A program made the translations under genes and the position numbers. Below, one piece after another: positions 1 through 64,000 of a stretch of 64,000 nt of DNA. Where the stretch lies: the NCBI RefSeq assembly GCF_009789575.1, contig NZ_CP046908.1:4307001-4371000 (forward strand), in the 5' to 3' direction. The DNA is from Stappia indica (lineage in GTDB: Bacteria; Pseudomonadota; Alphaproteobacteria; Rhizobiales; Stappiaceae). Numbering within the stretch: position 1 is the first letter of the stretch; each line of letters starts with the position of its first letter. The notes beneath the pieces were generated by a model. That model was not told the origin of the DNA and searched no databases. It saw nothing but the letters and a program-made list of their open reading frames with translations.

Positions 1-3
1 GGC

Positions 4-504
4 ATGTCTGGGCCGGGGGAGACGCCCGGTAGCACGCCTGGAGACGTATCCGGCGCGGCCGCATCGGCGGCGCCGGGCGCGGTGTTGTTCGCCTGCGGCA
101 TGAACGCCGTGCGCTCGCCGATGGCGGCGGCGATCCTCGCCAAGCTGTTTCCCGGCCGCGTCTACGTGAAGTCCTGCGGCGTGCGGGCCGGCGAGCCCGA
201 TCCCTTCGTCGAGGCGGTGATGAGCGAGATCGGCTGCGACCTTGCCGCGCACCGGCCCAAGACCTTCGAGGGTCTCGACGAGTCGGGCTTCGACCTGGTG
301 GTGACGCTGGCGCCGGAGGCCCATCACAAGGCGCTGGAGATGACGCGCACGGACGCCGTCGAGGTCGAATACTGGCCGACGCCCGATCCCACGCTCGCCA
401 CCGGCTCGCGCGACCAGATCCTCGACAGCTATCGTGCCGTCCGCGACCTGCTGATGACCCGCATCAAGAAGCGTTTCGGCTGGACCGCGACCCCGGGCGG
501 ATAG
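4..504 (+). CDS. Low-molecular-weight protein-tyrosine-phosphatase family protein
   Basis: Cytosolic phosphatase of the low-molecular-weight PTP/ArsC fold. The active-site loop C-x5-R is present as CGMNAVR (residues 31-37), and the general-acid aspartate lies in PTPDPT (about residue 128). The form CGMN(A/I)RSPM is typical of rhizobial members found next to infA, which fits the following gene. The substrate is unknown. The first 25 residues are a low-complexity Gly/Pro/Ala extension. The codon before this ATG is not a stop and the window begins there, so the true start could lie further upstream. About 110 bp separates it from infA, with no clear terminator. Confidence 0.88.
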   Translation: MSGPGETPGSTPGDVSGAAASAAPGAVLFACGMNAVRSPMAAAILAKLFPGRVYVKSCGVRAGEPDPFVEAVMSEIGCDLAAHRPKTFEGLDESGFDLVVTLAPEAHHKALEMTRTDAVEVEYWPTPDPTLATGSRDQILDSYRAVRDLLMTRIKKRFGWTATPGG

Positions 505-616
505 CCCGCCTCCTGCGGCTCTGCACAGCCGCGGATTTTCGCGAATCCTTCTGTTCCCTTTCGCGGCCCGATCCGTTAGGTTCCCGCCACATCTGGCTCG
601 ATAATCAGGAATCCAT

Positions 617-835
617 ATGGCCAAGGAAGAAGTGCTTGAATTTCCGGGGGTGGTTACCGAACTGCTTCCCAATGCGACGTTCCGCGTGAAGCTCGAAAAC
701 GACCACGAAATCATTGCCCACACGGCCGGGCGCATGCGCAAGAACCGTATTCGCGTTCTCGCCGGCGACCGCGTGCTTGTCGAAATGACGCCCTACGACC
801 TGACCAAGGGGCGCATCACCTACCGTTTCAAGTGA
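617..835 (+). CDS. infA: Translation initiation factor IF-1
   Basis: A 72-residue single OB-fold (S1-like) protein, the standard length for bacterial IF-1. It starts MAKEEVLEF and ends with [13 protein letters not shown], the family's conserved C-terminus. It binds the 30S A site during initiation and works with IF-2 and IF-3. An AGGAAT stretch lies about 7 bases before the ATG. It is followed after 55 bp by maf, the usual alphaproteobacterial order. Identification is secure from the full-length match to the known family sequence. Confidence 0.98.
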
Positions 836-890
836 CGCCGCAGGGCCGCCCGGCCCGGTCCGTCACCCGCGACAGAGAGACAGCGGTCCG

Positions 891-1574
891 ATGATCGCCG
901 CAGCTTCCGACGAGAGCAATACCGACGGGACCCGTGCCAAGGGCGCGCGCCCCGCGTTGGTGCTTGCCTCCGGCTCGCCGCGCCGGCTGGCGTTGCTCCA
1001 GCAGATCGGCATCGATCCCGACACGCTCCTGCCTGCCGATATCGACGAGACGCCGCGCCGGGGCGAGACCCCGCGGGCGCTGGCGCAGCGCCTGGCGCGC
1101 ACCAAGGCCGAGGTGGCCCGCCGTGCCGCCGACCGCAATGCGGCCAATGTCGACGGGTTGGTGCTCGCCGCGGACACCGTTGTCGCGGTCGGTCGCCGCA
1201 TCCTGCCCAAGGCAGAGACCCACGAGCAGGCCCGCGCCTGCCTGGAGCTGCTGTCGGGCCGCGGTCACCGGGTCTATACCGCGCTGTGCATCAGCGCGCC
1301 GAAGGACGTGGTGCGTCAGCGCCTCGTCGAGACGCGCGTGCGCTTCAAGCGCCTGTCGCGCGCCGAGATCAACGCCTATCTCGACAGCGGCGAGTGGCGC
1401 GGCAAGGCCGGCGGCTACGCGATCCAGGGGCTTGCGGGCGCCTTCGTCGCCAAGCTGGTCGGCTCCTATTCCAATGTGGTCGGCCTGCCTCTGCACGAGA
1501 CGGCCAACCTGCTGGCCGGCCTCAAGTATCCGGTCCTTGCCGGCTGGGCCGATCCGGCCGCCATCCGGCCCTGA
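891..1574 (+). CDS. maf: Maf family nucleoside triphosphate pyrophosphatase
   Basis: Hydrolyses non-canonical or excess nucleoside triphosphates (dTTP/UTP or modified pyrimidines in characterised Maf proteins) to the monophosphate and pyrophosphate. The N-terminal signature SGSPRR (residues 27-32), the catalytic-aspartate segment AADTVVAV (about residue 86) and the lysine-containing KAETHEQA stretch are all present. At 227 residues it is slightly longer than usual because of about 20 extra residues before [17 protein letters not shown] stretch precedes the ATG at 891. Its place between infA and yacG is conserved in Hyphomicrobiales. Confidence 0.95.
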
Positions 1575-1731
1575 CCTCACCTCCCGTCCCCCGGCGCGCC
1601 CTTCGCTGCGGCGGGGGCAATTCCCGCTTGGCCTTGCCGGCGGTTCCTTGTCATAACGGGGCGGGTCATGCGGCAAGGGGCACGCCCGTGCCCCGTTGCC
1701 GCCGGATGATCATGCAGAGCGGGGAATCTCG

Positions 1732-3243
1732 ATGAATCTCGCAGCCTGGCTGGCGCGGGCCGGAAGGTCGCGTGCGGATGCGGTCGCGCTGGCGCGCGGC
1801 GCCTCGCCGGTCGCCAGCTATCGCGACTTTGCCGGCCGCTCGGCCCGGCTGGCCGGCAGTCTCCTTTCCCATTACGGCCTGTCCCGCGGCGACCGGGTCG
1901 CCATCGTCGCGAAGAACGGCCCGCATTACCTGGAAGCGCTCTATGCCGTGTGGTGGGCGGGCCTGGTCGCGGTGCCGGTCAACGTCAAGCTGCACAGCGC
2001 CGAGATCGGCTGGATCCTGGAGAATTGCGGCGCGCGCCTTGCCCTCGTCAGCTCCGGCATGGAAGCGGATGTCGCCGCCTATGCGCCGCAGGACCTGCGC
2101 GATGTGGTGACGCTCGGCGGGCCGCAGTTCTGGTCGCTGGTCGCAGGCGATCCGGCGCCGCTCGCCGAAGCCGCGCCCGACGATCTCGCCTGGCTGTTCT
2201 ACACTTCAGGCACCACAGGGCGGCCCAAGGCGGCGATGCTCAGCCACCGCAACCTTGTGGCCATGAGCCTTGCCTATCTCACCGATGTCGACCCGGTGGC
2301 GGAGGGCGATACGCTGCTGCATGCCGCGCCGATGAGCCACGGCTCGGGCCTTTACGCCATGGCCCATGTCATGCGCTTCGGCATCAACGCGGTCGCCGAG
2401 TCGGGCGGCTTAGAGGCCGACGAGGTGCTGGAGATCGTCTCGCGCAGCCGCGGCGTGTCGATGTTCGCCGCGCCCACCATGATCCGCCGGCTGACCGAGT
2501 GTCCGATGGAGGCGATGACGGAGAACATCCGCACCATCGTCTGGGGCGGCGCGCCGATGCATGTGGCCGATACCCGCCGCGCCATCGACCGCTTCGGCCC
2601 GCGCTTTGCCCAGATCTACGGCCAGGGCGAGACGCCGATGACCGGCACGGTTCTCTCGAAGGCCGACATCGCCGACCGCGACCATCCGCGCTGGGAGGCA
2701 AGGCTCGCCAGCGCCGGCCTCGTCAGTTCCCTCGTCGAGATACGGATCGACGGGGCGGGCGCCGATCATGGCGAGACCGGCGAGATCCTGGTGCGCGGCG
2801 ACACGGTGATGCTCGGCTACTGGAACGACCCGCAGGCAAGCGCCGAGGCGCTGCGCGGCGGCTGGTTGCATACCGGCGATGTCGGCATCTTCGATGCGGA
2901 CGGCTATCTGACGCTGCTGGATCGCTCCAGGGACGTGATCATCTCCGGCGGCACCAACATCTATCCGCGCGAGGTGGAGGAGGTGCTGCTGACCCATCCG
3001 GGCGTGCGCGAGGTCTCCGTCATCGGCCGGCCGGACGAGGAATGGGGCGAGAGCGTCGTCGCCTGCTATGCCGGCGATGCCGAACCGGGCGAGCTCGACG
3101 CGCTCTGCCTGGAGCACATCGCCCGCTTCAAGCGTCCCAGGGACTACCTGCAGCTTCCCGAACTGCCGAAGAACGACTACGGCAAGATCCTCAAGACGGA
3201 GCTGCGGGCGATGGACCGGCGGCGGGTCCGCCGCGGCGGCTGA
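1732..3243 (+). CDS. AMP-forming acyl-CoA synthetase / ligase (class I adenylate-forming)
   Basis: Activates a carboxylic acid with ATP to an acyl-adenylate and then to the CoA thioester. The P-loop-like motif TSGTTGRPK is at about residues 158-166, the A8 segment WLHTGDVG is near residue 383, and the C-terminal catalytic lysine lies in DYGKILKTEL. The length, 503 residues, is typical of medium/long-chain or aryl-CoA ligases. The ATG at 1732 follows GCGGGGAATCTCG. An in-frame start 36 bases upstream is possible but has a poorer context. It interrupts the usual maf-yacG pair, so it looks like a local insertion. The acid used cannot be read from the sequence. Confidence 0.92.
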   Translation: MNLAAWLARAGRSRADAVALARGASPVASYRDFAGRSARLAGSLLSHYGLSRGDRVAIVAKNGPHYLEALYAVWWAGLVAVPVNVKLHSAEIGWILENCGARLALVSSGMEADVAAYAPQDLRDVVTLGGPQFWSLVAGDPAPLAEAAPDDLAWLFYTSGTTGRPKAAMLSHRNLVAMSLAYLTDVDPVAEGDTLLHAAPMSHGSGLYAMAHVMRFGINAVAESGGLEADEVLEIVSRSRGVSMFAAPTMIRRLTECPMEAMTENIRTIVWGGAPMHVADTRRAIDRFGPRFAQIYGQGETPMTGTVLSKADIADRDHPRWEARLASAGLVSSLVEIRIDGAGADHGETGEILVRGDTVMLGYWNDPQASAEALRGGWLHTGDVGIFDADGYLTLLDRSRDVIISGGTNIYPREVEEVLLTHPGVREVSVIGRPDEEWGESVVACYAGDAEPGELDALCLEHIARFKRPRDYLQLPELPKNDYGKILKTELRAMDRRRVRRGG

Positions 3244-3361
3244 GCGGCGCTCAGCCGGGCCGCACGCACCTTGCCCGCCGATGTGGCGGTCGACGTCGGC
3301 GGAGTGCTCCAGTATAGCTGGGACAGGACAAGCGGCCCTGCTTCGGGCCGAGGGAGACAGA

Positions 3362-3589
3362 ATGACGAACGCACAGGACGAAGGCACAAGGCAGAGGCGG
3401 GCACGGCCCTGTCCCGGCTGCGGCAAGCTGTCGGTGGAGCGTTACCATCCCTTCTGCTCCGCCCGCTGCGCCGATGTCGATCTCAACCGCTGGCTGTCGG
3501 GCAGCTACAGCGTGCCGGTGGTCGAGCTTGAGCCGGAAGACCTTGCCGCGCTGGCGGCGGCGCAGGAAAATCTCGAAAACCGCGAGTGA
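3362..3589 (+). CDS. yacG: DNA gyrase inhibitor YacG (zinc-ribbon protein)
   Basis: A 75-residue zinc-binding protein. Four cysteines (CPGC at residues 17-20 and C-x3-C at 32-36) form the YacG zinc ribbon, followed by the family signature CADVDLNRWLSGSY. In E. coli YacG binds GyrB and inhibits DNA gyrase. The tail is acidic. The ATG at 3362 follows the purine-rich GAGGGAGACAGA, a good ribosome binding site. The gene is normally close to maf in rhizobia; here the ligase lies between them. Confidence 0.93.
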   Translation: MTNAQDEGTRQRRARPCPGCGKLSVERYHPFCSARCADVDLNRWLSGSYSVPVVELEPEDLAALAAAQENLENRE

Positions 3590-3610
3590 CGCAGGGGATT
3601 TCGCCGATCT

Positions 3611-3624
3611 GTGACGTCTGTCAC
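3611..3624. promoter_or_regulatory. Small inverted repeat GTGAC-N4-GTCAC upstream of the fecR-like gene
   Basis: Perfect 5-bp arms with a 4-base centre lie about 80 bp before the FecR-domain gene. It is a possible operator, or a chance palindrome. A different but related inverted repeat (ACGTGTC-CT-GACACGT) precedes the paralogous gene at 8029. Confidence 0.25.
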
Positions 3625-3704
3625 CCCGGCGCGCGGCAAAGACGATAGGGTAGCAACGAGACGAGCGGCAGATCCGCTTGCGATCCGCCGACAGGAGACT
3701 GGAC

Positions 3705-4535
3705 ATGGTCATGACCTTCCGCCCCCTTGCGCTCGCCGTTGCGGCCCTTTTTGCCGCGGCCGGCCAGCCGGCTTTCGCCAGCGAGCCCGTCGGCGTTGCC
3801 AGCGCCGTCAACCAGAGTGCCCAGAGCCAGCGCGGCGGGGCGGGCATGCGCACCATCCATATCGGCTCCGACTTCGTGAACCGGGAGAAGATCGAGACCG
3901 GCGCCTCGGGCCTGGTGCAGGTCCTGCTTGCCGACGGGTCCAACTTCGTCGTCGGTCCCAATTCCAGTCTGGTCATCGACGAGTTCGTCTATTCGCCGTC
4001 CGCCGGCACGGGGCGCATCGTCGCCACCTTCGGCAGGGGCGTTGCCCGCTATGTCGGCGGCCGCATCTCCAAGCAGCGCGGCGGCGTCACCATCAACACC
4101 CGCCAGGGCACCATCGGCGTGCGCGGCGGCATGGCGAACCTGGTCGACCGCGACGGCGAGACGGTGTTCTCCTTCCTCTACGGCAAAGACCTGACCTTCA
4201 CCGGCAGCAACGGCAAGACGACCCGGGTCTACCGGCCGGGCTTCTCGATCTTCGCCAATGGCGGGCAGGGCGCCTCCCAGCGCACGCCCGCCGCGGTCGT
4301 CGCCAATGTGAACCGCATCCTGGGCGCCAACCGTCCGTCCGGCAGCCGCCCGACCGCCAGCCAGATCGCCCGCTTCTCCACGTTCAACTCCGCGCTGCCG
4401 CCCAAGTCCGAGGCGCAGTATCCCGCGCCGGTGCTGAACAGCGGGCCGACGGGGCCGGACCCGCGCGATGTCAATCACGCCAACTCCGTCTACATCAGGT
4501 CGAACACCAACACCTATTGCGGCTACTACTGCTAG
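3705..4535 (+). CDS. Secreted FecR-domain protein (short form)
   Basis: A 276-residue exported protein. A hydrophobic signal peptide covers residues 1-25 and ends in PAFA. A FecR domain follows at roughly residues 35-140 (HIGSDFVNREKIETG, LVQVLLADGSNF, IDEFVY, GTIGVRGG). The rest is Gly/Pro/Ser-rich and ends in YCGYYC. FecR domains are best known as periplasmic or anti-sigma sensory modules, but no sigma factor or TonB receptor lies nearby, so a regulatory role is not supported. Residues 25-140 are closely similar to the N-terminus of the protein at 8029, so the two are paralogues. The ATG at 3705 has AGGAGA 7-9 bases upstream; the ATG at 3711 is an alternative. Confidence 0.82.
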   Translation: MVMTFRPLALAVAALFAAAGQPAFASEPVGVASAVNQSAQSQRGGAGMRTIHIGSDFVNREKIETGASGLVQVLLADGSNFVVGPNSSLVIDEFVYSPSAGTGRIVATFGRGVARYVGGRISKQRGGVTINTRQGTIGVRGGMANLVDRDGETVFSFLYGKDLTFTGSNGKTTRVYRPGFSIFANGGQGASQRTPAAVVANVNRILGANRPSGSRPTASQIARFSTFNSALPPKSEAQYPAPVLNSGPTGPDPRDVNHANSVYIRSNTNTYCGYYC

Positions 4536-4748
4536 TCGGGGTCCGCGACCTGAATCCTGCGGTCTTGCGTGGATGAGCGGGCGCGCAACCGTCTCCATGC
4601 AGCAGGAACGGTTGATCTGCCCCCGGCAAGCTGGCAGTCTCGCAATCGCGAATAGGGGACAGAGGGCGTGAACGCCTCCCCCGTGTCGGCAGCCTGGGCA
4701 GTCGCCGCATCGACGGCGCGCGGCCCCATCCTACGGGGAGTGGACAGT

Positions 4749-6386
4749 ATGCGGGTTGCTTCTTTCGGCGCGGCCATGCTGGCCGCCGCGGGCGGAATGG
4801 TGCTGTCGGCATCTCTGGCGGTCGCCCCGGCCCAGGCTGATTATGCCCTGACGATCCTTCACATCAACGACCTGCATTCGCGCCTCGAGCCGATCAACAA
4901 GTACGATTCCACCTGCAGCGCCAAGGACGATACCGAAGGCAAGTGCTTCGGCGGCATCGCCCGCGTCAAGAGCAAGATCGACGAGCGCCGCGCGGCCCTG
5001 TCCGCGGCCGGCCGCAACGTGCTGACGCTCGATGCCGGCGACCAGTTCCAGGGCTCGCTGTTCTACACGACCTACAAGGGCGCCGCGGCAGCCGAGTTCA
5101 TGAACATGATCGGCTTCGACGCGATGGCCGTCGGCAATCACGAATTCGACGACGGACCGGCCGGCCTTGCCGGCTTCCTCGACAAGGTCGATGCCAAGGT
5201 CCTGTCCGGCAATATCGAGGTGGAGAACGAGCCGACGCTGAAGGGCCGGGTGCCCGGAACGCTGGTGCTCGAGATCGGCGGCCAGAAGGTCGGCATCGTC
5301 TCGGTTCTGGCCGAGGACACGGTCGAGACCTCCTCGCCCGGACCCAATGTCTTCTTCCAGCGCGCCGAGACCTATCTCAAGGGCGCGGTCGAGGGGCTTC
5401 AGGCAGCCGGCGTCGACAAGATCGTCGCGCTGACCCATATGGGCCTGCCGCGCGACATGGAGATCGCCGCGCGCGTGCCGGGCATCGACGTCATCGTCGG
5501 CGGCCACTCGCACACGCTGCTGTCCAACACCCATGAAGGGGCCGCCGGCCCCTATCCGGTACTGGTGCAGAACCCGGCCGGCCGCCAGGTGCCCATCGTC
5601 CAGGCCTATGCCTATGGCAAGTTCCTCGGCGAGATCGAGATCGTCTTCGACGATGCCGGCCAAGTCACCTCGGCCACAGGCAATCCGATCCTGCTCGATG
5701 CCTCGGTGCCGGCGGACAAGGCGGTTGCCGCCCGCCTTGCCGAGCTTGCCGCACCGCTCGAGGAACTGCGTGCCAAGGTCATCGGCAGCACCAGCGAGGC
5801 CATCGACGGCTCGCGCGACACCTGCCGCGCCGGCGAATGCACCATGGGCACCCTCATTGCCGATGCGATGCTTGAGCGCTCGCGCGGCCAGGGCGTGCAG
5901 ATCGCCATCCAGAACGGCGGCGGCATCCGTGCCTCCATCGATGCCGGCGAGATCACCATGGGCGAGGTGCTGACGGTGCTGCCGTTCCAGAACACGCTCG
6001 CCACCTTCCAGCTCAAGGGCCGCGACATCGTCGCCGCGCTGGAAAATGGCGTTTCGCAGGTGGAGGAGGGCGCCGGCCGCTTCCCGCAGGTCGCCGGCAT
6101 GCGCTTCACCTGGACCCGCGCGCGCAAGCCGGGCGACGGCCGCATCATCCAGGTCGAGGTCCAGGACGAGAACGGCTGGCAGCCGCTCGACATGGACAAG
6201 ACCTATGTGGTCGCCACCAACAACTACATGCGCGGCGGCGGCGACGGCTACAAGATCTTCTCCGAGGCCGGCACCAATGCCTACGATTACGGTCCGGGTC
6301 TGGAGACGGTTCTGGCCGACTACATCGCCGCGCGGCCCGACGGCTACAAGCCCTATACCGACGGCCGGGTGCGCGAGGTCAAGTGA
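4749..6386 (+). CDS. Periplasmic 5'-nucleotidase / 2',3'-cyclic phosphodiesterase family
   Basis: A 545-residue exported metallophosphoesterase that dephosphorylates nucleotides outside the cytoplasm, probably for phosphate or nucleoside salvage. A signal peptide covers residues 1-30, ending APAQA. The dinuclear-metal motifs are in order: HINDLHSR, DAGDQFQGS, GNHEFDDG, THMG and GGHSH. The C-terminal substrate-binding domain has CTMGTLIADAML, QNGGGIRASID and NNYMRGGGDGYKIF. The ATG at 4749 is chosen because the signal peptide begins there; a GTG-initiated form 81 bases upstream would add a polar leader. It sits between two FecR-domain genes on the same strand. Confidence 0.94.
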   Translation: MRVASFGAAMLAAAGGMVLSASLAVAPAQADYALTILHINDLHSRLEPINKYDSTCSAKDDTEGKCFGGIARVKSKIDERRAALSAAGRNVLTLDAGDQFQGSLFYTTYKGAAAAEFMNMIGFDAMAVGNHEFDDGPAGLAGFLDKVDAKVLSGNIEVENEPTLKGRVPGTLVLEIGGQKVGIVSVLAEDTVETSSPGPNVFFQRAETYLKGAVEGLQAAGVDKIVALTHMGLPRDMEIAARVPGIDVIVGGHSHTLLSNTHEGAAGPYPVLVQNPAGRQVPIVQAYAYGKFLGEIEIVFDDAGQVTSATGNPILLDASVPADKAVAARLAELAAPLEELRAKVIGSTSEAIDGSRDTCRAGECTMGTLIADAMLERSRGQGVQIAIQNGGGIRASIDAGEITMGEVLTVLPFQNTLATFQLKGRDIVAALENGVSQVEEGAGRFPQVAGMRFTWTRARKPGDGRIIQVEVQDENGWQPLDMDKTYVVATNNYMRGGGDGYKIFSEAGTNAYDYGPGLETVLADYIAARPDGYKPYTDGRVREVK

Positions 6387-6558
6387 CCCGGCCCCGTCGC
6401 TTCACGCGGTCTTTGGGCGCAGGTCGTCAGGGGCGGGTTGTGCCCGGAATGCAACATGACCCTCATTATTTGACAGGGCCTGCCCTTTGGGCGGGACTCT
6501 CGCAGGGCACGTAACGTAATCTCCCCTCCGTTCAGGACATGTTTTTCCGGAGGGGTGC

Positions 6559-7968
6559 GTGAACGTGGCGGTGGTTGCCCGGCGTGGGGTACTGCGTATT
6601 GCTGGAGTTGCTGCAGCCGGTCTGATTGCTGTCGCCGGTGCGGCACAGGCGCAGGACGTCGCACCTCAGGCCCAGAGCCAGAGCCAGCCCATGCTCGCCG
6701 GGGCGTCCCTGTCGCAGGAGCAGTTGCGCGCCCGCCAGACCGAGCTTCTGGCCGCGATGATGCGCGATCCCGCCAATCTCGACATCGCCTTCGAATACGC
6801 CACCCTGTCGGCCCGCATGGGCGACTACGAGGCGGCCATCGGCACCTTCGAGCGCATGCTGATCTATGCGCCGGGCCTGCCGCGCATCCAGCTGGAGCTC
6901 GGCGTCCTCTACTTCCGCCTCGGCTCCTTCGATGCCGCGCGCTCCTATTTCGAGCAGGCCCTGCAGGCGCCGAACGTGCCGCCGGAAGTGACCGAGCGCG
7001 TCCAGACCTTCATGACCGCCATCGACACGGCCGAGGACCCGACCAAGTTCTCGGCAACGGTGATGACCGGCCTGCGCTGGCAGTCCAATGCCAATGCCGG
7101 TCCCGGCGGCCGGCAGGTCACGCTGAACGGCATCACCTTCCTGCTCGACGACACCGCCATCGGCCGCGCCGACTGGAATGCCTTCGTCGCAGGCAATGTG
7201 CATATGGCCTATGATCTCGGCACCCAGGGCGACCTGCTGGAGGCGGACCTGCTGTTCTATGGCGGGCGCTATTTCGACAGCACGCGGCTCAACACCGAGC
7301 TGGCGGAGCTCACCTTCGGCCCCTCGTTCAACCTCGCCCGCTTCGACATCGACAATGCGCGCCTCGGGCTCTACGGCATCCTGACCGGCGTGCGGCTCGA
7401 CAATTCCAACTATTCCGGCGCGACCGGTTTCGGCGCACGCATCGGCATCCAGCCGAGCCCGCTGTCCAGCGTCAACGCCAAGATCGAGTACCGCTATCGC
7501 TGGTACCGCGACAGCCGCACCTATCCGACCGTCAGCGACCGCAACGGCTACCAGATCCTCGCGCAGCTGACCAACAGCTACCAGTTTTCCTCCGCCTGGT
7601 CGGGCCGCGTTGCCCTGATCGGCGACTACGAGCATGCCTCCGTGCGCTACGAGCAGAGCTGGGAGGCGGGTCTTTCGGCCGGTCTCACCTATCGCTTCGC
7701 CTCGCCAGTGGAGATGCTGCGCACCGTCTGGTCGGTCGATGCCGATGTCGGCTACATCCGCCGCGAGTTCGATGCGCCGGACCCGGTGATCAGCACCACC
7801 GAAAGCCAGACCGACAACGAGCTGTGGGTGCGCGGCGCGCTGAACGTGCCGTTCCGCCAGGACATCGCCATGTCGCTGTCGGCCGAGTACCGCCGGATGC
7901 AGTCGAACTACCAGACGCGCGATTATTCCAACACGTCGCTGACGCTGAGCCTGATCAAGACGTTCTGA
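6559..7968 (+). CDS. TPR plus outer-membrane beta-barrel protein, Slam-like (surface lipoprotein assembly modifier)
   Basis: A 469-residue predicted outer-membrane protein. A signal peptide (residues 1-31, ending AGAAQA) is followed by tetratricopeptide-like helices (about 60-150: NLDIAFEYATLSARMGDY, LGVLYFRLGSF). The C-terminal two thirds is an alternating amphipathic barrel ending in LIKTF with a terminal phenylalanine. N-terminal TPR plus C-terminal barrel is the plan of Slam (DUF560) proteins, which deliver cargo across the outer membrane (type XI secretion). The next gene encodes a protein with a TbpB-like barrel, the cargo type Slams use. The start is GTG at 6559, preceded by GGAGGGG. 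The Slam assignment is by architecture and context. Confidence 0.72.
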   Translation: MNVAVVARRGVLRIAGVAAAGLIAVAGAAQAQDVAPQAQSQSQPMLAGASLSQEQLRARQTELLAAMMRDPANLDIAFEYATLSARMGDYEAAIGTFERMLIYAPGLPRIQLELGVLYFRLGSFDAARSYFEQALQAPNVPPEVTERVQTFMTAIDTAEDPTKFSATVMTGLRWQSNANAGPGGRQVTLNGITFLLDDTAIGRADWNAFVAGNVHMAYDLGTQGDLLEADLLFYGGRYFDSTRLNTELAELTFGPSFNLARFDIDNARLGLYGILTGVRLDNSNYSGATGFGARIGIQPSPLSSVNAKIEYRYRWYRDSRTYPTVSDRNGYQILAQLTNSYQFSSAWSGRVALIGDYEHASVRYEQSWEAGLSAGLTYRFASPVEMLRTVWSVDADVGYIRREFDAPDPVISTTESQTDNELWVRGALNVPFRQDIAMSLSAEYRRMQSNYQTRDYSNTSLTLSLIKTF

Positions 7969-7979
7969 CATCGCCTGAT

Positions 7980-7995
7980 ACGTGTCCTGACACGT
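7980..7995. promoter_or_regulatory. 16-bp inverted repeat ACGTGTC-CT-GACACGT
   Basis: Perfect 7-bp arms around a 2-base centre lie between the Slam-like gene and its neighbour, 34 bp before the start of the latter. A 2-base loop is too tight for a transcript hairpin, so a protein-binding site is more likely. No regulator is identified nearby. Confidence 0.4.
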
Positions 7996-8028
7996 GACAT
8001 GACGCGCGCCGTTCCGAAGGGGGCTGAA

Positions 8029-10848
8029 ATGCGCAGGCAATATGTGATGGCGGCTCTCGGGGCCGCCCTTGTCGTGGTGCCCGGCTCCGCCATGGCCCGC
8101 AGCGACGTCGGCGTTGCCGCCGCCGTGAACCAGGATGCCCTGCGCACGCCGCCGGGCGCCGTCACCCGCACCGTCGTGCTCGGCGACAACCTGATCTTTC
8201 GCGAGCGGATCGAGACGGCCGGCGAGGGGCTGGTGCAGATCTTGCTGGTCGACGGCTCCACCTTCACCGTCGGCGCCAATTCCGACCTCGTCATCGACGA
8301 GTTCGTCTACGATCCCGATGCCGGCACCGGCAAGCTCGTCGCCACGCTCGGCAAGGGCGTTGCCCGCTTCGTCGGCGGCCGGCTGAGCAAGAATGCCGGC
8401 GGCGTCACGGTCAAGACGCCGGTCGGCACCATCGGTATTCGCGGCGGCATCGCCAATCTCAACCTGCTGGACGGCGGGGCGCGCTTCTCGCTGCTGTTCG
8501 GCGACGAGTTGAGCTTCACCGGCCTCGACGGCGAGAGCCGGCGCATCTACGAGCGCGGCTACACGCTGGCCATCGCCTCGGCGCAGGCGGGCAACTACCG
8601 GCCGGAGATCCGCCGCACCAACCAGGCCGACATCGCCGGCGTGCAGCAGGGGTTGGCCGGGCGCAGCGGCCAGACCGGCGGCATCTCCGCTCCGCCGACC
8701 GACACCCAGGTCCGCAATTCCGGGCTCGGCCAGACCAATTCCGGCCAGCCGGTCGTCACCGTCCTGCCGCGCCCGCGCCCGGACGTCGTCCAGTCGACCC
8801 GCATCACGGAAGGCGGCCAGGTCGTCAACGAGATCAACCACGGCGCCAACGGCGACATCATCCGCGTCGTGGTTGGCGATCCGCCGCCGCCGGTCGACGG
8901 GGGCGAGGTGGTGATGCGCGTGCTCACCGCCGCCTCGTCCTACGATCCGGCCTTCGAGACCTTCACCGTCACCGATCCTGGCCGCCAGGGCCTCATCGGC
9001 GGCACCCCGGGCAGCGACATCACCGCCACCTTCACCGTGACCGGTGGCGGCACCCAGCTCACCGGCACGGTCGGCGGCGAGACCATCACCATTCCCCTGC
9101 CGACGGGCGGGGAGGCGGCGTTCCGCGTCGTCACCTCCACCGGGCGCACGGTTGCCGGCTCGGTCCATCGCAATGGCGATCATTTCCTCGCCTTCACCTA
9201 TTTCGAGGAGATCACCGCACCGCTGCTCATCCCTTCCGAGGGGCCGGGCGACATCGGCGGACCGCTCATCGTCAACGAGCCGACTTTCGGCTTCTGGGGC
9301 GTGCGCACCGATCCCGATGCGGTCCTCGTTGCCGGGGCCAACCAGATCCGCCGCTATCACCTGTCGTCCGATCCGGTGCATGTCGCCCGCACCGGCATCG
9401 GCCATGACCTGTATTTCCTCAATCCGCTGGCCGGCGAGATGCTCGGCTCGTATTTCCTGCAGAACGTGCGCACCAGCGACTTCCTGACGGTGACCGGTCC
9501 GAACCCTGCCGAGAACGACCCGCGCTTCCTGGTCGCCTCCATGCTGATCCAGGGGCAGGGCGCCAACCAGGCCTCGGCGATCTCCGTCTCGGCGGGCCAG
9601 ATCTACGAGGACGAGGAGGACGGTCTCGTCATCGGCGGGCCGCGGCGCGGCGGCTTCCGTGTGTCCGGCTACGACCCTTCCGTGCTCTATGCTGGTCCCG
9701 TCTCCTCCGTTCCGGGGGGCGATGGCAGCCATGTGTTCGGCCCGAACGGCGAGAATTTCGTCCTCGGTTTCGGTGTCGGCGACCTCGACACCGGCAATGA
9801 CGGTTCCGCGCGCCAGCCGCTCCCTTACGGGTCCATCACCGACACCGTCTCCGGCTACATGCATGTGGCGCAGGTCGCCTCGGTCTCGCCGGTCGGCGAG
9901 TTCACTCGCACGAGCCGGCTCCTCAACGGCTATGCCTCCGGCATGGTCGAGGTCGGATCGAATGGCGGGGTTGCCGTGCCGTTCTGGTCGCTGACGCCCG
10001 AGATGCTGACCATCGGCTTCGACGCGGTCAACAATTCGGTCGGCGCCAGGATGACCGTGCTCGATACGTTCGAGGCGGACGACCACCTGGCCGCGCTGGT
10101 GCTGGGCTTCGGCGACAGCCTGTTCACCACCGGCCCGAACGGTCAGTCGGCGCTGATCGACGACGACCGCTATGCCCTGACCTACAATTTCGGCGAGACC
10201 TTCGCGGTCAGCGATGACGGGGCGGTCATTGCCCCCGACAGCAATCCGCGCAGCTACATGGTGCCCTCGACGCTGGTCGCCGGCGCCGACAACGCCCTGT
10301 TCACGGGTGTTTCGCGCTGCACCTGCGCCTTCCTGGAATGGGGCTACTGGGGCACGCGCTTCCGCGGCCAGGACGTGTCCGAGACCGCCCCGTTCGATCC
10401 GCAGCGGCGGGACTTCGTGCATCTGGGCACCTGGGCCGCCGGCGACGTGTCGACCTTCGGCGAGCTGCCGACCGTCGGTTCTGCCTCCTATGCCGGCCAT
10501 GCGGTCGGCAATGTGGCGCGCACGACGACCGACGGCCCGGTGCAATATCTCGCCGCTGGCAATTTCAACATGACCTACGATTTCGGTGCGCGCAGCGGCA
10601 CCGCCAGCATCACCAATTTCGACGGCCGCAACTTCGGCGGATCGGTGCTCGGCCCCTCGGGCAGCCCGGAGGGGCTGAACCACTTTGTCGGCGGGCTCGG
10701 CAATCCCGAGGAGACCCTATCGGGCGTCTTGACGGGCTCCTTCGTACGCGGCCCCGGCGGGCCGGCGCAGGGCGTCGTCGGCAGCTTCGGCGTGTCGGAT
10801 CCCGGCGGCTCCTACACCGCGACCGGCGTCGTCGTCGGCCAGCAGTAG
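8029..10848 (+). CDS. Secreted FecR-domain protein with TbpB-like C-terminal barrel (candidate Slam cargo)
   Basis: A 939-residue exported protein. The signal peptide (residues 1-25, GSAMA) has no lipobox cysteine. A FecR domain covers about 35-145. A linker with Pro-rich VTVLPRPRPDV leads into a long beta-rich region. The C-terminal part carries CTCAFLEWGYWG, and the end, GSFVRGPGGPAQGVVGSFGV, resembles the last strands of TbpB/haemophilin-type barrels, where cargo is recognised by Slam. Together with the preceding gene this suggests export to the cell surface or medium. The ATG at 8029 is preferred over 7999 because AAGGGGGC precedes it and the signal peptide begins there. Ligand unknown. 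Confidence 0.75.
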   Translation: MRRQYVMAALGAALVVVPGSAMARSDVGVAAAVNQDALRTPPGAVTRTVVLGDNLIFRERIETAGEGLVQILLVDGSTFTVGANSDLVIDEFVYDPDAGTGKLVATLGKGVARFVGGRLSKNAGGVTVKTPVGTIGIRGGIANLNLLDGGARFSLLFGDELSFTGLDGESRRIYERGYTLAIASAQAGNYRPEIRRTNQADIAGVQQGLAGRSGQTGGISAPPTDTQVRNSGLGQTNSGQPVVTVLPRPRPDVVQSTRITEGGQVVNEINHGANGDIIRVVVGDPPPPVDGGEVVMRVLTAASSYDPAFETFTVTDPGRQGLIGGTPGSDITATFTVTGGGTQLTGTVGGETITIPLPTGGEAAFRVVTSTGRTVAGSVHRNGDHFLAFTYFEEITAPLLIPSEGPGDIGGPLIVNEPTFGFWGVRTDPDAVLVAGANQIRRYHLSSDPVHVARTGIGHDLYFLNPLAGEMLGSYFLQNVRTSDFLTVTGPNPAENDPRFLVASMLIQGQGANQASAISVSAGQIYEDEEDGLVIGGPRRGGFRVSGYDPSVLYAGPVSSVPGGDGSHVFGPNGENFVLGFGVGDLDTGNDGSARQPLPYGSITDTVSGYMHVAQVASVSPVGEFTRTSRLLNGYASGMVEVGSNGGVAVPFWSLTPEMLTIGFDAVNNSVGARMTVLDTFEADDHLAALVLGFGDSLFTTGPNGQSALIDDDRYALTYNFGETFAVSDDGAVIAPDSNPRSYMVPSTLVAGADNALFTGVSRCTCAFLEWGYWGTRFRGQDVSETAPFDPQRRDFVHLGTWAAGDVSTFGELPTVGSASYAGHAVGNVARTTTDGPVQYLAAGNFNMTYDFGARSGTASITNFDGRNFGGSVLGPSGSPEGLNHFVGGLGNPEETLSGVLTGSFVRGPGGPAQGVVGSFGVSDPGGSYTATGVVVGQQ

Positions 10849-10868
10849 GCGAGTTTCCTCAAGGGTTT

Positions 10869-10886
10869 GCCGGGCGAAGGCCCGGC
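10869..10886 (+). terminator. GC-rich hairpin after the FecR/TbpB-like gene
   Basis: GCCGGGC and GCCCGGC pair as a perfect 7-bp stem with loop GAAG, 20 bp after the stop codon. No T-run follows, so it may stabilise the 3' end or assist Rho rather than act as an intrinsic terminator. Confidence 0.4.
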
Positions 10887-11030
10887 GCCCGCACCCTCGG
10901 GCGAAACCGTGCCCGATGCTGCTTGCGCGCTTGTGCAAAACTTTGGCGAGGGAACTGGACAGGCTTTGTGGGAGCCTCTATAAGACCGGCACTTCGATGC
11001 GACGCGGGCTTGCCGCGACACGCTTCGCGG

Positions 11031-11106
11031 GCCCAGGTAGCTCAGTTGGTAGAGCAGCGGATTGAAAATCCGCGTGTCGCTGGTTCGATTCCGGCCCTGG
11101 GCACCA
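11031..11106 (+). tRNA. tRNA-Phe (anticodon GAA)
   Basis: A 76-base cloverleaf. Acceptor strands GCCCAGG and CCTGGGC pair perfectly and are followed by A and an encoded CCA. The D-arm AGCTCAGTTGGTAGAGC, the anticodon stem GCGGA/TCCGC with loop TTGAAAA (anticodon GAA), and the T-arm with GGTTCGATTCC are all standard. Its 3' half (11059-11106) lies within a 50-bp repeat that recurs at 22799, so this gene is the attachment site of the element that follows. The integrated copy keeps the tRNA intact. Confidence 0.98.
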
Positions 11107-11108
11107 CC
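11059..11108 (+). repeat. Attachment site copy (tRNA side), 50-bp direct repeat
   Basis: Runs from the anticodon stem of tRNA-Phe through the CCA and two further bases. It is identical over 50 bases to 22799-22848. Integration at this copy keeps the tRNA gene whole. Confidence 0.95.
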
Positions 11109-11176
11109 CATCCCCTTGAAATCGCTAGCTCTTTCGTCCGGTGGCATGTCGGTTGCCTCTCGGTTTGACGGATTTT

Positions 11177-12247
11177 TCAATCCGGTTTGACAGTTTGTGT
11201 TCGCCGAGCGTTCACGGCGGTCTCGAATACGGCACTCACATCGCCCATCTTCCGGCGAAGGTCGGCCGTCTTGCTGTAGTGCCGGGCCATGTCTTCCGTC
11301 TTCTGCCCCAGGGCATCGGCAATGGTCCGGTCATCGCACCCGGCTTCGCGAAGGATGGTCGCCACGGTGTGGCGAAGGCCGTAGAGCGTCAGACCGGGCT
11401 GAACCTTGCCGCCGGCCTCCAGCTCCCGCCGCAATGTGTTCCAGGAGGCGCGGAAGCCTGAGACGGTCCACGGGCGGCCTCTTGAGTTGGCGCAAAGCGT
11501 CATGGCGTCGTGCGCCGGAGCTGCGTCCAGGATCTCCTGCAATGGGCGAATGACGGGCCAGTAGACCGGCGCGCCGGTCTTTGACCGTTCCGTTGCAATC
11601 GCACCATCCTTGAAGAAGGTGCGGGGCAAGGTGAGGGCATCTTGCGGCCCCAGGCCGGTGAACATCATCAGCCCGATAGCCGGCAGCATGTGCGCAGGAG
11701 CACTCGCCAGCACCGCATGCCGTTCGGAATCGCTCCACGGGCGGTTCGCCATGGGTGCGCCGCGCTTGCGTCTGACGCCCCGCACGCCAAGTGCCGGGTT
11801 CTCCTTCATGAAACCGCGTTCCTTGCCCCAGGAGAACAGCAGGGACAGCACCTGTTTCACATAGGTGCCGAACCGTGCGCCGCGCTTGGCCTCGGCTTTG
11901 TCGCGGATCCTGACCACCAGCGGCGACTTGAACTTGTCCAGGCCGGTATCGCGGATCGGGTAGAGATAATCGAACACCCGCTGATAGTCGGCGCGAGTGC
12001 GCGGGGCCTTCTCGAGGAAATCGGGGCTCGCGCGGTACTTCTCTATCAGCTTGCCGAGCGTGCCGGGCTTGGGATCGCCGGTGACCGTCACGGCATCGGT
12101 GATGCGCTGGCATTCGGCGAAGAAGGCCGCCGTGCCGAGCGGGGCCTTGTTCAGGTCCACCGCCTGCCGGGTCTTGCGGTGGTAGCACCGCCACTTGCCG
12201 AAGCGATCCTTGAATATCTGGAAGCCGCGCACGCGCACCACGCTCAT
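11177..12247 (-). CDS. Site-specific tyrosine recombinase (integrase)
   Basis: A 356-residue integrase that would catalyse insertion at the neighbouring tRNA-Phe; its 3' end lies 68 bp from the attachment repeat. The C-terminal catalytic domain shows the beta-hairpin lysine (ERSKTGAP), the second-arginine motif YGLRHT and the nucleophile tyrosine in MARHYSK. The usual first catalytic arginine in TGLR-x-x-(D/E) reads TGLGPQDAL, and the two histidine positions read Tyr (YGLR) and Gln (LGQK). I recall similar TGLGP(Q/K)DAL sequences in alphaproteobacterial phage integrases, so this may be a family trait. The clean att repeats show that the recombination happened. Confidence 0.93.
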   Translation of the reverse strand: MSVVRVRGFQIFKDRFGKWRCYHRKTRQAVDLNKAPLGTAAFFAECQRITDAVTVTGDPKPGTLGKLIEKYRASPDFLEKAPRTRADYQRVFDYLYPIRDTGLDKFKSPLVVRIRDKAEAKRGARFGTYVKQVLSLLFSWGKERGFMKENPALGVRGVRRKRGAPMANRPWSDSERHAVLASAPAHMLPAIGLMMFTGLGPQDALTLPRTFFKDGAIATERSKTGAPVYWPVIRPLQEILDAAPAHDAMTLCANSRGRPWTVSGFRASWNTLRRELEAGGKVQPGLTLYGLRHTVATILREAGCDDRTIADALGQKTEDMARHYSKTADLRRKMGDVSAVFETAVNARRTQTVKPD

Positions 12248-12250
12248 GGG

Positions 12251-12487
12251 TCAGTCCAGCTTGTCGAGAATTGCGTCGTCGCTTTCGGCCGTGCCTGCCT
12301 TGAGCTGGTCAAGCCAGGCATCCAGGTCGTGCGTGTCCCAGAGGCGCGAGCCGTTCGGCATCGCCACCGGCGTGACGGGACAAAGCCCCTCGAACGCACT
12401 GGAAGCGATCCCGCAATAGCTCGCGGCCGCTGCCTTCTTGAGCATCCGGAACGGTGGAATTTTGACCTCGATAAGAGCCCTGTTCAT
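12251..12487 (-). CDS. AlpA-like / excisionase-type helix-turn-helix protein
   Basis: A small DNA-binding protein of 78 residues with a winged-helix layout (MLKKAAAASYCGIASSAFE, then MPNGSRLWDTHDLDAWLDQL). This is typical of AlpA or excisionase proteins encoded beside integrases, which control integrase expression or excision. It ends 3 bp before the integrase start on the same strand, so the two are probably co-transcribed. The ATG at 12487 is preceded by GGAG. A 110-bp gap separates it from the DUF2190 gene. Confidence 0.78.
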   Translation of the reverse strand: MNRALIEVKIPPFRMLKKAAAASYCGIASSAFEGLCPVTPVAMPNGSRLWDTHDLDAWLDQLKAGTAESDDAILDKLD

Positions 12488-12597
12488 GGTCTCCAGCTCC
12501 GTTGATGTGAAAGGCGGTCTGCCCCTGCCTGAAGGAAGCCCAGCGGCGGCAGGCAGGGGCTTGAGGCGGGACCGCGCCGCCCATCCCACACCCGCCG

Positions 12598-12939
12598 CTA
12601 GATCGCGTGTCCGGTGATGAGGATGCGGCCGACGGTGGCCGCCGTGGCAGCGGCGACAAGCGCCGTGCCGATGCGAAGGTTGTCGGCCGCCGTGGCCGTG
12701 ACCACCTTGTTGGCGTCGTCCCAATAGGCCGGCGCGCCGGCCGTGAAGGCCGCCGTGTCGTCCTTGGCCAGGTCGTAGACGCCGTTGGTGGCGATCTCGA
12801 CTTCCGCCCCTTCCGCCGCCGTGGTGGCGGCCACGCCGAACAGGTGGCCGACCAGCACGCCTTCCCCGGAAGACAGGCCGCCGGCGGGCGCGGTGACGGT
12901 GACGTAGTTCCCAGGCTGCACGAAGTTCTTCATGGTCAT
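12598..12939 (-). CDS. DUF2190 family phage capsid-associated protein
   Basis: A 113-residue all-beta protein matching the DUF2190 pattern (MKNFVQPGNYVTVTAP, GVLVGHLFGVA, GVYDLAK, GRILI). Such proteins are encoded next to phage capsid genes and are thought to be decoration or head-stabilising proteins. The start overlaps the stop of the upstream gpW-like gene as ATGA (12936-12939), which supports this ATG and translational coupling. The ATG at 12933 is the only alternative. Confidence 0.85.
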   Translation of the reverse strand: MTMKNFVQPGNYVTVTAPAGGLSSGEGVLVGHLFGVAATTAAEGAEVEIATNGVYDLAKDDTAAFTAGAPAYWDDANKVVTATAADNLRIGTALVAAATAATVGRILITGHAI

Positions 12940-13151
12940 GTGCCTTTCGAAGAGTTGATGTAGACCACCCGCACGGGCGGTTTGCCGGCTTGCGCGGCGA
13001 TCTGGCGTTCCAGGTCGGCAATCGCGGCGGCCAGCTCGGCATCGCTGCGGTATTCGACCTTCTCGCCCTCGCTATCGACCGCCCGGCGCCCGCTGGAGCG
13101 GAGCTTGCGCAGCCGCTCCAGCCGGTCGGCCAGTTCGGAATGGGCCGCCAT
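12936..13151 (-). CDS. gpW-like phage head-tail joining protein
   Basis: A 71-residue helical protein resembling lambda gpW-type connectors: an N-terminal helix (ELADRLERLRKLRSSGRR), a short beta turn (VDSEGEKVEYRS) and a second helix (AELAAAIADLERQI). It would sit below the portal ring and close the filled head. The ATG at 13151 overlaps the stop of the capsid gene (TGATG), and the stop overlaps the next start (ATGA), so the head genes form one coupled operon. Assignment is by layout, size and position. Confidence 0.72.
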   Translation of the reverse strand: MAAHSELADRLERLRKLRSSGRRAVDSEGEKVEYRSDAELAAAIADLERQIAAQAGKPPVRVVYINSSKGT

Positions 13152-14968
13152 CACGCGCCCGCGTTCGTGTACCAGCCGCGCCAGTCGAGGAAGGACGCGC
13201 CGTAGTCCAGGCGAACCTTGACTTCCACGCCGTCCACCTCGAAGCCGGCCCGGCTTTCGGTCTGCGGACCTTCGGAGCCCATCAGGTAGGCATATTCCAG
13301 CCCCTCGACGGTCGCCGGATCGGCCGCGACGTACCAGCGGTTCACGTCGGTAAGGCGGGCTTCCACCACCAGTTCCAGCTTGCCGCCGAAGACGTTGACG
13401 TCATCGGTCCGGGTCGGCTGGATGGCCGCCAGGATCTCTTCCGCCTGCGTTTCCAGCTCCGGCGGCACCACCAGGAACTTGGGGGCAATGGCGATCGGCC
13501 GGCCGTTGATGCCCTTCTGCCGGCGCATGGCAAGACGTGCCGCCGACAGCGTTTCCTTGGAGATCGGCGCGCCGCCCGCCGCAAGGTTCCCGTGATCGGC
13601 ATGGAACACGGCCTTGCCGTCGCCCATGACCGGGCCGAGGCCGCCGCCGACGGTCAGCAGGTCGACCAGGAATTGCGCCTCGAATTCGGAAGAGGCGAGG
13701 CCGAGCTTGCCGGCAAGATCGGTGAAGGCTCCCAGGTCGTCGTTGACGAGGGCCTGCCGGGTCAGACCGACAATCGTGCCGTAGGTGCCGATGGCGTAGG
13801 TCTCCTTGGCCTCGACAAAGCCGGAGCTCTTGAACTCGCCGTGCTCGTTCACCTTCTCCAGCTTTGCCATGTCGGCCGCCTGCACCTTGGTCTTGGCGCG
13901 GAAATCCTTGTGGCTGGTCTGCCGGGCCAGCCGCTTCAAGGTGGCCGGGGCAGTCTGGTACGCGGCCCGCAGGGTGCGATTGGCCGTGTCGGCGAAGATC
14001 GCCGGAAAGTCGCTGGTGGTGTGCAGCGCGCGGGTGATCGTGTCGGCCGGCAGCAGGCCGGTGGTGGAGATCCCCGCCCGCTGCAGGCAGTCGCGCGCCA
14101 TGTCCAGCGTGGTCATGCCGGTGAAGGCGCGGGCCTGGTCGGACAGCTTGTGCGCCGGGTTCACGCGGGTGGCGTAGATCGCTTCGCCCATGCGGGTGGC
14201 GAGGGTGGCCGGGTCGTCGTGGTGCACCATGTTGCTGGTGCGTGCCACCGGCGCCCGCTCGCGTGCGGTGCGCAGCCGCTCCAGCGCCGCGGATCGGGCC
14301 TCGCCCTCGCTCGCGCCGCGGTCGATCTGGTCATTCGCCCAGTCGCTGCCGAGATCGAAGGTGGCGGCAAGCGCCCGGATCTCCTGATTGACGGCCGCGC
14401 GGGTCGTCTCCTGCACCGGCGGCGTGGCGGTCGTGGTGGTTGCCGGGGGCGCTTCCGGCTGGTTCTGCGTTTCGGGCATTCCGGTTCCTCGGATACGTGC
14501 GGCCGGGTCGGCTCCGACCGCCACAAGACTGATTTCACGTAGCTCCCAATGGGTGACGGTGCGGACCCTCGCGCCCGTGTTCGGGTCCTTGCCGTCGCGC
14601 CACCTCTTCGGGGAGTAGCCGACCGATATGTTACGGAGGTTCCCGACGCGCACGTCGGAATAAATGGCATTATGGCGCTCGGAAAAGCGGACCTTGGCCA
14701 CCAGATTGCCCGCCTCGATGCGGGCGGCCAGGACAACGCCGAGCACGCTTTCCAGCCCATCTTGCCGGTGACTGTCGAGAAACGGCATGCCCTCCAGGCG
14801 GGCCAGGTCGACGGCCGAGTCGGAGATGGTCAGGAACTCGGTGAAGGGGCCGGCCGCATCGTGCCGGATCACGCCCGCGCCGGTGGAGGCGATCAGCTCC
14901 ACCGTGCGGGCCTTCTCGTCCAGGCTGGCCGGGGTGAAGCCCGTGCGCATGAGAACGGGTGCGTTCAT
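13151..14968 (-). CDS. Prohead protease / major capsid protein fusion
   Basis: A 605-residue polyprotein. The N-terminal 165 residues are an HK97-type (U35) prohead serine protease with the histidine in FLDSHRQ and the serine in RNISVGYSP. A Pro/Thr/Ala linker follows (about 167-190). The C-terminal 400 residues are the capsid region, with a helical scaffold-like stretch then an HK97-like fold (SKETLSAARLAMRRQKGING, FLVVPPELE, WYVAADPATVEGLEYAYL). Protease-capsid fusions are a known phage arrangement in which the protease cuts itself away. The start overlaps the portal stop (ATGA, 14965-14968). Confidence 0.9.
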   Translation of the reverse strand: MNAPVLMRTGFTPASLDEKARTVELIASTGAGVIRHDAAGPFTEFLTISDSAVDLARLEGMPFLDSHRQDGLESVLGVVLAARIEAGNLVAKVRFSERHNAIYSDVRVGNLRNISVGYSPKRWRDGKDPNTGARVRTVTHWELREISLVAVGADPAARIRGTGMPETQNQPEAPPATTTTATPPVQETTRAAVNQEIRALAATFDLGSDWANDQIDRGASEGEARSAALERLRTARERAPVARTSNMVHHDDPATLATRMGEAIYATRVNPAHKLSDQARAFTGMTTLDMARDCLQRAGISTTGLLPADTITRALHTTSDFPAIFADTANRTLRAAYQTAPATLKRLARQTSHKDFRAKTKVQAADMAKLEKVNEHGEFKSSGFVEAKETYAIGTYGTIVGLTRQALVNDDLGAFTDLAGKLGLASSEFEAQFLVDLLTVGGGLGPVMGDGKAVFHADHGNLAAGGAPISKETLSAARLAMRRQKGINGRPIAIAPKFLVVPPELETQAEEILAAIQPTRTDDVNVFGGKLELVVEARLTDVNRWYVAADPATVEGLEYAYLMGSEGPQTESRAGFEVDGVEVKVRLDYGASFLDWRGWYTNAGA

Positions 14969-16377
14969 TCCGCTGCCTCCTGTTCGTCCGGTTGCGGCGC
15001 GGCCGGCGGCGTGGCGGCACGGGCGATTCCGAGCCGGGCCAGCCGCTCTTCATCGGCGGCGATCTCCGCATCCACGTCTTCCGCGTCGTAGCCGCGTTCG
15101 GCGATGACTTCGGAGCGCGAGCGCATCCGGTTGTTGATTGCGATCTCTGCCGCCCGCGCTTCCTTTTCGGGGTCCACCCAGGGCCAGGCCGGCGGCAGCC
15201 ATTTCACCGACTCCAGCGATTGCCGTTCCGCCTGGTAGATCGCGGCCGGGATCTCGCCGGTAAGCACCTGGTGGCGGATGACGGCGCGCCAGACCGGCCG
15301 GCACATGCCGAAGACCATCACATGATGCTGGATGGACTGGCAGAATCGGCGGAACTCCAGCAGCGCCGCCCGGGCGCTGGAATAGTTCACCTGGCTGTAA
15401 TCGCCGGTCGCCTGTTCGTAGGTGACATTGGTGCCGGCGGCGATCATCCGATAGGTGCTGATGGCCAGCGCGCCGGCCCCGCCCTGGTCGGGCACGTCGG
15501 GAAACTCCACCGACTTGCCCGGCGGAAGCGGGATCAGCGCGCCCGGCTCCAGCCCGGCCTGCTGTGCGTTGCCCGTCTGTTCCCCGTCGTAAAGGGATCC
15601 GCCGTCCGGATCGGTGATGAAGCCGGCATGCAGGGCGGCGACCTTGGCGCGCATCAAGAGCGCATCGTTGAGCGCGTCCAGCTCGCGCGCCGGCAGCAGC
15701 ACCGGGGCGAACCACGACAGGCCGCGCACCTGTCCCGGCATCATCGGCCGGAACAGGTGGATAACGTCGCTCGCCGGCATCCGCACGGGCGCTTGCTGGA
15801 TGCCGGCGAGCGTATCGCCAGGCGCTGCCCGGCGAATGTGATAGGCGGCGACGCGGCCCGTGCCGTCGAATTCGACGCCCTGATAGACCATCGGGCCGGT
15901 GTCGCTGACGCGGGTCACGGCACGGTCGAGCTGCTCCGGGTGCAGCCGGCGAAGCTGCGGCGCACCGGTGTCGGGATCGGCGGTGAAGATCAGCAGCGCT
16001 TCGCCGAAGGTGGCGAGATCGCGCACCGCGTTTTGCTGGAGGCCGAAAAAGTCCGTCCGCCCGTCCGCGTCCGCCTCGTCCGTCCAGGTCAGAAACCGCT
16101 GGTGGAGCTGCTGGCGCACCGCCTCTTGCGGATGCCGCGAGCGCGGCTTGATGCCGTCGCCGGCAATGTTGGTGGCCAGGCTTTCGGTGACGCGCACGCC
16201 CGTCGGATTGTTCATCGCAAAGTGCATCGCCCGTGCCGCCACCGTGGCGGCCAGCCCATGCAGGGTGCCGGCGCTGGTCACGGTCGGCGCATCCCGCCAC
16301 CGGCGGCCGCCGCCGGCCGCGTCCAGCGACCGGGTGGAGAACAGGGCATCCAGGACACGGCGGGCGAGGGCGCGCAT
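14965..16377 (-). CDS. Phage portal protein (lambda gpB family)
   Basis: A 470-residue portal subunit. It forms the ring through which DNA enters the head and to which terminase docks. The family features seen are the N-terminal helix ending in SARAMHFAMNNP-type sequence (ARAMHFAMNNPTGVR), the central AYHIRRAAPGDT / VIHLFRPMMPGQVRGLSW block and a downstream basic helical segment. The length is close to lambda-type portals (about 500). The C-terminus is acidic (EEQEAAE-like). It is coupled to the capsid gene by a 4-base overlap. Confidence 0.92.
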   Translation of the reverse strand: MRALARRVLDALFSTRSLDAAGGGRRWRDAPTVTSAGTLHGLAATVAARAMHFAMNNPTGVRVTESLATNIAGDGIKPRSRHPQEAVRQQLHQRFLTWTDEADADGRTDFFGLQQNAVRDLATFGEALLIFTADPDTGAPQLRRLHPEQLDRAVTRVSDTGPMVYQGVEFDGTGRVAAYHIRRAAPGDTLAGIQQAPVRMPASDVIHLFRPMMPGQVRGLSWFAPVLLPARELDALNDALLMRAKVAALHAGFITDPDGGSLYDGEQTGNAQQAGLEPGALIPLPPGKSVEFPDVPDQGGAGALAISTYRMIAAGTNVTYEQATGDYSQVNYSSARAALLEFRRFCQSIQHHVMVFGMCRPVWRAVIRHQVLTGEIPAAIYQAERQSLESVKWLPPAWPWVDPEKEARAAEIAINNRMRSRSEVIAERGYDAEDVDAEIAADEERLARLGIARAATPPAAPQPDEQEAAE

Positions 16378-16380
16378 CGC

Positions 16381-16983
16381 TCAGGCCTCGCTGCCGGTGT
16401 CCGGGGCGAAGAGCCGGCTGAAAAGCGGGGCAAGGAACAGAACGCCATGGAGGGGATAGCGCAGCGCCTTGCGCTCATGGGCCATCCGGATAAGCCCCTT
16501 GTCCGCTTCCGTCAGCTCGTCCCCGTCGCTCTCAAAGGCGCGCAGAAGCTGCTGGTTCGGCCAGGGGTTTTCGGTGAAGTGGAAGCCGACGAGGTTGCCG
16601 GCAAGGTCGCCACCATAAACGAGGTACCAGTTGAGATTGCCCCGCTTTGCCTCGTTCACGACGGTCTCGATACCGTTCGGCTTGCGCTGGTGGCCGTCTT
16701 CCTCGATCCACGGATAGCTGGCGTCCAGGTGCTTGAACCCGCGCGCCAGGCCTTCGAGCCGGGAGACATGGACGCCCGAAGCGAGAAAGAAACTGTAGAT
16801 CCGCGCCGCCGCAAGATGCCGGTCGTTGAAGTAGAAGCGCGAGTTGGCTTCCTCGCCGGAGCGCTCCGGGTGTTCGAAGCCGAACAGGCCGTTGCGTACG
16901 TAATTGCGGATCTGACCGGCATGCAGTTCCTCGGTCTGTCCTGTCGCCTGCGACAGGCGCCGCGCCATCTCTTTCACGATCAT
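16381..16983 (-). CDS. Unknown element protein with MerR-like N-terminal segment
   Basis: About 200 residues. The N-terminal part (MIVKEMARRLSQATG, QIRNYVRNGLFG, then FNDRHLAAARIYSFF) resembles the winged helix-turn-helix of MerR-type proteins, in which a recognition helix precedes an 'R-x-Y' and a 'F-x-x-x-x-L' helix. The C-terminal part is unrecognised. The ATG at 16983 has AGGA 8 bases upstream; in-frame starts at 17028 (ATG) and 17055 (TTG) lack a good site. It lies 3 bp before the portal gene, so it belongs to the head operon, perhaps as a regulator. Function unknown. Confidence 0.68.
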   Translation of the reverse strand: MIVKEMARRLSQATGQTEELHAGQIRNYVRNGLFGFEHPERSGEEANSRFYFNDRHLAAARIYSFFLASGVHVSRLEGLARGFKHLDASYPWIEEDGHQRKPNGIETVVNEAKRGNLNWYLVYGGDLAGNLVGFHFTENPWPNQQLLRAFESDGDELTEADKGLIRMAHERKALRYPLHGVLFLAPLFSRLFAPDTGSEA

Positions 16984-17068
16984 TGAACCCGTCCTGGTGC
17001 GTTTCGGAAATGCGATTTCTGAATTCATGATGCCTGCATGCCGGGAGGCGGTCAAGGAAAATGAAAAT

Positions 17069-17518
17069 TCAATTTCTGTTTTGTGCCTTGCCCCCCTCCA
17101 TCAGGCGGAACGGGTTGAGATCAGCGCTCATCAAAAGCTCGCCGCCGAGTTCTTCCGGTGCGGTGCCGGCGGTCGCGGCCATGGCGTCGAGAGCGGAATA
17201 GAGCGCCCGCTGGATCATCCGTTCGAGGGCGCGACGTTCGCAGGCGTCACGGTCGGTCAATGTTCGTTCGGGCAGCAGCTCGACAGCCCCGTAGACAAGC
17301 ATGATTTGCAGCATCGCGCCGGCAAGGCTGGTCGCTCGCGTGCAGCAGGCCTCGGCTTTCAACGCCTCCATGCGGTCGAAGATCTCGCATTCCGTGGCCT
17401 CCAGCTCCGTCTTGCGCTCGCCGCCGTACAGGTTGGCGCCTTCCGCCTCCAGGTCCGACCATCGGCGCGACAGCTCCAGCAGCTCCCGGCCGATGGCCTC
17501 CACCCGGCACCCGCTCAC
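17069..17518 (-). CDS. Unknown element protein, helical
   Basis: A 149-residue protein of unknown function, mostly predicted helical and acidic/basic mixed (AIGRELLELSRRWSDLEAEG, ECEIFDRMEALKAEACC, AVELLPERTLTDRDA). The GTG start at 17518 overlaps the stop of the upstream gene as GTGA (17515-17518), typical of translational coupling, so I chose it over longer forms whose upstream residues are out-of-frame-like arginine-rich sequence. It is followed by an 85-bp gap. Confidence 0.66.
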   Translation of the reverse strand: MSGCRVEAIGRELLELSRRWSDLEAEGANLYGGERKTELEATECEIFDRMEALKAEACCTRATSLAGAMLQIMLVYGAVELLPERTLTDRDACERRALERMIQRALYSALDAMAATAGTAPEELGGELLMSADLNPFRLMEGGKAQNRN

Positions 17519-17877
17519 AGCTCGTGTTCCTGTTCGAAGTCCGACGTGTCCAGTTCCAGACCCGGTTCCTCGTTCTCGTCGTGGGACCAGAAGTGCAAAT
17601 GGTGGTCCTGCCGTTCGGAACCGTGCGTCGTCCAGCCGAGCGGCTGTTCGCCCTCGCCGGTGGGGTCTCGTTCGGGGCGGACCACATGCGGGCCGTTCGC
17701 CGGCCAGGAGAGATAGGGCTCGCCGTCGCCGGTTTCCTCGTAGTCGCAATCGCCGTCGATCTGGTCGAGCAGCGCCACAAGGTTCTCAATCGCCGCCTCG
17801 ATGCGCCGGCGGGTGGCCGGCTCTATCGTCAGCCAGACCGGGACGCACCTCGCCCGTTCACGAAAATGGATGCCCAT
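17515..17877 (-). CDS. Unknown acidic element protein
   Basis: A 120-residue protein of unknown function. The N-terminal third is helical (EPATRRRIEAAIENLVALLDQ). The rest is strongly acidic and rich in Asp/Glu/His/Trp (DGDCDYEETGDGEPYLSW, ENEEPGLELDTSDFEQEHEL). It is the first gene of the leftward operon that runs into the portal and capsid genes, and it faces the XRE regulator across a 90-bp AT-rich promoter region. An early-operon control or DNA-mimic role is conceivable from the charge but is speculation. Confidence 0.7.
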   Translation of the reverse strand: MGIHFRERARCVPVWLTIEPATRRRIEAAIENLVALLDQIDGDCDYEETGDGEPYLSWPANGPHVVRPERDPTGEGEQPLGWTTHGSERQDHHLHFWSHDENEEPGLELDTSDFEQEHEL

Positions 17878-17967
17878 CCGTGTGCTCCTGTGGTATAAAT
17901 TGATAACGGTGTGATTATTTCTCAGCTTGGTTATAACGTCAAGCTAAAATGAAAACGGTGTTATAAA
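17878..17967. promoter_or_regulatory. Divergent promoter/operator region of the element
   Basis: An AT-rich 90-bp gap between the leftward head operon and the rightward XRE gene. It holds related short motifs: ATAACGGTGTGATTAT (17903-17918), the palindrome GTTATAAC (17930-17937) and AACGGTGTTATAA (17954-17966). A similar CGTTGTTATAA occurs at 21704-21714 upstream of terS. These are good candidates for XRE operators. The XRE start has no ribosome binding site, so a leaderless transcript from the TATAAA-like sequence is possible. Confidence 0.5.
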
Positions 17968-18189
17968 ATGCAGGCTGTGCAATGCCGGATGGCGCGCGCC
18001 GCTCTAGGGCTTGGCGTTAGAGAACTGGCAGAAATGGCCATGGTGGCGCCGGCCACTATTTCCCGGCTGGAGCGCGGCGAAGAATTGAAGCCGCGCACGG
18101 TCGAGGCGATCCGCGCCGCCTTGGAAGCGGCCGGCGTGATCTTCATCGACGAGAACGGCGAAGGGCCAGGCGTGAGGTTGCGGAAATGA
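17968..18189 (+). CDS. XRE-family helix-turn-helix regulator
   Basis: A 73-residue single-domain DNA-binding protein. The helix-turn-helix is VRELAEMAMVAPATISRLER (about residues 19-38), followed by LKPRTVEAIRAALEAAGVIF and a short basic tail. It is probably the element's own repressor, acting at the operator-like motifs just upstream. Its stop overlaps the next start (ATGA, 18186-18189). A degraded second copy of this gene lies at 18964-19155. Confidence 0.9.
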   Translation: MQAVQCRMARAALGLGVRELAEMAMVAPATISRLERGEELKPRTVEAIRAALEAAGVIFIDENGEGPGVRLRK

Positions 18190-18716
18190 TAGGGTCAGAG
18201 CTTGCGATATTTGTTAGTATAGTTTCGCTTATTATCGCGATTGCATCTTTTATCTGGAATGTTTGGTCAAAATTTATTTATCCGAAGCCACGTATTCGTG
18301 TGTACGCTTCTGTTATGAGTGTATACTCAGGCGAAATTGAAGATGAAATTCTGGTTGTATCTGCGGTAAATTTCGGGCCGATAGAAGCGACAATTCGGTG
18401 CTGCGGAGTCAAGATCATCGATGAAGATGGAAGAGAGAAGACTGCTCTCATGAATCCATTGGACATGTATCCGTTACAAAAAAGGCAAACAATTGGCCCG
18501 TTTGGGGGCGGTCTTCCAAAGAAATTATCTGTTGGGGAAGAATTTTCTTTATATTTTCATTATGGTTCGAACGTAAAATTCATAGATAAGTGGGTGGATT
18601 GCTATTTTTTATCAGATACATTTGGGACGATGCATAGAAGTTCAAAAAAAGACGCTCAGAGGATATTCGATAAATTTGAGGCAGATAAGGCGAATGGATT
18701 CAGATTTCAGAATTAG
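18186..18716 (+). CDS. Unknown membrane-anchored protein, AT-rich cargo gene
   Basis: A 176-residue protein of unknown function. An N-terminal hydrophobic helix (residues 5-27, ELAIFVSIVSLIIAIASF) anchors a soluble beta-rich region (RIRVYASVMSVYSGEIEDE, VGEEFSLYFHYGSNV). Its base composition is far more AT-rich than the neighbours, with many Phe/Ile/Lys codons ending in A or T, a sign of separate acquisition. It is coupled to the XRE gene by ATGA. As a small cargo gene in a phage-like element it could be a lysogeny-expressed 'moron' such as an exclusion or defence protein, but nothing in the sequence shows that directly. Confidence 0.72.
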   Translation: MIGSELAIFVSIVSLIIAIASFIWNVWSKFIYPKPRIRVYASVMSVYSGEIEDEILVVSAVNFGPIEATIRCCGVKIIDEDGREKTALMNPLDMYPLQKRQTIGPFGGGLPKKLSVGEEFSLYFHYGSNVKFIDKWVDCYFLSDTFGTMHRSSKKDAQRIFDKFEADKANGFRFQN

Positions 18717-18794
18717 AGTTCTCTATATAATGTAAGTTTTGAATGGGAATTCAATTTATTTTCTTATATTAAGTATAGATGTAATGTATTTGCG

Positions 18795-18956
18795 TCATCC
18801 CATCCACCCCGACCGGATGACTGCCGCGGGCTTTGCGGCTCGAACCTCCGGCCGGGCCAGTTCGTCCAGCCGATCCTGCCAGTTCGGGTTGATCACCTGC
18901 CGCGCGGCGAAGGAATAGACCACGCAATCCAGCGCCTCGGCATCATGGCCGCCGTC
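18795..18956 (-). pseudogene. Remnant of a second terminase large subunit gene (3' end)
   Basis: Encodes about 50 C-terminal residues (EALDCVVYSFAARQVINP... ending KPAAVIRSGWMG stop) that match the end of the intact TerL at 19418, differing at only a few residues but at many bases. It therefore comes from a related, diverged element rather than a fresh duplication. It is truncated at about 18956, where it meets the xre remnant. The 78 bp between the preceding gene and this fragment are AT-rich with nothing recognisable. Confidence 0.85.
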
Positions 18957-18963
18957 TTATTCG

Positions 18964-19155
18964 TGCTTGCAGCGGATAGCCTTTGCGAAGTCGCGAGAGC
19001 AGTTGCACATTACGATTGCTTGACTGGAGCGCGTCGAGGATTTGAAGCCGCGCACGGTCGAGGCGATCCGCGCTGCCCTGGAAGAGGCAGGTGTGATCTT
19101 CATTGATGTGAACGGCGAAGGGTCAGGCATTAGATTAAGGAAGGAGAATCTGTAA
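18964..19155 (+). pseudogene. Remnant of a second XRE regulator gene
   Basis: In frame, it reads QRIAFAKSREQL, ITIA, a TGA stop at 19021-19023, then LERVEDLKPRTVEAIRAALEE and GVIFIDVNGEGSGIRLRKENL to TAA at 19153-19155. This matches the C-terminal half of the XRE protein at 17968, with a stop in place of the arginine codon of the recognition helix and a shortened N-terminal half. It cannot make a working regulator. Its TAA overlaps the ATG of the next gene (TAATG), as the intact xre overlaps its own cargo gene. Confidence 0.82.
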
Positions 19156-19349
19156 TGTTTTCTGTTGGAGATAAAGTGCATCTGAAGTCGGGAAGCCCGG
19201 ACATGACCGTGGAAGCTGTTGACGGTGATAGTGTACATTGTGTTTGGTTCAGTGGAATGAACCCTGTGAGGGACACTTTCAAAGTAGCGTCCTTGTCGAA
19301 AAAGGGTGGCGATAATTGGGATACGCCCGGCGGGAAAATTCTCGATTAG
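19155..19349 (+). CDS. YodC family (DUF2158) small protein
   Basis: A 64-residue protein matching the DUF2158/YodC pattern: FSVGDKVHLKSGSPDMTVEAV, then VHCVWFSG and an ETF-like DTFKVASL segment. This is a KOW/SH3-like small beta barrel of unknown function, often encoded by phages and mobile elements. AAGGAG lies 9 bases before the ATG, and the start overlaps the stop of the xre remnant. It is the second cargo gene between xre and terL in this element. Confidence 0.83.
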   Translation: MFSVGDKVHLKSGSPDMTVEAVDGDSVHCVWFSGMNPVRDTFKVASLSKKGGDNWDTPGGKILD

Positions 19350-19417
19350 ATCATTTGCAAAGTCCGGCGTGCGAGGCCCCGCGAGAGCAATAATTTGCTC
19401 TCCGGGGCTCTTTGTTT

Positions 19418-21202
19418 CTACCCCATCCATCCCGACCGAATGACCGTCGCCGGCTTTGCGGCTCGTACCTTCGGCCGGGCCAGCTCGTCCAGCCGGTCCT
19501 GCCAGTTCGGGTTGATCACCTGCCGGGCGGCGAAGGCATAGACCACGCAATCCAGCGCCTCGGCACGGCGGCCGGGGATGCGCTCGAAGCGGCGTTGCGG
19601 CTGGCCGCGCGCATAGCGCACCACGGCGCGCTCGCTCGCCAGTTGCTCATACCAGGCCGCCGGCAAGGCATCGGAAAAGCGCACGGTGTTGCCCTTGGCG
19701 AGGCGTCCGGCCAGGTGGCTCTTGATCCCGTCCACGCCGACAATCCACAGACGGCCGCCGCGCGTCTTGGTTCTGGATTTCTCGATCCATGGCCGCGCGC
19801 CCGGTGCGCCCTTGATCGCCAGCACCCGGCGCGCGGCGCGCGGGAAGGCGAAGCCATAGACCGCTTCCATGGTCTCGCCGTCGCCGGAATCGACCGCCAC
19901 CGCATCCAGCGCCAGCCTGCCGCCCAGCGGGTGCGCATAGGTCTGGCGCAACAGCCCCTCCAGCTCGGCCCAGGTCGCCTCGTCCGCCGGCCTGCCCCAC
20001 ACAACCGCATGGCCGAGAACGAAGGCGGTGCCGGCGCGGTCCCAGCCGACGAATGTAATCTCGAGGCGGTCGCGCTGCACGTCCACGCCGGCCGTCAGGG
20101 CCAGCACCTCTTCCGGCATCGCCTCGAGCGAGAAGCCTTCCGCCCGCGCGGCGAGCGCGGCCTCGTCCAGTTCCTCGCCTTCCGCGCGCCAGCCTTGCCC
20201 CAGCACCGTGTTGACGAAGGTCTGCAACAGGTCCGGCGTGTCCTTCGCGGCCAGGAACTCGGCAGCGAGCTTGCCCCAGGAGGCATTTGCCAGCGGCGAC
20301 ACCAGCGCATTGACGCGGAAGCCCGCATGCCCCTTCACCTGCGGCGCGGTGGCGCGCCAGCGCCCGACCGCCACCATCGCCGGCTTGTGCCGTTCCTCCA
20401 CCACCGATCCGCAGGACGGGCAGCACCAGGCGGCCTCGTCCGGCCGGTCGGCCGGCCACTGGATATCGCGCCAGGCGATCTCGTGGAAGGTTGCGCAGTC
20501 GGGGCAGGGCACCTCGAACACCCGCATATCGGAGCGCGCATAGGCGGCGAGCACATGCGAGGTTTCTTCGAAGATCGGGGTGGAGCCGATGACGATCTTG
20601 CGATCCGGAAAGGACAGGGTGCGTTTTTCGGCCAGCAGGATCGGGCTTCCTTCCGCCGTCACGTCCATGGCGTCGGCCTCGTCCACGATCAGGATTCGGG
20701 TGTTGTGGGCGCGCAGGTTGCGCGGGGCCTTGGCCGCCACGACCTTGAGCGAGCCGCCTGGGAAGCGGCGCGACAGCAGCGTGTTGCGGTTCTCGCCCTG
20801 GCCCTCGGTGGCACCGGCCAGCGCCCCGGCAAGGGCCGGCGAGGCCTCGAATGTCGGTTCCACATTGGTGACGACGAAGTTGCGGCAGTCGTCTTCCGTC
20901 GGCAGCACGAAGAGCACCGGCGCCGGCTCGTTCGCCACATGGGCGGCGAGCGCCCCCACCAGCAACGTGGTGTAGCCGATGCGGGCCGACTTCACGACTG
21001 TGACGCGCTCGGTCTCAGGGTCGCTGATCGCATCGGCAATGCCGCGCTGGAACGGGTAAAGGCGGATCGGGCCGGGCAGGGCCGACACGTCTTCCGGCAA
21101 GCGGATCTCGCGTTCGATCCAGTCGGACAGCGGCAGGCGCGGCGGTGGTTGCAGGGCGCGCAGCGCGGCGGTGCGCACGCGGGTCATGGCGTCATCGATC
21201 AT
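19418..21202 (-). CDS. Phage terminase large subunit (GpA family)
   Basis: About 594 residues. An ATPase-nuclease that packages DNA into the prohead. The adenine/P-loop region reads VVKSARIGYTTLL (the KSAR-x-GYTT signature of GpA), Walker B is ILIVDEADAMD, a zinc-like pair lies in CPDCATF and CCPSCGS, and the nuclease part begins GVDVQRDRLEITFVGW. The ATG at 21202 overlaps the terS stop by 11 bases; a longer form to 21250 would add an Arg/Trp-rich stretch that looks unreal. The final codons recur as a remnant at 18795. Confidence 0.94.
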   Translation of the reverse strand: MIDDAMTRVRTAALRALQPPPRLPLSDWIEREIRLPEDVSALPGPIRLYPFQRGIADAISDPETERVTVVKSARIGYTTLLVGALAAHVANEPAPVLFVLPTEDDCRNFVVTNVEPTFEASPALAGALAGATEGQGENRNTLLSRRFPGGSLKVVAAKAPRNLRAHNTRILIVDEADAMDVTAEGSPILLAEKRTLSFPDRKIVIGSTPIFEETSHVLAAYARSDMRVFEVPCPDCATFHEIAWRDIQWPADRPDEAAWCCPSCGSVVEERHKPAMVAVGRWRATAPQVKGHAGFRVNALVSPLANASWGKLAAEFLAAKDTPDLLQTFVNTVLGQGWRAEGEELDEAALAARAEGFSLEAMPEEVLALTAGVDVQRDRLEITFVGWDRAGTAFVLGHAVVWGRPADEATWAELEGLLRQTYAHPLGGRLALDAVAVDSGDGETMEAVYGFAFPRAARRVLAIKGAPGARPWIEKSRTKTRGGRLWIVGVDGIKSHLAGRLAKGNTVRFSDALPAAWYEQLASERAVVRYARGQPQRRFERIPGRRAEALDCVVYAFAARQVINPNWQDRLDELARPKVRAAKPATVIRSGWMG

Positions 21203-21695
21203 TCGCCAGGTCCTCCAGGGCAAGGCGCAACTCGCTGTCGAGCGTGGCAACGTCGTGGGCGGTGAGGTGCGGCAGCACCTGGCGCAGGCGCGAGGGCACC
21301 GCGAGAAGCCGCGAGCGGACGCGGCGCAGGATGTCCGCCCACTCGCGCTCGACCTCGCCGGCCGGCAGCAGCTCGCGGCGCAGCAGGGCGTTTTTCAGCG
21401 CCGCATGGTCCGCCTGTTCCCGCACCAGCCGGGTCCGCTCGCTGGCCGCGTCCGGTTGCGCGGCGAAGGGCAGGGCCGTCTGGTCGCCTTGCGCTGCCGA
21501 GCGCTTGGGGTCCACGTTGGCGCGGATCCATTCCCGGCCGCGCGCCACGTCGATGCGCCCGTCAGGCTCCACCGGCAGACCGGCGCGGATCATCTGCGAT
21601 ACCCGCCCCGGCGAGACGTTCACCAGCTTGGCGAAGGCGGCTTTTCGCACCACCTTCGGCTCGCCGATCATCTCCGATCCATGCGCTAACTGCAT
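21192..21695 (-). CDS. Phage terminase small subunit-like DNA-binding protein
   Basis: A 167-residue protein. The N-terminal winged helix-turn-helix (KAAFAKLVNVSPGRVSQMIR, then GRIDVARGREWI) resembles lambda Nu1-type small terminases, which recognise the packaging site. A long helical C-terminal part follows (REQADHAALKNALLRRELL), probably for oligomer and TerL contact. It directly precedes and overlaps terL. The start at 21695 is uncertain; the ATG at 21671, just after GGATCGGAG, would remove 8 residues. Confidence 0.85.
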   Translation of the reverse strand: MQLAHGSEMIGEPKVVRKAAFAKLVNVSPGRVSQMIRAGLPVEPDGRIDVARGREWIRANVDPKRSAAQGDQTALPFAAQPDAASERTRLVREQADHAALKNALLRRELLPAGEVEREWADILRRVRSRLLAVPSRLRQVLPHLTAHDVATLDSELRLALEDLANDR

Positions 21696-21703
21696 GCCTA
21701 ACC

Positions 21704-21714
21704 CGTTGTTATAA
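21704..21714. promoter_or_regulatory. Operator-like motif CGTTGTTATAA upstream of terS
   Basis: Shares CG-x-TGTTATAA with AACGGTGTTATAA at 17954-17966 beside the xre gene, and lies 9 bp upstream of the terS start. It is a possible site for the element's XRE repressor to control the packaging genes. Confidence 0.38.
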
Positions 21715-21784
21715 TTGATGTTTAGCTATCAAGTTGACCTTAGGGAGGAAAACGGCGGGCCCTGCCCACCCGTATACAACGGGC

Positions 21785-22561
21785 CTAGGAAGGACCCGCC
21801 GCCATGGGTTCGAGGCCGCCGATAAGCTCCACCGGGAACATCCAGCCTTCCCGTCCATGCAATCGCACGGTCATCGGCGGCTTGCCGGTGCGCCTGTGAT
21901 GCGCCTCGGCAGCCTTCTGCCATCGGGGATCGGTGGTGGCGATGAACTCCGCGCGTTTCCCCGCGCTCGGTCCCGTCCCGGCAACGGACGGTGGCCTTGA
22001 GATCGGGGCGGGTGTGGTCTCGCATCCCTTGGTCGGTGGCTCCCGGTCAGGCGGGGGCGTGTCCGCCTCGCGTGTGCACGCGCGCGTTTTGTTTATTTCT
22101 TTCCTTCTTATTTGGGGGTCACCGGTGACCCCTTTTTCGGGTCGATTTTGAACCCCTTTACGGTCTTCGCTGACCCCCTTTGCGGAAGAAAGGGGTTCAT
22201 CCGTGACCCCCTTTTCGGCGGTGTCGGCGAGCCGGTCGAAGCGCAATTCATAGTAGTTCGGGTTGCCGCGCCCGCCCTTGCGGTGCACGGCAATGAGCCC
22301 CAGTTGCTCCAGCTTGCGCAGGGCGCGCTTGGTGCTGCTGTCGCTGGTGACGGCGGCAGTGGCGAGCGTTGCGACCGTGGGCCAGGCGCGGCCCGAGCGG
22401 GCGTTGATATAGCCGCACAGGACGATGCCCACGCGCACCTCAGCCGGCGTCAGGCGTGCATCAACGCCAAGCGCCAGCATCCATGCACCCTTGTCGGAAT
22501 ACTGGACACGATAGGTCGTGCGGCCGCGCTCGCGGTCGCTAAGGCGGGCCACCTTGGTCAT
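21785..22561 (-). CDS. Helix-turn-helix replication initiator-like protein (phage O-type)
   Basis: About 258 residues. The N-terminal half is a winged helix (LTPAEVRVGIVLCGYINARS, WPTVATLATAAVTSDSSTKR, ALRKLEQLGLIAVHRKGGRG) as in phage O-type and plasmid replication proteins. The middle contains repeated KGV-(T/S) units (EKGVTDEP, AKGVSEDR, KGVQNRP, EKGVTGDP) encoded by DNA repeats that look like iterons. The C-terminal part (RWQKAAEAHHRRTGKPP) is unassigned. The ATG at 22561 overlaps the stop of the small upstream frame (ATGA); the TTG at 22567 is less likely. The replication role is inferred from fold, position and repeats. Confidence 0.72.
   Translation of the reverse strand: MTKVARLSDRERGRTTYRVQYSDKGAWMLALGVDARLTPAEVRVGIVLCGYINARSGRAWPTVATLATAAVTSDSSTKRALRKLEQLGLIAVHRKGGRGNPNYYELRFDRLADTAEKGVTDEPLSSAKGVSEDRKGVQNRPEKGVTGDPQIRRKEINKTRACTREADTPPPDREPPTKGCETTPAPISRPPSVAGTGPSAGKRAEFIATTDPRWQKAAEAHHRRTGKPPMTVRLHGREGWMFPVELIGGLEPMAAGPS
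22080..22219. other. Candidate replication origin: iteron cluster plus AT-rich tract inside the initiator-like gene
   Basis: Four direct copies of a unit near TGACCCCTTTTTCGG occur at about 22126, 22149, 22171 and 22204, an inverted copy AAAGGGGTTCA lies between the last two, and an 18-bp perfect palindrome GGGGTCACCGGTGACCCC sits at 22115-22132. Immediately to the left is a pyrimidine-rich AT tract (about 22083-22113) suitable for strand opening. Iterons inside the initiator gene next to an AT tract are the layout of lambda-type origins. Function is inferred. Confidence 0.6.
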
Positions 22562-22716
22562 GGGCAACCCTCCAGGCGGTCGGCGAGCAACAGCAGCCTG
22601 TCGGCCGCCTCGTGCTTGTCCTCAAGGATGGTTTCCGGGGTGGCGTGCCGATGCGATCCGATGCGCCGAACACGATAGGCCAGGTCCCGGATTTCCTCCG
22701 AAACGGGGTTTGACAA
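22558..22716 (-). CDS. Small helical element protein (52 residues)
   Basis: An open frame beginning with TTG at 22716: LSNPVSEEIRDLAYRVRRIG, then HATPETILEDKHEAADRLLL and ADRLEGCP. It is amphipathic helical and charged, with codon use like its neighbours. Its TGA overlaps the ATG of the initiator-like gene (ATGA), the coupling seen throughout this element. No ATG and no strong ribosome binding site are present, so confidence is moderate. Function unknown. Confidence 0.48.
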   Translation of the reverse strand: MSNPVSEEIRDLAYRVRRIGSHRHATPETILEDKHEAADRLLLLADRLEGCP

Positions 22717-22798
22717 ATCGCCGCTAAGTGCTTGATTTTGCGTGTTCGGTTTTACAGTCGAATTCGGCGCAAGCGATTGGCGGGCGGTAAGCCTAGCG

Positions 22799-22848
22799 GG
22801 ATTGAAAATCCGCGTGTCGCTGGTTCGATTCCGGCCCTGGGCACCACC
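22799..22848 (+). repeat. Attachment site copy (distal), displaced 3' half of tRNA-Phe
   Basis: Identical over 50 bases to 11059-11108. It contains the anticodon loop, T-arm, acceptor 3' strand and CCA but lacks the 5' half, so it is not a tRNA gene. It marks the right end of the element; chromosomal sequence resumes after it. The bases 22717-22798 between the small frame and this site hold nothing I can identify. Confidence 0.95.
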
Positions 22849-22945
22849 ACTTCCCCCTATAGTCCGATCAGATCAAGCCCTTGACGGCCCCTTCGCGCGC
22901 CCTGGCCAGCCGGTCGCCGGGCGCCGCTCCGACAGTCGCGCGATC

Positions 22946-23845
22946 TCAGGTGCACTCCACGAGTGCTTGCGGGATATGCGCGAGAAAGGCGTCGTCGACA
23001 TCGCTTCGCACGTGCCGCGACGACGTGATCAGTGCGATTTCGAGATCGATCCGCGGGACGAACGGCCGGATGGTCGTTCTGCTCTGGTCCGCGGAGCGGG
23101 CGGAAACGGAATCCAGCAGCGCAACGCCCAGCCCCTGCGACACGAAGGCCGCGCAGGACAGGGCATGCTGCATTTCGCCGACGATGCGCGGGGCGATCTG
23201 CCTTTGCGCGAAGACCTCGTTGATCTGCGGCCGGATGGCGCCGCTGCGCCCCAGGACGTAGAGACTGATTCCGTCGAGATCCTCAGGGATGATCCGGGGC
23301 CGCTCGGCCAGCGGATGATCGGCTGGCAGCAGGCAGACGGTTTCGACCTCATGGCGCGACAGGACGTTCAACTCCCGCTCCCACCTGCCGGGCATGCAGA
23401 TGCCGAGGTCGTGCTCGCCGCGGGAGACCTGTTCGGCGATGGCGCGCGAGGTATCGGAATGCAGGCTGATGGCGAGGTCCGGAATGTCGACGGACACGCG
23501 CGCCACCAGCTTTGCGGCGAAGCTGTAGGAGAGGAACGGCGGCACCGCCAGCCGATAGGGCTCCAGCGCAAACCGCCGGATCCGCCGCGCCGCTTCCTCG
23601 ACGAAATCGAGGCCGAGAAAGACGCGGTCCACCTCTCCGATGAGGCGCCGGGCGGCAGCCGTCGGCAAAAGCCGCGGCCCGATCCGCTCGAACAGCTTGA
23701 GGTCCAGCGTCTCTTCCAGGTCGGAGATCAGCCTGCTGACGGCGGGCTGGGAAATCGACATCTGCTCCGCCGCGATGGTCATCGTGCGGTTGGTCATGAT
23801 CAGGCGGAACGCCTGGACCTGTCTCAGGGTGATGCGCGCGGCCAT
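22946..23845 (-). CDS. LysR-family transcriptional regulator
   Basis: A 299-residue regulator. The N-terminal winged helix-turn-helix (ITLRQVQAFRLI, AAEQMSISQPAVSRLISDLE) is followed by a periplasmic-binding-protein-like effector domain (about 90-295). It is divergent from the TRAP gene at 23980 across 134 bp, so it probably controls that operon in response to the imported compound or a product. It is the first chromosomal gene after the element's right end. Confidence 0.93.
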   Translation of the reverse strand: MAARITLRQVQAFRLIMTNRTMTIAAEQMSISQPAVSRLISDLEETLDLKLFERIGPRLLPTAAARRLIGEVDRVFLGLDFVEEAARRIRRFALEPYRLAVPPFLSYSFAAKLVARVSVDIPDLAISLHSDTSRAIAEQVSRGEHDLGICMPGRWERELNVLSRHEVETVCLLPADHPLAERPRIIPEDLDGISLYVLGRSGAIRPQINEVFAQRQIAPRIVGEMQHALSCAAFVSQGLGVALLDSVSARSADQSRTTIRPFVPRIDLEIALITSSRHVRSDVDDAFLAHIPQALVECT

Positions 23846-23861
23846 GGCTGTCCTGGCGAGG

Positions 23862-23909
23862 ATAATATCAGGTTATGATAGCATCGATTATTGAGATTAG
23901 AAATTATCA
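23862..23909. promoter_or_regulatory. AT-rich LysR/TRAP divergent control region
   Basis: Arms GATAAT (23862-23867) and ATTATC (23904-23909) flank an AT-rich core between the divergent LysR and dctP-like genes. The layout suits a LysR activator site overlapping both promoters. No exact T-N11-A site is claimed. Confidence 0.3.
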
Positions 23910-23979
23910 TTGAACCTCGGCAGATTAGGCAGATCAGAACCCGGCACGATGAGCCGGCGCAGCTTCTGGCAGGGAGATA

Positions 23980-24969
23980 ATGATGAAACGATACGCCATG
24001 TCCGCGCTTGCAGGCGCCATGATCGCCGTCCTTTCGGGAGGAGCCGAGGCCCAGACGCTCCGTCTTTCCACCCAGGGAAATGCCCCGCATCCCTGGCTCG
24101 ATGCCGCCGAGGTCCTGAAGGCCGAGGTCGAGCAGGCGACGGAAGGCCGCGTGAAGATCGACATTCATCCCGGCGGCGTGCTCGGCAACGATGCGACCGC
24201 ACTGGACGAGATGCGGATGGGCACCATCGACCTGCTGATCGGCGGCACCCAGGAGGCGACGCCCTTCTTCCCGCAGTTCCAGCTGTTCAGCATCAGCTAC
24301 CTGTTCCCGGACGAGAAGGTGTTCCGAACCGCCATGGACCCGTCGGGTCCGGTGACGGACTACTACCGGCAGGTCTATCGCGATGCCGACAACGGCCTGA
24401 CCCTCCTGGCGCTGACCGGCGGCGGCATCCGCAATCTCAGCAATAACATCAAGCCCGTCGAAACCCTGGAAGACCTCAGCGGCATGAAGCTGCGCGTGCC
24501 GGGATCGCGCATGGACGCGCAGATGTGGGAAACCTCGGGTGCGCAGCCGATCTCGCTGCCCTTCACCGAGCTCTACACCGCCCTGCAGACCGGGGTGGCG
24601 AATGCCTTCGAGAGCTCGATCAGCGCCTATGTCGGAGCCAAGCTCTTCGAGGTTGCGCCCTACCATTCCAAGACCCAGCACCAGTTCATGGTCAGCCACA
24701 TCACCATGAGCCGCTTCGCCTTCGACCGCCTGTCGGCCGAGGATCAGGAGATCTTCCTCAAGGCAGCGGCCAAGGCCTCGGCGACCGGCATCGACCGGGG
24801 CATCGAGTATGACGCCTCGCTGCTGGAGCCGCTGATCGCCTCGGGCAAGGTCACGGTGACGGAGGTCGACAAGACGCCGTTCATCGAGATCATCCGCCCG
24901 CTGCACGACCAGGTCGCCGCGGAAATCGGCGCCACCGACGTCCTGCAGATCATCCGCGACATCAAGTGA
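23980..24969 (+). CDS. TRAP transporter substrate-binding protein (DctP family), system 1
   Basis: A 329-residue periplasmic binding protein. A signal peptide (residues 1-24, ending GAEA) precedes the DctP fold. The conserved arginine that usually grips the substrate carboxylate lies in GMKLRVPGS (about residue 171), followed by the family segment QPISLPFTELYTALQTGVANAFE. The ligand is a small organic acid, not predictable further. AGGGAG precedes the ATG at 23980; 23983 is an equal alternative. It heads an operon with the permeases and an opine-type dehydrogenase. Confidence 0.94.
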   Translation: MMKRYAMSALAGAMIAVLSGGAEAQTLRLSTQGNAPHPWLDAAEVLKAEVEQATEGRVKIDIHPGGVLGNDATALDEMRMGTIDLLIGGTQEATPFFPQFQLFSISYLFPDEKVFRTAMDPSGPVTDYYRQVYRDADNGLTLLALTGGGIRNLSNNIKPVETLEDLSGMKLRVPGSRMDAQMWETSGAQPISLPFTELYTALQTGVANAFESSISAYVGAKLFEVAPYHSKTQHQFMVSHITMSRFAFDRLSAEDQEIFLKAAAKASATGIDRGIEYDASLLEPLIASGKVTVTEVDKTPFIEIIRPLHDQVAAEIGATDVLQIIRDIK

Positions 24970-24975
24970 CTTTCC

Positions 24976-25008
24976 GGAGCCGGCCCCGGTGCGTCCGGGG
25001 CCGGCTCC
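24976..25008 (+). other. Intercistronic hairpin between dctP-like and dctQ-like genes
   Basis: A perfect 14-bp GC-rich stem (GGAGCCGGCCCCGG with CCGGGGCCGGCTCC) and a 5-base loop TGCGT. No T-run follows, so it is unlikely to stop transcription. It probably protects the upstream message, giving more binding protein than permease. Confidence 0.75.
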
Positions 25009-25025
25009 CTGATGGGAGGCAGCTT

Positions 25026-25520
25026 ATGCTGACGAGATTCAATGCCCGGCTGGAGCGATTTTTCTATCTGGTCGGCGGCGCCTTCTTCCTGGCGTTCATC
25101 CTGTGCGTGCTGTTCCAGATCGTTGCGCGCAACACCACGCTGGGGACCTTCGTCTGGACGGACGAGGTGGCAATGTTCTGCTTCGTCTGGACCGTCTTCC
25201 TGGGAGCGGCGGTCGGATACCGGCGCGGCGTGCACTACGTGGTCGAGGTGCTGCCCGGCAGCTTCGTGCGCACCAACACGGCCCTGACCCTTCTGGCGCT
25301 GGTCCTGTGCCTTCCCGTGATCTGGGTGCTGACCGTCAACGGCTGGACCTATGCCGAGATGAGCTGGCGCCGCTTCTCGTTCTCGCTGGGCTTTCCGATG
25401 TTCTACCAGAATGCGGCCGTCGCCGTGTCGGGCGCGGCCATGGCGCTCTTCTCGGTCGAATTGATCGCGACCACCGCATGCCGCCTGTTCGGCAACCGGC
25501 AAGCTAAGGTGCAGGGATGA
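25026..25520 (+). CDS. TRAP transporter small permease (DctQ family), system 1
   Basis: A 164-residue inner-membrane protein with four predicted transmembrane helices (FFYLVGGAFFLAFILCVLF; a second near FCFVWTVFLGAAVGY; a third TLLALVLCLPVIWVL; a fourth near AVAVSGAAMALFS). DctQ supports the large permease during sodium-driven uptake. TGGGAGGCAGCTT precedes the ATG at 25026, so the longer in-frame form from 24966 is rejected. Its stop overlaps the dctM-like start (ATGA). Confidence 0.93.
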   Translation: MLTRFNARLERFFYLVGGAFFLAFILCVLFQIVARNTTLGTFVWTDEVAMFCFVWTVFLGAAVGYRRGVHYVVEVLPGSFVRTNTALTLLALVLCLPVIWVLTVNGWTYAEMSWRRFSFSLGFPMFYQNAAVAVSGAAMALFSVELIATTACRLFGNRQAKVQG

Positions 25521-26815
25521 TGCCTATCGTTACGCTGATCGCAGGATTTCTGTTTCTGATCCTCCTGCGCGTTCCGATCGCCTTCGCCATCGCGCTGGCA
25601 TCGCTGGTTACGGTCGTCCAGCTGGGCCTTCCCGCGACATCGGTCGTCAACCAGATGGTCTCCAACATCAACTCCTTCGCGCTGCTTGCGGTGCCGTTCT
25701 TCCTGCTGCTCGGCCGGCTGATGAACGACAGCGGCATCACCGACCGGCTGATGACCTTCGCGCAGTCGATGGTCGGCCACATCAAGGGCGGGCTCGGCCA
25801 TATCAACGTCCTGGTCAGCATGATGTTCGCCAGCATGTCCGGATCGGCGGCCGCAGATACGGCGAGCGTCGGCGCGATCATGATCCCGGCGATGAAGAAG
25901 GCCGGTTATCCCGCGCCCTTCGCCGTCGCCCTGACGGCGACCTCCTCGACGCTGGGCGTGATCATCCCGCCCTCGATCCTGTTCGTGATCTACGGCGCCT
26001 TCGGCAATGTCTCCATCGCCGGGCTGTTTCTTGCCGGCGTGCTGCCGGGCCTGCTCATCGGCTTCGGGCAGATGGCGTACACCTATTACGTCGCCCGGCG
26101 CTACGGGGTCGCCAACACGCCCTACATGCCGTGGACGGCGCGCAAGGAGAGCGCGCGGCGTGCCGCACCGGCCCTGCTCATTCCCCTGATCATCCTCGGC
26201 GGCATCATCTCGGGCTTCTTCACCGCGACCGAGGCCTCGGCCATCGCCGCGCTGGTCGGCCTGGTGCTGGCGGTCGTCGTCTATCGCACCGTGCGGCCTG
26301 CGGCCCTGTTCGACATCCTGGCCTCGACCGTCGTCGCCTATGCCCTGCCGATGTTCGCGGTCGCGGCCGCAGGCATCATGGGCTGGCTGATCGCCTATCT
26401 GGGCGTCGCCCGCGAGGTCGCGACGTTCATCACCTCGATCTCGGACACGCAGACGGGCGTCATGCTGCTGCTGATGGCCTTCTGCCTGATCGTGGGCACC
26501 GTGCTCAGCCCGATGACGGCGGTCATCATCTTCCTGCCGATCATCAAGGAGCTGGGCGTTCTCGCGCAGATCCCGGACATCCATCTGGCGCTGGTCGTCT
26601 GCCTGTCGCTGGCGATCGGTCTGACGACGCCGCCCTACGGGATCTGCCTGCTGATCGCCGCGCAGATCGGCGAGGTCGACATGCCGCGCGCCTTTCTGGC
26701 CGTGCTGCCGATCATCGCGATCACGGTCGGGATCATCCTGATGGTCATCCTGCTGCCGGGGGTCTTCCTGTACCTGCCCGCGACCTTCTTCCCCGAGGCC
26801 TTCCCGGCCTCCTGA
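25517..26815 (+). CDS. TRAP transporter large permease (DctM family), system 1
   Basis: A 432-residue inner-membrane protein with about 12 hydrophobic segments. It forms the sodium-coupled transport core. Family landmarks are AVPFFLLLGRLMNDSGI, FASMSGSAAADTASVGAIM, TLGVIIPPSILFVIYG and the C-terminal TTPPYGICLLIAAQIG. Translation is coupled to dctQ by a 4-base overlap. The stop is 30 bp before the dehydrogenase gene, so that enzyme probably acts on the imported compound. Confidence 0.95.
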   Translation: MMPIVTLIAGFLFLILLRVPIAFAIALASLVTVVQLGLPATSVVNQMVSNINSFALLAVPFFLLLGRLMNDSGITDRLMTFAQSMVGHIKGGLGHINVLVSMMFASMSGSAAADTASVGAIMIPAMKKAGYPAPFAVALTATSSTLGVIIPPSILFVIYGAFGNVSIAGLFLAGVLPGLLIGFGQMAYTYYVARRYGVANTPYMPWTARKESARRAAPALLIPLIILGGIISGFFTATEASAIAALVGLVLAVVVYRTVRPAALFDILASTVVAYALPMFAVAAAGIMGWLIAYLGVAREVATFITSISDTQTGVMLLLMAFCLIVGTVLSPMTAVIIFLPIIKELGVLAQIPDIHLALVVCLSLAIGLTTPPYGICLLIAAQIGEVDMPRAFLAVLPIIAITVGIILMVILLPGVFLYLPATFFPEAFPAS

Positions 26816-26845
26816 CGGCGCGCCTGCCCAACCCGAGGAAAAACA

Positions 26846-27880
26846 ATGAAGATTACCGTGATCGGCGGCGGCCCCGTCGGTTTGACCTACTGCGCGCTTC
26901 TCCAGCAGGGCGGCCACTCGGTCGAACTGTGGTCGCAAACCCACCCGAACGGACTGAGCCAGCGTTTCGACGGCGCGTTTTCCGGCGATCATGCGATCTC
27001 CGGTGCCGGCAGCCTCGAGGATGCGGTGCGCGGCGCCGACGTCATCGTGTTGGCGCGCTGCGCGCAGGGCATGCAGGACGTGCTGGACCGTCTGGCACCG
27101 ATCCTCGATGGCCAGGCGGTCATCTTCAGCGCCGCACTGTCCTTCGGGTCGATCTATCTGGCGCATGCCCTGGAGCGTTCGAAGACCCGCGCCGGCATCG
27201 TGTCATGGTCCACCACAGTGGCGACCGCACAGCGCAAGGACGGGGCGATCCGCGTCGGCACGGTGCGCGATGTGATCGACATGGCGGTGTCCGGGGCGAT
27301 GCCCGCGGAGGATGGCCTGCGCCTGTGTCAGGCGCTGTTCGGCGACCGCTTCCGCCTCAAGGAGAGCCCGGCGCTCATCGGCATGAGCAACCTCAACCCG
27401 CCGATCCACCTGGCGAATTCGCTCGCCAACCTGACCCGGATCGAACAGGGCGAGGACTGGGAGAACTACCAGTGCATCACCCCCGTCGTCGGGCGCATGA
27501 TCGAGGCGCTGGACACCGAGCGCCTGGCGCTGGCCGGCCGCTTCGGGTTCGAGGTGCGCGACGTCTTCGACCACTACATGATGACCTTCCCCGGCATCCG
27601 GCGCGGCAGCGTGTCGGAAATGGCCCGCCAGGTCTATGAGCGGGCGCCCGGCACCATGGGCCCCCGCAGCCTGGAGACGCGCTACATCACCGAAGACGTG
27701 CCCTTCGGCCTGATCCCGCTCTGCGAGCTGGGCCGGCGTTGCGGTGTGCCGATGCCCTTGCACGAGGCCGCCATCGCGACGCTCTCCGCCTATCTGGGGC
27801 GCGATTTCCGGGCGCAGAACGGGATGCTGGAAACGGTGGTCGCCGAACTGCAGGGCCGTCTCCAGGCGTCTACCGCGTGA
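26846..27880 (+). CDS. NAD/NADP octopine/nopaline (opine) dehydrogenase family protein
   Basis: A 344-residue dehydrogenase. The N-terminal Rossmann motif GGGPVGLTYCALL (residues 7-19) binds NAD(P). The C-terminal half carries NLNPPIHLANSLANL and DVFDHYMMTFPGI, as in opine dehydrogenases, with the catalytic histidine in the position after NPPI. Such enzymes interconvert opines (N-carboxyalkyl amino acids) with an amino acid and a 2-oxo acid. Being last in a TRAP operon suggests breakdown of an imported opine-like substrate. AGGAAAAACA precedes the ATG. Its 3' end overlaps the converging LysR gene by 11 bases. Confidence 0.87.
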   Translation: MKITVIGGGPVGLTYCALLQQGGHSVELWSQTHPNGLSQRFDGAFSGDHAISGAGSLEDAVRGADVIVLARCAQGMQDVLDRLAPILDGQAVIFSAALSFGSIYLAHALERSKTRAGIVSWSTTVATAQRKDGAIRVGTVRDVIDMAVSGAMPAEDGLRLCQALFGDRFRLKESPALIGMSNLNPPIHLANSLANLTRIEQGEDWENYQCITPVVGRMIEALDTERLALAGRFGFEVRDVFDHYMMTFPGIRRGSVSEMARQVYERAPGTMGPRSLETRYITEDVPFGLIPLCELGRRCGVPMPLHEAAIATLSAYLGRDFRAQNGMLETVVAELQGRLQASTA

Positions 27881-28790
27881 ACAGGCGGTTGACGTTCTCG
27901 ACCTGATCGCGAACGACGTCCTGGAACACCTTGGAAAAAAGTTCGCCCCCGCGGCTGCGGCCAATGGCCGGAAAGATCGCCGAGAAGCGGAATTCGATCG
28001 CGGGGGTGAACGGCCTGACGGCAATCTTTTGCAGGTCGACGCCGATGACGGAAAAGATATCGGCGATCGAAATGCCGAGCCCGGCCGACACGTAGCTGGG
28101 CACGGTGTTGGAATAGAGCGTCTGCGCGGTCCTGCCCGGCTGGACGCCCGCGGCCTCCATCTCGGCCTCGATCTGCATCCGCAACAGGCTGCTGACACCG
28201 AGCGAGATGAAGGGCTGGCCGTCCAGGTCGGCGACCGAGATCACCTCCCGCTGCGCCAGCGGGTGCGCCTTCGGAAGCAGGCAGATCGCGGTGGAGACGG
28301 GCATCTCGATATGGTCGACATCGGTCCGCTCGGGCGGGACGCGGCCGAGCCCGATGGAAAACTCGCTGCGCTGCAGGGCATCGAGGATATGCACCGAGTT
28401 GTCCGAGTGGATGAAGAAATCCATGTCCGGCCCCTTCTGGCGATACCGGCGGATCGCTTCGGGCAGGGCGCCGGACGACAGGGTCGACATGGCGGCGATG
28501 CGCAGCCGCCCCTCGGACTTTTCGCGCATCTCCCGCGCGCTCTCGCGAACGCGCTCCATCGCCTCGAAATACTTCTCGACCTCTCGAAACAGCGCGACCG
28601 CCTCCGGCGTCGGGCGCACGCTCGACCATTTGCGGATGAACAGCGTCAGTCCGAGATCGGCCTCGAGATCGCGCACCAGGCGGGTCACCGCAGGCTGGGT
28701 GATGTTCAGGATGCGGCCCGCGGCCGTCATGCTGCCGCTGATCATGACGGCGCGAAACGCCAGCATCTGGCGATGGTTCAGGGAGCGCAA
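27870..28790 (-). CDS. LysR-family transcriptional regulator
   Basis: A 306-residue regulator with the N-terminal helix-turn-helix (LNHRQMLAFRAVMISGS, MTAAGRILNITQPAVTRLVR) and a ligand-binding domain containing SVADLDGQPFISLG. It is divergent from the D-glutamate cyclase-like gene at 28959 and convergent with the dehydrogenase. It most likely controls the second TRAP operon. Confidence 0.93.
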   Translation of the reverse strand: MRSLNHRQMLAFRAVMISGSMTAAGRILNITQPAVTRLVRDLEADLGLTLFIRKWSSVRPTPEAVALFREVEKYFEAMERVRESAREMREKSEGRLRIAAMSTLSSGALPEAIRRYRQKGPDMDFFIHSDNSVHILDALQRSEFSIGLGRVPPERTDVDHIEMPVSTAICLLPKAHPLAQREVISVADLDGQPFISLGVSSLLRMQIEAEMEAAGVQPGRTAQTLYSNTVPSYVSAGLGISIADIFSVIGVDLQKIAVRPFTPAIEFRFSAIFPAIGRSRGGELFSKVFQDVVRDQVENVNRLFTR

Positions 28791-28874
28791 GGCCTCATTC
28801 CCTCCCGTGCGAATCTACCCGCTCCAGGCAAACATGACAGATCGAGAGTGGGGATGAGCATAACTTTATCTGAT

Positions 28875-28899
28875 GGCGTATTCGATAATTCGATTCGCC
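28875..28899. promoter_or_regulatory. Quasi-palindrome in the LysR / cyclase-like divergent region
   Basis: A 25-base imperfect palindrome beginning GGCG and ending CGCC, with ATTCGAT repeated directly inside (28880 and 28888). It lies 85 bp upstream of the divergent LysR start and 60 bp upstream of the cyclase-like start. Plausible LysR binding site. Confidence 0.33.
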
Positions 28900-28958
28900 A
28901 ATCGACGGCACGGCTTCCTACGATCTGCGGCATTCCGAGACCCGAGAAGGAGCCGAGC

Positions 28959-30005
28959 GTGCCGGACATCATTGGTGAATATGTCGATCGTCTGATCACC
29001 GTCGAGATGCGCAACCGGGGCATGAATCACAATATCATCGCTCCGATCTATGACGAGGCGCGGCGCGAGGGCGGCGGCCGCCCCATCACCGCCCGTGCAG
29101 CCGAGGCGCTGGTGGATCGGGTCGGCGAAGGCGATGTGGTGCTGATCGTGACGGGCGCGGGCTATATGCCCGAAGTGCCGCATGGCGAAAGCGACGGGCC
29201 TCCGGGTGCCGTCTCGCTGGCGCGGGCGCTGTATTGGGGCCTCAAGGCCGTCCCGGTCTACGTCTCCGAAGTGTGTCACGCTCCCCCGATCAAGGCCTCG
29301 TCCGAGGCCGCCGGCATCATGATCCGCGATTACGAGCTGGCGACGGGCCGCCGCATGGGCGCCGCCCAGGTCACCGCTCCGGAGGAGCAGGGCGACATCG
29401 ACCAGTGGGCGAGGGACCTGCTCGACCGGACGCAGCCCAAGGCGATCATCGCCATCGAGCGGCTCGGCCCGAACGAGAACGGCATCGTCCACTATTCGAC
29501 CGGCGTTGCGCCGAAGAACTGCGTGAACCTCGGTCCCCTGTTCGACCAGGCGGCGGAACGCGGCGTCCTCAGCATCGGCGTCGGCGACAACGGCAACGAG
29601 ATCGGCTTCGGCCGCATCCATTCCTTCATGCAGGACTTCCACCCCTACGGCCGCGAGACGCAGACCGACAAGCCCGGCGGCGCGATCACGGTGACGGCCA
29701 CCGACATCTTCCTGCCGGCCTCGATTTCCAACTGGGGCGCCTACGGCATCTCCGCGATGCTGGGCTTCCTGTTGAAGGACAAGGAGCTGGTCCAGGATCC
29801 GGAGACGGAAAAGCGCATCATCCGCGCCTGCCTGGATGCCGGCGGCTGGGAGATGCGCTACTGCACCTCGCGCTTCATCGTCGATGGGGCGGAAGGCGAA
29901 AGCTCCATGGCCATCGTGCAGCTGCTGCGCGACATGGTCCGCGTGAACATCGCGCAGCCCGACCGCGGGTTGTCGCACGGCAAGATGAAAGAGGCGGCGC
30001 GATAA
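28959..30005 (+). CDS. D-glutamate cyclase-like protein (DUF4392 family)
   Basis: About 348 residues, matching the DUF4392 / C-terminal domain of D-glutamate cyclase, the enzyme that turns D-glutamate into 5-oxo-D-proline in mammals. Landmarks are VVLIVTGAGYMPEVPHGESD, PPGAVSLARAL, IAIERLGPNENGIVHYSTG and IGVGDNGNEIGFGRI. The GTG start at 28959 has AAGGAG 8 bases upstream; an in-frame ATG at 28854 would add an unconserved leader. It leads a TRAP operon, suggesting that the substrate or product is imported. The exact reaction here is inferred from family membership. Confidence 0.83.
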   Translation: MPDIIGEYVDRLITVEMRNRGMNHNIIAPIYDEARREGGGRPITARAAEALVDRVGEGDVVLIVTGAGYMPEVPHGESDGPPGAVSLARALYWGLKAVPVYVSEVCHAPPIKASSEAAGIMIRDYELATGRRMGAAQVTAPEEQGDIDQWARDLLDRTQPKAIIAIERLGPNENGIVHYSTGVAPKNCVNLGPLFDQAAERGVLSIGVGDNGNEIGFGRIHSFMQDFHPYGRETQTDKPGGAITVTATDIFLPASISNWGAYGISAMLGFLLKDKELVQDPETEKRIIRACLDAGGWEMRYCTSRFIVDGAEGESSMAIVQLLRDMVRVNIAQPDRGLSHGKMKEAAR

Positions 30006-30023
30006 AGCCGCCCGACCCCGCAC

Positions 30024-30049
30024 GGCCCTGCCGGAACAATGGCAGGGCC
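30024..30049 (+). other. Intercistronic hairpin before the second dctP-like gene
   Basis: GGCCCTGCC and GGCAGGGCC pair as a perfect 9-bp stem with an 8-base loop. No T-run follows. It sits between the cyclase-like gene and the binding-protein gene and may stabilise a processed message. Confidence 0.6.
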
Positions 30050-30076
30050 GGCCCCACCCGACAGAGAGGAACTTCC

Positions 30077-31159
30077 ATGAACACTCTTGCGAAACTGCTC
30101 GGCGCCACGGCGCTGGCATGCCTGCTTCCCATGGTCGCCGCGGCTCAGGACCTGCCGCAGACCAAGCTTTCGGTCATCGGCTCGCCGGTCAACTCGCCGA
30201 ACTGGACCAACGTGCTGCAGCCGTTCTGGAACGAGACGGTTCCGGCCGACAGCAACGGCCGCGTCACGGCAAATGCGGTCAGCATGACCGACCTCGGCGC
30301 CAAGGGCCCGGAGCTGATGCGCCTTGCCGCCTCTGGCGTTGCAGACATCGTCGCGGGCAGCACGACCCTGATTTCCGGCGAGTTGCCGGAGAACGACTCC
30401 ATCGATCTGGCTGGCCTCGCCCAGGATATCGACACGCTGCAGCAGATCATCGACGCTTATCGCCCGACGCTGGAAGAGCGCTACCGCGACCGCCTCGGCG
30501 TCGTCCCGCTCGGCTTCTGGCCGACCGGCGCGCAGGTCCTGTGGTGCGCGACCCCGGTCGAAGGCCTCGACGATCTGGCCGGCAAGAAGGTCCGCGTGTT
30601 CTCCACCACCACCTCGTCGCTGACCGCGGCGCTGGGCGCCACGCCCGTCACCATGGCCTTCAACGAGGTGGTGCCGGCCATGCAGCGCGGCGTCATCGAC
30701 TGCGCGTTCACCGGCTCGAACTCGGGCAACAACGCGAAATGGACGGACGTCTCCACGCATCTGGTCGATCTGACCGTCGGCTGGGGCGTCAACTTCATCG
30801 TCGCCAATTCCAAGACCTGGGATGCGCTGGACCCGGCCGTTCAGACCTTCCTGCGCGAGGAGGTGCGCACCAAGCTGGAGCCCGCGGGCTGGGAGATGGC
30901 CCGCGTCGCGACGCAGCAGGGCATCTGGTGTTCGGTCGGCGACGACCGCTGCGAGCCTGAGGCGACCGCGCCGCGCAACCTGACGAAAGCCGGCCTGAAG
31001 CTGGTCGAGCTGACCGAGGCCGAGAGCGCCCGTCTTCGCGAGATCGTCGCCGAGCACGTCATGCCCGAGTTCACCCAGGCTTGCGGCGCGGACTGCGTCA
31101 CCCGCTGGAACGAGACGGTCGGCAAGGTTCTGGACATCCAGCTGACAACGGCGAGGTGA
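30077..31159 (+). CDS. TRAP transporter substrate-binding protein (DctP family), system 2
   Basis: A 360-residue periplasmic binding protein. The signal peptide is residues 1-24 (MVAAAQ). The DctP arginine is in GKKVRVFSTTT, followed by TPVTMAFNEVVPAMQRGVIDCAF. Unusually for the family it has about six cysteines in the mature protein (VLWCATP, IDCAF, IWCSVGDDRCEP, ACGADC), which may form disulfides in the periplasm. AGAGAGGAAC precedes the ATG. The ligand is unknown; some DctP proteins bind pyroglutamate, which would suit the cyclase-like neighbour. Confidence 0.9.
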   Translation: MNTLAKLLGATALACLLPMVAAAQDLPQTKLSVIGSPVNSPNWTNVLQPFWNETVPADSNGRVTANAVSMTDLGAKGPELMRLAASGVADIVAGSTTLISGELPENDSIDLAGLAQDIDTLQQIIDAYRPTLEERYRDRLGVVPLGFWPTGAQVLWCATPVEGLDDLAGKKVRVFSTTTSSLTAALGATPVTMAFNEVVPAMQRGVIDCAFTGSNSGNNAKWTDVSTHLVDLTVGWGVNFIVANSKTWDALDPAVQTFLREEVRTKLEPAGWEMARVATQQGIWCSVGDDRCEPEATAPRNLTKAGLKLVELTEAESARLREIVAEHVMPEFTQACGADCVTRWNETVGKVLDIQLTTAR

Positions 31160-31716
31160 TCAGCTTGGCCGATCCCCTGATCTCTCGCAAGCTGGCGCGA
31201 CTGGCCCGGTTTGCCGCCATCGGCAGCGGATTGCTGCTGCTGGGGGCGGCCGGCCTGATGACGGTGGAAATCCTGTCGCGCCGCCTCTTTCACTTCGGCC
31301 TCATCGGCGTCGACGAACTGGCGGGCTACGCCTTCGCCATCGCCATGGCCTGGGGCTTTGCCCAGGCCCTGTTCATGCGGGCGCATATCCGCGTGGACCT
31401 CGTCTATCTGCAGTTGCCGGCCGGGGTGCAGCGGTTTCTGGACGTCGTGGCCCTCGGGGCATTCACCGGGATCATCGGCATCCTCGTCACCCATGCTTGG
31501 GGCACGCTGGCGGAATCCCTGCGTCTCGGGGCACGCGCCAGCACGCCGCTGGCAACGCCCCTGTGGATCCCGCAGGCGCTCTGGCTGGCGGGGCTGATCT
31601 TCTTCCTGATCTGCCTTGCGGGATTGCTGTTCGATCTCGTGCGTGCGCTTGCCCGCGGCGATCAGGCCCAGGCGGCCGAGCTGGGCGCCTCGGAATCGGC
31701 ATTGCGGAGGCGGTGA
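31156..31716 (+). CDS. TRAP transporter small permease (DctQ family), system 2
   Basis: A 186-residue protein with about four hydrophobic helices (AAIGSGLLLLGAAGLMTVEI; GYAFAIAMAWGFAQALFM; VALGAFTGIIGILVTHAW; ALWLAGLIFFLICLAGLL). The GTG start at 31156 overlaps the stop of the binding-protein gene (GTGA); TTG at 31165 is the alternative. It is followed at once by the large permease gene. Confidence 0.9.
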   Translation: MISLADPLISRKLARLARFAAIGSGLLLLGAAGLMTVEILSRRLFHFGLIGVDELAGYAFAIAMAWGFAQALFMRAHIRVDLVYLQLPAGVQRFLDVVALGAFTGIIGILVTHAWGTLAESLRLGARASTPLATPLWIPQALWLAGLIFFLICLAGLLFDLVRALARGDQAQAAELGASESALRRR

Positions 31717-31717
31717 G

Positions 31718-32998
31718 ATGGGCATTGCGCTGATCCTTCTCTTCGTCCTCATCGCGCTCGGATTGCCGATCGCGGCGGTTCTCGGCTGGCTGGCCGTGCT
31801 GCTGGACTGGTTGCTGTCGCCGTTTCCCCTGCAGCGGGCCTTCGGCGAAATCGCCTGGTCGCACAGCATCGAGTTCACGCTGATCGCGATCCCCATGTTC
31901 ATCATGATGGGCGAGATCCTGCTGCGCTCGGGCATCGCCGACCGCATGTACAACGGCGTCGCGGCGTGGCTCGGCTGGCTGCCCGGCGGCTTGATGCACG
32001 CCAATATCGGCGCCAGTGCCCTGTTCGCGGCAACGTCCGGCTCCAGCGTCGCCACGGCCGCGACCATCGGCACCACCGCCATGCCGCAGGTGGATCGCCA
32101 CGGCTACAGCGAGCGGTTGTTCCTCGGCTCTCTTGCGGCCGGCGGGACGCTGGGCATCCTGATCCCGCCGTCGATCAACATGATCATCTACGGCTTCCTG
32201 ACCGACACCTCCGTCCCGCGCCTGTTCATGGCGGGACTGATCCCAGGGATCGTCCTTGCAGCGATCTTCTCGCTGGTCATCGTCGTGCTGTGCGTCGTCA
32301 AGCCGTCGCTGGACGGGGACCGCAGCGCGCCGACCGCGCGGGCCTTGCTGGCCAGCCTGCCGGCGCTGGCGCCGCCTCTCGGGCTGTTCGCGGTGGTGAT
32401 TGGGTCGATCTATGCCGGCTGGGCCACCCCGACCGAGTCCGCGTCCATCGGCGTGATCGTCTCCTTGATGCTGGCCGCGCTCTATCGGCGGCTCAACTGG
32501 GAGATGCTGACCGAGGTGTTCATCGGCACGATCCGTACCTCCTCGATGATGATCCTGATCACGCTGCTGGCCTTCCTGCTGAACTTCGTCATCGGCGCGA
32601 CCGGAATGGCAAGCGTGGTCAACGACTTCGTGAGCGGCCTCAACTGGAGCCCGCTGGCGACGATGCTGATGATCCTGCTCGTCTATCTGGTGCTGGGCAT
32701 GTTCATGGACACGCTGGCGATGATCGTGCTGACCATCCCCATCGTCACGCCCATCGTCGTCGGCCTCGGCTACGACCCGATCTGGTTCGGCGTCATGATG
32801 GTGCTGGTGGCCGAAACCTCGGTGCTGACGCCGCCCATCGGCATGCTGTGCTATGTCGTGCACGGGGTCCGGGGCCGGGGCGATCTGACGGATGTGTTCA
32901 TCGGCGTCACGCCGTTCATCGCCGCGCTGATGGGCATGATTGCCCTGATGCTGGCATGGCCGGAACTCGCACTGTGGCTGCCGGGGCACCTCTACTAG
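31718..32998 (+). CDS. TRAP transporter large permease (DctM family), system 2
   Basis: A 426-residue multi-spanning membrane protein with DctM landmarks: IAIPMFIMMGEILLRSGIA, ALFAATSGSSVATAATIG, GTLGILIPPSINMIIYG and TSVLTPPIGMLCYVVHGV. The ATG at 31718 follows GGAGGCGGTGAG. The gene ends the second TRAP operon, and a strong terminator lies 33 bp downstream. Confidence 0.95.
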   Translation: MGIALILLFVLIALGLPIAAVLGWLAVLLDWLLSPFPLQRAFGEIAWSHSIEFTLIAIPMFIMMGEILLRSGIADRMYNGVAAWLGWLPGGLMHANIGASALFAATSGSSVATAATIGTTAMPQVDRHGYSERLFLGSLAAGGTLGILIPPSINMIIYGFLTDTSVPRLFMAGLIPGIVLAAIFSLVIVVLCVVKPSLDGDRSAPTARALLASLPALAPPLGLFAVVIGSIYAGWATPTESASIGVIVSLMLAALYRRLNWEMLTEVFIGTIRTSSMMILITLLAFLLNFVIGATGMASVVNDFVSGLNWSPLATMLMILLVYLVLGMFMDTLAMIVLTIPIVTPIVVGLGYDPIWFGVMMVLVAETSVLTPPIGMLCYVVHGVRGRGDLTDVFIGVTPFIAALMGMIALMLAWPELALWLPGHLY

Positions 32999-33030
32999 GC
33001 ACCGTCCCGCTACGAGGCCGAAAAGCTCGA

Positions 33031-33072
33031 GGCCCGGCCAGCCGTCATGCGGCTGGCCGGGCCTTTGTCTTT
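33031..33072 (+). terminator. Rho-independent terminator of the second TRAP operon
   Basis: A perfect 14-bp stem (GGCCCGGCCAGCCG with CGGCTGGCCGGGCC), loop TCATG, followed by TTTGTCTTTT. This is the clearest intrinsic terminator in the window. Between it and the next gene (33281), an ATCGGA...TCCGAT inverted repeat at 33159-33204 flanks an AT-rich stretch and may belong to the next promoter. Confidence 0.93.
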
Positions 33073-33280
33073 TCGTCTTGCCCGCCTTGCGCCTCGACAG
33101 GATCGCAGCCCCTTCGCGTGGCAACGGGAGAATTGCCTCCGCACAACCTGCAATTTTTATCGGAAAAACCAATAATTATATCCAAAAAAGGCAGGTTATC
33201 CGATGAAGCCTTCTGGCGCAGGGTTGGATGTCCGGCGCGTTTTTTGACCGCGCCACTCCAATATCCCTCGGGAGCCAGAG

Positions 33281-34171
33281 TTGAGCGCTGTCTATCTGAA
33301 TTACACGCAAGCCGAATTGAACCAGGCGTATGATCAATCGTGCTGGGCTCCAGAAATGGGGGATACGCTTGCCACCTATGCCGCGCTGAGTCTTGCGCAG
33401 CGCGAGGAAACGCCGCCGGAAGTCTTCCGCTACGAAGAAGACGCCATGGGCGGCATCGATGTGTTCAACGGGTCCGCCGAGGGGCCGCTGATCTATTTTC
33501 TCCACGGCGGTGCCTGGCGCTCGGGCGACCGTTCCATGTACAGCTTTCTCGCGCGCAATCTCGGGCGGATCGGCTGTCCGCTGGCCGTGCCGGATTACCC
33601 GAAGATCCAGACGGTCGGCTTGCCGGCGATGGTCGGCCGCGTGGCCGCTGCCCTGCGCGCCCTGCTGGCGCAGCGGCCCGACTATGCCCGGCGCGGCCTG
33701 GTCCTGGCGGGCCACAGTTCCGGTGCGCACCTGGCCGCATGCCTTGCGACCGGGGCAGGGGGCATCGACATCGCCGAGCGCGTCTCCGCATGCCTGCTCG
33801 TCTCGGGCATCTACGACATGGAGCCGGTGCTCCTGTCGAGCCGGCGCAGCTATGTGGAGGTGACGGAGGCGGAGGCCCGGCGGCTGAGCCCGCTCGTTCA
33901 TGTCGAGGCGCTTGAGCCGGGCCGCATCACCCTGGCCTACGGATCCCGCGAAAGCCCGGAGTTCATCCGGCAGGCGGAAGAGTTCGGCCGGGTGCTGGCC
34001 TCGATGCGGCGCGATGTCCGGATGCTGCGGGTCGAGGACCGCGATCATTTCACCATCCTTCTGGACTGCAGCAATCCCGCCAGCGCGCTCTGGCAGGCCC
34101 TGACGTCGCTGGTGGCGTCGACGCAGCGCTGTGAAGCGCCGCATACCAGGGAGATGCAAGGACCGGACTAG
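33281..34171 (+). CDS. Alpha/beta hydrolase (arylformamidase/esterase-like)
   Basis: A 296-residue hydrolase. The oxyanion motif HGGAWRSGDRSMYS (about residue 75) and the nucleophile elbow GHSSGAH (about residue 145) are clear. A late aspartate and the histidine in EDRDHFTIL complete the triad. HGG-x-W with GHSSGA is the pattern of kynurenine formamidase-like and hormone-sensitive-lipase-like enzymes that cleave small amides or esters. It starts with TTG at 33281, with GGGAGCC 8 bases upstream; no in-frame ATG fits. It leads the TAXI-TRAP gene set. Confidence 0.85.
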   Translation: MSAVYLNYTQAELNQAYDQSCWAPEMGDTLATYAALSLAQREETPPEVFRYEEDAMGGIDVFNGSAEGPLIYFLHGGAWRSGDRSMYSFLARNLGRIGCPLAVPDYPKIQTVGLPAMVGRVAAALRALLAQRPDYARRGLVLAGHSSGAHLAACLATGAGGIDIAERVSACLLVSGIYDMEPVLLSSRRSYVEVTEAEARRLSPLVHVEALEPGRITLAYGSRESPEFIRQAEEFGRVLASMRRDVRMLRVEDRDHFTILLDCSNPASALWQALTSLVASTQRCEAPHTREMQGPD

Positions 34172-34194
34172 ACCAACCACACCGGAGAGGGAAA

Positions 34195-35163
34195 ATGGGA
34201 GTGAATTCAATGAGAATGAAGTCGATTATCTGCGCCGCCGCGTTGCTGTGCGGAGCAGCCCCGGCCCTGGCCGAGCAATATTCCATCGGGACCCTGCCCC
34301 AGGGCAGCAGCGGCTATGTCATCGCCGCGGCCATCGCCTCGACGGCCAGCGATCACACGGACAACGACTTTATCGCCGTTGCGACCGGCGGCGCGAACCT
34401 CGTCCTGCCGCAGGTGAATTCCGGCGAGATGGATTTCGCCACCTCCAACATGATCGAGGCGTCCTACGCCGTCACCGGCACGGGCAACTTCGAGGGCACG
34501 CCCTTGCCCGAGCTGCGGATCGCCGCGGTGCTGCCGCGCTATCAGGTCGGCCTGCTCGTGCGCCGCGACAGCGAGTTCAAGACGGCCGCCGATCTGGCCG
34601 GCCGGCCGGTGCCGACCAAGTACAGCGCGATGAAGATGATCGAGCTGATGCAGGACGCCACGCTCGCCGCGGAAGGGCTGGACCCTTCCCGTTTCGAGGC
34701 GACCGCGGTGCCCAACTTCGCCAAGGCCGTCGAGCTGCTCGCCGCCGGCCGTGTCGACGCGGCCTATGCGGCGGCGACCAGCGCCCAGGTGCGCGAGGCG
34801 GACGCCTCCGTCGGCGTCAGGTTCCTTGGCGTCAATCCCGTTCCGGGCGGCGAGGAGAAGATGCAGGAGATCGCGCCCGGGTCCTATCTCGACACGATGG
34901 AGCCGGGGCCGGGCCTGGTCGGCGTCGACAAGCCGCTCACCATGTTCAGCTACGAATACGCCCTGCTCGTCGGCGCCCATGTGCCGGATCAGGTGGTGCA
35001 TGACCTGGTGAAGGCGCTCTACGAAAACCAGAAAGAGCTGGCCGAGACCTCGCCGCACTTCAAGGGATGGGAGCCGGCCAGGATCTATCGGGAGTCCAGG
35101 AAGGCGAAATATCACCCGGGCGCGGAAGCGTTCTTTCGTGAAGTCGGTCTTTTGAAGAACTGA
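34195..35163 (+). CDS. TAXI-family TRAP transporter substrate-binding protein
   Basis: A 322-residue periplasmic binding protein. The signal peptide ends in GAAPALA. TAXI-family landmarks are IGTLPQGSSGYVIAAAIAS, FIAVATGGANLVLPQVNSGE and MFSYEYALLVGAHVPDQVV. TAXI proteins work with fused TRAP permeases such as the next gene, and characterised ones bind dicarboxylates or amino acids such as glutamate. GGAGAGGGAAA precedes the ATG at 34195; ATG at 34210 is a shorter option. Confidence 0.92.
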   Translation: MGVNSMRMKSIICAAALLCGAAPALAEQYSIGTLPQGSSGYVIAAAIASTASDHTDNDFIAVATGGANLVLPQVNSGEMDFATSNMIEASYAVTGTGNFEGTPLPELRIAAVLPRYQVGLLVRRDSEFKTAADLAGRPVPTKYSAMKMIELMQDATLAAEGLDPSRFEATAVPNFAKAVELLAAGRVDAAYAAATSAQVREADASVGVRFLGVNPVPGGEEKMQEIAPGSYLDTMEPGPGLVGVDKPLTMFSYEYALLVGAHVPDQVVHDLVKALYENQKELAETSPHFKGWEPARIYRESRKAKYHPGAEAFFREVGLLKN

Positions 35164-35225
35164 TCCAGGATATCGGGCAGCGGGCGGATGTCCGTTGCCC
35201 GATCCCCAGTTGAAAGGTCTTGACG

Positions 35226-37157
35226 ATGAGGCAATCTCTGGACGGTTCGGACGCGTGGACCGGCGTCGACCGGCTTTTCGCCGGCCTTCGCACGGCCTTT
35301 GCCGTGTCGATACCACTCCTTGCCGTCGGCTTCTGTCTGGATGGGCCGCGCAGGCTGGGCTACGTCATCTACGACGAGCAGTTCCTGGCGCTGCTGGTCG
35401 GCCTGTGCCTGGCGCTGGTCTTCCTGTCGACCGGTGCGCGCGGCACGGCCCGCAAGGGCGCGGCGCCCTGGTACGACGTCCTCGCCGCCGTGACCGGCCT
35501 TGGGGTCTGTCTGTACATCGCCTCGGACTACGAAGGGATTTCCATCGCCTCCGCGATGGATCCCATGGTGCACCTGTTTCCCGCCCTTGCCGTGATCCTG
35601 CTGTTGCTGGAGGGGGTGCGCCGGGTTGCCGGTTTCGCCCTCACGGCCATCATCCTCGTCTTCCTGGTCTACGGGCTGTGGGGCTACCTGATGCCCGCGC
35701 CCCTGACCGGCCAGCAGGTTTCCCCCCAGCGGCTGGCGGTCCAGATCGCCTTCGACCCGAGCGCCATTCTGGGTACCGCGCTGTTCATCTGCGCCACCGC
35801 CGTGGTCACGTTCATCCTGTTCGGGGCGATCCTGGAGAAGGCGGGCGGCACCGAGTTCTTCAACGATATCTCCCTTGCGCTGTTCGGCGGATATCGCGGC
35901 GGCGCCGCGAAAATCGCCGTGACCTCGTCGGCGCTGATGGGCTCGATCTCGGGCAGTGCGGTTGCCAATGTCGTCTCCTCCGGCGTCGTCACGATTCCGC
36001 TGATGAAGCGCAGCGGCTATCGCGCACAGACCGCGGCGGCGGTCGAGACCGTCGCCTCCACCGGCGGGCAGTTGGCGCCCCCCGTGATGGGCGCTGCGGC
36101 CTTCCTCATGGCGGACTTCCTGCAGGTGGACTATTCGGAAGTCGTCCTTGCCGCGTTGATCCCGGCCTTGCTGTACTTCCTGTCCATCTTCTTCCAGGTC
36201 GATCTTGCCGCAGCGCGCCGGGGCCTGCGCGCGCTTTCGAAGTCCGAGCTGCCCTCGGCGCGGGCGGTCATGGCCAAGGGGTGGATCTATCCGCTTCCCT
36301 TCGTCGTCCTGATCGTTGCGATGTTCTGGCTGCATCTGCGGGTCGAGGAAGCGGCCCTGTGGGCCTGCGCCTCCCTGATGCCGATCCTGCTGTGGCGGAA
36401 AGGCGGCCGGCGCAGCCCCGGCGACCTGTTCAGCGCATTCGCCTCGGCGGGCCAGTCGTCGACCTCCGTCATCCTGATCGCGGCGGCGGCGGGCATCATC
36501 ATCGGCATTCTCAACCTGACCGGGCTCAGCTTCTCGCTGACGCGCATCCTGACGACGCTCGGCGAGAACAACCTGTTCCTGCTGCTTTTGCTGTCGGCGG
36601 CCCTGTCGATCGTGCTGGGAATGGGCATGCCGACCGTCGGCGTCTATGTGCTGCTGGCGACCCTGGTGACCCCCTCCATGATCAAGCTCGGGGTCGAGCC
36701 CATCGCCGCGCACATGTTCGTTCTCTACTTCGGCATGATGTCGATGATCACCCCGCCGGTCGCCGTGGCCGCGTTCTCGGCGGCGACCCTTGCCTCCAGT
36801 CCGCCGATGCGAACGGCGATGGAAGCGACGGTCATGGCCTGGCCGGCCTTCGTCGTGCCGTTCCTCTTCGTCTTCTCGCCGACCTTGCTGGGCGTCGGGC
36901 CGGCCGTCTCGGTGGTCGCCTCCACGGTGACGGCCCTTGCCGGCGTATGGTGCGTCACGGCAAGCGTCGTCGGCTATATTCGCGAACCCGCCGGTCCGCT
37001 GTCGCGCCTGATCATCTTCGCGTGCGGTGCGGCATTGCTGATGCCGACCGACCTGTTCCCGGGCGCGCTGCTGGTCAACATCGCCGGCCTGGCGGCGATG
37101 GTCGCGATGCTCCTGTGGTCGAGCAGGAGCAAGGCCGTGTCGGTGCCCGTCCGATAG
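35226..37157 (+). CDS. TRAP transporter fused permease (4TM/12TM, DctQM fusion)
   Basis: A 643-residue inner-membrane protein in which a four-helix DctQ-like part (about 1-170) is joined to a twelve-helix DctM-like part. Landmarks of the TAXI fused permease are MGSISGSAVANVVSSGVVTI, STGGQLAPPVMGAAAFLMA, LGMGMPTVGVYVLLATLV and ITPPVAVAAFSAATLA. It pairs with the TAXI binding protein 60 bp upstream. The ATG at 35226 has GAAAGG about 9 bases upstream; a TTG 6 bases before it is possible. Confidence 0.94.
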   Translation: MRQSLDGSDAWTGVDRLFAGLRTAFAVSIPLLAVGFCLDGPRRLGYVIYDEQFLALLVGLCLALVFLSTGARGTARKGAAPWYDVLAAVTGLGVCLYIASDYEGISIASAMDPMVHLFPALAVILLLLEGVRRVAGFALTAIILVFLVYGLWGYLMPAPLTGQQVSPQRLAVQIAFDPSAILGTALFICATAVVTFILFGAILEKAGGTEFFNDISLALFGGYRGGAAKIAVTSSALMGSISGSAVANVVSSGVVTIPLMKRSGYRAQTAAAVETVASTGGQLAPPVMGAAAFLMADFLQVDYSEVVLAALIPALLYFLSIFFQVDLAAARRGLRALSKSELPSARAVMAKGWIYPLPFVVLIVAMFWLHLRVEEAALWACASLMPILLWRKGGRRSPGDLFSAFASAGQSSTSVILIAAAAGIIIGILNLTGLSFSLTRILTTLGENNLFLLLLLSAALSIVLGMGMPTVGVYVLLATLVTPSMIKLGVEPIAAHMFVLYFGMMSMITPPVAVAAFSAATLASSPPMRTAMEATVMAWPAFVVPFLFVFSPTLLGVGPAVSVVASTVTALAGVWCVTASVVGYIREPAGPLSRLIIFACGAALLMPTDLFPGALLVNIAGLAAMVAMLLWSSRSKAVSVPVR

Positions 37158-37179
37158 GCGGATGCGGGGCCGGCTGGTC

Positions 37180-38103
37180 TCACTCAGGCTGTTCGGGGTC
37201 GGGGGCGACCCCGGCCCGCTGCAGGACGGCGCGCAGCTGCTTGATGAACGTGTAGCCTGCCGGGCTCAGCGAGCGGCTGGCGGGGTAGACGCAGGAGATC
37301 TTGCGCACGATGTGCGGCTGACCGAGAGGCAAGGCAACGACATGCGTGTTGTGAACTCCGAGAATGGTGTAGCGCGGCAGGATCGCGATACCCAGGTTCT
37401 CGGCCAGCATGCCGAAAATGGTGGTGATCTGCTCCACCTCCCACTGCGGCTGGAAGTCGACGCCCGCGCGGGCGAAGCCCAGCTCCACCAGTTCGCGCAG
37501 GCCGCTGCCCCGCACCAGCGTGATGCAGGGAAACCGGACGGCCTCGCGCCAGTCGGGAGCCTCGCTCGCCGTCAGCGGATGGCCCTTGAGGCAGAATATC
37601 ATCATGTCTTCGCTCAAGAGCGGCATCGACCGCAGGTCGGTCTGGCCCGGCGTCATGGTTCCGATGCACAGGTCGACGCGGCCGTCCATCAACCGGATCA
37701 GCATCTCGTCGTTGGTGACGTCGGATATTTCCACCTTGATGCCGGGATGGAGCTTTGAGAAAGCGGCGACCGCGCGCGGCAGGATGGTCGCAGCAAGGAA
37801 AGGGGGAGCGGCAAGGCGCAGCCGGCCTTCCCGCAGTTCGGTCAGGTTGCGAACATCCGAAAACGTCTGCTCCAGCTCCTCGAACGTTCGCAGCGCGCCC
37901 TTGCGAAAGGTCCGGCCGGCTTCGGTCAGCTCGACCCGGCGCGTGGTCCTGTCGAACAGGCTGGTGCCCAGTTCCGTTTCGAGATCGCGGATGATCTGCG
38001 AAAGCGTCGGCTGGCTCAGGCCGATGCGTTCCGCCGTCCGCGAGAAATTGCAGGTGTCGGCCAAGACGAGGAAGGCGTTGAGCTGTCGGAATGTGATCTT
38101 CAT
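37180..38103 (-). CDS. LysR-family transcriptional regulator
   Basis: A 307-residue regulator. The helix-turn-helix is at the N-terminus (MKITFRQLNAFLVLADTC, TAERIGLSQPTLSQIIRDLE), followed by a substrate-binding domain (EGRLRLAAPPFLAATILPRA onward). It is divergent from the amidohydrolase gene across 75 bp and convergent with the TAXI permease, so it probably controls the amidohydrolase and perhaps the transporter. Confidence 0.94.
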   Translation of the reverse strand: MKITFRQLNAFLVLADTCNFSRTAERIGLSQPTLSQIIRDLETELGTSLFDRTTRRVELTEAGRTFRKGALRTFEELEQTFSDVRNLTELREGRLRLAAPPFLAATILPRAVAAFSKLHPGIKVEISDVTNDEMLIRLMDGRVDLCIGTMTPGQTDLRSMPLLSEDMMIFCLKGHPLTASEAPDWREAVRFPCITLVRGSGLRELVELGFARAGVDFQPQWEVEQITTIFGMLAENLGIAILPRYTILGVHNTHVVALPLGQPHIVRKISCVYPASRSLSPAGYTFIKQLRAVLQRAGVAPDPEQPE

Positions 38104-38178
38104 GCCGTCCCACTTTATCAGACAATCACCAGGGATGTGGCGCGGCCCGTCGCACGCCTGCCGAAGGAAGGAGCCAGG

Positions 38179-39864
38179 ATGACCCTCGAGGCAAGGGACG
38201 CGGAAATTATCTTGCACGGCGCGCGGCTCGTCGACCCTGCGGGGGGCGATCCGGCAGGCGATGCGGTCGCCATCGCCGGCGGGCGCATTCTTGGCGTCGG
38301 CCCGCACGAGCAGCTGAAGGGCCTGGCGACGCCCGCGACCGTCTCGCTCTGCTGCGACGGCCTGTCCCTGATGCCGGGCATGATCGACGGCCACGCCCAT
38401 CTCGACCGCGAGGGGCTGAAGAGCGTCCTGCCGTCGATATCGGGCGCGCGGTCGATTGCCGAAATCCAGGCGGTCTTGCGGGATGTGGCCGCGCGCACGC
38501 CGCCGGGCCGATGGATCGTGCTGTCGCCGCTGGGGACGCCGCCGCTGTTTCTCGACGGCTGGTCCGGCCTTGCGGACGGGCGCTGCCCGGACCGGCACGA
38601 TCTCGATGCCGCCGCGCCCGATCACCCGGTCTGGATCCGCCCCGCCTGGGGTTACTGGAGCAACAAGGCGGATCTGGTCTGCGTGGCAAACACCGCCGCC
38701 CTGGCGCTTGCCGGGGTGGGCCGGGACACCCCGTCGCCGCATCCGCTGGTCGAGATCCACCGCGCGGCGGACGGCGTGCCGGACGGGCGCTTTCGCGAGG
38801 CGACACGCATCTCCATCGTCGAGACGACGCTGATGTCCGCCGCACCCGGCTTCGACGTGGCGACCAGAACCGATGCGCTGGCCCGCTCGATGGATACCTA
38901 CGCACGCTTCGGCACGACCGGCGTCTATGAAGGCCATGGCGTCGCGCGGGAGGTCATCGCCGCCTACGGCGCCTTGCGCGGGCGTTGCAAGCCGGGCATG
39001 CGGGCGACACTGGTCGTCAGCCCCTCCTGGTCGAATGTCGATGCTGCCGCCGACATGGCTGCCCTGATCGCGGACTGGACCCGGTGGGCGAAGCGGGACC
39101 TCGACGACGACGACCGCCTGCGCATCGAAGGCATCTATGCCGAGATCGACGAAACCGGCGAGGGGCTCGTCCGGGCGCGGGGAGGGTGCTGCACCGGCTG
39201 GGCGGGCTTCCATCTCGACAGCGGGGCACCGCGCGCGATGGTGCGCGAGCTGCTGCTGGAGGCAGCCCGGCAGCGCCTGCGCGTCTCGACCATCTTCGAC
39301 GACGTCATGGGGCTGATGGAGGAGGTGAACCGGTCGCAGCCGCTCGCCGGGTTGAACTGGGTGCGCGGCCATGTCGCGACCCTGGACGACCGCGCCCTCG
39401 GAGCCATTCAGGACATGGGCCTGATGCTCGTCACCCATACCAACCGGCATATCGCCAAGGGCGGCTCGGCCCATCTTGCGCGCCTGGGACCCGACCGGCG
39501 CGATGAGATCGTGCCCATGCGCAAGATCCTGGATCGCGGCATCCCGGTCGCCCTCGGCTCGGACAATCTGCCCCCGTCCTTGCTGCATCCGGTCGCCGAC
39601 CTGGAGCTGCGGCGCGACCACGGCACGGGCGAGCACATCGCACCGGAGCAGGCCCTGACCCGCCGCGAGGCGCTGGCGCTGGCGACCGCCGGCGGGGCGA
39701 ACCTGCTGCTGCGCGGGAACGAGCTCGGGCGGCTCCAGCCCGGTTACCTCGCCGACATCGTCGGCTTCCCCGGCGACATCCTGACGATGGAGGCCGGCGA
39801 GCTGAGGCACCTCGAGGCGCGCCTGGCGCTCGTCGGCGGACGGGTCGTCCTGCGTCAAAACTAA
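38179..39864 (+). CDS. Amidohydrolase family protein (YtcJ-like metal-dependent hydrolase)
   Basis: A 561-residue TIM-barrel metal hydrolase. The first metal motif is GMIDGHAHLDREG (about residue 75). Later metal ligands lie in VTHTNRHIAKG and the aspartate of PVALGSDNLPPS. The C-terminal small beta domain closes with LADIVGFPGDILTMEAGELR. The family cleaves amide or related bonds in cyclic or N-acyl compounds. AAGGAAGGAGCC lies just before the ATG at 38179. The neighbouring LysR and TAXI transporter suggest that it acts on an imported amide. Confidence 0.88.
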   Translation: MTLEARDAEIILHGARLVDPAGGDPAGDAVAIAGGRILGVGPHEQLKGLATPATVSLCCDGLSLMPGMIDGHAHLDREGLKSVLPSISGARSIAEIQAVLRDVAARTPPGRWIVLSPLGTPPLFLDGWSGLADGRCPDRHDLDAAAPDHPVWIRPAWGYWSNKADLVCVANTAALALAGVGRDTPSPHPLVEIHRAADGVPDGRFREATRISIVETTLMSAAPGFDVATRTDALARSMDTYARFGTTGVYEGHGVAREVIAAYGALRGRCKPGMRATLVVSPSWSNVDAAADMAALIADWTRWAKRDLDDDDRLRIEGIYAEIDETGEGLVRARGGCCTGWAGFHLDSGAPRAMVRELLLEAARQRLRVSTIFDDVMGLMEEVNRSQPLAGLNWVRGHVATLDDRALGAIQDMGLMLVTHTNRHIAKGGSAHLARLGPDRRDEIVPMRKILDRGIPVALGSDNLPPSLLHPVADLELRRDHGTGEHIAPEQALTRREALALATAGGANLLLRGNELGRLQPGYLADIVGFPGDILTMEAGELRHLEARLALVGGRVVLRQN

Positions 39865-39964
39865 CCTGCCGCGGTCTCGCCCCCGCCGCCCTCGCATCAT
39901 GTCCGGGGGGGCGCGCTCGTTCATCCGGGCTCCAACTGGCATCGGCGGGTGGGGCAGGTGGGGG

Positions 39965-40188
39965 CGAAGCCGGCAACGGATCTCATTGGACCGCTGATCG
40001 TCTGGTCGCTTGCGCGAACCTCAAGCGTGCCGAAAAAGCCCGGCAGGTTCGCGCAAGCAACAACACATTGAAAATTTTGCTCTTTTTTTACGTCATCAGT
40101 CTGTTGATGCGGCTGCGGGATGCAGCGCCTCGCAGTTCGCGCCGGAACTCTGGTTTCTTCTGAAAAAACCGCATGATACGAGGAGCCA
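39965..40188 (+). promoter_or_regulatory. CRISPR leader region with a 13-bp inverted repeat
   Basis: No gene is seen between the amidohydrolase stop (39864) and the first CRISPR repeat. The region holds a perfect inverted repeat, CTTGCGCGAACCT (40009-40021) and AGGTTCGCGCAAG (40045-40057), with a smaller GCCG/CGGC stem inside, then an AT-rich stretch with seven Ts (about 40081-40088). Its position on the conserved-repeat side marks it as the leader. I recall similar GGTTCGCG-type stems before other I-C arrays. Confidence 0.6.
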
Positions 40189-41082
40189 GTCGCCCCCTTC
40201 GCGGGGGCGCGGATCGAAACTGGTACGAGCCGGGCAGCTCTGTGGCGCTGTCCTGTCGCCCCCTTCGCGGGGGCGCGGATCGAAACGCACGTATGCGAAT
40301 GACAATGTCGCGCCGGCTCGAGGTGCGCAGCGTCGCCCCCTTCGCGGGGGCGCGGATCGAAACAAGTTCGCATATTGCCGCGTGCATCGCCGCAGAGTCG
40401 CCCCCTTCGCGGGGGCGCGGATCGAAACCGCGCTCCGTAGGACTTGCCGCCGTTGGCGTGCGTCGCCCCCTTCGCGGGGGCGCGGATCGAAACTTGAAGT
40501 GCACCGCGCCCTTCTTTTGCAGCTCGTGTCGCCCCCTTCGCGGGGGCGCGGATCGAAACCAGCGCGGCAGCTGCCGGCAGGCGGCTTCCAGGGTCGCCCC
40601 CTCGCGGGGGCGCGGATCGAAACGCCTCGTCGTGTGGGTGGTGCCGCCGGCAGCGGGTCGCCCCCTTCGCGGGGGCGTGGATCGAAACTGGCGCGGCTTC
40701 GCCGGCTATGACGTTCGCGCGCGTCGCCCCTTTCGCGGGGGCGTGGATCGAAACGACGCGGCCGCGCAAGCCTGGGTGGCAGCGCAGCGTCGCCCCTTTC
40801 GCGGGGGCGCGGATCGAAACCAGCGCTCGACTCGCCGCGTGTAGACCTCGCTCGTCGCCCCCTTCGCGGGGGTGCGGATCGAAACTATGCCGAGGCTGCG
40901 ACGGTTGGGATCTTCCATCGCCGCCTCCTTCACGGGGGCGTGGATCGAAACCAGAACCGGGTGCCGGTGGCCTTCACGAAAGGCAGGGTCGCCCCCTTCG
41001 CGGGGCGCGGATCGAAACGGGGAGCGCCCAAAGGCGCGGCGCCGCGTGATGAGTCGCCCCCCCTCGCGGGGGGGGGGGCGGC
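40189..41082 (+). CRISPR. CRISPR array, type I-C-like repeat, 13 spacers, no adjacent cas genes
   Basis: Repeat unit of 32 bases, beginning GTCGCCCCCTTCGCGGGGGC and ending GCGGATCGAAAC. Thirteen near-complete copies start at 40189, 40255, 40332, 40397, 40462, 40528, 40593, 40657, 40723, 40789, 40854, 40920 and 40988; a broken last copy starts at 41053. The first six are identical. Later ones carry changes (31 bases at 40593 and 40988; three substitutions at 40920), so the leader is on the left. Spacers are 33-36 bases except the second, which is 45. The stem-forming GC core and GAAAC end resemble subtype I-C repeats. No cas gene is present in the window. Confidence 0.97.
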
Positions 41083-41084
41083 GG

Positions 41085-41831
41085 CTAGCGTTCGTCCGCG
41101 CCGCCGCCTGCCTTGCTCGCCTTGCGGATGCGGCTGAAGCTCATGGCGATATGCGCGCGCCGCACATGGGCCGCGGCGGCGAGGTCGCCATGCTCCACCG
41201 CCTCGGTGATGTCCGTCACCTCGCGCTGGAAGGTGGTGAACTCGGTATGGATCAGCTCCTCGAAATTCTTCAGCCGTGAGGCCGTCTTCAGCCAGATCCG
41301 CGCGGTCTGGTAATACAGACGCTCGCTGATCTCGCGCAGCGGCGCATTGGTCGTCAGCGCGTTGAACAGGTGGAAGAAGTCCATGTTGATCCGCGAGAAG
41401 GTGCGCGGATCGCCCTCCGACACCATCTCGTCGCAGCGCGCGCGCATCTCGCGGAAGCGGGCGATCAGCGCCTCGTCGACCGGGATCGGCGACAGCTTGC
41501 CGACCAGCTCGGCCAGCTCCACCCGCAGCTCGTAGACCTGCGCCAGCGCATCGACCTCGATGTCGGTGACGATGGTGCCGACCCCGTGCACCGAGCGCAG
41601 CAGCCCCTCCGCCTCCAGCTTGACCAGCACCCGGCGCACCGGCGTGCGCGAGACGCGGAATTCCTCGGCCAGGTCCTCCTCGCGCAGCCGGCTGCCGGGC
41701 GCATAGTCGAGCAGGCAGATCCGCATTCTCAAGGTCTGGTAGATCCGCTCGAACCGGCCGCGCGCGCCTTCTTCCGCCGGCCGTCCGGCCCCCTGGTCCA
41801 CCGTCATCAGGTCTGTCCGCTCCCGTCGCAT
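41085..41831 (-). CDS. GntR-family (FCD) transcriptional regulator
   Basis: A 248-residue regulator. The N-terminal winged helix (RIYQTLRMRICLLDYAPGSRL, EEDLAEEFRVSRTPVRRVL) is followed by an all-helical FCD ligand-binding domain. It is divergent from ehuB across 300 bp that contain a perfect 16-bp palindrome, so it is the likely repressor of the uptake cluster. Its 3' end is 2 bp from the last, degenerate CRISPR repeat. The ATG at 41807 (8 residues shorter) is an alternative start with a slightly better upstream GGGAG. Confidence 0.92.
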   Translation of the reverse strand: MRRERTDLMTVDQGAGRPAEEGARGRFERIYQTLRMRICLLDYAPGSRLREEDLAEEFRVSRTPVRRVLVKLEAEGLLRSVHGVGTIVTDIEVDALAQVYELRVELAELVGKLSPIPVDEALIARFREMRARCDEMVSEGDPRTFSRINMDFFHLFNALTTNAPLREISERLYYQTARIWLKTASRLKNFEELIHTEFTTFQREVTDITEAVEHGDLAAAAHVRRAHIAMSFSRIRKASKAGGGADER

Positions 41832-41928
41832 CTGTGCGCGCCGCCTGCCCGGCGGAGCCGCGTCTTGTCCGGCATTTCCGCTCTTCCGGCAAGCGTCTTG
41901 CCGTTGCGTAGCCTCGTGGGAAAGTCAC

Positions 41929-42095
41929 GCTTTCCACAATCCGTCCAAAGCCTTGGTTGCAGCCCTGGAGGGCGCGTCATTCCCTGTAATGTGTACATCT
42001 GGCGGCGCCGTGGAAAGGCGCACGAGGAAGTCGCTCGGTCATTTCTGCAAATTCCGTTGACACAGTCTGACGCAGCATGATGTTGTGCACAACAT
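41929..42095. promoter_or_regulatory. Control region between gntR and ehuB
   Basis: The 300-bp gap 41832-42131 holds no gene. It contains a perfect 16-bp palindrome ATGTTGTGCACAACAT (42080-42095), a GGAAAG-TCACG-CTTTCC inverted repeat (41929-41945), an ATGT-GT-ACAT element (41989-41998) and a TTGACA -35-like box (42057-42062). The 16-bp palindrome overlaps the expected -10 position, which suits repression by the divergent GntR protein. Confidence 0.58.
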
Positions 42096-42131
42096 AAGAA
42101 GCAAGACTTGGTGGAACAGAGGAGCTCAACC

Positions 42132-42983
42132 ATGAAAAACACGATCTTCAAAGGCCTTGCCACGCTCGGCATGGCCGCGCTCGCCTTCGGCTTTGCCGGC
42201 AGCGCAAATGCCCAGTCGCTGCTGGAGCGCGCCGAGAAGGGCGAGCCGATCCGCATCGGCTTCGCCAACGAGGTGCCCTTCGCCTATCCGGGCGAGGACG
42301 GCAGCCCCAAGGGCTTCGTGAACGCCTATACGATCGGCGTTCTCAAGACGATGGGCTTCGAGAACATCGAGCCGGTTCAGACCGAGTGGGGCGGGCTCAT
42401 TCCGGGCCTCAACGCCAACCGCTTCGACATCGTCACCGGCGGCATGAACATCCTGGCCAGCCGCTGCGAGAACATCGCCTTCTCCGAGCCGATGGCCAAG
42501 GTCGGCGACGGCTTCATCCTGGCGCCGGGCAATCCGAAGAACATCAGCGACTATGCCAGCCTGGTGGCAAACAACGCGGTGATGGTCACCGGCGCCGGCT
42601 ATTCCAACATCGAGGCCGCCAAGGGCGCGGGCGTGCCGGAATCCAACATCATGCAGGTGCCCGGACCGACCGAGATCCTGGCCGCCGTGCGTGCGGGCCG
42701 CGCCGATGCGGGCGCCGGCACCTACTTCACCATGAAGCAGCTGGCCGACAGCTCCAACGGTGCCGTCGAGGCGTCCGATCCGAACGCCATGCCGGAGGAC
42801 TCGTTCAACTGGGCCGGCATCGGCTTCCGCAAGGCCGACCAGGCCTTCCTCGACAAGTTCAACGAGGCCCAGGCCAAGTATCTCGGCTCGGAAGAGATGC
42901 TCGCCGCCGTTGCCGAATACGGCTATGGCGAGGGCTCGCTGCCCGGCGACAAGACCACCGAGTGGGTCTGCGCCAACCGCTGA
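42132..42983 (+). CDS. ehuB: Ectoine/hydroxyectoine-type ABC transporter substrate-binding protein
   Basis: A 283-residue periplasmic binding protein of the polar amino-acid family. The signal peptide is residues 1-27 (AGSANA). The EhuB-like segment GLIPGLNANRFDIVTGGMN is followed by ASRCENIAFSEPMAK. The cluster order ehuBCDA-eutBC supports ectoine or 5-hydroxyectoine as ligand, but I cannot confirm specificity from sequence. The ATG at 42132 follows AGAGGAGCTC. A 9-bp hairpin downstream may raise its expression over the permeases. Confidence 0.82.
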   Translation: MKNTIFKGLATLGMAALAFGFAGSANAQSLLERAEKGEPIRIGFANEVPFAYPGEDGSPKGFVNAYTIGVLKTMGFENIEPVQTEWGGLIPGLNANRFDIVTGGMNILASRCENIAFSEPMAKVGDGFILAPGNPKNISDYASLVANNAVMVTGAGYSNIEAAKGAGVPESNIMQVPGPTEILAAVRAGRADAGAGTYFTMKQLADSSNGAVEASDPNAMPEDSFNWAGIGFRKADQAFLDKFNEAQAKYLGSEEMLAAVAEYGYGEGSLPGDKTTEWVCANR

Positions 42984-43043
42984 CATGACGACGACGGCGC
43001 GCGGCGGGCCGGCTTTGCCGGCCTTCCGCCCCGTCTCCCGCAT

Positions 43044-43065
43044 CCGGGCAGGGTTACCTGCCCGG
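43044..43065 (+). other. Intercistronic hairpin between ehuB and ehuC
   Basis: CCGGGCAGG and CCTGCCCGG pair as a perfect 9-bp stem with loop GTTA. A second stem GGCCGGC-TTT-GCCGGCC lies just upstream. No T-run follows, so the likely effect is message protection and partial attenuation, favouring the binding protein. Confidence 0.6.
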
Positions 43066-43109
43066 GCTTTGCGGCCTTGAACGAGGTCTGACAGCAAGGG
43101 CTGGGCGGC

Positions 43110-43775
43110 ATGTCCTATTTCGAATTCCTCGGCCAGTATGGCGACCGGATCGCCAGCGGCACGCTCATCACCATGGCGCTGACGGTTCTTTCCGCGCTGC
43201 TGGCGGTGGCGATCGCCGTGGCCGCGGGCCTGATGCGCATGGCGCCCAACATGGCGGTGCGCGGCTTCGCCACCGTCTATATCGAGATCTTTCGCGGCAC
43301 ATCGCTGCTCGTCCAGCTCTACTGGATCTTCTTCGTGCTGCCGCTCTTCGGCATCACGCTGGAAAAGTTCACGGCCGGCTTCGTGGCCGTGGGCATGAAT
43401 CTCGGCGCCTATGGCGCGGAGCTGGTGCGCGGCGCCATTCTCTCCGTGCCCAAGGGCCAGTGGGAAGCGGCGCTGGCGCTCAACATGTCGCCGGCCAAGC
43501 GGATGATCCGGGTGATCCTGCCGCAGGCGGTGCTGATCATGCTGCCGTCCTGGGGCAACCTCCTGATCGAGCTGCTGAAAGGCACCGCGCTGGTCGCGCT
43601 GATCTCCGTCGCCGACCTGATGTTCCAGGTGAAGCAGATCAACGGCACCACCTTCATGTCGGCCGAGACCTTCGGCACCGCGCTCATCATCTACTACGTG
43701 CTGGCCCGGTTCATGATCACGCCGTTCATGCGCTGGCTCGAACGCTTCATGCTGCGCAAGATGGGGAGGGCCTGA
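43110..43775 (+). CDS. ehuC: Ectoine/hydroxyectoine ABC transporter permease
   Basis: A 221-residue inner-membrane permease of the His/Glu/polar amino-acid type with about five transmembrane helices. The ABC-coupling EAA loop reads ELVRGAILSVPKGQWEAALA, preceded by YIEIFRGTSLLVQLYWIFF, which matches EhuC. It forms the channel with the next permease. It ends 3 bp before ehuD. Confidence 0.88.
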   Translation: MSYFEFLGQYGDRIASGTLITMALTVLSALLAVAIAVAAGLMRMAPNMAVRGFATVYIEIFRGTSLLVQLYWIFFVLPLFGITLEKFTAGFVAVGMNLGAYGAELVRGAILSVPKGQWEAALALNMSPAKRMIRVILPQAVLIMLPSWGNLLIELLKGTALVALISVADLMFQVKQINGTTFMSAETFGTALIIYYVLARFMITPFMRWLERFMLRKMGRA

Positions 43776-43778
43776 GCC

Positions 43779-44447
43779 ATGTTCGACTGGCGCTGGGACT
43801 TCACCTTCGAGATCCTGCCCCGGCTGATCGTCGCCACCGGCAACACCTTGCTGGCCGCCGGCCTCGGCTATGCCATCGCGGTCGTGCTCGGCCTCGTCTT
43901 CGCGCTGGCGCAGCGCACGCCCTTCCGTCCGCTCACCCTGGGTGTGCGCGAGGCGGTGGAGTTCATCCGCTCCACGCCGCTCGTGCTGCAGATCTTCTTC
44001 GTCTTCTATGTCGGCCCGCAATTCGGCATCCGCCTGTCGCCCTGGACGGCCGGCATGATCGCCATCGGCCTGCACTATGCGGCCTACCTTTCCGAGGTCT
44101 ATCGCGGCGGGCTGGAAAGCGTGCCGAAGGGCCAGTGGGAGGCGGCAAAGTCGCTCAACCTGTCGACGGCGCGTACCTACTTCCGGGTCATCCTTCCCCA
44201 GGCGCTGCCGCCCTCGCTTGCCGGCATGGGCAACTATCTCGTCGGCATCTTCAAGGACACGCCGATGCTGTCGGTGATCGGCGTCGCGGAGCTGATGCAC
44301 ACGGCCAATGCCATCGGCTCGGAAACCTACCGCTTCCTCGAGCCGTTCACGCTCGTCGGCATCATCTTCCTCTGCATTTCGCTGCCAACGGCGGCCTTGA
44401 TCCGGGTCTTCGAGACCTGGGTGCGCCGCAAACTCGGATTGGGCTGA
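43779..44447 (+). CDS. ehuD: Ectoine/hydroxyectoine ABC transporter permease
   Basis: A 222-residue partner permease with the family segments EFIRSTPLVLQIFFVFYVGP and the EAA loop YRGGLESVPKGQWEAAKSLN. About five transmembrane helices. GGGGAGGGCCTGAGCC precedes the ATG. Its TGA overlaps the ATG of ehuA (TGATG), so translation is coupled. Confidence 0.88.
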   Translation: MFDWRWDFTFEILPRLIVATGNTLLAAGLGYAIAVVLGLVFALAQRTPFRPLTLGVREAVEFIRSTPLVLQIFFVFYVGPQFGIRLSPWTAGMIAIGLHYAAYLSEVYRGGLESVPKGQWEAAKSLNLSTARTYFRVILPQALPPSLAGMGNYLVGIFKDTPMLSVIGVAELMHTANAIGSETYRFLEPFTLVGIIFLCISLPTAALIRVFETWVRRKLGLG

Positions 44448-45268
44448 TGGATACCACAGACGTTTCCGCCTTCCCCTTGAAGCTCGAGGGGGACGCGATC
44501 CCGATGGTCAGCTTCAAGAAGGTCACCAAGTCCTACGGCAACCTGGTGGTGCTGGACTCGCTCGACCTCGACGTCGCCGAAGGCGAGATGGTGACCGTCA
44601 TCGGTCCCTCCGGCTCGGGCAAGACCACCGTGCTGCGCATGCTGATGACGCTGGAGACCATCAATGGCGGCGTCATCTATGTCGACGGCGAGCCGCTGAC
44701 CCATATGGAGCGCGACGGCAAGCTGGTGCGCGCCGACAGTCGCCACATGCGCAAGATGCGCTCCAAGATCGGCATGTGCTTCCAGCACTTCAACCTGTTC
44801 CCGCACATGACGGCGCTGGAAAACTGCATGGAAGGTCCCGTGCATGTGCTCGGCATGTCGAAAAAGGAAGCACGCGAGCGTTCCGAGGAACTGCTGGCGA
44901 TGGTCGGCATGGCCGAAAAGCGCGACCAGCACCCCTCGCGCCTGTCGGGCGGCCAGCAGCAGCGCGTGGCGATTGCCCGCGCGCTGGCCATGCGGCCCAA
45001 GGTGATGCTGTTCGACGAGGTGACCTCCGCGCTCGATCCGGAGGTGATCGGCGAGGTGACCAACGTCATCCGCCAGCTGGTCGCCGAGCACAATCTCACC
45101 ATGCTGATGGTCACCCACCAGATGGGCTTCGCCAAGGACATTTCCGACCGCATCTGCTTCTTCTACAGCGGCCGGATCGAGGAGCAGGGCTCGCCGGACG
45201 AACTGTTCGGCAATCCGCAGAAGGAGCGCACGCAGCAGTTCCTCAGCGCGGTCAAGGAGGCGAGTTGA
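44447..45268 (+). CDS. ehuA: Ectoine/hydroxyectoine ABC transporter ATP-binding protein
   Basis: A 273-residue ATPase that powers the transporter. Walker A is GPSGSGKTT (about residue 50), the signature is LSGGQQQRVAIARAL, Walker B is VMLFDEVTSALDPE, and the switch histidine lies in MLMVTHQMG. The insert HMERDGKLVRAD before MRKMRSKIGMCFQ is characteristic of EhuA relative to other amino-acid ATPases. Start overlaps the ehuD stop; its own stop overlaps the TTG of eutB. Confidence 0.92.
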   Translation: MDTTDVSAFPLKLEGDAIPMVSFKKVTKSYGNLVVLDSLDLDVAEGEMVTVIGPSGSGKTTVLRMLMTLETINGGVIYVDGEPLTHMERDGKLVRADSRHMRKMRSKIGMCFQHFNLFPHMTALENCMEGPVHVLGMSKKEARERSEELLAMVGMAEKRDQHPSRLSGGQQQRVAIARALAMRPKVMLFDEVTSALDPEVIGEVTNVIRQLVAEHNLTMLMVTHQMGFAKDISDRICFFYSGRIEEQGSPDELFGNPQKERTQQFLSAVKEAS

Positions 45269-46260
45269 GCATCGAGCTTGCCGACATTCTCGCCGCGCGC
45301 CGCACCATTGCTGGCGTTGCCGCGCGCACCCCGATGGTGCCTTCGCTCGCCGTGGAAGGGGAGCTCCTGCTGAAGCTGGAGACGGCCCAGCCCATCGGCG
45401 CGTTCAAGCTGCGCGGCGCGCTCAACGCCGTCGCCGCCGTGCCGGCGGGAGCGCCCGGCGTCACCTGCTGCTCGACCGGCAATCACGGCCGCGGCGTTGC
45501 CTTTGCCGCGCGTGCCGCCGGCCTTCGCGCGGTCGTGTGCATGTCCGAGCTGGTGCCGAGAGCCAAGGTCGAGGGCATCCGTGCGCTGGGGGCCGAAGTC
45601 CATATCGCCGGCCGCAGCCAGGACGATGCCCAGGCCGAGAGCCTGCGGCTGGTGCGCGAGGAGGGGCTCATTGAGATTCCGCCCTTCGACGATCCGCGGG
45701 TGATCGCCGGCCAGGGCACCATTGGCCTTGAAATGCTGGAGGACCGCCCGGACCTTGCGGCGATCCTCGTGCCGCTGTCCGGCGGCGGACTTGCCGCCGG
45801 CGTCGCGCTGGCGGCCAGGGCGATCAAGCCGTCGATCCGCCTCATCGGCGTCACCATGGACCGCGGCGCGGCGATGCACGCCTCCATCCGCGCCGGCCGT
45901 CCGGTCGAGGTGGTGGAGGTGGCGAGCCTTGCCGACTCGCTCGGCGGCGGCATCGGGCTGGAGAACCGGCTGACCTTCGCCATGTGCCGCGATCTGCTGG
46001 ACGACTGCATCCTCGTCACCGAGGACGAGATCTATGAGGCCATGCAGGCGCTCTATTACGAAGACCGCATGGTGGCCGAGGGCGGCAGCGTCGTCGGCAT
46101 CGCCGCGATGCGCTCGGGCCGTCTGCCGGCTTTCGGCGGTCCGGTCGCGACCATCCTCACGGGGCGCAATGTCGACATGACCACCTTCACCGAGATCGTC
46201 GCCGGGCGCGGCGTCCGCCTCGGTGAGATCGAGCTGAAAGGGCGCAGTTATGGCGCATGA
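45265..46260 (+). CDS. eutB: Hydroxyectoine utilisation dehydratase EutB (threonine dehydratase-like)
   Basis: A 331-residue PLP enzyme of fold type II. The PLP lysine is in GAFKLRGALNAV (about residue 51), and the glycine-rich phosphate loop is PLSGGGLAAGVALA. In ectoine users EutB is proposed to act with EutC in converting hydroxyectoine to ectoine. It begins with TTG at 45265, overlapping the ehuA stop (TTGA), after AAGGAGGCGAG. It overlaps eutC by 11 bases. The specific name rests on cluster context; a threonine dehydratase-like activity on another substrate is the alternative. Confidence 0.8.
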   Translation: MSIELADILAARRTIAGVAARTPMVPSLAVEGELLLKLETAQPIGAFKLRGALNAVAAVPAGAPGVTCCSTGNHGRGVAFAARAAGLRAVVCMSELVPRAKVEGIRALGAEVHIAGRSQDDAQAESLRLVREEGLIEIPPFDDPRVIAGQGTIGLEMLEDRPDLAAILVPLSGGGLAAGVALAARAIKPSIRLIGVTMDRGAAMHASIRAGRPVEVVEVASLADSLGGGIGLENRLTFAMCRDLLDDCILVTEDEIYEAMQALYYEDRMVAEGGSVVGIAAMRSGRLPAFGGPVATILTGRNVDMTTFTEIVAGRGVRLGEIELKGRSYGA

Positions 46261-47242
46261 AGTGACCGTCCTGACCGCCGGCGAGCTGCGCGGGCTGGTG
46301 CAGCTGGATCTGGCCGCCGTCGATGTGGTCGAGCGGGCCTTCGCCGCGCTCGCCTCGGGCACCGTGGTGATGCCGCCGATCCTGTCGATGGCGATCCCTG
46401 AGGCCAATGGCGAGGTCGACGTCAAGACCGCCTATATCCCCGGTTTCGACGGCTTCGCGATCAAGGTCAGCCCCGGCTTCTTCGACAATCCGAAGCTCGG
46501 CCTGCCGAGCCTCAACGGATTGATGATCCTGTTTTCCGCCAAGACCGGCCTCGTCGAGGCGCTGCTGCTCGACAATGGCTACCTGACGGATGTGCGCACG
46601 GCCGCCGCCGGTGCGGTCGCCGCGCGCCATCTTGCGCCCGCAAAGGTCGAGACGGCGACCGTCATCGGCACCGGCATCCAGGCGCGGCTGCAGATCGAGG
46701 CGGCCCATCTGGTGCGCCCGTTCTCCCGCGTCCTCGTCTGGGGACGCGACATGGCCAAGGCGCGCGCTTGCGCTGCCGACATCGCCGAGCGGCTGAAGAT
46801 TACGGCCGAGGCCGTCGCGGACCCGGCCGAGGCGGTGGCGCAGAGCCAGCTCGTCGTCACCACCACTCCGGCGGAGCACCCGGTTTTCAAGGCCGAATGG
46901 CTGCATCCCGGCCTCCACATCACAGCGATGGGCTCGGACCAGGCGGGCAAGAACGAGATCGACCCTGCTGCGCTTGCCGCCGCCGATCTTTATGTCTGCG
47001 ATCGGGTCAGCCAGTGCGAGGCTCTCGGCGAGCTGCGCAGCGCCATTGCCGCCGGCCTGTGGCAGGGCGGCACGCCGCCGGAGCTCGGCGAGATCGTCAC
47101 GGGGCGCCATCCCGGCCGCCGCTCGGACGACGAGATCACCATCTGCGATCTCACCGGCACGGGCGCGCAGGACACGGCGATCGCGACCTCCACCATCGCT
47201 GCCGCCCGCAAGGCCGGCGCCGGCTCGACGATCCTGACCTAG
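46250..47242 (+). CDS. eutC: Ectoine utilisation protein EutC (ornithine cyclodeaminase family)
   Basis: A 330-residue NAD(P)-binding protein of the ornithine cyclodeaminase / mu-crystallin family. Seen are MAIPEANGEVDVKTAYIPG (residues around 45-62), the TDVRTAAAGAVAARHLAP loop and the Rossmann motif IGTGIQARLQIEA. It works with EutB in hydroxyectoine use. The usual downstream genes eutD and eutE (ectoine hydrolase and deacetylase) are absent here. A strong bidirectional terminator follows. Confidence 0.84.
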   Translation: MAHEVTVLTAGELRGLVQLDLAAVDVVERAFAALASGTVVMPPILSMAIPEANGEVDVKTAYIPGFDGFAIKVSPGFFDNPKLGLPSLNGLMILFSAKTGLVEALLLDNGYLTDVRTAAAGAVAARHLAPAKVETATVIGTGIQARLQIEAAHLVRPFSRVLVWGRDMAKARACAADIAERLKITAEAVADPAEAVAQSQLVVTTTPAEHPVFKAEWLHPGLHITAMGSDQAGKNEIDPAALAAADLYVCDRVSQCEALGELRSAIAAGLWQGGTPPELGEIVTGRHPGRRSDDEITICDLTGTGAQDTAIATSTIAAARKAGAGSTILT

Positions 47243-47274
47243 GCGGTGGATCGCACCGGCAGTGAGTTCGACGT

Positions 47275-47309
47275 GACAAGGCCGCCGGGGCACTGCCGGC
47301 GGCCTTGTC
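47275..47309. terminator. Bidirectional terminator between eutC and the converging ABC gene
   Basis: GACAAGGCCGCCGG and CCGGCGGCCTTGTC form a perfect 14-bp stem with a 7-base loop in the 93-bp gap between two converging genes. T content after the stem is low (TTGTCGTAT), so termination may be partial. Confidence 0.75.
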
Positions 47310-47335
47310 GTATCGGGTTTGCGTGAAAGGCCGCG

Positions 47336-48418
47336 TCAGCGGTCGGCGATCATCTTGTCGATGACCTTGCGGGTTTCCGCCAACTCGCCGAACTGGGCGA
47401 TGGACGAGACGCTGACCACCTTGGAGCCGGCCTCCTCGATCTGCCGGCTCAGCTCGCGGCCGACGACCGAGTTCGGGTTGCCGAGCTGGCCGAGATGCTC
47501 CGATTCCCCGACCAGCGCCATGCCTTCGGTGGTGAACCAGGCGGCGAAGAGGCGCGCCGCGTTCGGATTGGGCGCATAGGCCGGTACGAAGACCTTCATG
47601 CCCAGAACCGGCGTGTAGTCGGTGAAGGGGCGGAAGCGCACGGGTTCGCCGCGGTCGATGGCAAGGTCGGTGGCATAGGCCATGCCCGTGCCCACCGCCG
47701 CCTCGCCGGCGGAGACGGCGGCCCCCACCGCGCCGCTGCCGGCCTTCAGCACCGGATTGTTGTCCAGCAGCTTGCCCACCAGGTCGATGGTCGGCTCCGC
47801 GCCGATCTCGTAGCTGAGATAATCGACCGGCGCGATGTGGTAGGAGTTGAGCGCGATGCGCTGGTTCCAGCTTTCGTCGGCAAGGTCGGCGAAGGAGCGC
47901 GGCAGGTCCGCCTCCTCGACGAAGTCGGTGTTCCACACAAGTCCATAGACCAGGTCGAACATCGACAGCACCGTGCCGCTCATCTCCGGGGGTACGCCGC
48001 CTGCGGCCTGGTCGATGCTCTCCAGCATCGAGCCGAAGGTGGCCGGCCAGTCCATCCTGGCGACATAACCCTTCTCGACCGAGGGCCACAGGTCATCGAC
48101 GCTGCCCTGGCCGATATCGGCGCTGAACCGGCCCGAGGGGCTCTCGGCATTGAGCCGCGACATCAGCGTGGTCGGATGCATCGGCGACCATTCGATGTCG
48201 ATGTCGAGGCCGAACCGGCTCTTGAAGGCCTCCATGACGATCTCGCGATTGTGCTGCTGCGTCGGCTGCAGCAACAGCACGACCAACCGGCCTTCCTTCT
48301 TCGCGCCCTCGACCAGTTCCTCGATGGTCGGGGCGTCGGCCGCGCGCGCGGGCACCGAGGCGGTCACGGCCGCCAGCGTGGCCGCCACGACGGCGGCGGT
48401 GAAAATGCGTCCCTTCAT
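47336..48418 (-). CDS. ABC transporter extracellular solute-binding protein (family 1, Fe/small-molecule type)
   Basis: A 360-residue periplasmic binding protein. The signal peptide is residues 1-26 (VPARAA). The fold is that of FbpA-like proteins (EGRLVVLLLQPTQQHN, FGLDIDIEWSP, VYGLVWNTDFVEEADLP, NPNAARLFAAWFTTEGM). Its likely partners are the fused permease at 51130 and the ATPase at 52918, transcribed on the same strand beyond a divergent gntR. The start at 48418 has GGGAGGAA directly upstream. The ligand is unknown; the surrounding catabolic genes suggest an organic compound rather than iron. Confidence 0.87.
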   Translation of the reverse strand: MKGRIFTAAVVAATLAAVTASVPARAADAPTIEELVEGAKKEGRLVVLLLQPTQQHNREIVMEAFKSRFGLDIDIEWSPMHPTTLMSRLNAESPSGRFSADIGQGSVDDLWPSVEKGYVARMDWPATFGSMLESIDQAAGGVPPEMSGTVLSMFDLVYGLVWNTDFVEEADLPRSFADLADESWNQRIALNSYHIAPVDYLSYEIGAEPTIDLVGKLLDNNPVLKAGSGAVGAAVSAGEAAVGTGMAYATDLAIDRGEPVRFRPFTDYTPVLGMKVFVPAYAPNPNAARLFAAWFTTEGMALVGESEHLGQLGNPNSVVGRELSRQIEEAGSKVVSVSSIAQFGELAETRKVIDKMIADR

Positions 48419-48515
48419 GGTTCCTCCCAGACAGGTTGCGCGGCCGGCCCGACATTGATCGAAAGCTTCAGATCCGCGGCGGATTGCAGGATATCCCAAT
48501 AGTCGCGAGAGTCAA

Positions 48516-48529
48516 TAAACATCAGACCA
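48516..48529 (-). promoter_or_regulatory. GntR-type site 1 (TGGTCTGATGTTTA)
   Basis: On the minus strand reads TGGTCTGATGTTTA, about 100 bp upstream of the solute-binding protein gene. It matches the motif found at 48659, 54195, 54339 and 58894. The 319-bp gap 48419-48737 otherwise holds only an inverted repeat CCCGCTCT-C-AGAGCGGG (48633-48649). Confidence 0.55.
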
Positions 48530-48658
48530 TTTAAAATTTCGTCCTATTCATCTCTCCTGCATGGCGTGTCGGGCGGTCTCGGGCCCTTCTTCGGGGCGCT
48601 TTGGGAGTTCCGTAGCGTCTGCGGCGAATTATCCCGCTCTCAGAGCGGGTTTGCTAAT

Positions 48659-48675
48659 TGGTCTGATATATTTCA
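48659..48675 (+). promoter_or_regulatory. GntR-type site 2 (TGGTCTGATATATTTCA)
   Basis: Lies about 65 bp upstream of the gntR gene at 48738 and shares TGGTCTGAT with sites 1 and 4. The position suits autoregulation. TGGT-x-x-x-ACCA-type half-sites are known for FadR/FCD GntR proteins. Confidence 0.55.
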
Positions 48676-48737
48676 TATTGGCACAAACGCGTTTCGGCGT
48701 TTGCATTCGCCGCCAGGCAGTTCATATCGGCAGGTTC

Positions 48738-49493
48738 ATGGTCCAGAAAAAAGACACGGCAAAGACCGAGCGGGCAGGCGCACAGCGCCGCTTCAGCCTC
48801 GATCGCATCAAGATTCCCAAGGCGGCGGACGTCCTGGCCTCGCATCTGCGCGACGAGATCGTGCAGGGACGGATCGCCAATGGAGAGATGCTGCCCAACG
48901 AGCGGGAGCTTGCGGACAATTCCGGCCTGTCGCGTTCCAGCGTCCGCGAGGCTCTGCGCATGCTGGAAATCGAGGGCCTGCTGGTCACCAAGCAGGGGCG
49001 CAACGGCGGCTCCATGGTCTGCCAGCCGAGCCGCGACACCATCGTCAAGACGGTCAATCTCTATATCTCCAGCCGCAAGACGCGCCTGTCCTCGCTGGTC
49101 GAGGCCCGCAGCGCCATCGAGCCCTCGGCGGCGATGCTGGCCGCGCGCTATCGCACGGCGGAGGATGTGGAGGCGATTTCCGCCCACCATCAGCGTCTTC
49201 TCGACAGTCTCGACGATCTCGACGGGTTCTTGCGCGCAAATATCGACTGGCACATGGCCATCGTCCACGCCAGTCACAACGACCTGCTGATCGCCTTCAT
49301 GGAGTCCATCGCCCAGTCGGTCTACGCGGTGACCAATGTGGAGGACCTCAACCCCGAGGGGGTGCGCCAGAAGGTGGCCAAGGTCCATGGCCTGATCACC
49401 GACGCGATCAAGGCAGGCGACCCGGCCGAGGCCAAGCGCCTGATGGACCGGCACGTCAACGCCTATGCCGAGCATATCGGCATGAAGGCCTGA
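48738..49493 (+). CDS. GntR-family (FCD) transcriptional regulator
   Basis: A 251-residue regulator. The winged helix (ADVLASHLRDEIVQGRIANG, ERELADNSGLSRSSVREALR) is followed by an FCD domain with its metal-binding histidines (HHQRLLDS, DWHMAIVHASHN, MDRHVNAYAEH). It stands divergent from the solute-binding gene and near the ABC operon. Repeated motifs in nearby promoters (sites 1-5) suggest that it controls the 47-64 kb catabolic region. The ATG at 48738 is chosen because upstream in-frame sequence is unconserved and crosses the promoter. Confidence 0.92.
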   Translation: MVQKKDTAKTERAGAQRRFSLDRIKIPKAADVLASHLRDEIVQGRIANGEMLPNERELADNSGLSRSSVREALRMLEIEGLLVTKQGRNGGSMVCQPSRDTIVKTVNLYISSRKTRLSSLVEARSAIEPSAAMLAARYRTAEDVEAISAHHQRLLDSLDDLDGFLRANIDWHMAIVHASHNDLLIAFMESIAQSVYAVTNVEDLNPEGVRQKVAKVHGLITDAIKAGDPAEAKRLMDRHVNAYAEHIGMKA

Positions 49494-49547
49494 GATCCGG
49501 GACGGGCTTTCGGCCGGACCGTCCTCCCGGACAGCTGCCCATCTGTG

Positions 49548-49632
49548 AAAAAAGGGCCGCGTCTTCCCCCGGCCTCAGGGTCAGACCTTGGGAAAGACGC
49601 GGCAGTCACCCGGCGAGGGCAGTGCCGGGTGA
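49548..49632 (-). terminator. Terminator region of the leftward ABC/reductase operon
   Basis: On the minus strand, a 9-bp stem (TCACCCGGC/GCCGGGTGA, 49606-49632) is followed by a 10-bp stem GCCGCGTCTT/AAGACGCGGC (49556-49603, long loop) and a run of six Ts (49548-49553). The second stem with its T-run has the form of an intrinsic terminator. Confidence 0.6.
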
Positions 49633-49668
49633 GGGAGCGAAGGCGGGAGACCTGATCGCCGGGGGCTG

Positions 49669-50055
49669 TCAGCCCGCGAGATCGCGGTGGAACGCCTTGG
49701 CGACGATCCGCCATGTCCCGTCGATGCGCAGCAGGTGCAGCACGTCGCGGAAGCGGTTGGGCGGGCTCGTCATCTCGATGGTGACGGCGGCGCAGTCGGG
49801 CCCGGCCAGCTCCAGCGAGGCGAGGCGGAAGTCGGGCGCATGCCCTTGTTCTGCCGCCGAGGCGCGGCTGCCGACGAGGTCGATCCAGTCGCTGGCCGCG
49901 AAGCAGCGCAGCGCCCCGTCCTCGACGAATTGCAGCTTGCAGTCGGGCAGGAACAGCCGCCCCAACTCGTCCGTGTCGCCCTGGTGAAAGGCGATGGCAT
50001 AGGCTTCGGCCGCCGCCGCCACCTGCCGGTAGCTCTCCTGAAGCTGCGCGCTCAT
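49669..50055 (-). CDS. Nuclear transport factor 2-like (SnoaL-type) protein
   Basis: A 128-residue alpha+beta barrel of the NTF2 superfamily (VAAAAEAYAIAFHQGDTDEL, DCKLQFVEDGALRCF, VLHLLRIDGTWRIVAKAFH). Members are small isomerases, dehydratases or ring-modifying enzymes, or non-catalytic partners. The start overlaps the stop of the aldo/keto reductase gene (ATGA, 50052-50055), so the two are co-expressed and may act on the same compound. No specific reaction can be assigned. Confidence 0.82.
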   Translation of the reverse strand: MSAQLQESYRQVAAAAEAYAIAFHQGDTDELGRLFLPDCKLQFVEDGALRCFAASDWIDLVGSRASAAEQGHAPDFRLASLELAGPDCAAVTIEMTSPPNRFRDVLHLLRIDGTWRIVAKAFHRDLAG

Positions 50056-51068
50056 CTGGGCACCTCCACGTCGAGGACCTGCTTCATCCAGCGGCAGCCG
50101 TTGTGGAAGTTGGTGACGGCACTGCCGGGCGGCACCAGCGCGTCGAACTCGGCCTCCAGATGGGTGGGAAAGTCGAGCTCCAGCACCGGCAGCATGTCCT
50201 CCAGCTGCTCGAGCGTGCGCGGCCCGAACAGCGGTGCGGCGACGCCCGGACGGTCCTTGACCCAGGCCAGCGCCAGATGGCTGCCGGCAAGTCCTGCGCG
50301 TTCGGCCAGTTCCGCGACCTTGCGGCCGACGGCGATCCCCGCCTCGTTCACCCGGTCGGCATAGGTGCCGCCGCGGGTGATGGCCCGGCTGTCCGCGGGC
50401 GGGGCGGCCTTGGAGCCGTAGCGCCCGGCGAGCACACCCTGCGCCAGCGGCGCATAGGGCAGCAGGCTCACCCCTTCCGCAAGGCACAGCGGCACCAGTT
50501 CGTTCTCCACGCGCCGGTCCAGCAGGTTGTAGGGCGGCTGCTCGGCGATCGGCCGCGCCCAGCCGCGCCGCTCGGCGATGGCGATCGCCTCGTAGACCTT
50601 CCAGGCCGGATGGGTGGAGGTGCCGATGTAGCGGACCTTGCCCTGGCGCACGAGGTCGTTCAGCGCCGACAGGGTTTCCTCCGCCGGAATGTCGAAGTCC
50701 GGCCGGTGCAGCTGCAGCATGTCGATATGGTCGAGGCCCATCCGCTTCAGGCTGCGCTCGCATTCGCGGATGATGTGGTGGCGCGAGTTGCCGCGGTCGT
50801 TGGGGCCGGGGCCGACGGGAAAGTGCACCTTGGTGTTGACGATCAGGTCGTCGCGCCGCCCGCTTTCGCGCAAGGCCCGGCCGAGATAGGCCTCGCTGCG
50901 TCCCTCATTGTAGGAGTTGGCGACGTCGAACAGGTTGATGCCGGCATCGATGGCCCGTGCGATGATGCGCACGGATGTTTCCTCGTCGGTCGGCCCGCCG
51001 AAGTTGAAGGTTCCAAGCGCCAGCGGCGAGACCATGAGGCCGCTGCGCCCGAGCGATCGATAGTTCAT
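50052..51068 (-). CDS. Aldo/keto reductase family oxidoreductase
   Basis: A 338-residue NADPH-dependent carbonyl reductase, TIM barrel. The catalytic tetrad is visible: Asp in INLFDVANSYNEGRSE, Tyr in the same segment, Lys in LIVNTKVHF and His in MLQLHRPD. The cofactor-binding loop is near GPRTLEQLEDML. The layout resembles YajO/YghZ-type reductases. It lies 61 bp downstream of the ABC permease gene and overlaps the NTF2-like gene, in one leftward operon. Confidence 0.92.
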   Translation of the reverse strand: MNYRSLGRSGLMVSPLALGTFNFGGPTDEETSVRIIARAIDAGINLFDVANSYNEGRSEAYLGRALRESGRRDDLIVNTKVHFPVGPGPNDRGNSRHHIIRECERSLKRMGLDHIDMLQLHRPDFDIPAEETLSALNDLVRQGKVRYIGTSTHPAWKVYEAIAIAERRGWARPIAEQPPYNLLDRRVENELVPLCLAEGVSLLPYAPLAQGVLAGRYGSKAAPPADSRAITRGGTYADRVNEAGIAVGRKVAELAERAGLAGSHLALAWVKDRPGVAAPLFGPRTLEQLEDMLPVLELDFPTHLEAEFDALVPPGSAVTNFHNGCRWMKQVLDVEVPR

Positions 51069-51129
51069 CTTGAGGCTCCAGTGTCGGGCGCGCCAGCCGC
51101 AAGGTCCGGCCGGCGGCGCGCGTGTCGTG

Positions 51130-52878
51130 TCAAGGCTTGCGCCGCTCGGTGCCGAGCCGCGCCGCGAAGATCTGCACCGGAACGACCAGGCACAGCAGGC
51201 CGCTCACCAGCACCACGGCCAGCGCCGCGGCCGTCGGGATCTCCGGGGTGTTCCACAGGATGTAGAGTTCGGAGGCGGCGACCACGTTGGTGGTGGTGAT
51301 CAGGAACAGCGGGAAGGTGATGTCGCGGGCGCTGTGTCCGGCGACCCACAGCCAGCCGTTCAGGATATGCGGCAGCAGCAGGGGAAAGATCACCCGCCGC
51401 AGCATGGTGAACCAGCCGGCGCCGCACACGAAGGCGGCGTTCTCCAGTTCCCTGTGGATCTGCAGCAGGGCCGCGTTCATCGTCCGCGTGCCGAAGGCGA
51501 TATAAGCCGTCACATGGGCGAGGATGATCAGTCCGATCGTGCCGTAGAGCGGCGTGCGCAGGTAGATCAGCAGGATTGCGATGGCCAGCACCACCGGCGG
51601 GATCGCCATCGGCGCGAAGGAGATCACCTCCAGCAGCCGGCCGAGCCGGGTCTTCGAGCGCACCGAGATCCAGGCGATCATCACCGACAGCACCATGACG
51701 ATGGTGGAGGAGGCGAGCACCAGGAGGATGGTGTTGACCAGCGCCCGCACGATCCGCGTTTCGCTGAACACCGCCTCGTAGTTCTCCAGCGTCAGCCGGG
51801 TCAGCGCCTCCATCGAGGGGACCGAGTAGAACGGCAGGAAGCTCGTCCACAGCAGCACCAGGAAGGGAAGCATCATCACCAGGAAGTAGAAGCCGACGCC
51901 GGCGGTGGCGAGCCGGCGCCAGGTACCGAGCGGCTTCAGGTTGGGCCGGAAGGCCTTGCCGGTGACCACGCGGAAGCGCTCGCCCAGCCGCACGGCGCGG
52001 AAGTAGACGAGGATCAGGATCAAGGCCAGCACCAGGAAGAAGGTGCCGAAGGTGGCGGTGAGGGAGTAGTCGGGGCGCGATACGTCCGAATGGGCGAGCA
52101 GGTAGATCTGCGTCGACAGCACCGGCACCCTGGCGGTCAGGCCGATCACCAGCGGCAGGTCGAACGCCTGCACCATCGCCATGAACAGCAGGATGCCGAC
52201 GGACAGCAGCCCCGGCACCAGCAGCGGCAGCGTCACCCGCCGGAACACGCTGAAGGGCCGCGCGCCGTGCACGCTGCCGGCGCTTTCCAGCTGCGGGTCC
52301 ATGTTGCGCAGCAGGCCGGCGATCATGGTGAAGGCGGTCGGCACGATGGCGAAACCGGTGATCAGCACCATCGCCCACATCGAGTAGATCGACACCGGCG
52401 CGCCCTTCATCCCGAAAAGCGAGCGCAGGATCACGTTGATGATGCCGTTGCCGGGATTGCCGAGCAGAATCCAGCCGAAGGCCATGACGATGGGCGGCAC
52501 CGCCATCCACGAGAACATCATGGTGCGGATGCTGCGCTTGAAGCCGATGTCGGTGCGCTCCACCAGCCAGGCGATGGCGAAGGCGAGCGTCACGCCGATG
52601 GTGACGCTGCCGAAGGCATAGGTCAGCGTGTTGCCGATGAGGATCGGCAGGCGCGGATTGCCGAGCGCCTCGCGGTAGTTGTCGAGCGTGTAGACGTCGG
52701 TCGAAAAGGGCAGTTCGCCCGCCGGCGTCAGGCTGGTGCGGAACAGCAGGATCAGCGGTGCGATAACCAGCGCGGTCATCAGCGCCAGCAGCACCAGCGA
52801 CATTATCGTCGCGGTGGTCGGCCGGCCGAACGTGCGGGCCGGGCCGGGGGCAGGGGCAAGTGTGTCGGCATGCGCCAT
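51130..52878 (-). CDS. ABC transporter fused permease (two MetI domains)
   Basis: A 582-residue inner-membrane protein with about 12 transmembrane helices, made of two binding-protein-dependent permease domains. EAA-like coupling loops lie in ESAGSVHGARPFSVFRRVTL and LENAAFVCGAGWFTMLRRVI. This fused form is typical of FbpB/AfuB-like importers, where one chain replaces two permeases. It is preceded by its ATPase gene (39-bp gap). Confidence 0.94.
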   Translation of the reverse strand: MAHADTLAPAPGPARTFGRPTTATIMSLVLLALMTALVIAPLILLFRTSLTPAGELPFSTDVYTLDNYREALGNPRLPILIGNTLTYAFGSVTIGVTLAFAIAWLVERTDIGFKRSIRTMMFSWMAVPPIVMAFGWILLGNPGNGIINVILRSLFGMKGAPVSIYSMWAMVLITGFAIVPTAFTMIAGLLRNMDPQLESAGSVHGARPFSVFRRVTLPLLVPGLLSVGILLFMAMVQAFDLPLVIGLTARVPVLSTQIYLLAHSDVSRPDYSLTATFGTFFLVLALILILVYFRAVRLGERFRVVTGKAFRPNLKPLGTWRRLATAGVGFYFLVMMLPFLVLLWTSFLPFYSVPSMEALTRLTLENYEAVFSETRIVRALVNTILLVLASSTIVMVLSVMIAWISVRSKTRLGRLLEVISFAPMAIPPVVLAIAILLIYLRTPLYGTIGLIILAHVTAYIAFGTRTMNAALLQIHRELENAAFVCGAGWFTMLRRVIFPLLLPHILNGWLWVAGHSARDITFPLFLITTTNVVAASELYILWNTPEIPTAAALAVVLVSGLLCLVVPVQIFAARLGTERRKP

Positions 52879-52917
52879 GGTCGTGGTCCTCCCGAGGCGT
52901 GAAGCGGTGCCGGCGCG

Positions 52918-54024
52918 TCAGGCGCGTTCGGCAAGGAGGACGCAGCGGTCCTGCGGGAATTCCAGCCAGGCCGCATCGCCTTCCCGGAAGCCGGAATAGG
53001 GACTGGCGAAGATCCGGATCGTCTCGTCGCCCAGCTCCGCCTCCATGTCGAGGAACTCGCCGACGAAGCTGATGCGGCGGATGGTGGAGCGGAAGCGGCT
53101 CGCCGCGGCGGCCTCGCCGTTTTCCGCGCGCACCCCGTGCGGCCGGATCATCAGTTCCACCTGTGCGCCGACGCTCTGGCTCTCGGGAACCGGGCAGGCG
53201 ACCCGGCCGAAGGACAGGTCCACCAGGCCGATGCCGTCCGCCCCGCGTTCCGAGAGGCGACCCTTGAGGATGTTGCTGCGGCCGACGAACTCGGCCGCGA
53301 AGGCCGAGTTGGGACGCTTGTAGATCTCGTCGGGTGTGCCCAGCTGCACCAGGCGCCCCTTGTTCAGCAGCGCGATCCGGTCGGACATGGACAGCGCCTC
53401 GGTCTGGTCGTGAGTGACGTAGATCGTGGTGATGCCCAGCGACTTGACGAGGTCGCGCAGTTCCACGCGCATGGAATCGCGCAGCTTGGCGTCGAGATTG
53501 GACAGCGGCTCGTCGAGCAGGATGATGGAGGGTTCGTTGACGAGGGAGCGGGCGAGGGCGACGCGCTGCTGCTGTCCGCCGGACAGGTAGGGGGCGGGGC
53601 GGTCGGCGAAGTCCTGCAGCCCGACCCGCGCCAGCGCCGCCAGCACCCGGGTGCGGATGTCGCCGCGCGCCGTGCCGCCGGGGCCGTAGCGCAGCGGGAA
53701 GGCGACATTCTCGAAGACGGTCAGATGCGGCCAGATCGCGTAGGACTGGAACACCATGCCGAGGCCGCGCCGGTTCGGCGGCACGGCGATGTTGGCGTCG
53801 CTGCAGAACACCGTCCGCCCGTCCATGGTGATGCGTCCGCTCGTGGGATGTTCCAGCCCGGCAATGCACTGCAGCGTCGTCGACTTGCCGCAGCCGCTCG
53901 GCCCCAACAGCGTGAAGAACTCGCCCTGTGCGATCTCCAGCGACAGGTCGACGAGCGCGGGCGGCGGTGTCTCGCCGTCTCCGGTCGGCGGATAGGTCTT
54001 CTGCAATTTCTCCAAGCTGAGCAC
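52918..54024 (-). CDS. ABC transporter ATP-binding protein (Fe3+/spermidine type)
   Basis: A 368-residue ATPase. Walker A is GPSGCGKSTT, the signature is LSGGQQQRVALARSL, Walker B is IILLDEPLSNLDAK, and the switch histidine is in TIYVTHDQTEA. A C-terminal TOBE domain (about 240-360) follows. It starts with GTG at 54024 after GGGAGGCAGAC. It is first in the leftward operon, behind the site-3 motif at 54195. Confidence 0.94.
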   Translation of the reverse strand: MLSLEKLQKTYPPTGDGETPPPALVDLSLEIAQGEFFTLLGPSGCGKSTTLQCIAGLEHPTSGRITMDGRTVFCSDANIAVPPNRRGLGMVFQSYAIWPHLTVFENVAFPLRYGPGGTARGDIRTRVLAALARVGLQDFADRPAPYLSGGQQQRVALARSLVNEPSIILLDEPLSNLDAKLRDSMRVELRDLVKSLGITTIYVTHDQTEALSMSDRIALLNKGRLVQLGTPDEIYKRPNSAFAAEFVGRSNILKGRLSERGADGIGLVDLSFGRVACPVPESQSVGAQVELMIRPHGVRAENGEAAAASRFRSTIRRISFVGEFLDMEAELGDETIRIFASPYSGFREGDAAWLEFPQDRCVLLAERA

Positions 54025-54194
54025 GTCTGCCTCCCTCGGGCCCGCCGCCCATGGCCTCCCAGCCGTGTCGGGCCTGTTTCGCGCCCGGCTGCTCGCCGGG
54101 GCATTGTGGGAACGGCGCCGCGAGCCGTTTGGAGCGCGCGCCGTTCATGATCGCTCTTGACGCTAGCGGCGGGCGAATGATGCGTCAATGAAAA

Positions 54195-54210
54195 AGGTAT
54201 GATATTTATA
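54195..54210 (+). promoter_or_regulatory. GntR-type site 3 (AGGTATGATATTTATA)
   Basis: Lies in the 334-bp divergent gap 54025-54358 between the ABC ATPase gene and the serine hydrolase gene, 170 bp from the former. Differs from the core TGGTCTGAT at two positions. The gap is AT-rich and holds no gene. Confidence 0.45.
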
Positions 54211-54333
54211 AAAAATAGCTAATTTGCTGCGCACGCCATAGCTGAGGGCATTTTTCCCTTCGATAATAAGTGATATAAAACAATTAGATAAATCGTTTTC
54301 TAGTTTCCTGTATTGCCAGAATGATCACGTCGT

Positions 54334-54347
54334 ATAATATCAGACCA
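54334..54347 (-). promoter_or_regulatory. GntR-type site 4 (TGGTCTGATATTAT)
   Basis: On the minus strand reads TGGTCTGATATTAT, immediately upstream (11-36 bp) of the serine hydrolase start, where bound protein would block transcription initiation. Confidence 0.55.
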
Positions 54348-54358
54348 TTAAAACGCAC

Positions 54359-55537
54359 ATGTGGGGAACGGGAATGCCGGGGATGGAAAAGTCGGGGCGG
54401 TTCACCGTCGACGAGGACAGGCTGGACGTGCTGTCCAGGGCGGTCGAGGCGGATATCGCGCGCCAGGCCTATGACGGGATGGCCATTGGCCTCCTGCACG
54501 AGGGGCGGGTCGTGATGCAGCGGCATTTCGGCTTTGCCGAGCGTGACGCCGAACGTCCGCTCGGCGAAGGCGATGTCTTCTCGGTGATGTCCTTCACCAA
54601 GGTGATGACGGCGCTCGCCATCTTTCGCGCGCTGGAGCGGGGCGATTTGTCGCTCGGCACCCGCATTGCCGAGGTGATCCCCGAATTCGCGGCCGCCGGC
54701 AAGCAGCGGGTCACCGTCGCGCAACTGCTCAGCCATACCGGCGGCATGCCCTTCACCCTTCCCGGCCTCACCGAGGAGATCGAGGGCGACCTGCGCCGCA
54801 CGGTCGAGCTCGCCTGCCGTATCGCTCCGGTCAACCGCCCGGGCGAGGTGGTCAGCTATTCCGCGCAGGTCTCCTACGACGTGCTCGGCGTCGTGGCGGA
54901 GCGGGTGGATCCTGCCGGTCGCCGCTTCGGCCGCATCATCGAGGAGGACATCTTCGCGCCGCTCGGCATGACCGACAGCGCCATCGGCATGCCGGAGCGC
55001 CTCAAGCCGCGCCGGGTGCCGGTGGTGGCGCGCAATCCGACGGAGATGAACCTGCGCCTTGCCGCCCGCGACCGGCGTATCACTGCCGAGACCGAGTTGC
55101 CCGGCGGTGGCGGCTTTTCCACCCTTGCCGACATGCTGCGCTTCGCCGCCATGCTGGCCTCGGGCGGCGCGCTCGAGGGTACGTCCATCGTCGCACCCGC
55201 CTCGCTGGCGTTGGCAACGGCCAATCATACCGGCGAACTGCCCAACAACACGCTGGCGGCGCAGCGCGAGATGCGTGGCTGGGAGCCGTTCCCCGCCTGG
55301 CTCGGCCTCGGCTTCTTCCTGCGCGGCACCGGTCTCTTTCCAACGCCCTTCGGACATCTCGCCTCGCCGCGTACCTTCGGCTCCATCGGCGCCGGCTCGA
55401 TGGTCATGTGGGTCGATCCCGAGCGCAGCCTGTCCGCCGTGCTGCTGTCGAGCGGCCTGATGGACCAGGTTGACAGCCACCTGCGCTTCCAGCGCCTGTC
55501 GGACATCATCCACTCGGCGCTGCGCGTCGCCCCCTGA
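54359..55537 (+). CDS. Serine hydrolase (beta-lactamase / EstB-like family)
   Basis: A 392-residue class C beta-lactamase-fold protein. The SxxK motif is SFTK (in VFSVMSFTKVMTAL), followed by LLSHTGGMPF and YSAQVSYDVLG at the Tyr motif (Y-S-A in place of Y-A-N). No signal peptide is seen, so it is probably a cytoplasmic esterase or amidase rather than a resistance enzyme. Starts at 54374 or 54383 are also possible; GGGGAACGGG precedes 54374. It leads a rightward set with the flavin reductase and GMC genes. Confidence 0.88.
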   Translation: MWGTGMPGMEKSGRFTVDEDRLDVLSRAVEADIARQAYDGMAIGLLHEGRVVMQRHFGFAERDAERPLGEGDVFSVMSFTKVMTALAIFRALERGDLSLGTRIAEVIPEFAAAGKQRVTVAQLLSHTGGMPFTLPGLTEEIEGDLRRTVELACRIAPVNRPGEVVSYSAQVSYDVLGVVAERVDPAGRRFGRIIEEDIFAPLGMTDSAIGMPERLKPRRVPVVARNPTEMNLRLAARDRRITAETELPGGGGFSTLADMLRFAAMLASGGALEGTSIVAPASLALATANHTGELPNNTLAAQREMRGWEPFPAWLGLGFFLRGTGLFPTPFGHLASPRTFGSIGAGSMVMWVDPERSLSAVLLSSGLMDQVDSHLRFQRLSDIIHSALRVAP

Positions 55538-55579
55538 CCGGGCGCCCGCATCTCCCCTACGACCAAGCCGGAACAGACC

Positions 55580-56239
55580 ATGGAAATCGATCCGACCCCG
55601 CAGACCATGCGGGAGAACTACAAGCTGATGACCGGGCTCATCGTCCCGCGGCCGATCGCCTGGGTGTCCACCCTGTCGGCGGAAGGCGCGGTGAACCTTG
55701 CGCCCTTTTCCGCCTTCACCTTCTGCTCGCACAAACCGCCGATGGTGGCGATCAGCGTCGGCCGCAAGGGGCGGCTGCTGAAGGACACGGGCACCAACAT
55801 CCTGCGCGACGGCGAGTTCGTCGTGAACATCGCCCATCGCGGCCTGCTGCAGGAACTGCACGACAGTTCCGCCGTCTATCCGCCCGATGTCAGCGAGGCG
55901 CAGGCGCTGGGCCTTGCGACGGTCGCCAGCCGCTGCATCGCCCCGCCGCGGCTCGCGGCGGCACCGGCGAGCCTGGAGTGCCGCCTGCACATGGCCCTGC
56001 CGCTCGGCGACGAGCGCAACTACCTGATGATCGGCGAGGTGCTGCGCTTCCACATCGACGATGCGTTGCTGCATGAGGGCAAGATCGACACGGCGGAGCT
56101 CGACCCGGTCGCCCGCGTCGGCGGGCCCAATTACATGACCTATGGCGAGCTCGTCACCCTGCCGGCGGCGCAGACGCGCCCCATGCCCGGTGCGCCGCAG
56201 ATGGCAGGCGTGACGGCGGGTGGCGATGGCGCCTCCTGA
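55580..56239 (+). CDS. Flavin reductase / FMN-binding split-barrel family protein
   Basis: A 219-residue FMN-binding protein: YKLMTGLIVPRPIAWVSTLS at the N-terminus, then NLAPFSAFTFCSHKPPMVAI and DTGTNILRDGEFVVNI. This is the pattern of flavin reductase-like proteins that supply reduced FMN to a monooxygenase or act as small oxidoreductases. No flavin monooxygenase is nearby in the window. It overlaps the GMC oxidoreductase start by 14 bases. Confidence 0.89.
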   Translation: MEIDPTPQTMRENYKLMTGLIVPRPIAWVSTLSAEGAVNLAPFSAFTFCSHKPPMVAISVGRKGRLLKDTGTNILRDGEFVVNIAHRGLLQELHDSSAVYPPDVSEAQALGLATVASRCIAPPRLAAAPASLECRLHMALPLGDERNYLMIGEVLRFHIDDALLHEGKIDTAELDPVARVGGPNYMTYGELVTLPAAQTRPMPGAPQMAGVTAGGDGAS

Positions 56240-57884
56240 TGTCCCGGCCGATGTCGAAGCCGACTTCGTCATCGTCGGGGCGGGCTCGGCCGGTTGCCTG
56301 TTGGTCGACCGGCTGAGCGCCGACGGTCGCTTCCGCGTTGTGCTCGTCGAGGCGGGGCGGCGCTGGCGCGATCCTCTCCTGTCGATCCCGCTCGGCGTCG
56401 GTGCCGTCTGGAAGGCCCCGCGCTACAACTGGTCGTACCGCTCGCAGCCCGAGCCGGCCATTGGCGGGCGGCGCCTGTTCCTGCCGCGCGGGCGGCTGGT
56501 CGGTGGCTCGTCGATGATCAACGCCATGAACCATGTGCGCGGCAACGCCGCCGATTTCGACGCCTGGGCGGCCCTCGGCCTGCCCGGCTGGTCGGCGGCG
56601 GAGGTGCTGCCGCTGTTCCGCCGTCTGGAGGACTACTCGGGCCCCGACCCGGACGATCTTCGCGGCCGAAGCGGCCCCCTTGCCGTCACTGAGGCAAGCC
56701 ACGCCGATCCGGTGGTGGATGCCGCCTTTTCGGCCTTCGCTGCTGCCGGCCACACCGCCTTGGCCGATTACAACGGTGCCCGCCAGGAAGGCTTCGGCCG
56801 GGCCCAGTTCAACCTGTCCGGCGGCCGGCGTCTGGGCGCCGACCGGGCGTTCCTTTCCCCCGCTTTGCGCCGCCCCAATGTCCGCCTGCTCACCGGCATG
56901 CGGGCCGAGCAGCTGGAGATCGCGCCGGACGGGCGTGCCACCGGCGTCGTCTGCCGGCGGGAAGGACAGCGGCATGTCCTGAGGGCGGGGCGCGAGGTGG
57001 TCCTTGCCACCGGCGCGTTCGGTTCGCCTGCGCTTTTGCTGCGCTCGGGTCTCGGCCCGGCGGCCGATCTTGCCCAACTCGGCATTCGTTTGCGGGCCCA
57101 TCTGCCGGCCGTCGGTGCCAACCTGTGGGACCACCCGCGCGTTGCGGTGGAGTTCCGCCGCCGCCGGCCCTCGCAGCTTTCCGGCGTGATGCGGCTCGAC
57201 CGGCTGGCTGCCGCGCTGGCGCGCGCCGCCCTGACCGGCCGCGGGCCGGCGAGCGAGCCGCTGGCGGCCGCGCATCTCTTTGCCTGTTCGCGGCCCGGGT
57301 TGCCGGCACCCAACCTGCAGTTCCTGTTGCGCCTGTTCAATCCGGCGCTGGGTCCGCGTCTTCCTTTCGTCCCGCCGGCCGTGTCCGACGCCTTCGGCCT
57401 CGTTGCCTGCCTCGTGCATCCGGCCAGCCGTGGGCGCGTGCGGCTCGTCTCGGCCGATCCGGCCGATCCGCCGGCCATCGAAACGAGCATTCTCGGCGCG
57501 CGTCAGGATGTGGAGGATCTCACTGAGGGATTTCGCATGGCGCAGGCCTTCGGGTCCCATCCGGCCCTTGCCGCGCATCACGACGGACCGCTGTCGCCGT
57601 CCTCGCAACTGGTGGAGCAGGGCGAGATCGAGGCGTTCCTGCGCGCTTCCGCCGATACGATCTTCCACCCCGCCGGCACCTGCGCCATGGGGCCGGACGG
57701 TGCGGGCGGTCACGGGCAGGGGGCGGTGGACAGCACCTTGCGTGTGCGCGGCGTGCGCGGCCTTCGCGTCGTCGACGCTTCGGTGATGCCGCTGCCGGTG
57801 CGCGGCAACATCCAGGCCGCCGTCTTCATGGTGGCGGAAAAGGCCGCCGGCCTGATCCTCGACGCGGCGCGCGCGCAAGGCTGA
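56226..57884 (+). CDS. GMC-family FAD oxidoreductase (choline dehydrogenase-like)
   Basis: A 552-residue flavoenzyme oxidising an alcohol. The FAD dinucleotide motif is FVIVGAGSAGCLL near the N-terminus. GMC signature 1 is in GRLVGGSSMINAMNHVRGN, and the C-terminal active-site histidine region is IFHPAGTCAMGP, with RVVDASVMPLPVRGN after it. GGCGGGTGGCG precedes the ATG at 56226. It converges on the metallo-hydrolase gene. Confidence 0.93.
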   Translation: MAPPDVPADVEADFVIVGAGSAGCLLVDRLSADGRFRVVLVEAGRRWRDPLLSIPLGVGAVWKAPRYNWSYRSQPEPAIGGRRLFLPRGRLVGGSSMINAMNHVRGNAADFDAWAALGLPGWSAAEVLPLFRRLEDYSGPDPDDLRGRSGPLAVTEASHADPVVDAAFSAFAAAGHTALADYNGARQEGFGRAQFNLSGGRRLGADRAFLSPALRRPNVRLLTGMRAEQLEIAPDGRATGVVCRREGQRHVLRAGREVVLATGAFGSPALLLRSGLGPAADLAQLGIRLRAHLPAVGANLWDHPRVAVEFRRRRPSQLSGVMRLDRLAAALARAALTGRGPASEPLAAAHLFACSRPGLPAPNLQFLLRLFNPALGPRLPFVPPAVSDAFGLVACLVHPASRGRVRLVSADPADPPAIETSILGARQDVEDLTEGFRMAQAFGSHPALAAHHDGPLSPSSQLVEQGEIEAFLRASADTIFHPAGTCAMGPDGAGGHGQGAVDSTLRVRGVRGLRVVDASVMPLPVRGNIQAAVFMVAEKAAGLILDAARAQG

Positions 57885-57916
57885 CCGGCGGGTTTCCCGT
57901 GTCTCGCGCCGCCGCG

Positions 57917-58795
57917 TTACGGCTCGTGGCGCCAGTCCTCGGGGATATACTCGAACGCCTCGCCCAGCCGCGCCACATGGCCCACCGCCGGGAACGGCAG
58001 GTGCGTTGCCGACATCAGCCAGCGCTCGCTCGCCAGCATGTCCAGCCCCTTGCGCCGCGACAGCAGCGCCTGTTCCCGGTCGACATCGAAGGCGAAGTTC
58101 TCGTCGAGATGCCGGAAGCTGTAGACCGGCGAATAGACGAGGTCGCCGGCCAGGAACAATTGTTCGTCGCCGGACTCGATGAGAAAGCCCGAGTGCCCCG
58201 GCGTGTGCCCCGGCAGCGGGAAGGCGGTGACGCCCGGAAACACTTCCTGCTCGCGCTCGAACAGGCGGATATCGGGATAGTGCTCGGGCACCTTGCGCGC
58301 CCTCAGCAGCCACGGCCGGTTGCGGTCGGTGGAGCGCGACATGGCGAGATCGCCCATGAAATAGCCGAGCTCGTCCTTGTGCACCACGATGGCCGCACCG
58401 GGAAACACCGCGCCGGCCTCGTCCAGCAAGCCGCCGATATGATCGGCATGCATGTGGGTGATCAGAACCGCGTCGATGCTGTCCGGCGCGATGCCGGCAA
58501 AGGCCATGTTCTGCAGCAGGAAGCCGGATGTGGGGCCGAACAGCGGGCCGCATCCGGCGTCCACCATCAGCCGACGGCCGTCCGCCTCGATCACGTAGAC
58601 GACCGTGCCCATGCGGAACGGGCCGGCCTTGCGGAAGGCCTGAACCGCCAGCTCGTTGATTCGATCCGCGCCGGCCGAATAGAATGAGGGATCGGCCTCA
58701 AGATACCCGTCGGAGATGATCGTCACGCGGAAGCTGCCGATCTTCAGGCGATAGACCGCCGGCGTCTGCTCGTCTTTTCCTAAATGTCCTACCAA
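57917..58795 (-). CDS. MBL-fold metallo-hydrolase
   Basis: A 292-residue metal-dependent hydrolase. The zinc motif THMHADHIGG (about residue 112) is followed by the later histidine in PLPGHTPGHSGF and the aspartate in LFLAGDLVYSP. Related proteins are lactonases, thioesterases and quorum-quenching enzymes. It starts with TTG at 58795; GGAGG lies 8 bases upstream, and the nearby ATG is out of frame. It is divergent from the acyl-CoA dehydrogenase operon and shares its control region. Confidence 0.88.
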   Translation of the reverse strand: MVGHLGKDEQTPAVYRLKIGSFRVTIISDGYLEADPSFYSAGADRINELAVQAFRKAGPFRMGTVVYVIEADGRRLMVDAGCGPLFGPTSGFLLQNMAFAGIAPDSIDAVLITHMHADHIGGLLDEAGAVFPGAAIVVHKDELGYFMGDLAMSRSTDRNRPWLLRARKVPEHYPDIRLFEREQEVFPGVTAFPLPGHTPGHSGFLIESGDEQLFLAGDLVYSPVYSFRHLDENFAFDVDREQALLSRRKGLDMLASERWLMSATHLPFPAVGHVARLGEAFEYIPEDWRHEP

Positions 58796-58893
58796 AAAAC
58801 CATCCTCCGTTCGGCCGATCCTCTCCGCTGAATGTGCGGGAAAATGCGGCTTTTCATATGATCTGACAATAGTCGAATTGCTCTTTCGATAAA

Positions 58894-58909
58894 AGGTTTG
58901 ATATTTAAA
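58894..58909 (+). promoter_or_regulatory. GntR-type site 5 (AGGTTTGATATTTAAA)
   Basis: Lies in the 231-bp divergent region between the metallo-hydrolase and acyl-CoA dehydrogenase genes, with a weaker ATCTGACAA element at 58861. Close to site 3 (AGGTATGATATTTATA). Suggests that the beta-oxidation-like operon belongs to the same regulon. Confidence 0.45.
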
Positions 58910-59026
58910 ATTATCTCATGTTTAATGTCAGCAAGCCTCGCAGCGACGGTCGCGGCGAAGGGGGGCGGCGCCTGATGCCGCCGGCCGCCTTGCGGCATAA
59001 GATGATCTGGGATCCACGGGGGGAGC

Positions 59027-60235
59027 ATGAATCAGGTGCCCGGTTCTTTTGACGGTGCGGAGATCGAGGGGTGGGCACTGCCCGCCGAGCTGCGCGAGCT
59101 GCGCAACACGGTCCGCCGCTTCATGACCGACCATGTGCGTCCGGCCGAGGAGAAGCTCGACTTCGACGCCTATACCTTTCCGCCCGAGGTGCTCGAGGGG
59201 CTGCGTGCCAAGGCGCGGGCGCTCGGCCTGTGGTGCGTCCAGAGCCCGGCCGAGCATGGCGGCGCGGGCCTCAGCCTGCTCGGCCAGGTGATCGTCGCCG
59301 AGGAGGCGGCCAAGTGCCGGATGGGCGCCTACATCCCCGCCGGCGGCGCCTTCGGCTTCGATCCGCCCAATGTGATCTTCAAGGGAACGCCTGACCAGAT
59401 CGCGCGCTATGCCCTGCCGACCATCGAGCAGGGCGAGAAGACCTTCGTCGCCATTTCCGAGCCGAGCGGCGGGTCCGATCCGGCGCGCGCCATCCGCACC
59501 CGCGCGGTGCTCAAGGGCGACCGCTACGTCGTCAACGGCACCAAGGTCTGGATCACCGGCGCGGGCCAGTCGCGCTGGGGTGTCCTGTTCGCCCGCACCG
59601 GCGAGGGCCGCGGCCGCGAGGGCATCACCAGCTTCATCGTCGAGATCGACCGGTCGGGCCTGACCCTTTCGCCGATCCCGGTGATCCGCTCCTATTCGCC
59701 CTACGAGCTGCATTTCGAGGACTACGAGATCCCCGTCGAGAACCGGCTGGGAGCGGAAGGGGAGGGCTTCGCCTTCGCCGAGGACTGGCTGGTCCATCAG
59801 CGCGTGCCGTATTCGGCGACGACCATCGGCACCGCCCAGGCCGCCCTCGATATCGCCCTCGACTGGGTGCGCCAGCGCGAGACCTTCGGCCGCAAGCTTG
59901 CCGATCACCAGGCGATCCAGTGGATGCTGGCCGACAGCGAGGTCGACCTGCGCGCTGCCCGCCTGCTGGTCTACCAGGCGGCCTGGCGGGCCGAGCGCGG
60001 CGAGGACATCAAGCTTGAGGCCTCGGTCTGCAAGCTCTTCGCCACCGAGGCGGCCAACCGGGTGGTCGACCGCTGCGTGCAGATCCTCGGCGGCATGGGT
60101 GTCGCCAGCGAGCTGCCGCTGGAGCGCTGGTTCCGCGAGACGCGCATCAAGCGCATCGGCGAGGGGCCCTCGGAGATCCACCGGCTGGTGATCGCCCGCG
60201 ATCTCATCCGCCATGGCTCGCGCGAGAGCTTGTGA
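59027..60235 (+). CDS. Acyl-CoA dehydrogenase family protein
   Basis: A 402-residue FAD enzyme that introduces a double bond next to a CoA thioester. Landmarks are AISEPSGGSDPARAIRTRA, YVVNGTKVWITGAG, RQRETFGRKLADHQAIQWML and QILGGMGVASELPLERWFRE, ending RIGEGPSEIHRLVIARDLI. GGGGGGAGC precedes the ATG. It is first in a tightly coupled operon; its TGA overlaps the next ATG (TGATG). Confidence 0.94.
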   Translation: MNQVPGSFDGAEIEGWALPAELRELRNTVRRFMTDHVRPAEEKLDFDAYTFPPEVLEGLRAKARALGLWCVQSPAEHGGAGLSLLGQVIVAEEAAKCRMGAYIPAGGAFGFDPPNVIFKGTPDQIARYALPTIEQGEKTFVAISEPSGGSDPARAIRTRAVLKGDRYVVNGTKVWITGAGQSRWGVLFARTGEGRGREGITSFIVEIDRSGLTLSPIPVIRSYSPYELHFEDYEIPVENRLGAEGEGFAFAEDWLVHQRVPYSATTIGTAQAALDIALDWVRQRETFGRKLADHQAIQWMLADSEVDLRAARLLVYQAAWRAERGEDIKLEASVCKLFATEAANRVVDRCVQILGGMGVASELPLERWFRETRIKRIGEGPSEIHRLVIARDLIRHGSRESL

Positions 60236-61008
60236 TGTCGATCGACCTCGATATCGACGGCGGCATCGCCACCATCCTGATCGACCGGCCGGCGAAGCTC
60301 AATGCCATGGACCATGCCCACTACCGGCAGCTGTCGCGGGCCTGGGTCGAGGTGCGCGACAATCCGGAGATCCGCGTGGCGATCGTCACCGGGGCGGGCG
60401 ACAAGGCCTTCTCCGTCGGCGCGGATCTCAAGAGCTTCACCACCGCGCGCGGCGAGCTCAGCGAGACCTGGATGCCGCAGCGCGACATGCTGCTCAACCG
60501 CGGTCTCGAGGTGTTCAAGCCGGTGATCGCGGCGGTCAACGGCTATTGTCTGGGTGGCGGCATGACGCTGCTGATGGCGACCGACATCCGCATCGCCAGC
60601 GACACGGCTACCTTCGGTCTGACCGAGGTCAAGCGCGGGCTGATCGCCGCCAACGGCGGCACCCAGCGCGTGCTCAAGCAACTGCCTCATGCCATCGCCA
60701 TGGAGCTGCTGCTGACCGGGCGCAGCTTCGACGCGCAGGAGGCGCTGCGCTGGGGTCTCGTCAACCGCGTGGTGCCGCCGGCCGGGCTGATGGGCGAGGC
60801 GCGCGGCCTCGCCGCCGCCATTGCCGAGAACGCGCCGCTGGCGATCCAGGCCAGCAAGGAGCTGGCCCTGCGCAGCCACGACATGGACCTTGCCGCCGGC
60901 CTGCGTGCCGAGCAGCTCACCAACCGCCTGCTGCAGACCAGCGACGACGTGGCCGAGGGCGCCCGCGCCTTCGCCGAAAAGCGCGCGCCGCACTTTCGGG
61001 GGATATGA
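60235..61008 (+). CDS. Enoyl-CoA hydratase/isomerase family protein
   Basis: A 257-residue crotonase-fold protein. The oxyanion-hole segments are DKAFSVGADLKSF and NGYCLGGGMTLLMATDIRIA, and the catalytic-glutamate region is FGLTEVKRGLIAANGGTQRV. It hydrates or isomerises an unsaturated acyl-CoA made by the dehydrogenase. The start overlaps the previous stop, and its own stop overlaps the next start. Confidence 0.94.
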   Translation: MSIDLDIDGGIATILIDRPAKLNAMDHAHYRQLSRAWVEVRDNPEIRVAIVTGAGDKAFSVGADLKSFTTARGELSETWMPQRDMLLNRGLEVFKPVIAAVNGYCLGGGMTLLMATDIRIASDTATFGLTEVKRGLIAANGGTQRVLKQLPHAIAMELLLTGRSFDAQEALRWGLVNRVVPPAGLMGEARGLAAAIAENAPLAIQASKELALRSHDMDLAAGLRAEQLTNRLLQTSDDVAEGARAFAEKRAPHFRGI

Positions 61009-62210
61009 TGACGACTACGAGCGGAGCACCGCTGGCCGGGATCACGGTGATCGACGTCGGCCAGATCTACAACGGTCCCTATTGCAGCTTCCTGCTGGCC
61101 ATGGCCGGCGCGCGGGTGATCAAGGTCGAGCCGCCGGCGGGCGATCCGCTGCGCCGCCGCTCCGTCGTCGGCGGCGCGGCGCTGCCCTTCGCCATGCTCA
61201 ATTCCAACAAGGACATGGTGACGCTCAACCTCAAGAGCGAGCGCGGCCGCGAGATCTTCCGCGAGATGGTCGCGCGCGGCGATGCGGTGGTGGAGAATTA
61301 CGCCCCCGGCACCATGGAACGCCTGGGCCTCGGCTACGAGGAACTGGCGAAGGTCAACCCGCGCCTCGTCTATGCGGCCGGCTCCGGCTATGGCCGCTCG
61401 GGTCCCAAGTCCCGCTATCCGGCGATGGACCTGACCGTGCAGGCGATGACCGGGGTGATGAGCACAACCGGCTTTCCCGACCGCCCGCCGGTCAAGGCCG
61501 GTCCGGCGATCGCCGACTTTTTCGGCGGCGTGCATCTTTATGCCGGCCTCGTCACCGCGCTCTACGAGCGCTCCGTCACCGGGCGCGGCCGGCTGGTCGA
61601 GGTCTCGATGATGGAGGGCCTCTACCCCTCGCTCAGCTCCAGCCTCGGCCTTTACTACGGCACGGACGGCGCGGTGCCGCCGCGCACCGGCAACCGCCAT
61701 GCCGGCCTCGCCGAGGCCCCCTACAATGTCTACCCGACCCGCGACGGCCACATCGCCATCATCTGCGTGTCCGATGCTCACTGGGTGAACCTGACCCGCG
61801 CGATGGGTCGGCCCGATCTCGGCGAGGACCCCGGCCTCGACACGCTGAAGAAGCGGGTCGAGCGGATGGACGAGGTCGACGAGCTCGTCTCCGCCTTCAC
61901 CGTGCAGCACGACAAGGAGCCGCTCTTCGCCCTGCTCAACGATCACCGGGTTCCTTGCGCGCCGGTGCGCACGCTGGACGAGGTGGTCAACGACGAGCAC
62001 CTGCACGGGCGCGGCGCGCTGGAATGGACCGAGCATCCCATGTATGGCCGCGTGCCCCTGATGCGCTCGGCACTGCGTTTCGATGGCCAGGAACGGGTGG
62101 AGCTGCGCCCCTCCGGCGAACTCGGCCGTGACAATGCCGCCGTCTATGGCGACTGGCTCGGCCTGCCGGCCGGCGAGATCGAGCAGCTGTCGCGCGAGGG
62201 GACGATCTGA
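61005..62210 (+). CDS. CaiB/BaiF family (class III) CoA-transferase
   Basis: A 401-residue CoA-transferase that moves CoA between acids. Seen are LAGITVIDVGQIYNGPYC, VIKVEPPAGDPLR and the catalytic-aspartate segment SRYPAMDLTVQAMTG (the Asp about 140). It probably activates the imported acid or recycles CoA in this pathway. Start at 61005 or 61008; both overlap the hydratase stop, and GGGGG lies just upstream. Coupled to the thiolase-fold gene by TGATG. Confidence 0.93.
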   Translation: MMTTTSGAPLAGITVIDVGQIYNGPYCSFLLAMAGARVIKVEPPAGDPLRRRSVVGGAALPFAMLNSNKDMVTLNLKSERGREIFREMVARGDAVVENYAPGTMERLGLGYEELAKVNPRLVYAAGSGYGRSGPKSRYPAMDLTVQAMTGVMSTTGFPDRPPVKAGPAIADFFGGVHLYAGLVTALYERSVTGRGRLVEVSMMEGLYPSLSSSLGLYYGTDGAVPPRTGNRHAGLAEAPYNVYPTRDGHIAIICVSDAHWVNLTRAMGRPDLGEDPGLDTLKKRVERMDEVDELVSAFTVQHDKEPLFALLNDHRVPCAPVRTLDEVVNDEHLHGRGALEWTEHPMYGRVPLMRSALRFDGQERVELRPSGELGRDNAAVYGDWLGLPAGEIEQLSREGTI

Positions 62211-63334
62211 TGCCCGGCAACGTCGTCATCGCCGGCATCGGCCACACCGCCTTCGGCCGGCTGGAGGGCCGCTCCACCTATTCGCTCAACATCGAGGCGA
62301 TCCGCAATGCGCTCGCCGATGCGGGCATCGAGAAGGAGCGCGTCGACGGTCTCTTCGTCAAGTTTCCGACCTCCGCCTACGAGTTCATGTACGGCCAGAA
62401 GCTGGCCGAGGCGGCAGGCATCGTGCCGCGCATCGGCGGCGTCTGGGATCAGGGCGGGGCGGCCAATGCCTCGCTGATCGGCTATGCCGCCATGGCCATC
62501 GAGGCCGGCCAGTGCGAGGTCGCGGTGGTCTGCTTCGCCGACAATCCGAAGTCCGGCACGCGTCAGGCCTACAGCAAGCCCTGGGGCGCCGACGAGGTGT
62601 TCGGCTGGTTCGGCATTCCCGCCGGCTATGCGATGATCGCCCAGCGGCACATGCAGCAGCACGGCACCACCGCCGAGCAGCTCGGCGCCATCGCCGTCGC
62701 CTGCCGGGCCAACGGCGCGCGCAATCCCGCGGCCCAGCTGCGCAAGCCGCTCAGCCTCGACGACTACATGGCCTCCGACGTCGTCGTCTCGCCCCTGCGC
62801 CGGGACGACTGCTGCCTCGTCTCGGACGGCGGGGCGGCGGCGGTGCTGACCAGCGCCCGCCTTGCCGCGCGGCTTGGCGTCGCAGCGCCGGTGCCGATCC
62901 TCGGCTTCGGCCAGGGCCAGACCTCGGCCGAGGTGGTGCAGCGTCCCGACCTGACCACGACGGCCGCTCGGGCCTCCGCCGCCACCGCCTTCCGCATGGC
63001 CGGCGTGCGCCCCGCGGACGTCGACGTGGCGCAGATCTACGACTGCTTCACCATCACCGCCCTGATGACGCTGGAGGACTACGGCTTCTGCCGTCAGGGC
63101 GAGGGTGGTGCGTTCGTCGCCAGCGGCGCCATCGCGGCCGGCGGCGACCTGCCGATCAACACCGCCGGCGGTCTGCTGTCGGAGACCGGCATGCCCGGCC
63201 TGCAACTGGTCATCGAGGGCGTGCGCCAGATCCGCGGCACCGCCGTCAACCAGGTTCCCGGCGCCGCGCTCTGCGCGATCTCCAACCAGGGCGGCGTCAT
63301 GCACACCCACTCCACCCTCATCCTGGGCAACTAG
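62210..63334 (+). CDS. Thiolase-fold protein lacking the catalytic cysteine (lipid-transfer-type, Ltp2-like)
   Basis: A 374-residue thiolase superfamily protein (VVIAGIGHTAFGRLEGRS at the start; INTAGGLLSETGMPG and GTAVNQVPGAALCAISNQGG near the end). Where thiolases carry the nucleophilic cysteine it reads DQGGAANASLIGYAAMAI, with no cysteine, and the usual late His (N-x-HGG) is Ala. This matches the lipid-transfer-protein subgroup, some of which are retro-aldolases that need a DUF35 partner. The next gene is DUF35, so a carbon-carbon lyase complex is likely. Confidence 0.86.
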   Translation: MPGNVVIAGIGHTAFGRLEGRSTYSLNIEAIRNALADAGIEKERVDGLFVKFPTSAYEFMYGQKLAEAAGIVPRIGGVWDQGGAANASLIGYAAMAIEAGQCEVAVVCFADNPKSGTRQAYSKPWGADEVFGWFGIPAGYAMIAQRHMQQHGTTAEQLGAIAVACRANGARNPAAQLRKPLSLDDYMASDVVVSPLRRDDCCLVSDGGAAAVLTSARLAARLGVAAPVPILGFGQGQTSAEVVQRPDLTTTAARASAATAFRMAGVRPADVDVAQIYDCFTITALMTLEDYGFCRQGEGGAFVASGAIAAGGDLPINTAGGLLSETGMPGLQLVIEGVRQIRGTAVNQVPGAALCAISNQGGVMHTHSTLILGN

Positions 63335-63381
63335 CGCCGCAGCGCGTGCCCCTTCGCCCTATCGAGGAGACGTCGCCCGCC

Positions 63382-63795
63382 ATGCCGGATCACGACCCCT
63401 TTCCGCTTCCCCGCGTCGACGAGACCAACCGCCCCTATTGGGAGGCGCTTGCCGAGGGCCGTCTCGTCTACCAGTGCTGCAAGGCCTGCGGCCATGCCTG
63501 GCTGCCGGCCCGCAGCGAGTGCCCGCGATGCCTTGCCGCGGAGACCGGCTGGCAGCCGGCGAGCGGCCGCGCCCGGCTGGTCAGCTGGGTGACCTACCGC
63601 AAGGCCTTCCATCCGGCCTTCGCCGACCGGCTTCCCTACAATGTCTCGGTGGTCGAGCTGGAAGAGGGGCCGCGGCTGATCTCCAACCTCGTCGGCCTTG
63701 CCGATCCGGAGGATCTGGCGATCGACGAACCGCTGGCGCTGGTCCTGCGCGAGGAGCACGGCGTCACTATCCCCGCGTTCAGAAAGGCCGGATAA
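63382..63795 (+). CDS. OB-fold zinc-ribbon protein (DUF35 / ChsH2-type)
   Basis: A 137-residue acyl-CoA-binding partner protein. A rubredoxin-like zinc ribbon (CKACGHAWLPARSECPRC, two C-x2-C pairs, about residues 32-51) is followed by an OB fold (GRARLVSWVTYRKAF, VSVVELEEGPRLISNLVG). DUF35 proteins bind thiolase-fold partners such as Ltp2 or SCP-x proteins. GAGGAGACG precedes the ATG. Its TAA overlaps the next ATG (TAATG). Confidence 0.92.
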   Translation: MPDHDPFPLPRVDETNRPYWEALAEGRLVYQCCKACGHAWLPARSECPRCLAAETGWQPASGRARLVSWVTYRKAFHPAFADRLPYNVSVVELEEGPRLISNLVGLADPEDLAIDEPLALVLREEHGVTIPAFRKAG

Positions 63796-64000
63796 TGTCG
63801 CAGCCCGCCAACAAGGTCATCATCACCTGTGCCATCACCGGCTCGATCCATACGCCGTCCATGTCGCCGCATCTGCCGGTGACGCCGGAGGAGATCGTCT
63901 CCTCCGCCCTGGGTGCGGCCGAAGCCGGAGCCGCGGTGCTGCACCTCCACGCCCGCGATCCGCAGACCGGCCGGCCGGACCAGCGGCCGGAGGCGTTCCG
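63795..64000 (+). CDS. 3-keto-5-aminohexanoate cleavage family enzyme (BKACE), partial
   Basis: Only the first 68 codons lie in the window; the gene runs off the right edge. The visible part, KVIITCAITGSIHTPSMSP then EIVSSALGAAEAGAAVLHLH and ARDPQTGRPD, is the start of a BKACE protein; the H-x-H of VLHLHARDP holds the catalytic zinc. These enzymes condense a beta-keto acid with acetyl-CoA to give acetoacetate and a new CoA ester. It is translationally coupled to the DUF35 gene, so it belongs to the same pathway. Confidence 0.87.
   Translation, partial: MSQPANKVIITCAITGSIHTPSMSPHLPVTPEEIVSSALGAAEAGAAVLHLHARDPQTGRPDQRPEAF

Follow-up and report, generated by a model that had tools for sequence, protein, structure and literature searches.

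A probable tail-borrowing phage satellite with its own head genes in the tRNA-Phe gene of Stappia indica

The chromosome of Stappia indica carries, in a tRNA-Phe gene, an 11,740-bp island bounded by att repeats and encoding an integrase. Very probably this island is a phage satellite, mobile and now integrated, whose own genes make a DNA-filled head while the tail comes from another phage; its mobilisation by a helper phage is something we infer. Arguing for this reading are its tRNA-Phe ends, a full head and packaging set with an adaptor and no tail gene found, a gene order conserved at many tRNAs, a capsid that falls with those of its relatives to one side of the capsid tree, genes under purifying selection and a narrow range of element sizes. 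It belongs to a family of likely tail-borrowing elements that appears, from sequence comparison, to be widespread in Alphaproteobacteria, with head and packaging genes unlike those described for the E. coli satellites that borrow tails.

Ends, genes and packaging signals

Within the window (the whole 64-kb stretch of DNA analysed), the sole tRNA found is tRNA-Phe at 11031-11106. The two copies of a 50-nt exact repeat, the longest exact repeat, are spaced 11,740 bp apart (Table 1), which bears out the clean ends and the size of about 11.8 kb claimed in an earlier note on this DNA. The integrase, initiator with iterons, TerS, TerL, portal and protease-capsid fusion named there all have family or repeat support, and its two head accessory proteins correspond to a gpW-like adaptor and a cement protein. 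The translational overlaps that it called intact are 4-nt start/stop overlaps at portal/capsid, capsid/gpW and gpW/cement. Its AlpA-like protein fared less well: a weak PHROG regulator match stands, while the Pfam scan gave no match; this 78-aa protein adjoins int in several close relatives.

Table 1. Positions of features of the element within the window, with the evidence for each
Feature	Position	Strand	Evidence
att copy 1	11059..11108	+	3' end of tRNA-Phe; 50-nt exact repeat
Tyrosine integrase	11177..12247	-	phrog_1 8e-34; PF00589 3.6e-9
Small AlpA/excisionase-like protein, 78 aa (weak assignment)	12251..12487	-	phrog_25900 0.0019 (longer frame)
Head cement/decoration protein	12598..12939	-	PF09956 1.6e-27
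gpW-like head-tail adaptor Ad1	12936..13154	-	phrog_2545 3.1e-16; placed after capsid gene
S78 protease-major capsid fusion	13151..14968	-	phrog_4523 1.9e-197; PF04586, PF25209, PF10124
Lambda-type portal	14965..16377	-	PF05136 1.9e-82; phrog_21 2.4e-90
Putative MerR/HTH-type regulator before portal	16381..16983	-	By position; no Pfam/PHROG match of its own
OrfY, divergent from HTH gene	17515..17877	-	No Pfam/PHROG match; profile matches in 15 loci
XRE-type HTH protein	17968..18189	+	HTH_3 2.4e-7; profile matches in 37 loci (the iterated profile may also pick up other HTH proteins)
176-aa cargo protein, AT-rich DNA	18186..18716	+	No Pfam, PADLOC or significant PHROG match
Duplicated terL 3' end	18799..18942	-	144 nt, 92% to 19422-19565
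Partial second HTH-gene copy	19024..19142	+	119 nt, 86% to 18067-18185
DUF2158 cargo protein	19155..19349	+	PF09926 3e-9
TerL, gpA type	19418..21202	-	ATPase PF05876 1.1e-85; nuclease PF20454 2.4e-93; start set at ATG overlapping terS end
TerS	21192..21695	-	phrog_57 1.1e-34
Lambda-O-like replication initiator	21785..22567	-	phrog_270 1.6e-13; O-like phrog_391 7e-10; HTH_36 1.5e-9
Putative cosN core GGGTCCTTCC	21788..21797	-	Before terS; sole exact copy in window
Four iterons inside initiator gene	22127..22218	+	Matches to GACCCCYTTTNCGG
att copy 2	22799..22848	+	Element's far end; 50-nt exact repeat

The element thus has its own TerS, TerL, portal, protease and major capsid protein. A predicted model (pLDDT 76.7) places an HK97-type fold at residues 269-605 of the capsid fusion. 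The gpW-like Ad1 is the one head-tail connector, and no second connector was seen. In Pfam and PHROG scans of all but the shortest ORFs of the element, no tail, lysis or HNH family was matched, which for tail and lysis agrees with the absence of tail, lysis and baseplate genes claimed earlier.

Lying before terS, GGGTCCTTCC is likely to be cosN. It is identical in the window and six aligned relatives, and the word occurs exactly in 22/41 elements and with one mismatch in another 10/41, compared with 0% and 2% in shuffles that preserve letter composition, not dinucleotides; without the seven elements used to read it, the counts are 15/34 and 10/34. None of 26 loci of a second group of relatives (see below) has it within one mismatch. 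The iterons inside the initiator gene are a likely origin: GACCCCYTTTNCGG has four matches within one mismatch, all in that gene (0.16 expected; four reached in 0/100 shuffles), although, because the pattern was taken from the same repeats, this test measures repetition and not an independent motif. By its family match, the XRE-type HTH protein is likely a repressor. An operator common to the HTH and terS promoters was sought by eye in ten elements, and none is claimed. Among relatives, the gene before the portal keeps its position while its sequence is poorly conserved, and the protein at this position in one of them (L206) matches MerR_1 (1.8e-4).

Tail-less relatives and their tailed kin

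The earlier note had proposed a search for syntenic alphaproteobacterial relatives at tRNA genes, and the tail-less form indeed recurs at such genes. Of 151 genomes, 13, counting that of the window itself, have a single capsid match of at least 590 residues and at least 44% identity; five of these carriers are among the 14 Stappia genomes. Genome contigs hold at least 493 relatives, of which the best 80 were followed up; nearly all of these 80 are Alphaproteobacteria by title. In the window's group, repeats linked to tRNAs of 12 isotypes were found for 30 elements, all with the integrase on the capsid side, and 29 of these elements measure 10,319-13,161 bp (mean 11,577, sd 758); the rule was a repeat of at least 17 nt at an ARAGORN-called tRNA, which includes L207 and L208 and sets aside L190, whose 20-nt repeat lacks a tRNA, along with elements whose repeats are shorter. 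Of 12 second-group stretches, ten have tRNA-Met-type repeats and sizes of 15.7-18.5 kb. ARAGORN calls tRNA-Met in six of these ten, and the other four (L229, L232, L235 and L236) have the same repeat sequence; the repeat is absent from L228 and L234.

These elements appear to move. An integrase lies at most 6 kb after the capsid gene in 46/48 window-group loci, L035 and L138 being cut earlier by contig ends. The window's integrase is 98% identical in L113 and 89% in L114, but only 26% in L112, whose TerL and capsid are 98% and 95% alike to the window's and which sits at tRNA-Arg; so near a match at another tRNA with another integrase implies recent movement. Integrase, replication and terminase modules are exchanged among relatives while the head stays. 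A search for a clean empty tRNA-Phe site found none: in one genome (G005) about 2.0 kb separates tRNA-Phe from the right flank, and in another (G008) the intervening DNA is about 17 kb long and has no capsid match. Among 80 IMG/VR loci, no satellite contig was circular or terminally repeated, which says little where loci were cut from longer contigs.

This mobility bears on whether the genes are a domesticated head module of the gene transfer agent (GTA) type that packs host DNA. The small size of the element, its lack of a tail gene and the presence of a GTA_TIM gene in 14/14 Stappia genomes would fit such a module. GTAs, however, are immobile host-encoded clusters without an integrase, and the element has its own integrase, att repeats, many sites and swapped integrases among its relatives, a gpA-type terminase and a likely cos site; the only GTA_TIM gene of the host genome lies about 316 kb away. 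On the integrase, att repeats and likely cos site, we rejected the GTA reading, which we judge extremely unlikely.

Tailed phages with homologous head genes do exist: Psul1, the Rhodobacter RcKemmy group and the Stappiaceae prophages L127-L129, with TerL, portal and protease-capsid fusion homologous to those of the Stappia element in the latter two. RcKemmy (41.3 kb) also has a gpW-like gene, but before the portal, and a full tail after the head genes, where the Stappia element has no tail module. Such phages, together with the interrupted portal of one relative copy (L117), are what could be expected if the element were a prophage decaying after loss of its tail and lysis genes. Close relatives with a full tail and lysis module, which the earlier note had named as the sign of a deleted prophage, were looked for, and the tailed relatives share only about 31-44% capsid identity and have a different gene order; for the RcKemmy group and L127-L129 the identity is about 35-44%. 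The gpW-like gene follows the capsid gene in 48/48 window-group and 33/34 second-group satellites (one is without it), whereas it lies before the portal only in 27/41 phages and has matches at both places in 14, a contrast that is partly circular because the phage labels used gpW position.

The trees also speak against decay, since the tail-less form, at its many insertion sites, occupies one side of the capsid tree. In the tree of 145 rows, built after removal of 39 short or duplicate loci, there is one change between satellites and phages (SH-aLRT 99), with labels assigned by hand from a gene map of loci and 19 unlabelled rows, 11 of them on the satellite side, kept outside the count. With 50 of the 145 rows, a single branch (95/88) sets the labelled satellites apart. 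The portal tree has one such change and the TerL tree two. Genes compared with four relatives have no stops and dN/dS of 0 to 0.53, several values against L118 being saturated; cement and HTH against L118 do not count towards this range, since the cement comparison was out of frame and the HTH value could not be calculated. The 0.53 belongs to the 72-aa gpW against the near-identical L112, and gpW against L114 gives 0.21. The genes compared are under purifying selection. Synteny, tree and selection led us to reject the deleted prophage, which is very unlikely indeed.

A panel of 279 tail proteins matched at least two ORFs in 41/41 phage loci, and gave any match in 3/48 window-group and 0/34 second-group satellite loci; it was drawn in part from the same phage loci, with own matches removed and near-copies kept. 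Of the 19 unlabelled loci seven had a match, six on the phage side of the tree and one, L204, branching beside the satellites, with a single weak match on the opposite strand. L183 and L039 each have a tape-measure-like gene (no terminase was detected in L039), and L211 has a neck-type gene. On the side of the capsid tree that holds the window, every locus lacks a full tail module within the stretches examined. The tape-measure-like genes, and some small genes that remain without assignment, could point to a tail-less virus that needs no helper, or to one whose own delivery device went unrecognised. Against this, the unassigned genes are small, vary among relatives and have no structural-family match in the scans made, and a retained gpW adaptor predicts a tail to join the head; a self-sufficient virus is very unlikely.

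Known satellites, helper and proposed life cycle

Capsid-forming phage-inducible chromosomal islands (cf-PICIs) carry an AlpA-type regulator. P4, SaPI and other classical satellites are small integrated elements of a size similar to that of the Stappia element and use the helper's capsid protein, whereas the Stappia element encodes its own. The cf-PICIs EcCIEDL933 and EcCI2 are described as integrated satellites that encode terminases, a portal, a protease, a capsid and a connector of their own but lack a tail (PMC10690885, PMC11389934), and the cf-PICI packaging module as including an HNH endonuclease (PMC10690885). The Stappia element is alike in these genes and in that no tail was found; it differs from the elements so described by its gpA-type terminase, lambda portal, protease fused to a Mu-gpT-like capsid and gpW adaptor, and has no HNH gene in the ORFs scanned. 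The cf-PICI gene plan proposed earlier stands for the head and packaging genes and the missing tail; on account of the lambda/Mu-type head genes and the HNH gene not found, we class the element as a variant beside cf-PICIs and not a member. By analogy, it most likely acts like one, with its own small head and a borrowed tail. Searched against the PDB by sequence, the profile of the capsid finds JBD30/Mu-gpT-type chains and not the EcCI2 chain. In fold comparison EcCI2 is tied with many HK97-fold shells, and JBD30 is absent among the best 50 VIA-align matches listed, yet ranks tenth by Foldseek, so that fold gives no membership evidence either way. The satellites MulchRoom and MiniFlayer, compared here by their published description, likewise encode capsid and packaging genes and differ in their Streptomyces hosts, virulent helpers and terminal repeats (PMC10690885).

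Searches of the Stappia host genome with five families turned up no helper prophage; there the GpA terminase and lambda-type portal occur only inside the element and PF03354, PF10145 and phrog_6367 have 0 matches each. Carriers do not have another lambda-type portal significantly more often (7/13) than other genomes do (42/138; p = 0.12).

In the life cycle that we propose, the HTH protein would keep the element silent until an incoming or induced phage lifts the silencing. Int and the small regulator would then excise the element, the O-like protein would start replication at its internal iterons, and TerS/TerL would cleave at GGGTCCTTCC and fill a small head, made of fusion protein, cement and portal, with a single unit of 11.7 kb. 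Closing of the head by gpW would allow the helper's tail to join, with lysis supplied by the helper.

Tentatively, it is quite possible that these tail-borrowing satellites arose separately, once, from lambda/Mu-type phages of Alphaproteobacteria. They would then be a fourth capsid lineage beside the three reported for cf-PICIs; head size would set two classes of genome size (about 11.6 and 17.3 kb), modules for replication, integrase and terminase would be freely exchanged, and now and then a single neck or tape-measure gene would be captured that may tune tail choice. A literature search, with the main cf-PICI papers outside its coverage, returned no paper on an alphaproteobacterial family of such satellites. 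The family suggests that head-building satellites have long lived by tail theft across Alphaproteobacteria, using machinery that differs from that of the E. coli examples compared. Its gpW and portal, set against a helper's neck, offer a defined interface for how foreign tails are matched, and the narrow size classes and common cos-like word give testable predictions.

Cargo region

GC content is 0.48 at 18000-18999. The duplicated terL 3' end and the partial second HTH copy are, from their sequence, likely scars of cargo exchange. PADLOC found defence genes among 0/4 window proteins, and gave a defence match for 2/5 cargo proteins of relatives (L145 and L189).

Ends and gene order of the element

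The element is integrated at tRNA-Phe, and both of its ends carry an exact repeat corresponding to the tRNA-Phe end, at a spacing of 11,740 bp, in agreement with the clean boundaries described in an earlier note. From the far end, the minus strand encodes a lambda-O-like initiator, followed by TerS and a gpA-type TerL. 3′ of TerL lies an AT-rich block on the opposite strand, with genes for one HTH protein and a pair of small cargo proteins; small genes of unknown function, together with a putative regulator, lie between this block and the portal. From the portal onward, the minus strand continues with a protease-capsid fusion, a gpW-like adaptor, a cement protein, a small regulator, and the integrase. 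The integrase, terminase, portal, capsid, and head accessory genes claimed earlier were all recovered, as was the initiator with its iterons: four lie within the initiator gene (0.16 expected, with a pattern derived from those repeats themselves). The lambda origin likewise has its iterons inside the initiator gene. Overlaps of 4 nt at three head-gene junctions bear out the intact translational overlaps noted earlier, and the element ORFs scanned matched no family for tail, baseplate, or lysis, consistent with the claimed absence of such genes. The AT-rich cargo is flanked by duplications (see table), likely scars of cargo exchange at the terL-HTH junction.

Coordinates of the element and of features in related loci and genomes
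Feature	Position	Remark
Element	11059-22848 (window)	Bounded by 50-nt exact repeat
Duplicated terL 3′ end	18799-18942, 19422-19565 (window)	144 nt, 92%
Duplicated part of HTH gene	19024-19142, 18067-18185 (window)	119 nt, 86%
Tape-measure-like protein	L183:12876-14795	Bosea vaviloviae, 16.7 kb, within tail-less clade; between cement and integrase
Tape-measure-like protein	L039:2068-4350	760 aa; at usual terminase-gene position
phrog_6367 protein	L211:4313-5017	Sinirhodobacter populi; before terL; 46-49% identical to post-head gene of tailed Stappiaceae prophages L127-L129
Opposite-strand ORF	L204:6062-9004	Shinella, unlabelled, adjoins satellites on tree; 980 aa; one weak tape-measure-panel match
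Interrupted portal gene	L117:8454-9889	Second satellite copy, G022
Cargo protein	L189:6519-7055	PADLOC capP/RmrA models, 5e-26
Segments (~2 to 3.5 kb) flanked by tRNA-Phe att core copies	L226:613-2684 (G005), G012:C11:44-2230, G008:C1:1347330-1350902	Other Stappia genomes
Host GTA_TIM gene	G000:C1:4645649-4646542	Outside window

Recurrence and descent of the tail-less form

The same gene order is kept in satellites with the integrase at the capsid end (the window's group): initiator or replication gene, TerS, TerL, portal, capsid, gpW, cement, and integrase; a divergent HTH gene usually separates TerL from the portal gene. tRNA-linked repeats of at least 17 nt were found in 30 of these elements, at 12 tRNA isotypes; 29 of the 30 measure 10,319-13,161 bp (mean 11,577, sd 758), with L183 an outlier at 16,677 bp. 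In a second group, the integrase sits at the opposite end, and tRNA-Met-sequence repeats occur in 10 of the 12 stretches examined, spaced 15.7 to 18.5 kb apart. Recurrence of the tail-less form at tRNA genes, which the earlier note had proposed checking, is thus seen in both groups.

A panel of 279 proteins, encoded 3′ of the head genes of tailed relatives, matched at least two ORFs in all 41 phage loci, a lenient control in that the panel came largely from those loci with near-copies left in. Any ORF was matched in 3/48 satellite loci of the window's group and 0/34 of the second group. The three positives are L039 and L183, with tape-measure-like proteins, and L211, with a phrog_6367 protein that is possibly a captured neck part; in the tailed Rhodobacter phage RcKemmy, a phrog_6367 gene follows the head-tail attachment gene. 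TerS and TerL were not detected in L039, nor portal and TerL in L204.

One change separates labelled satellites from phages in a capsid tree of 145 rows (SH-aLRT 99, with a long-branch warning), and a more careful tree of 50 rows retains the split (support 95/88; 91% of 200 bootstrap trees). The portal tree requires one change and the TerL tree two. On present sampling, these sequences place the tail-less satellites in one lineage. RcKemmy carries gpW before the portal and its tail after the head genes, whereas satellites carry gpW after the capsid gene, a position that partly set the labels. The earlier note had named close tailed relatives as the sign of a deleted prophage; the single capsid-tree change and the different arrangement of gpW and tail speak against that reading and favor a satellite.

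Compared with four relatives, the element's genes contain no stops and show dN/dS of 0 to 0.53 (one mis-framed comparison was dropped). The highest value, for gpW against L112, comes from very few changes, and that for the initiator against L118 (0.46) from synonymous changes near saturation. L112 shares 95% of capsid and 98% of TerL with the window's element; it is integrated at tRNA-Arg, its integrase matches that of the window's element at only 26%, and the O-like initiator is replaced by a primase-helicase. L116 has a distant TerL (38%) though its capsid is at 73%. Such comparisons indicate that the element is maintained and mobile. Some satellite copies do decay, as the broken portal of L117 attests.

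Proposed working, helper, and putative cosN

Most likely, the element's terminase, portal, protease-capsid, and cement proteins would build a small head holding one 11.7-kb unit, which gpW would close, with a tail supplied from elsewhere. In lambda, gpW closes the head for tail joining. The best sequence sign of a borrowed tail is that gpW is kept under selection while no tail gene was found. The host genome yielded no helper prophage in searches for GpA terminase, lambda-type portal, PF03354, PF10145, and phrog_6367, and the helper may therefore enter from outside, by analogy with the E. coli element EcCIEDL933, for which an excerpt of PMC11389934 reports no mobilization by native prophages at detectable frequency. 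Another lambda-type portal is somewhat commoner in carrier genomes, a difference that is not significant.

In working, capsid-forming PICIs (cf-PICIs) are the closest known system. They are described with an HNH endonuclease (PMC10690885, in excerpt), whereas none was found in the element. By sequence, the family capsid profile matched JBD30/Mu-gpT-type chains in the PDB and not the E. coli cf-PICI EcCI2; fold comparison identifies the capsid as an HK97-type shell protein, and EcCI2 shares its rank there with many others. The capsid of one cf-PICI from E. coli has been placed beside the Rhodobacter GTA capsid (excerpt of PMC12846349), and cf-PICI capsids fall into three clades (excerpt of PMC11389934). 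The element is therefore provisionally filed as a variant that most likely works like a cf-PICI, apart from the members.

Upstream of terS, the window and six relatives share one unchanged word, GGGTCCTTCC, and the DNA beyond it varies with the replication module. Within the window's group, it occurs exactly in 22/41 loci and with one mismatch in 10/41 (15/34 and 10/34 without the seven source loci); letter shuffles gave 0% and 2%. Tailed relatives carry it exactly in 2/40 and with one mismatch in 17/40. In the second group, it was found within one mismatch in 0/26 loci, and a two-mismatch form, GGTTCCTCCC, lies 25 to 70 nt before terS in 5/26. Its position, conservation, and the terminase type suggest a putative cosN.

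Distribution

Capsid matches occur in 31 of the 151 genomes searched; a single match of at least 590 residues at no less than 44% identity was found in 13, including the window's own (one contig, 5.12 Mb), and five of these 13 are Stappia. G022 carries two satellite copies. Among genome_contigs there are at least 493 relatives, the best 80 of which were kept, nearly all Alphaproteobacteria by title. An 'Oceanobacillus' contig (L192) with an alphaproteobacterial-type satellite and a split terL is probably assembly contamination. The tRNA-Phe site may act as an insertion hotspot for other DNA as well, since att core copies flank other segments elsewhere in Stappia. Cargo in one relative (L189) matches defense-type PADLOC models, and a GTA_TIM (gene-transfer-agent-type) gene is present in 14/14 Stappia genomes searched.
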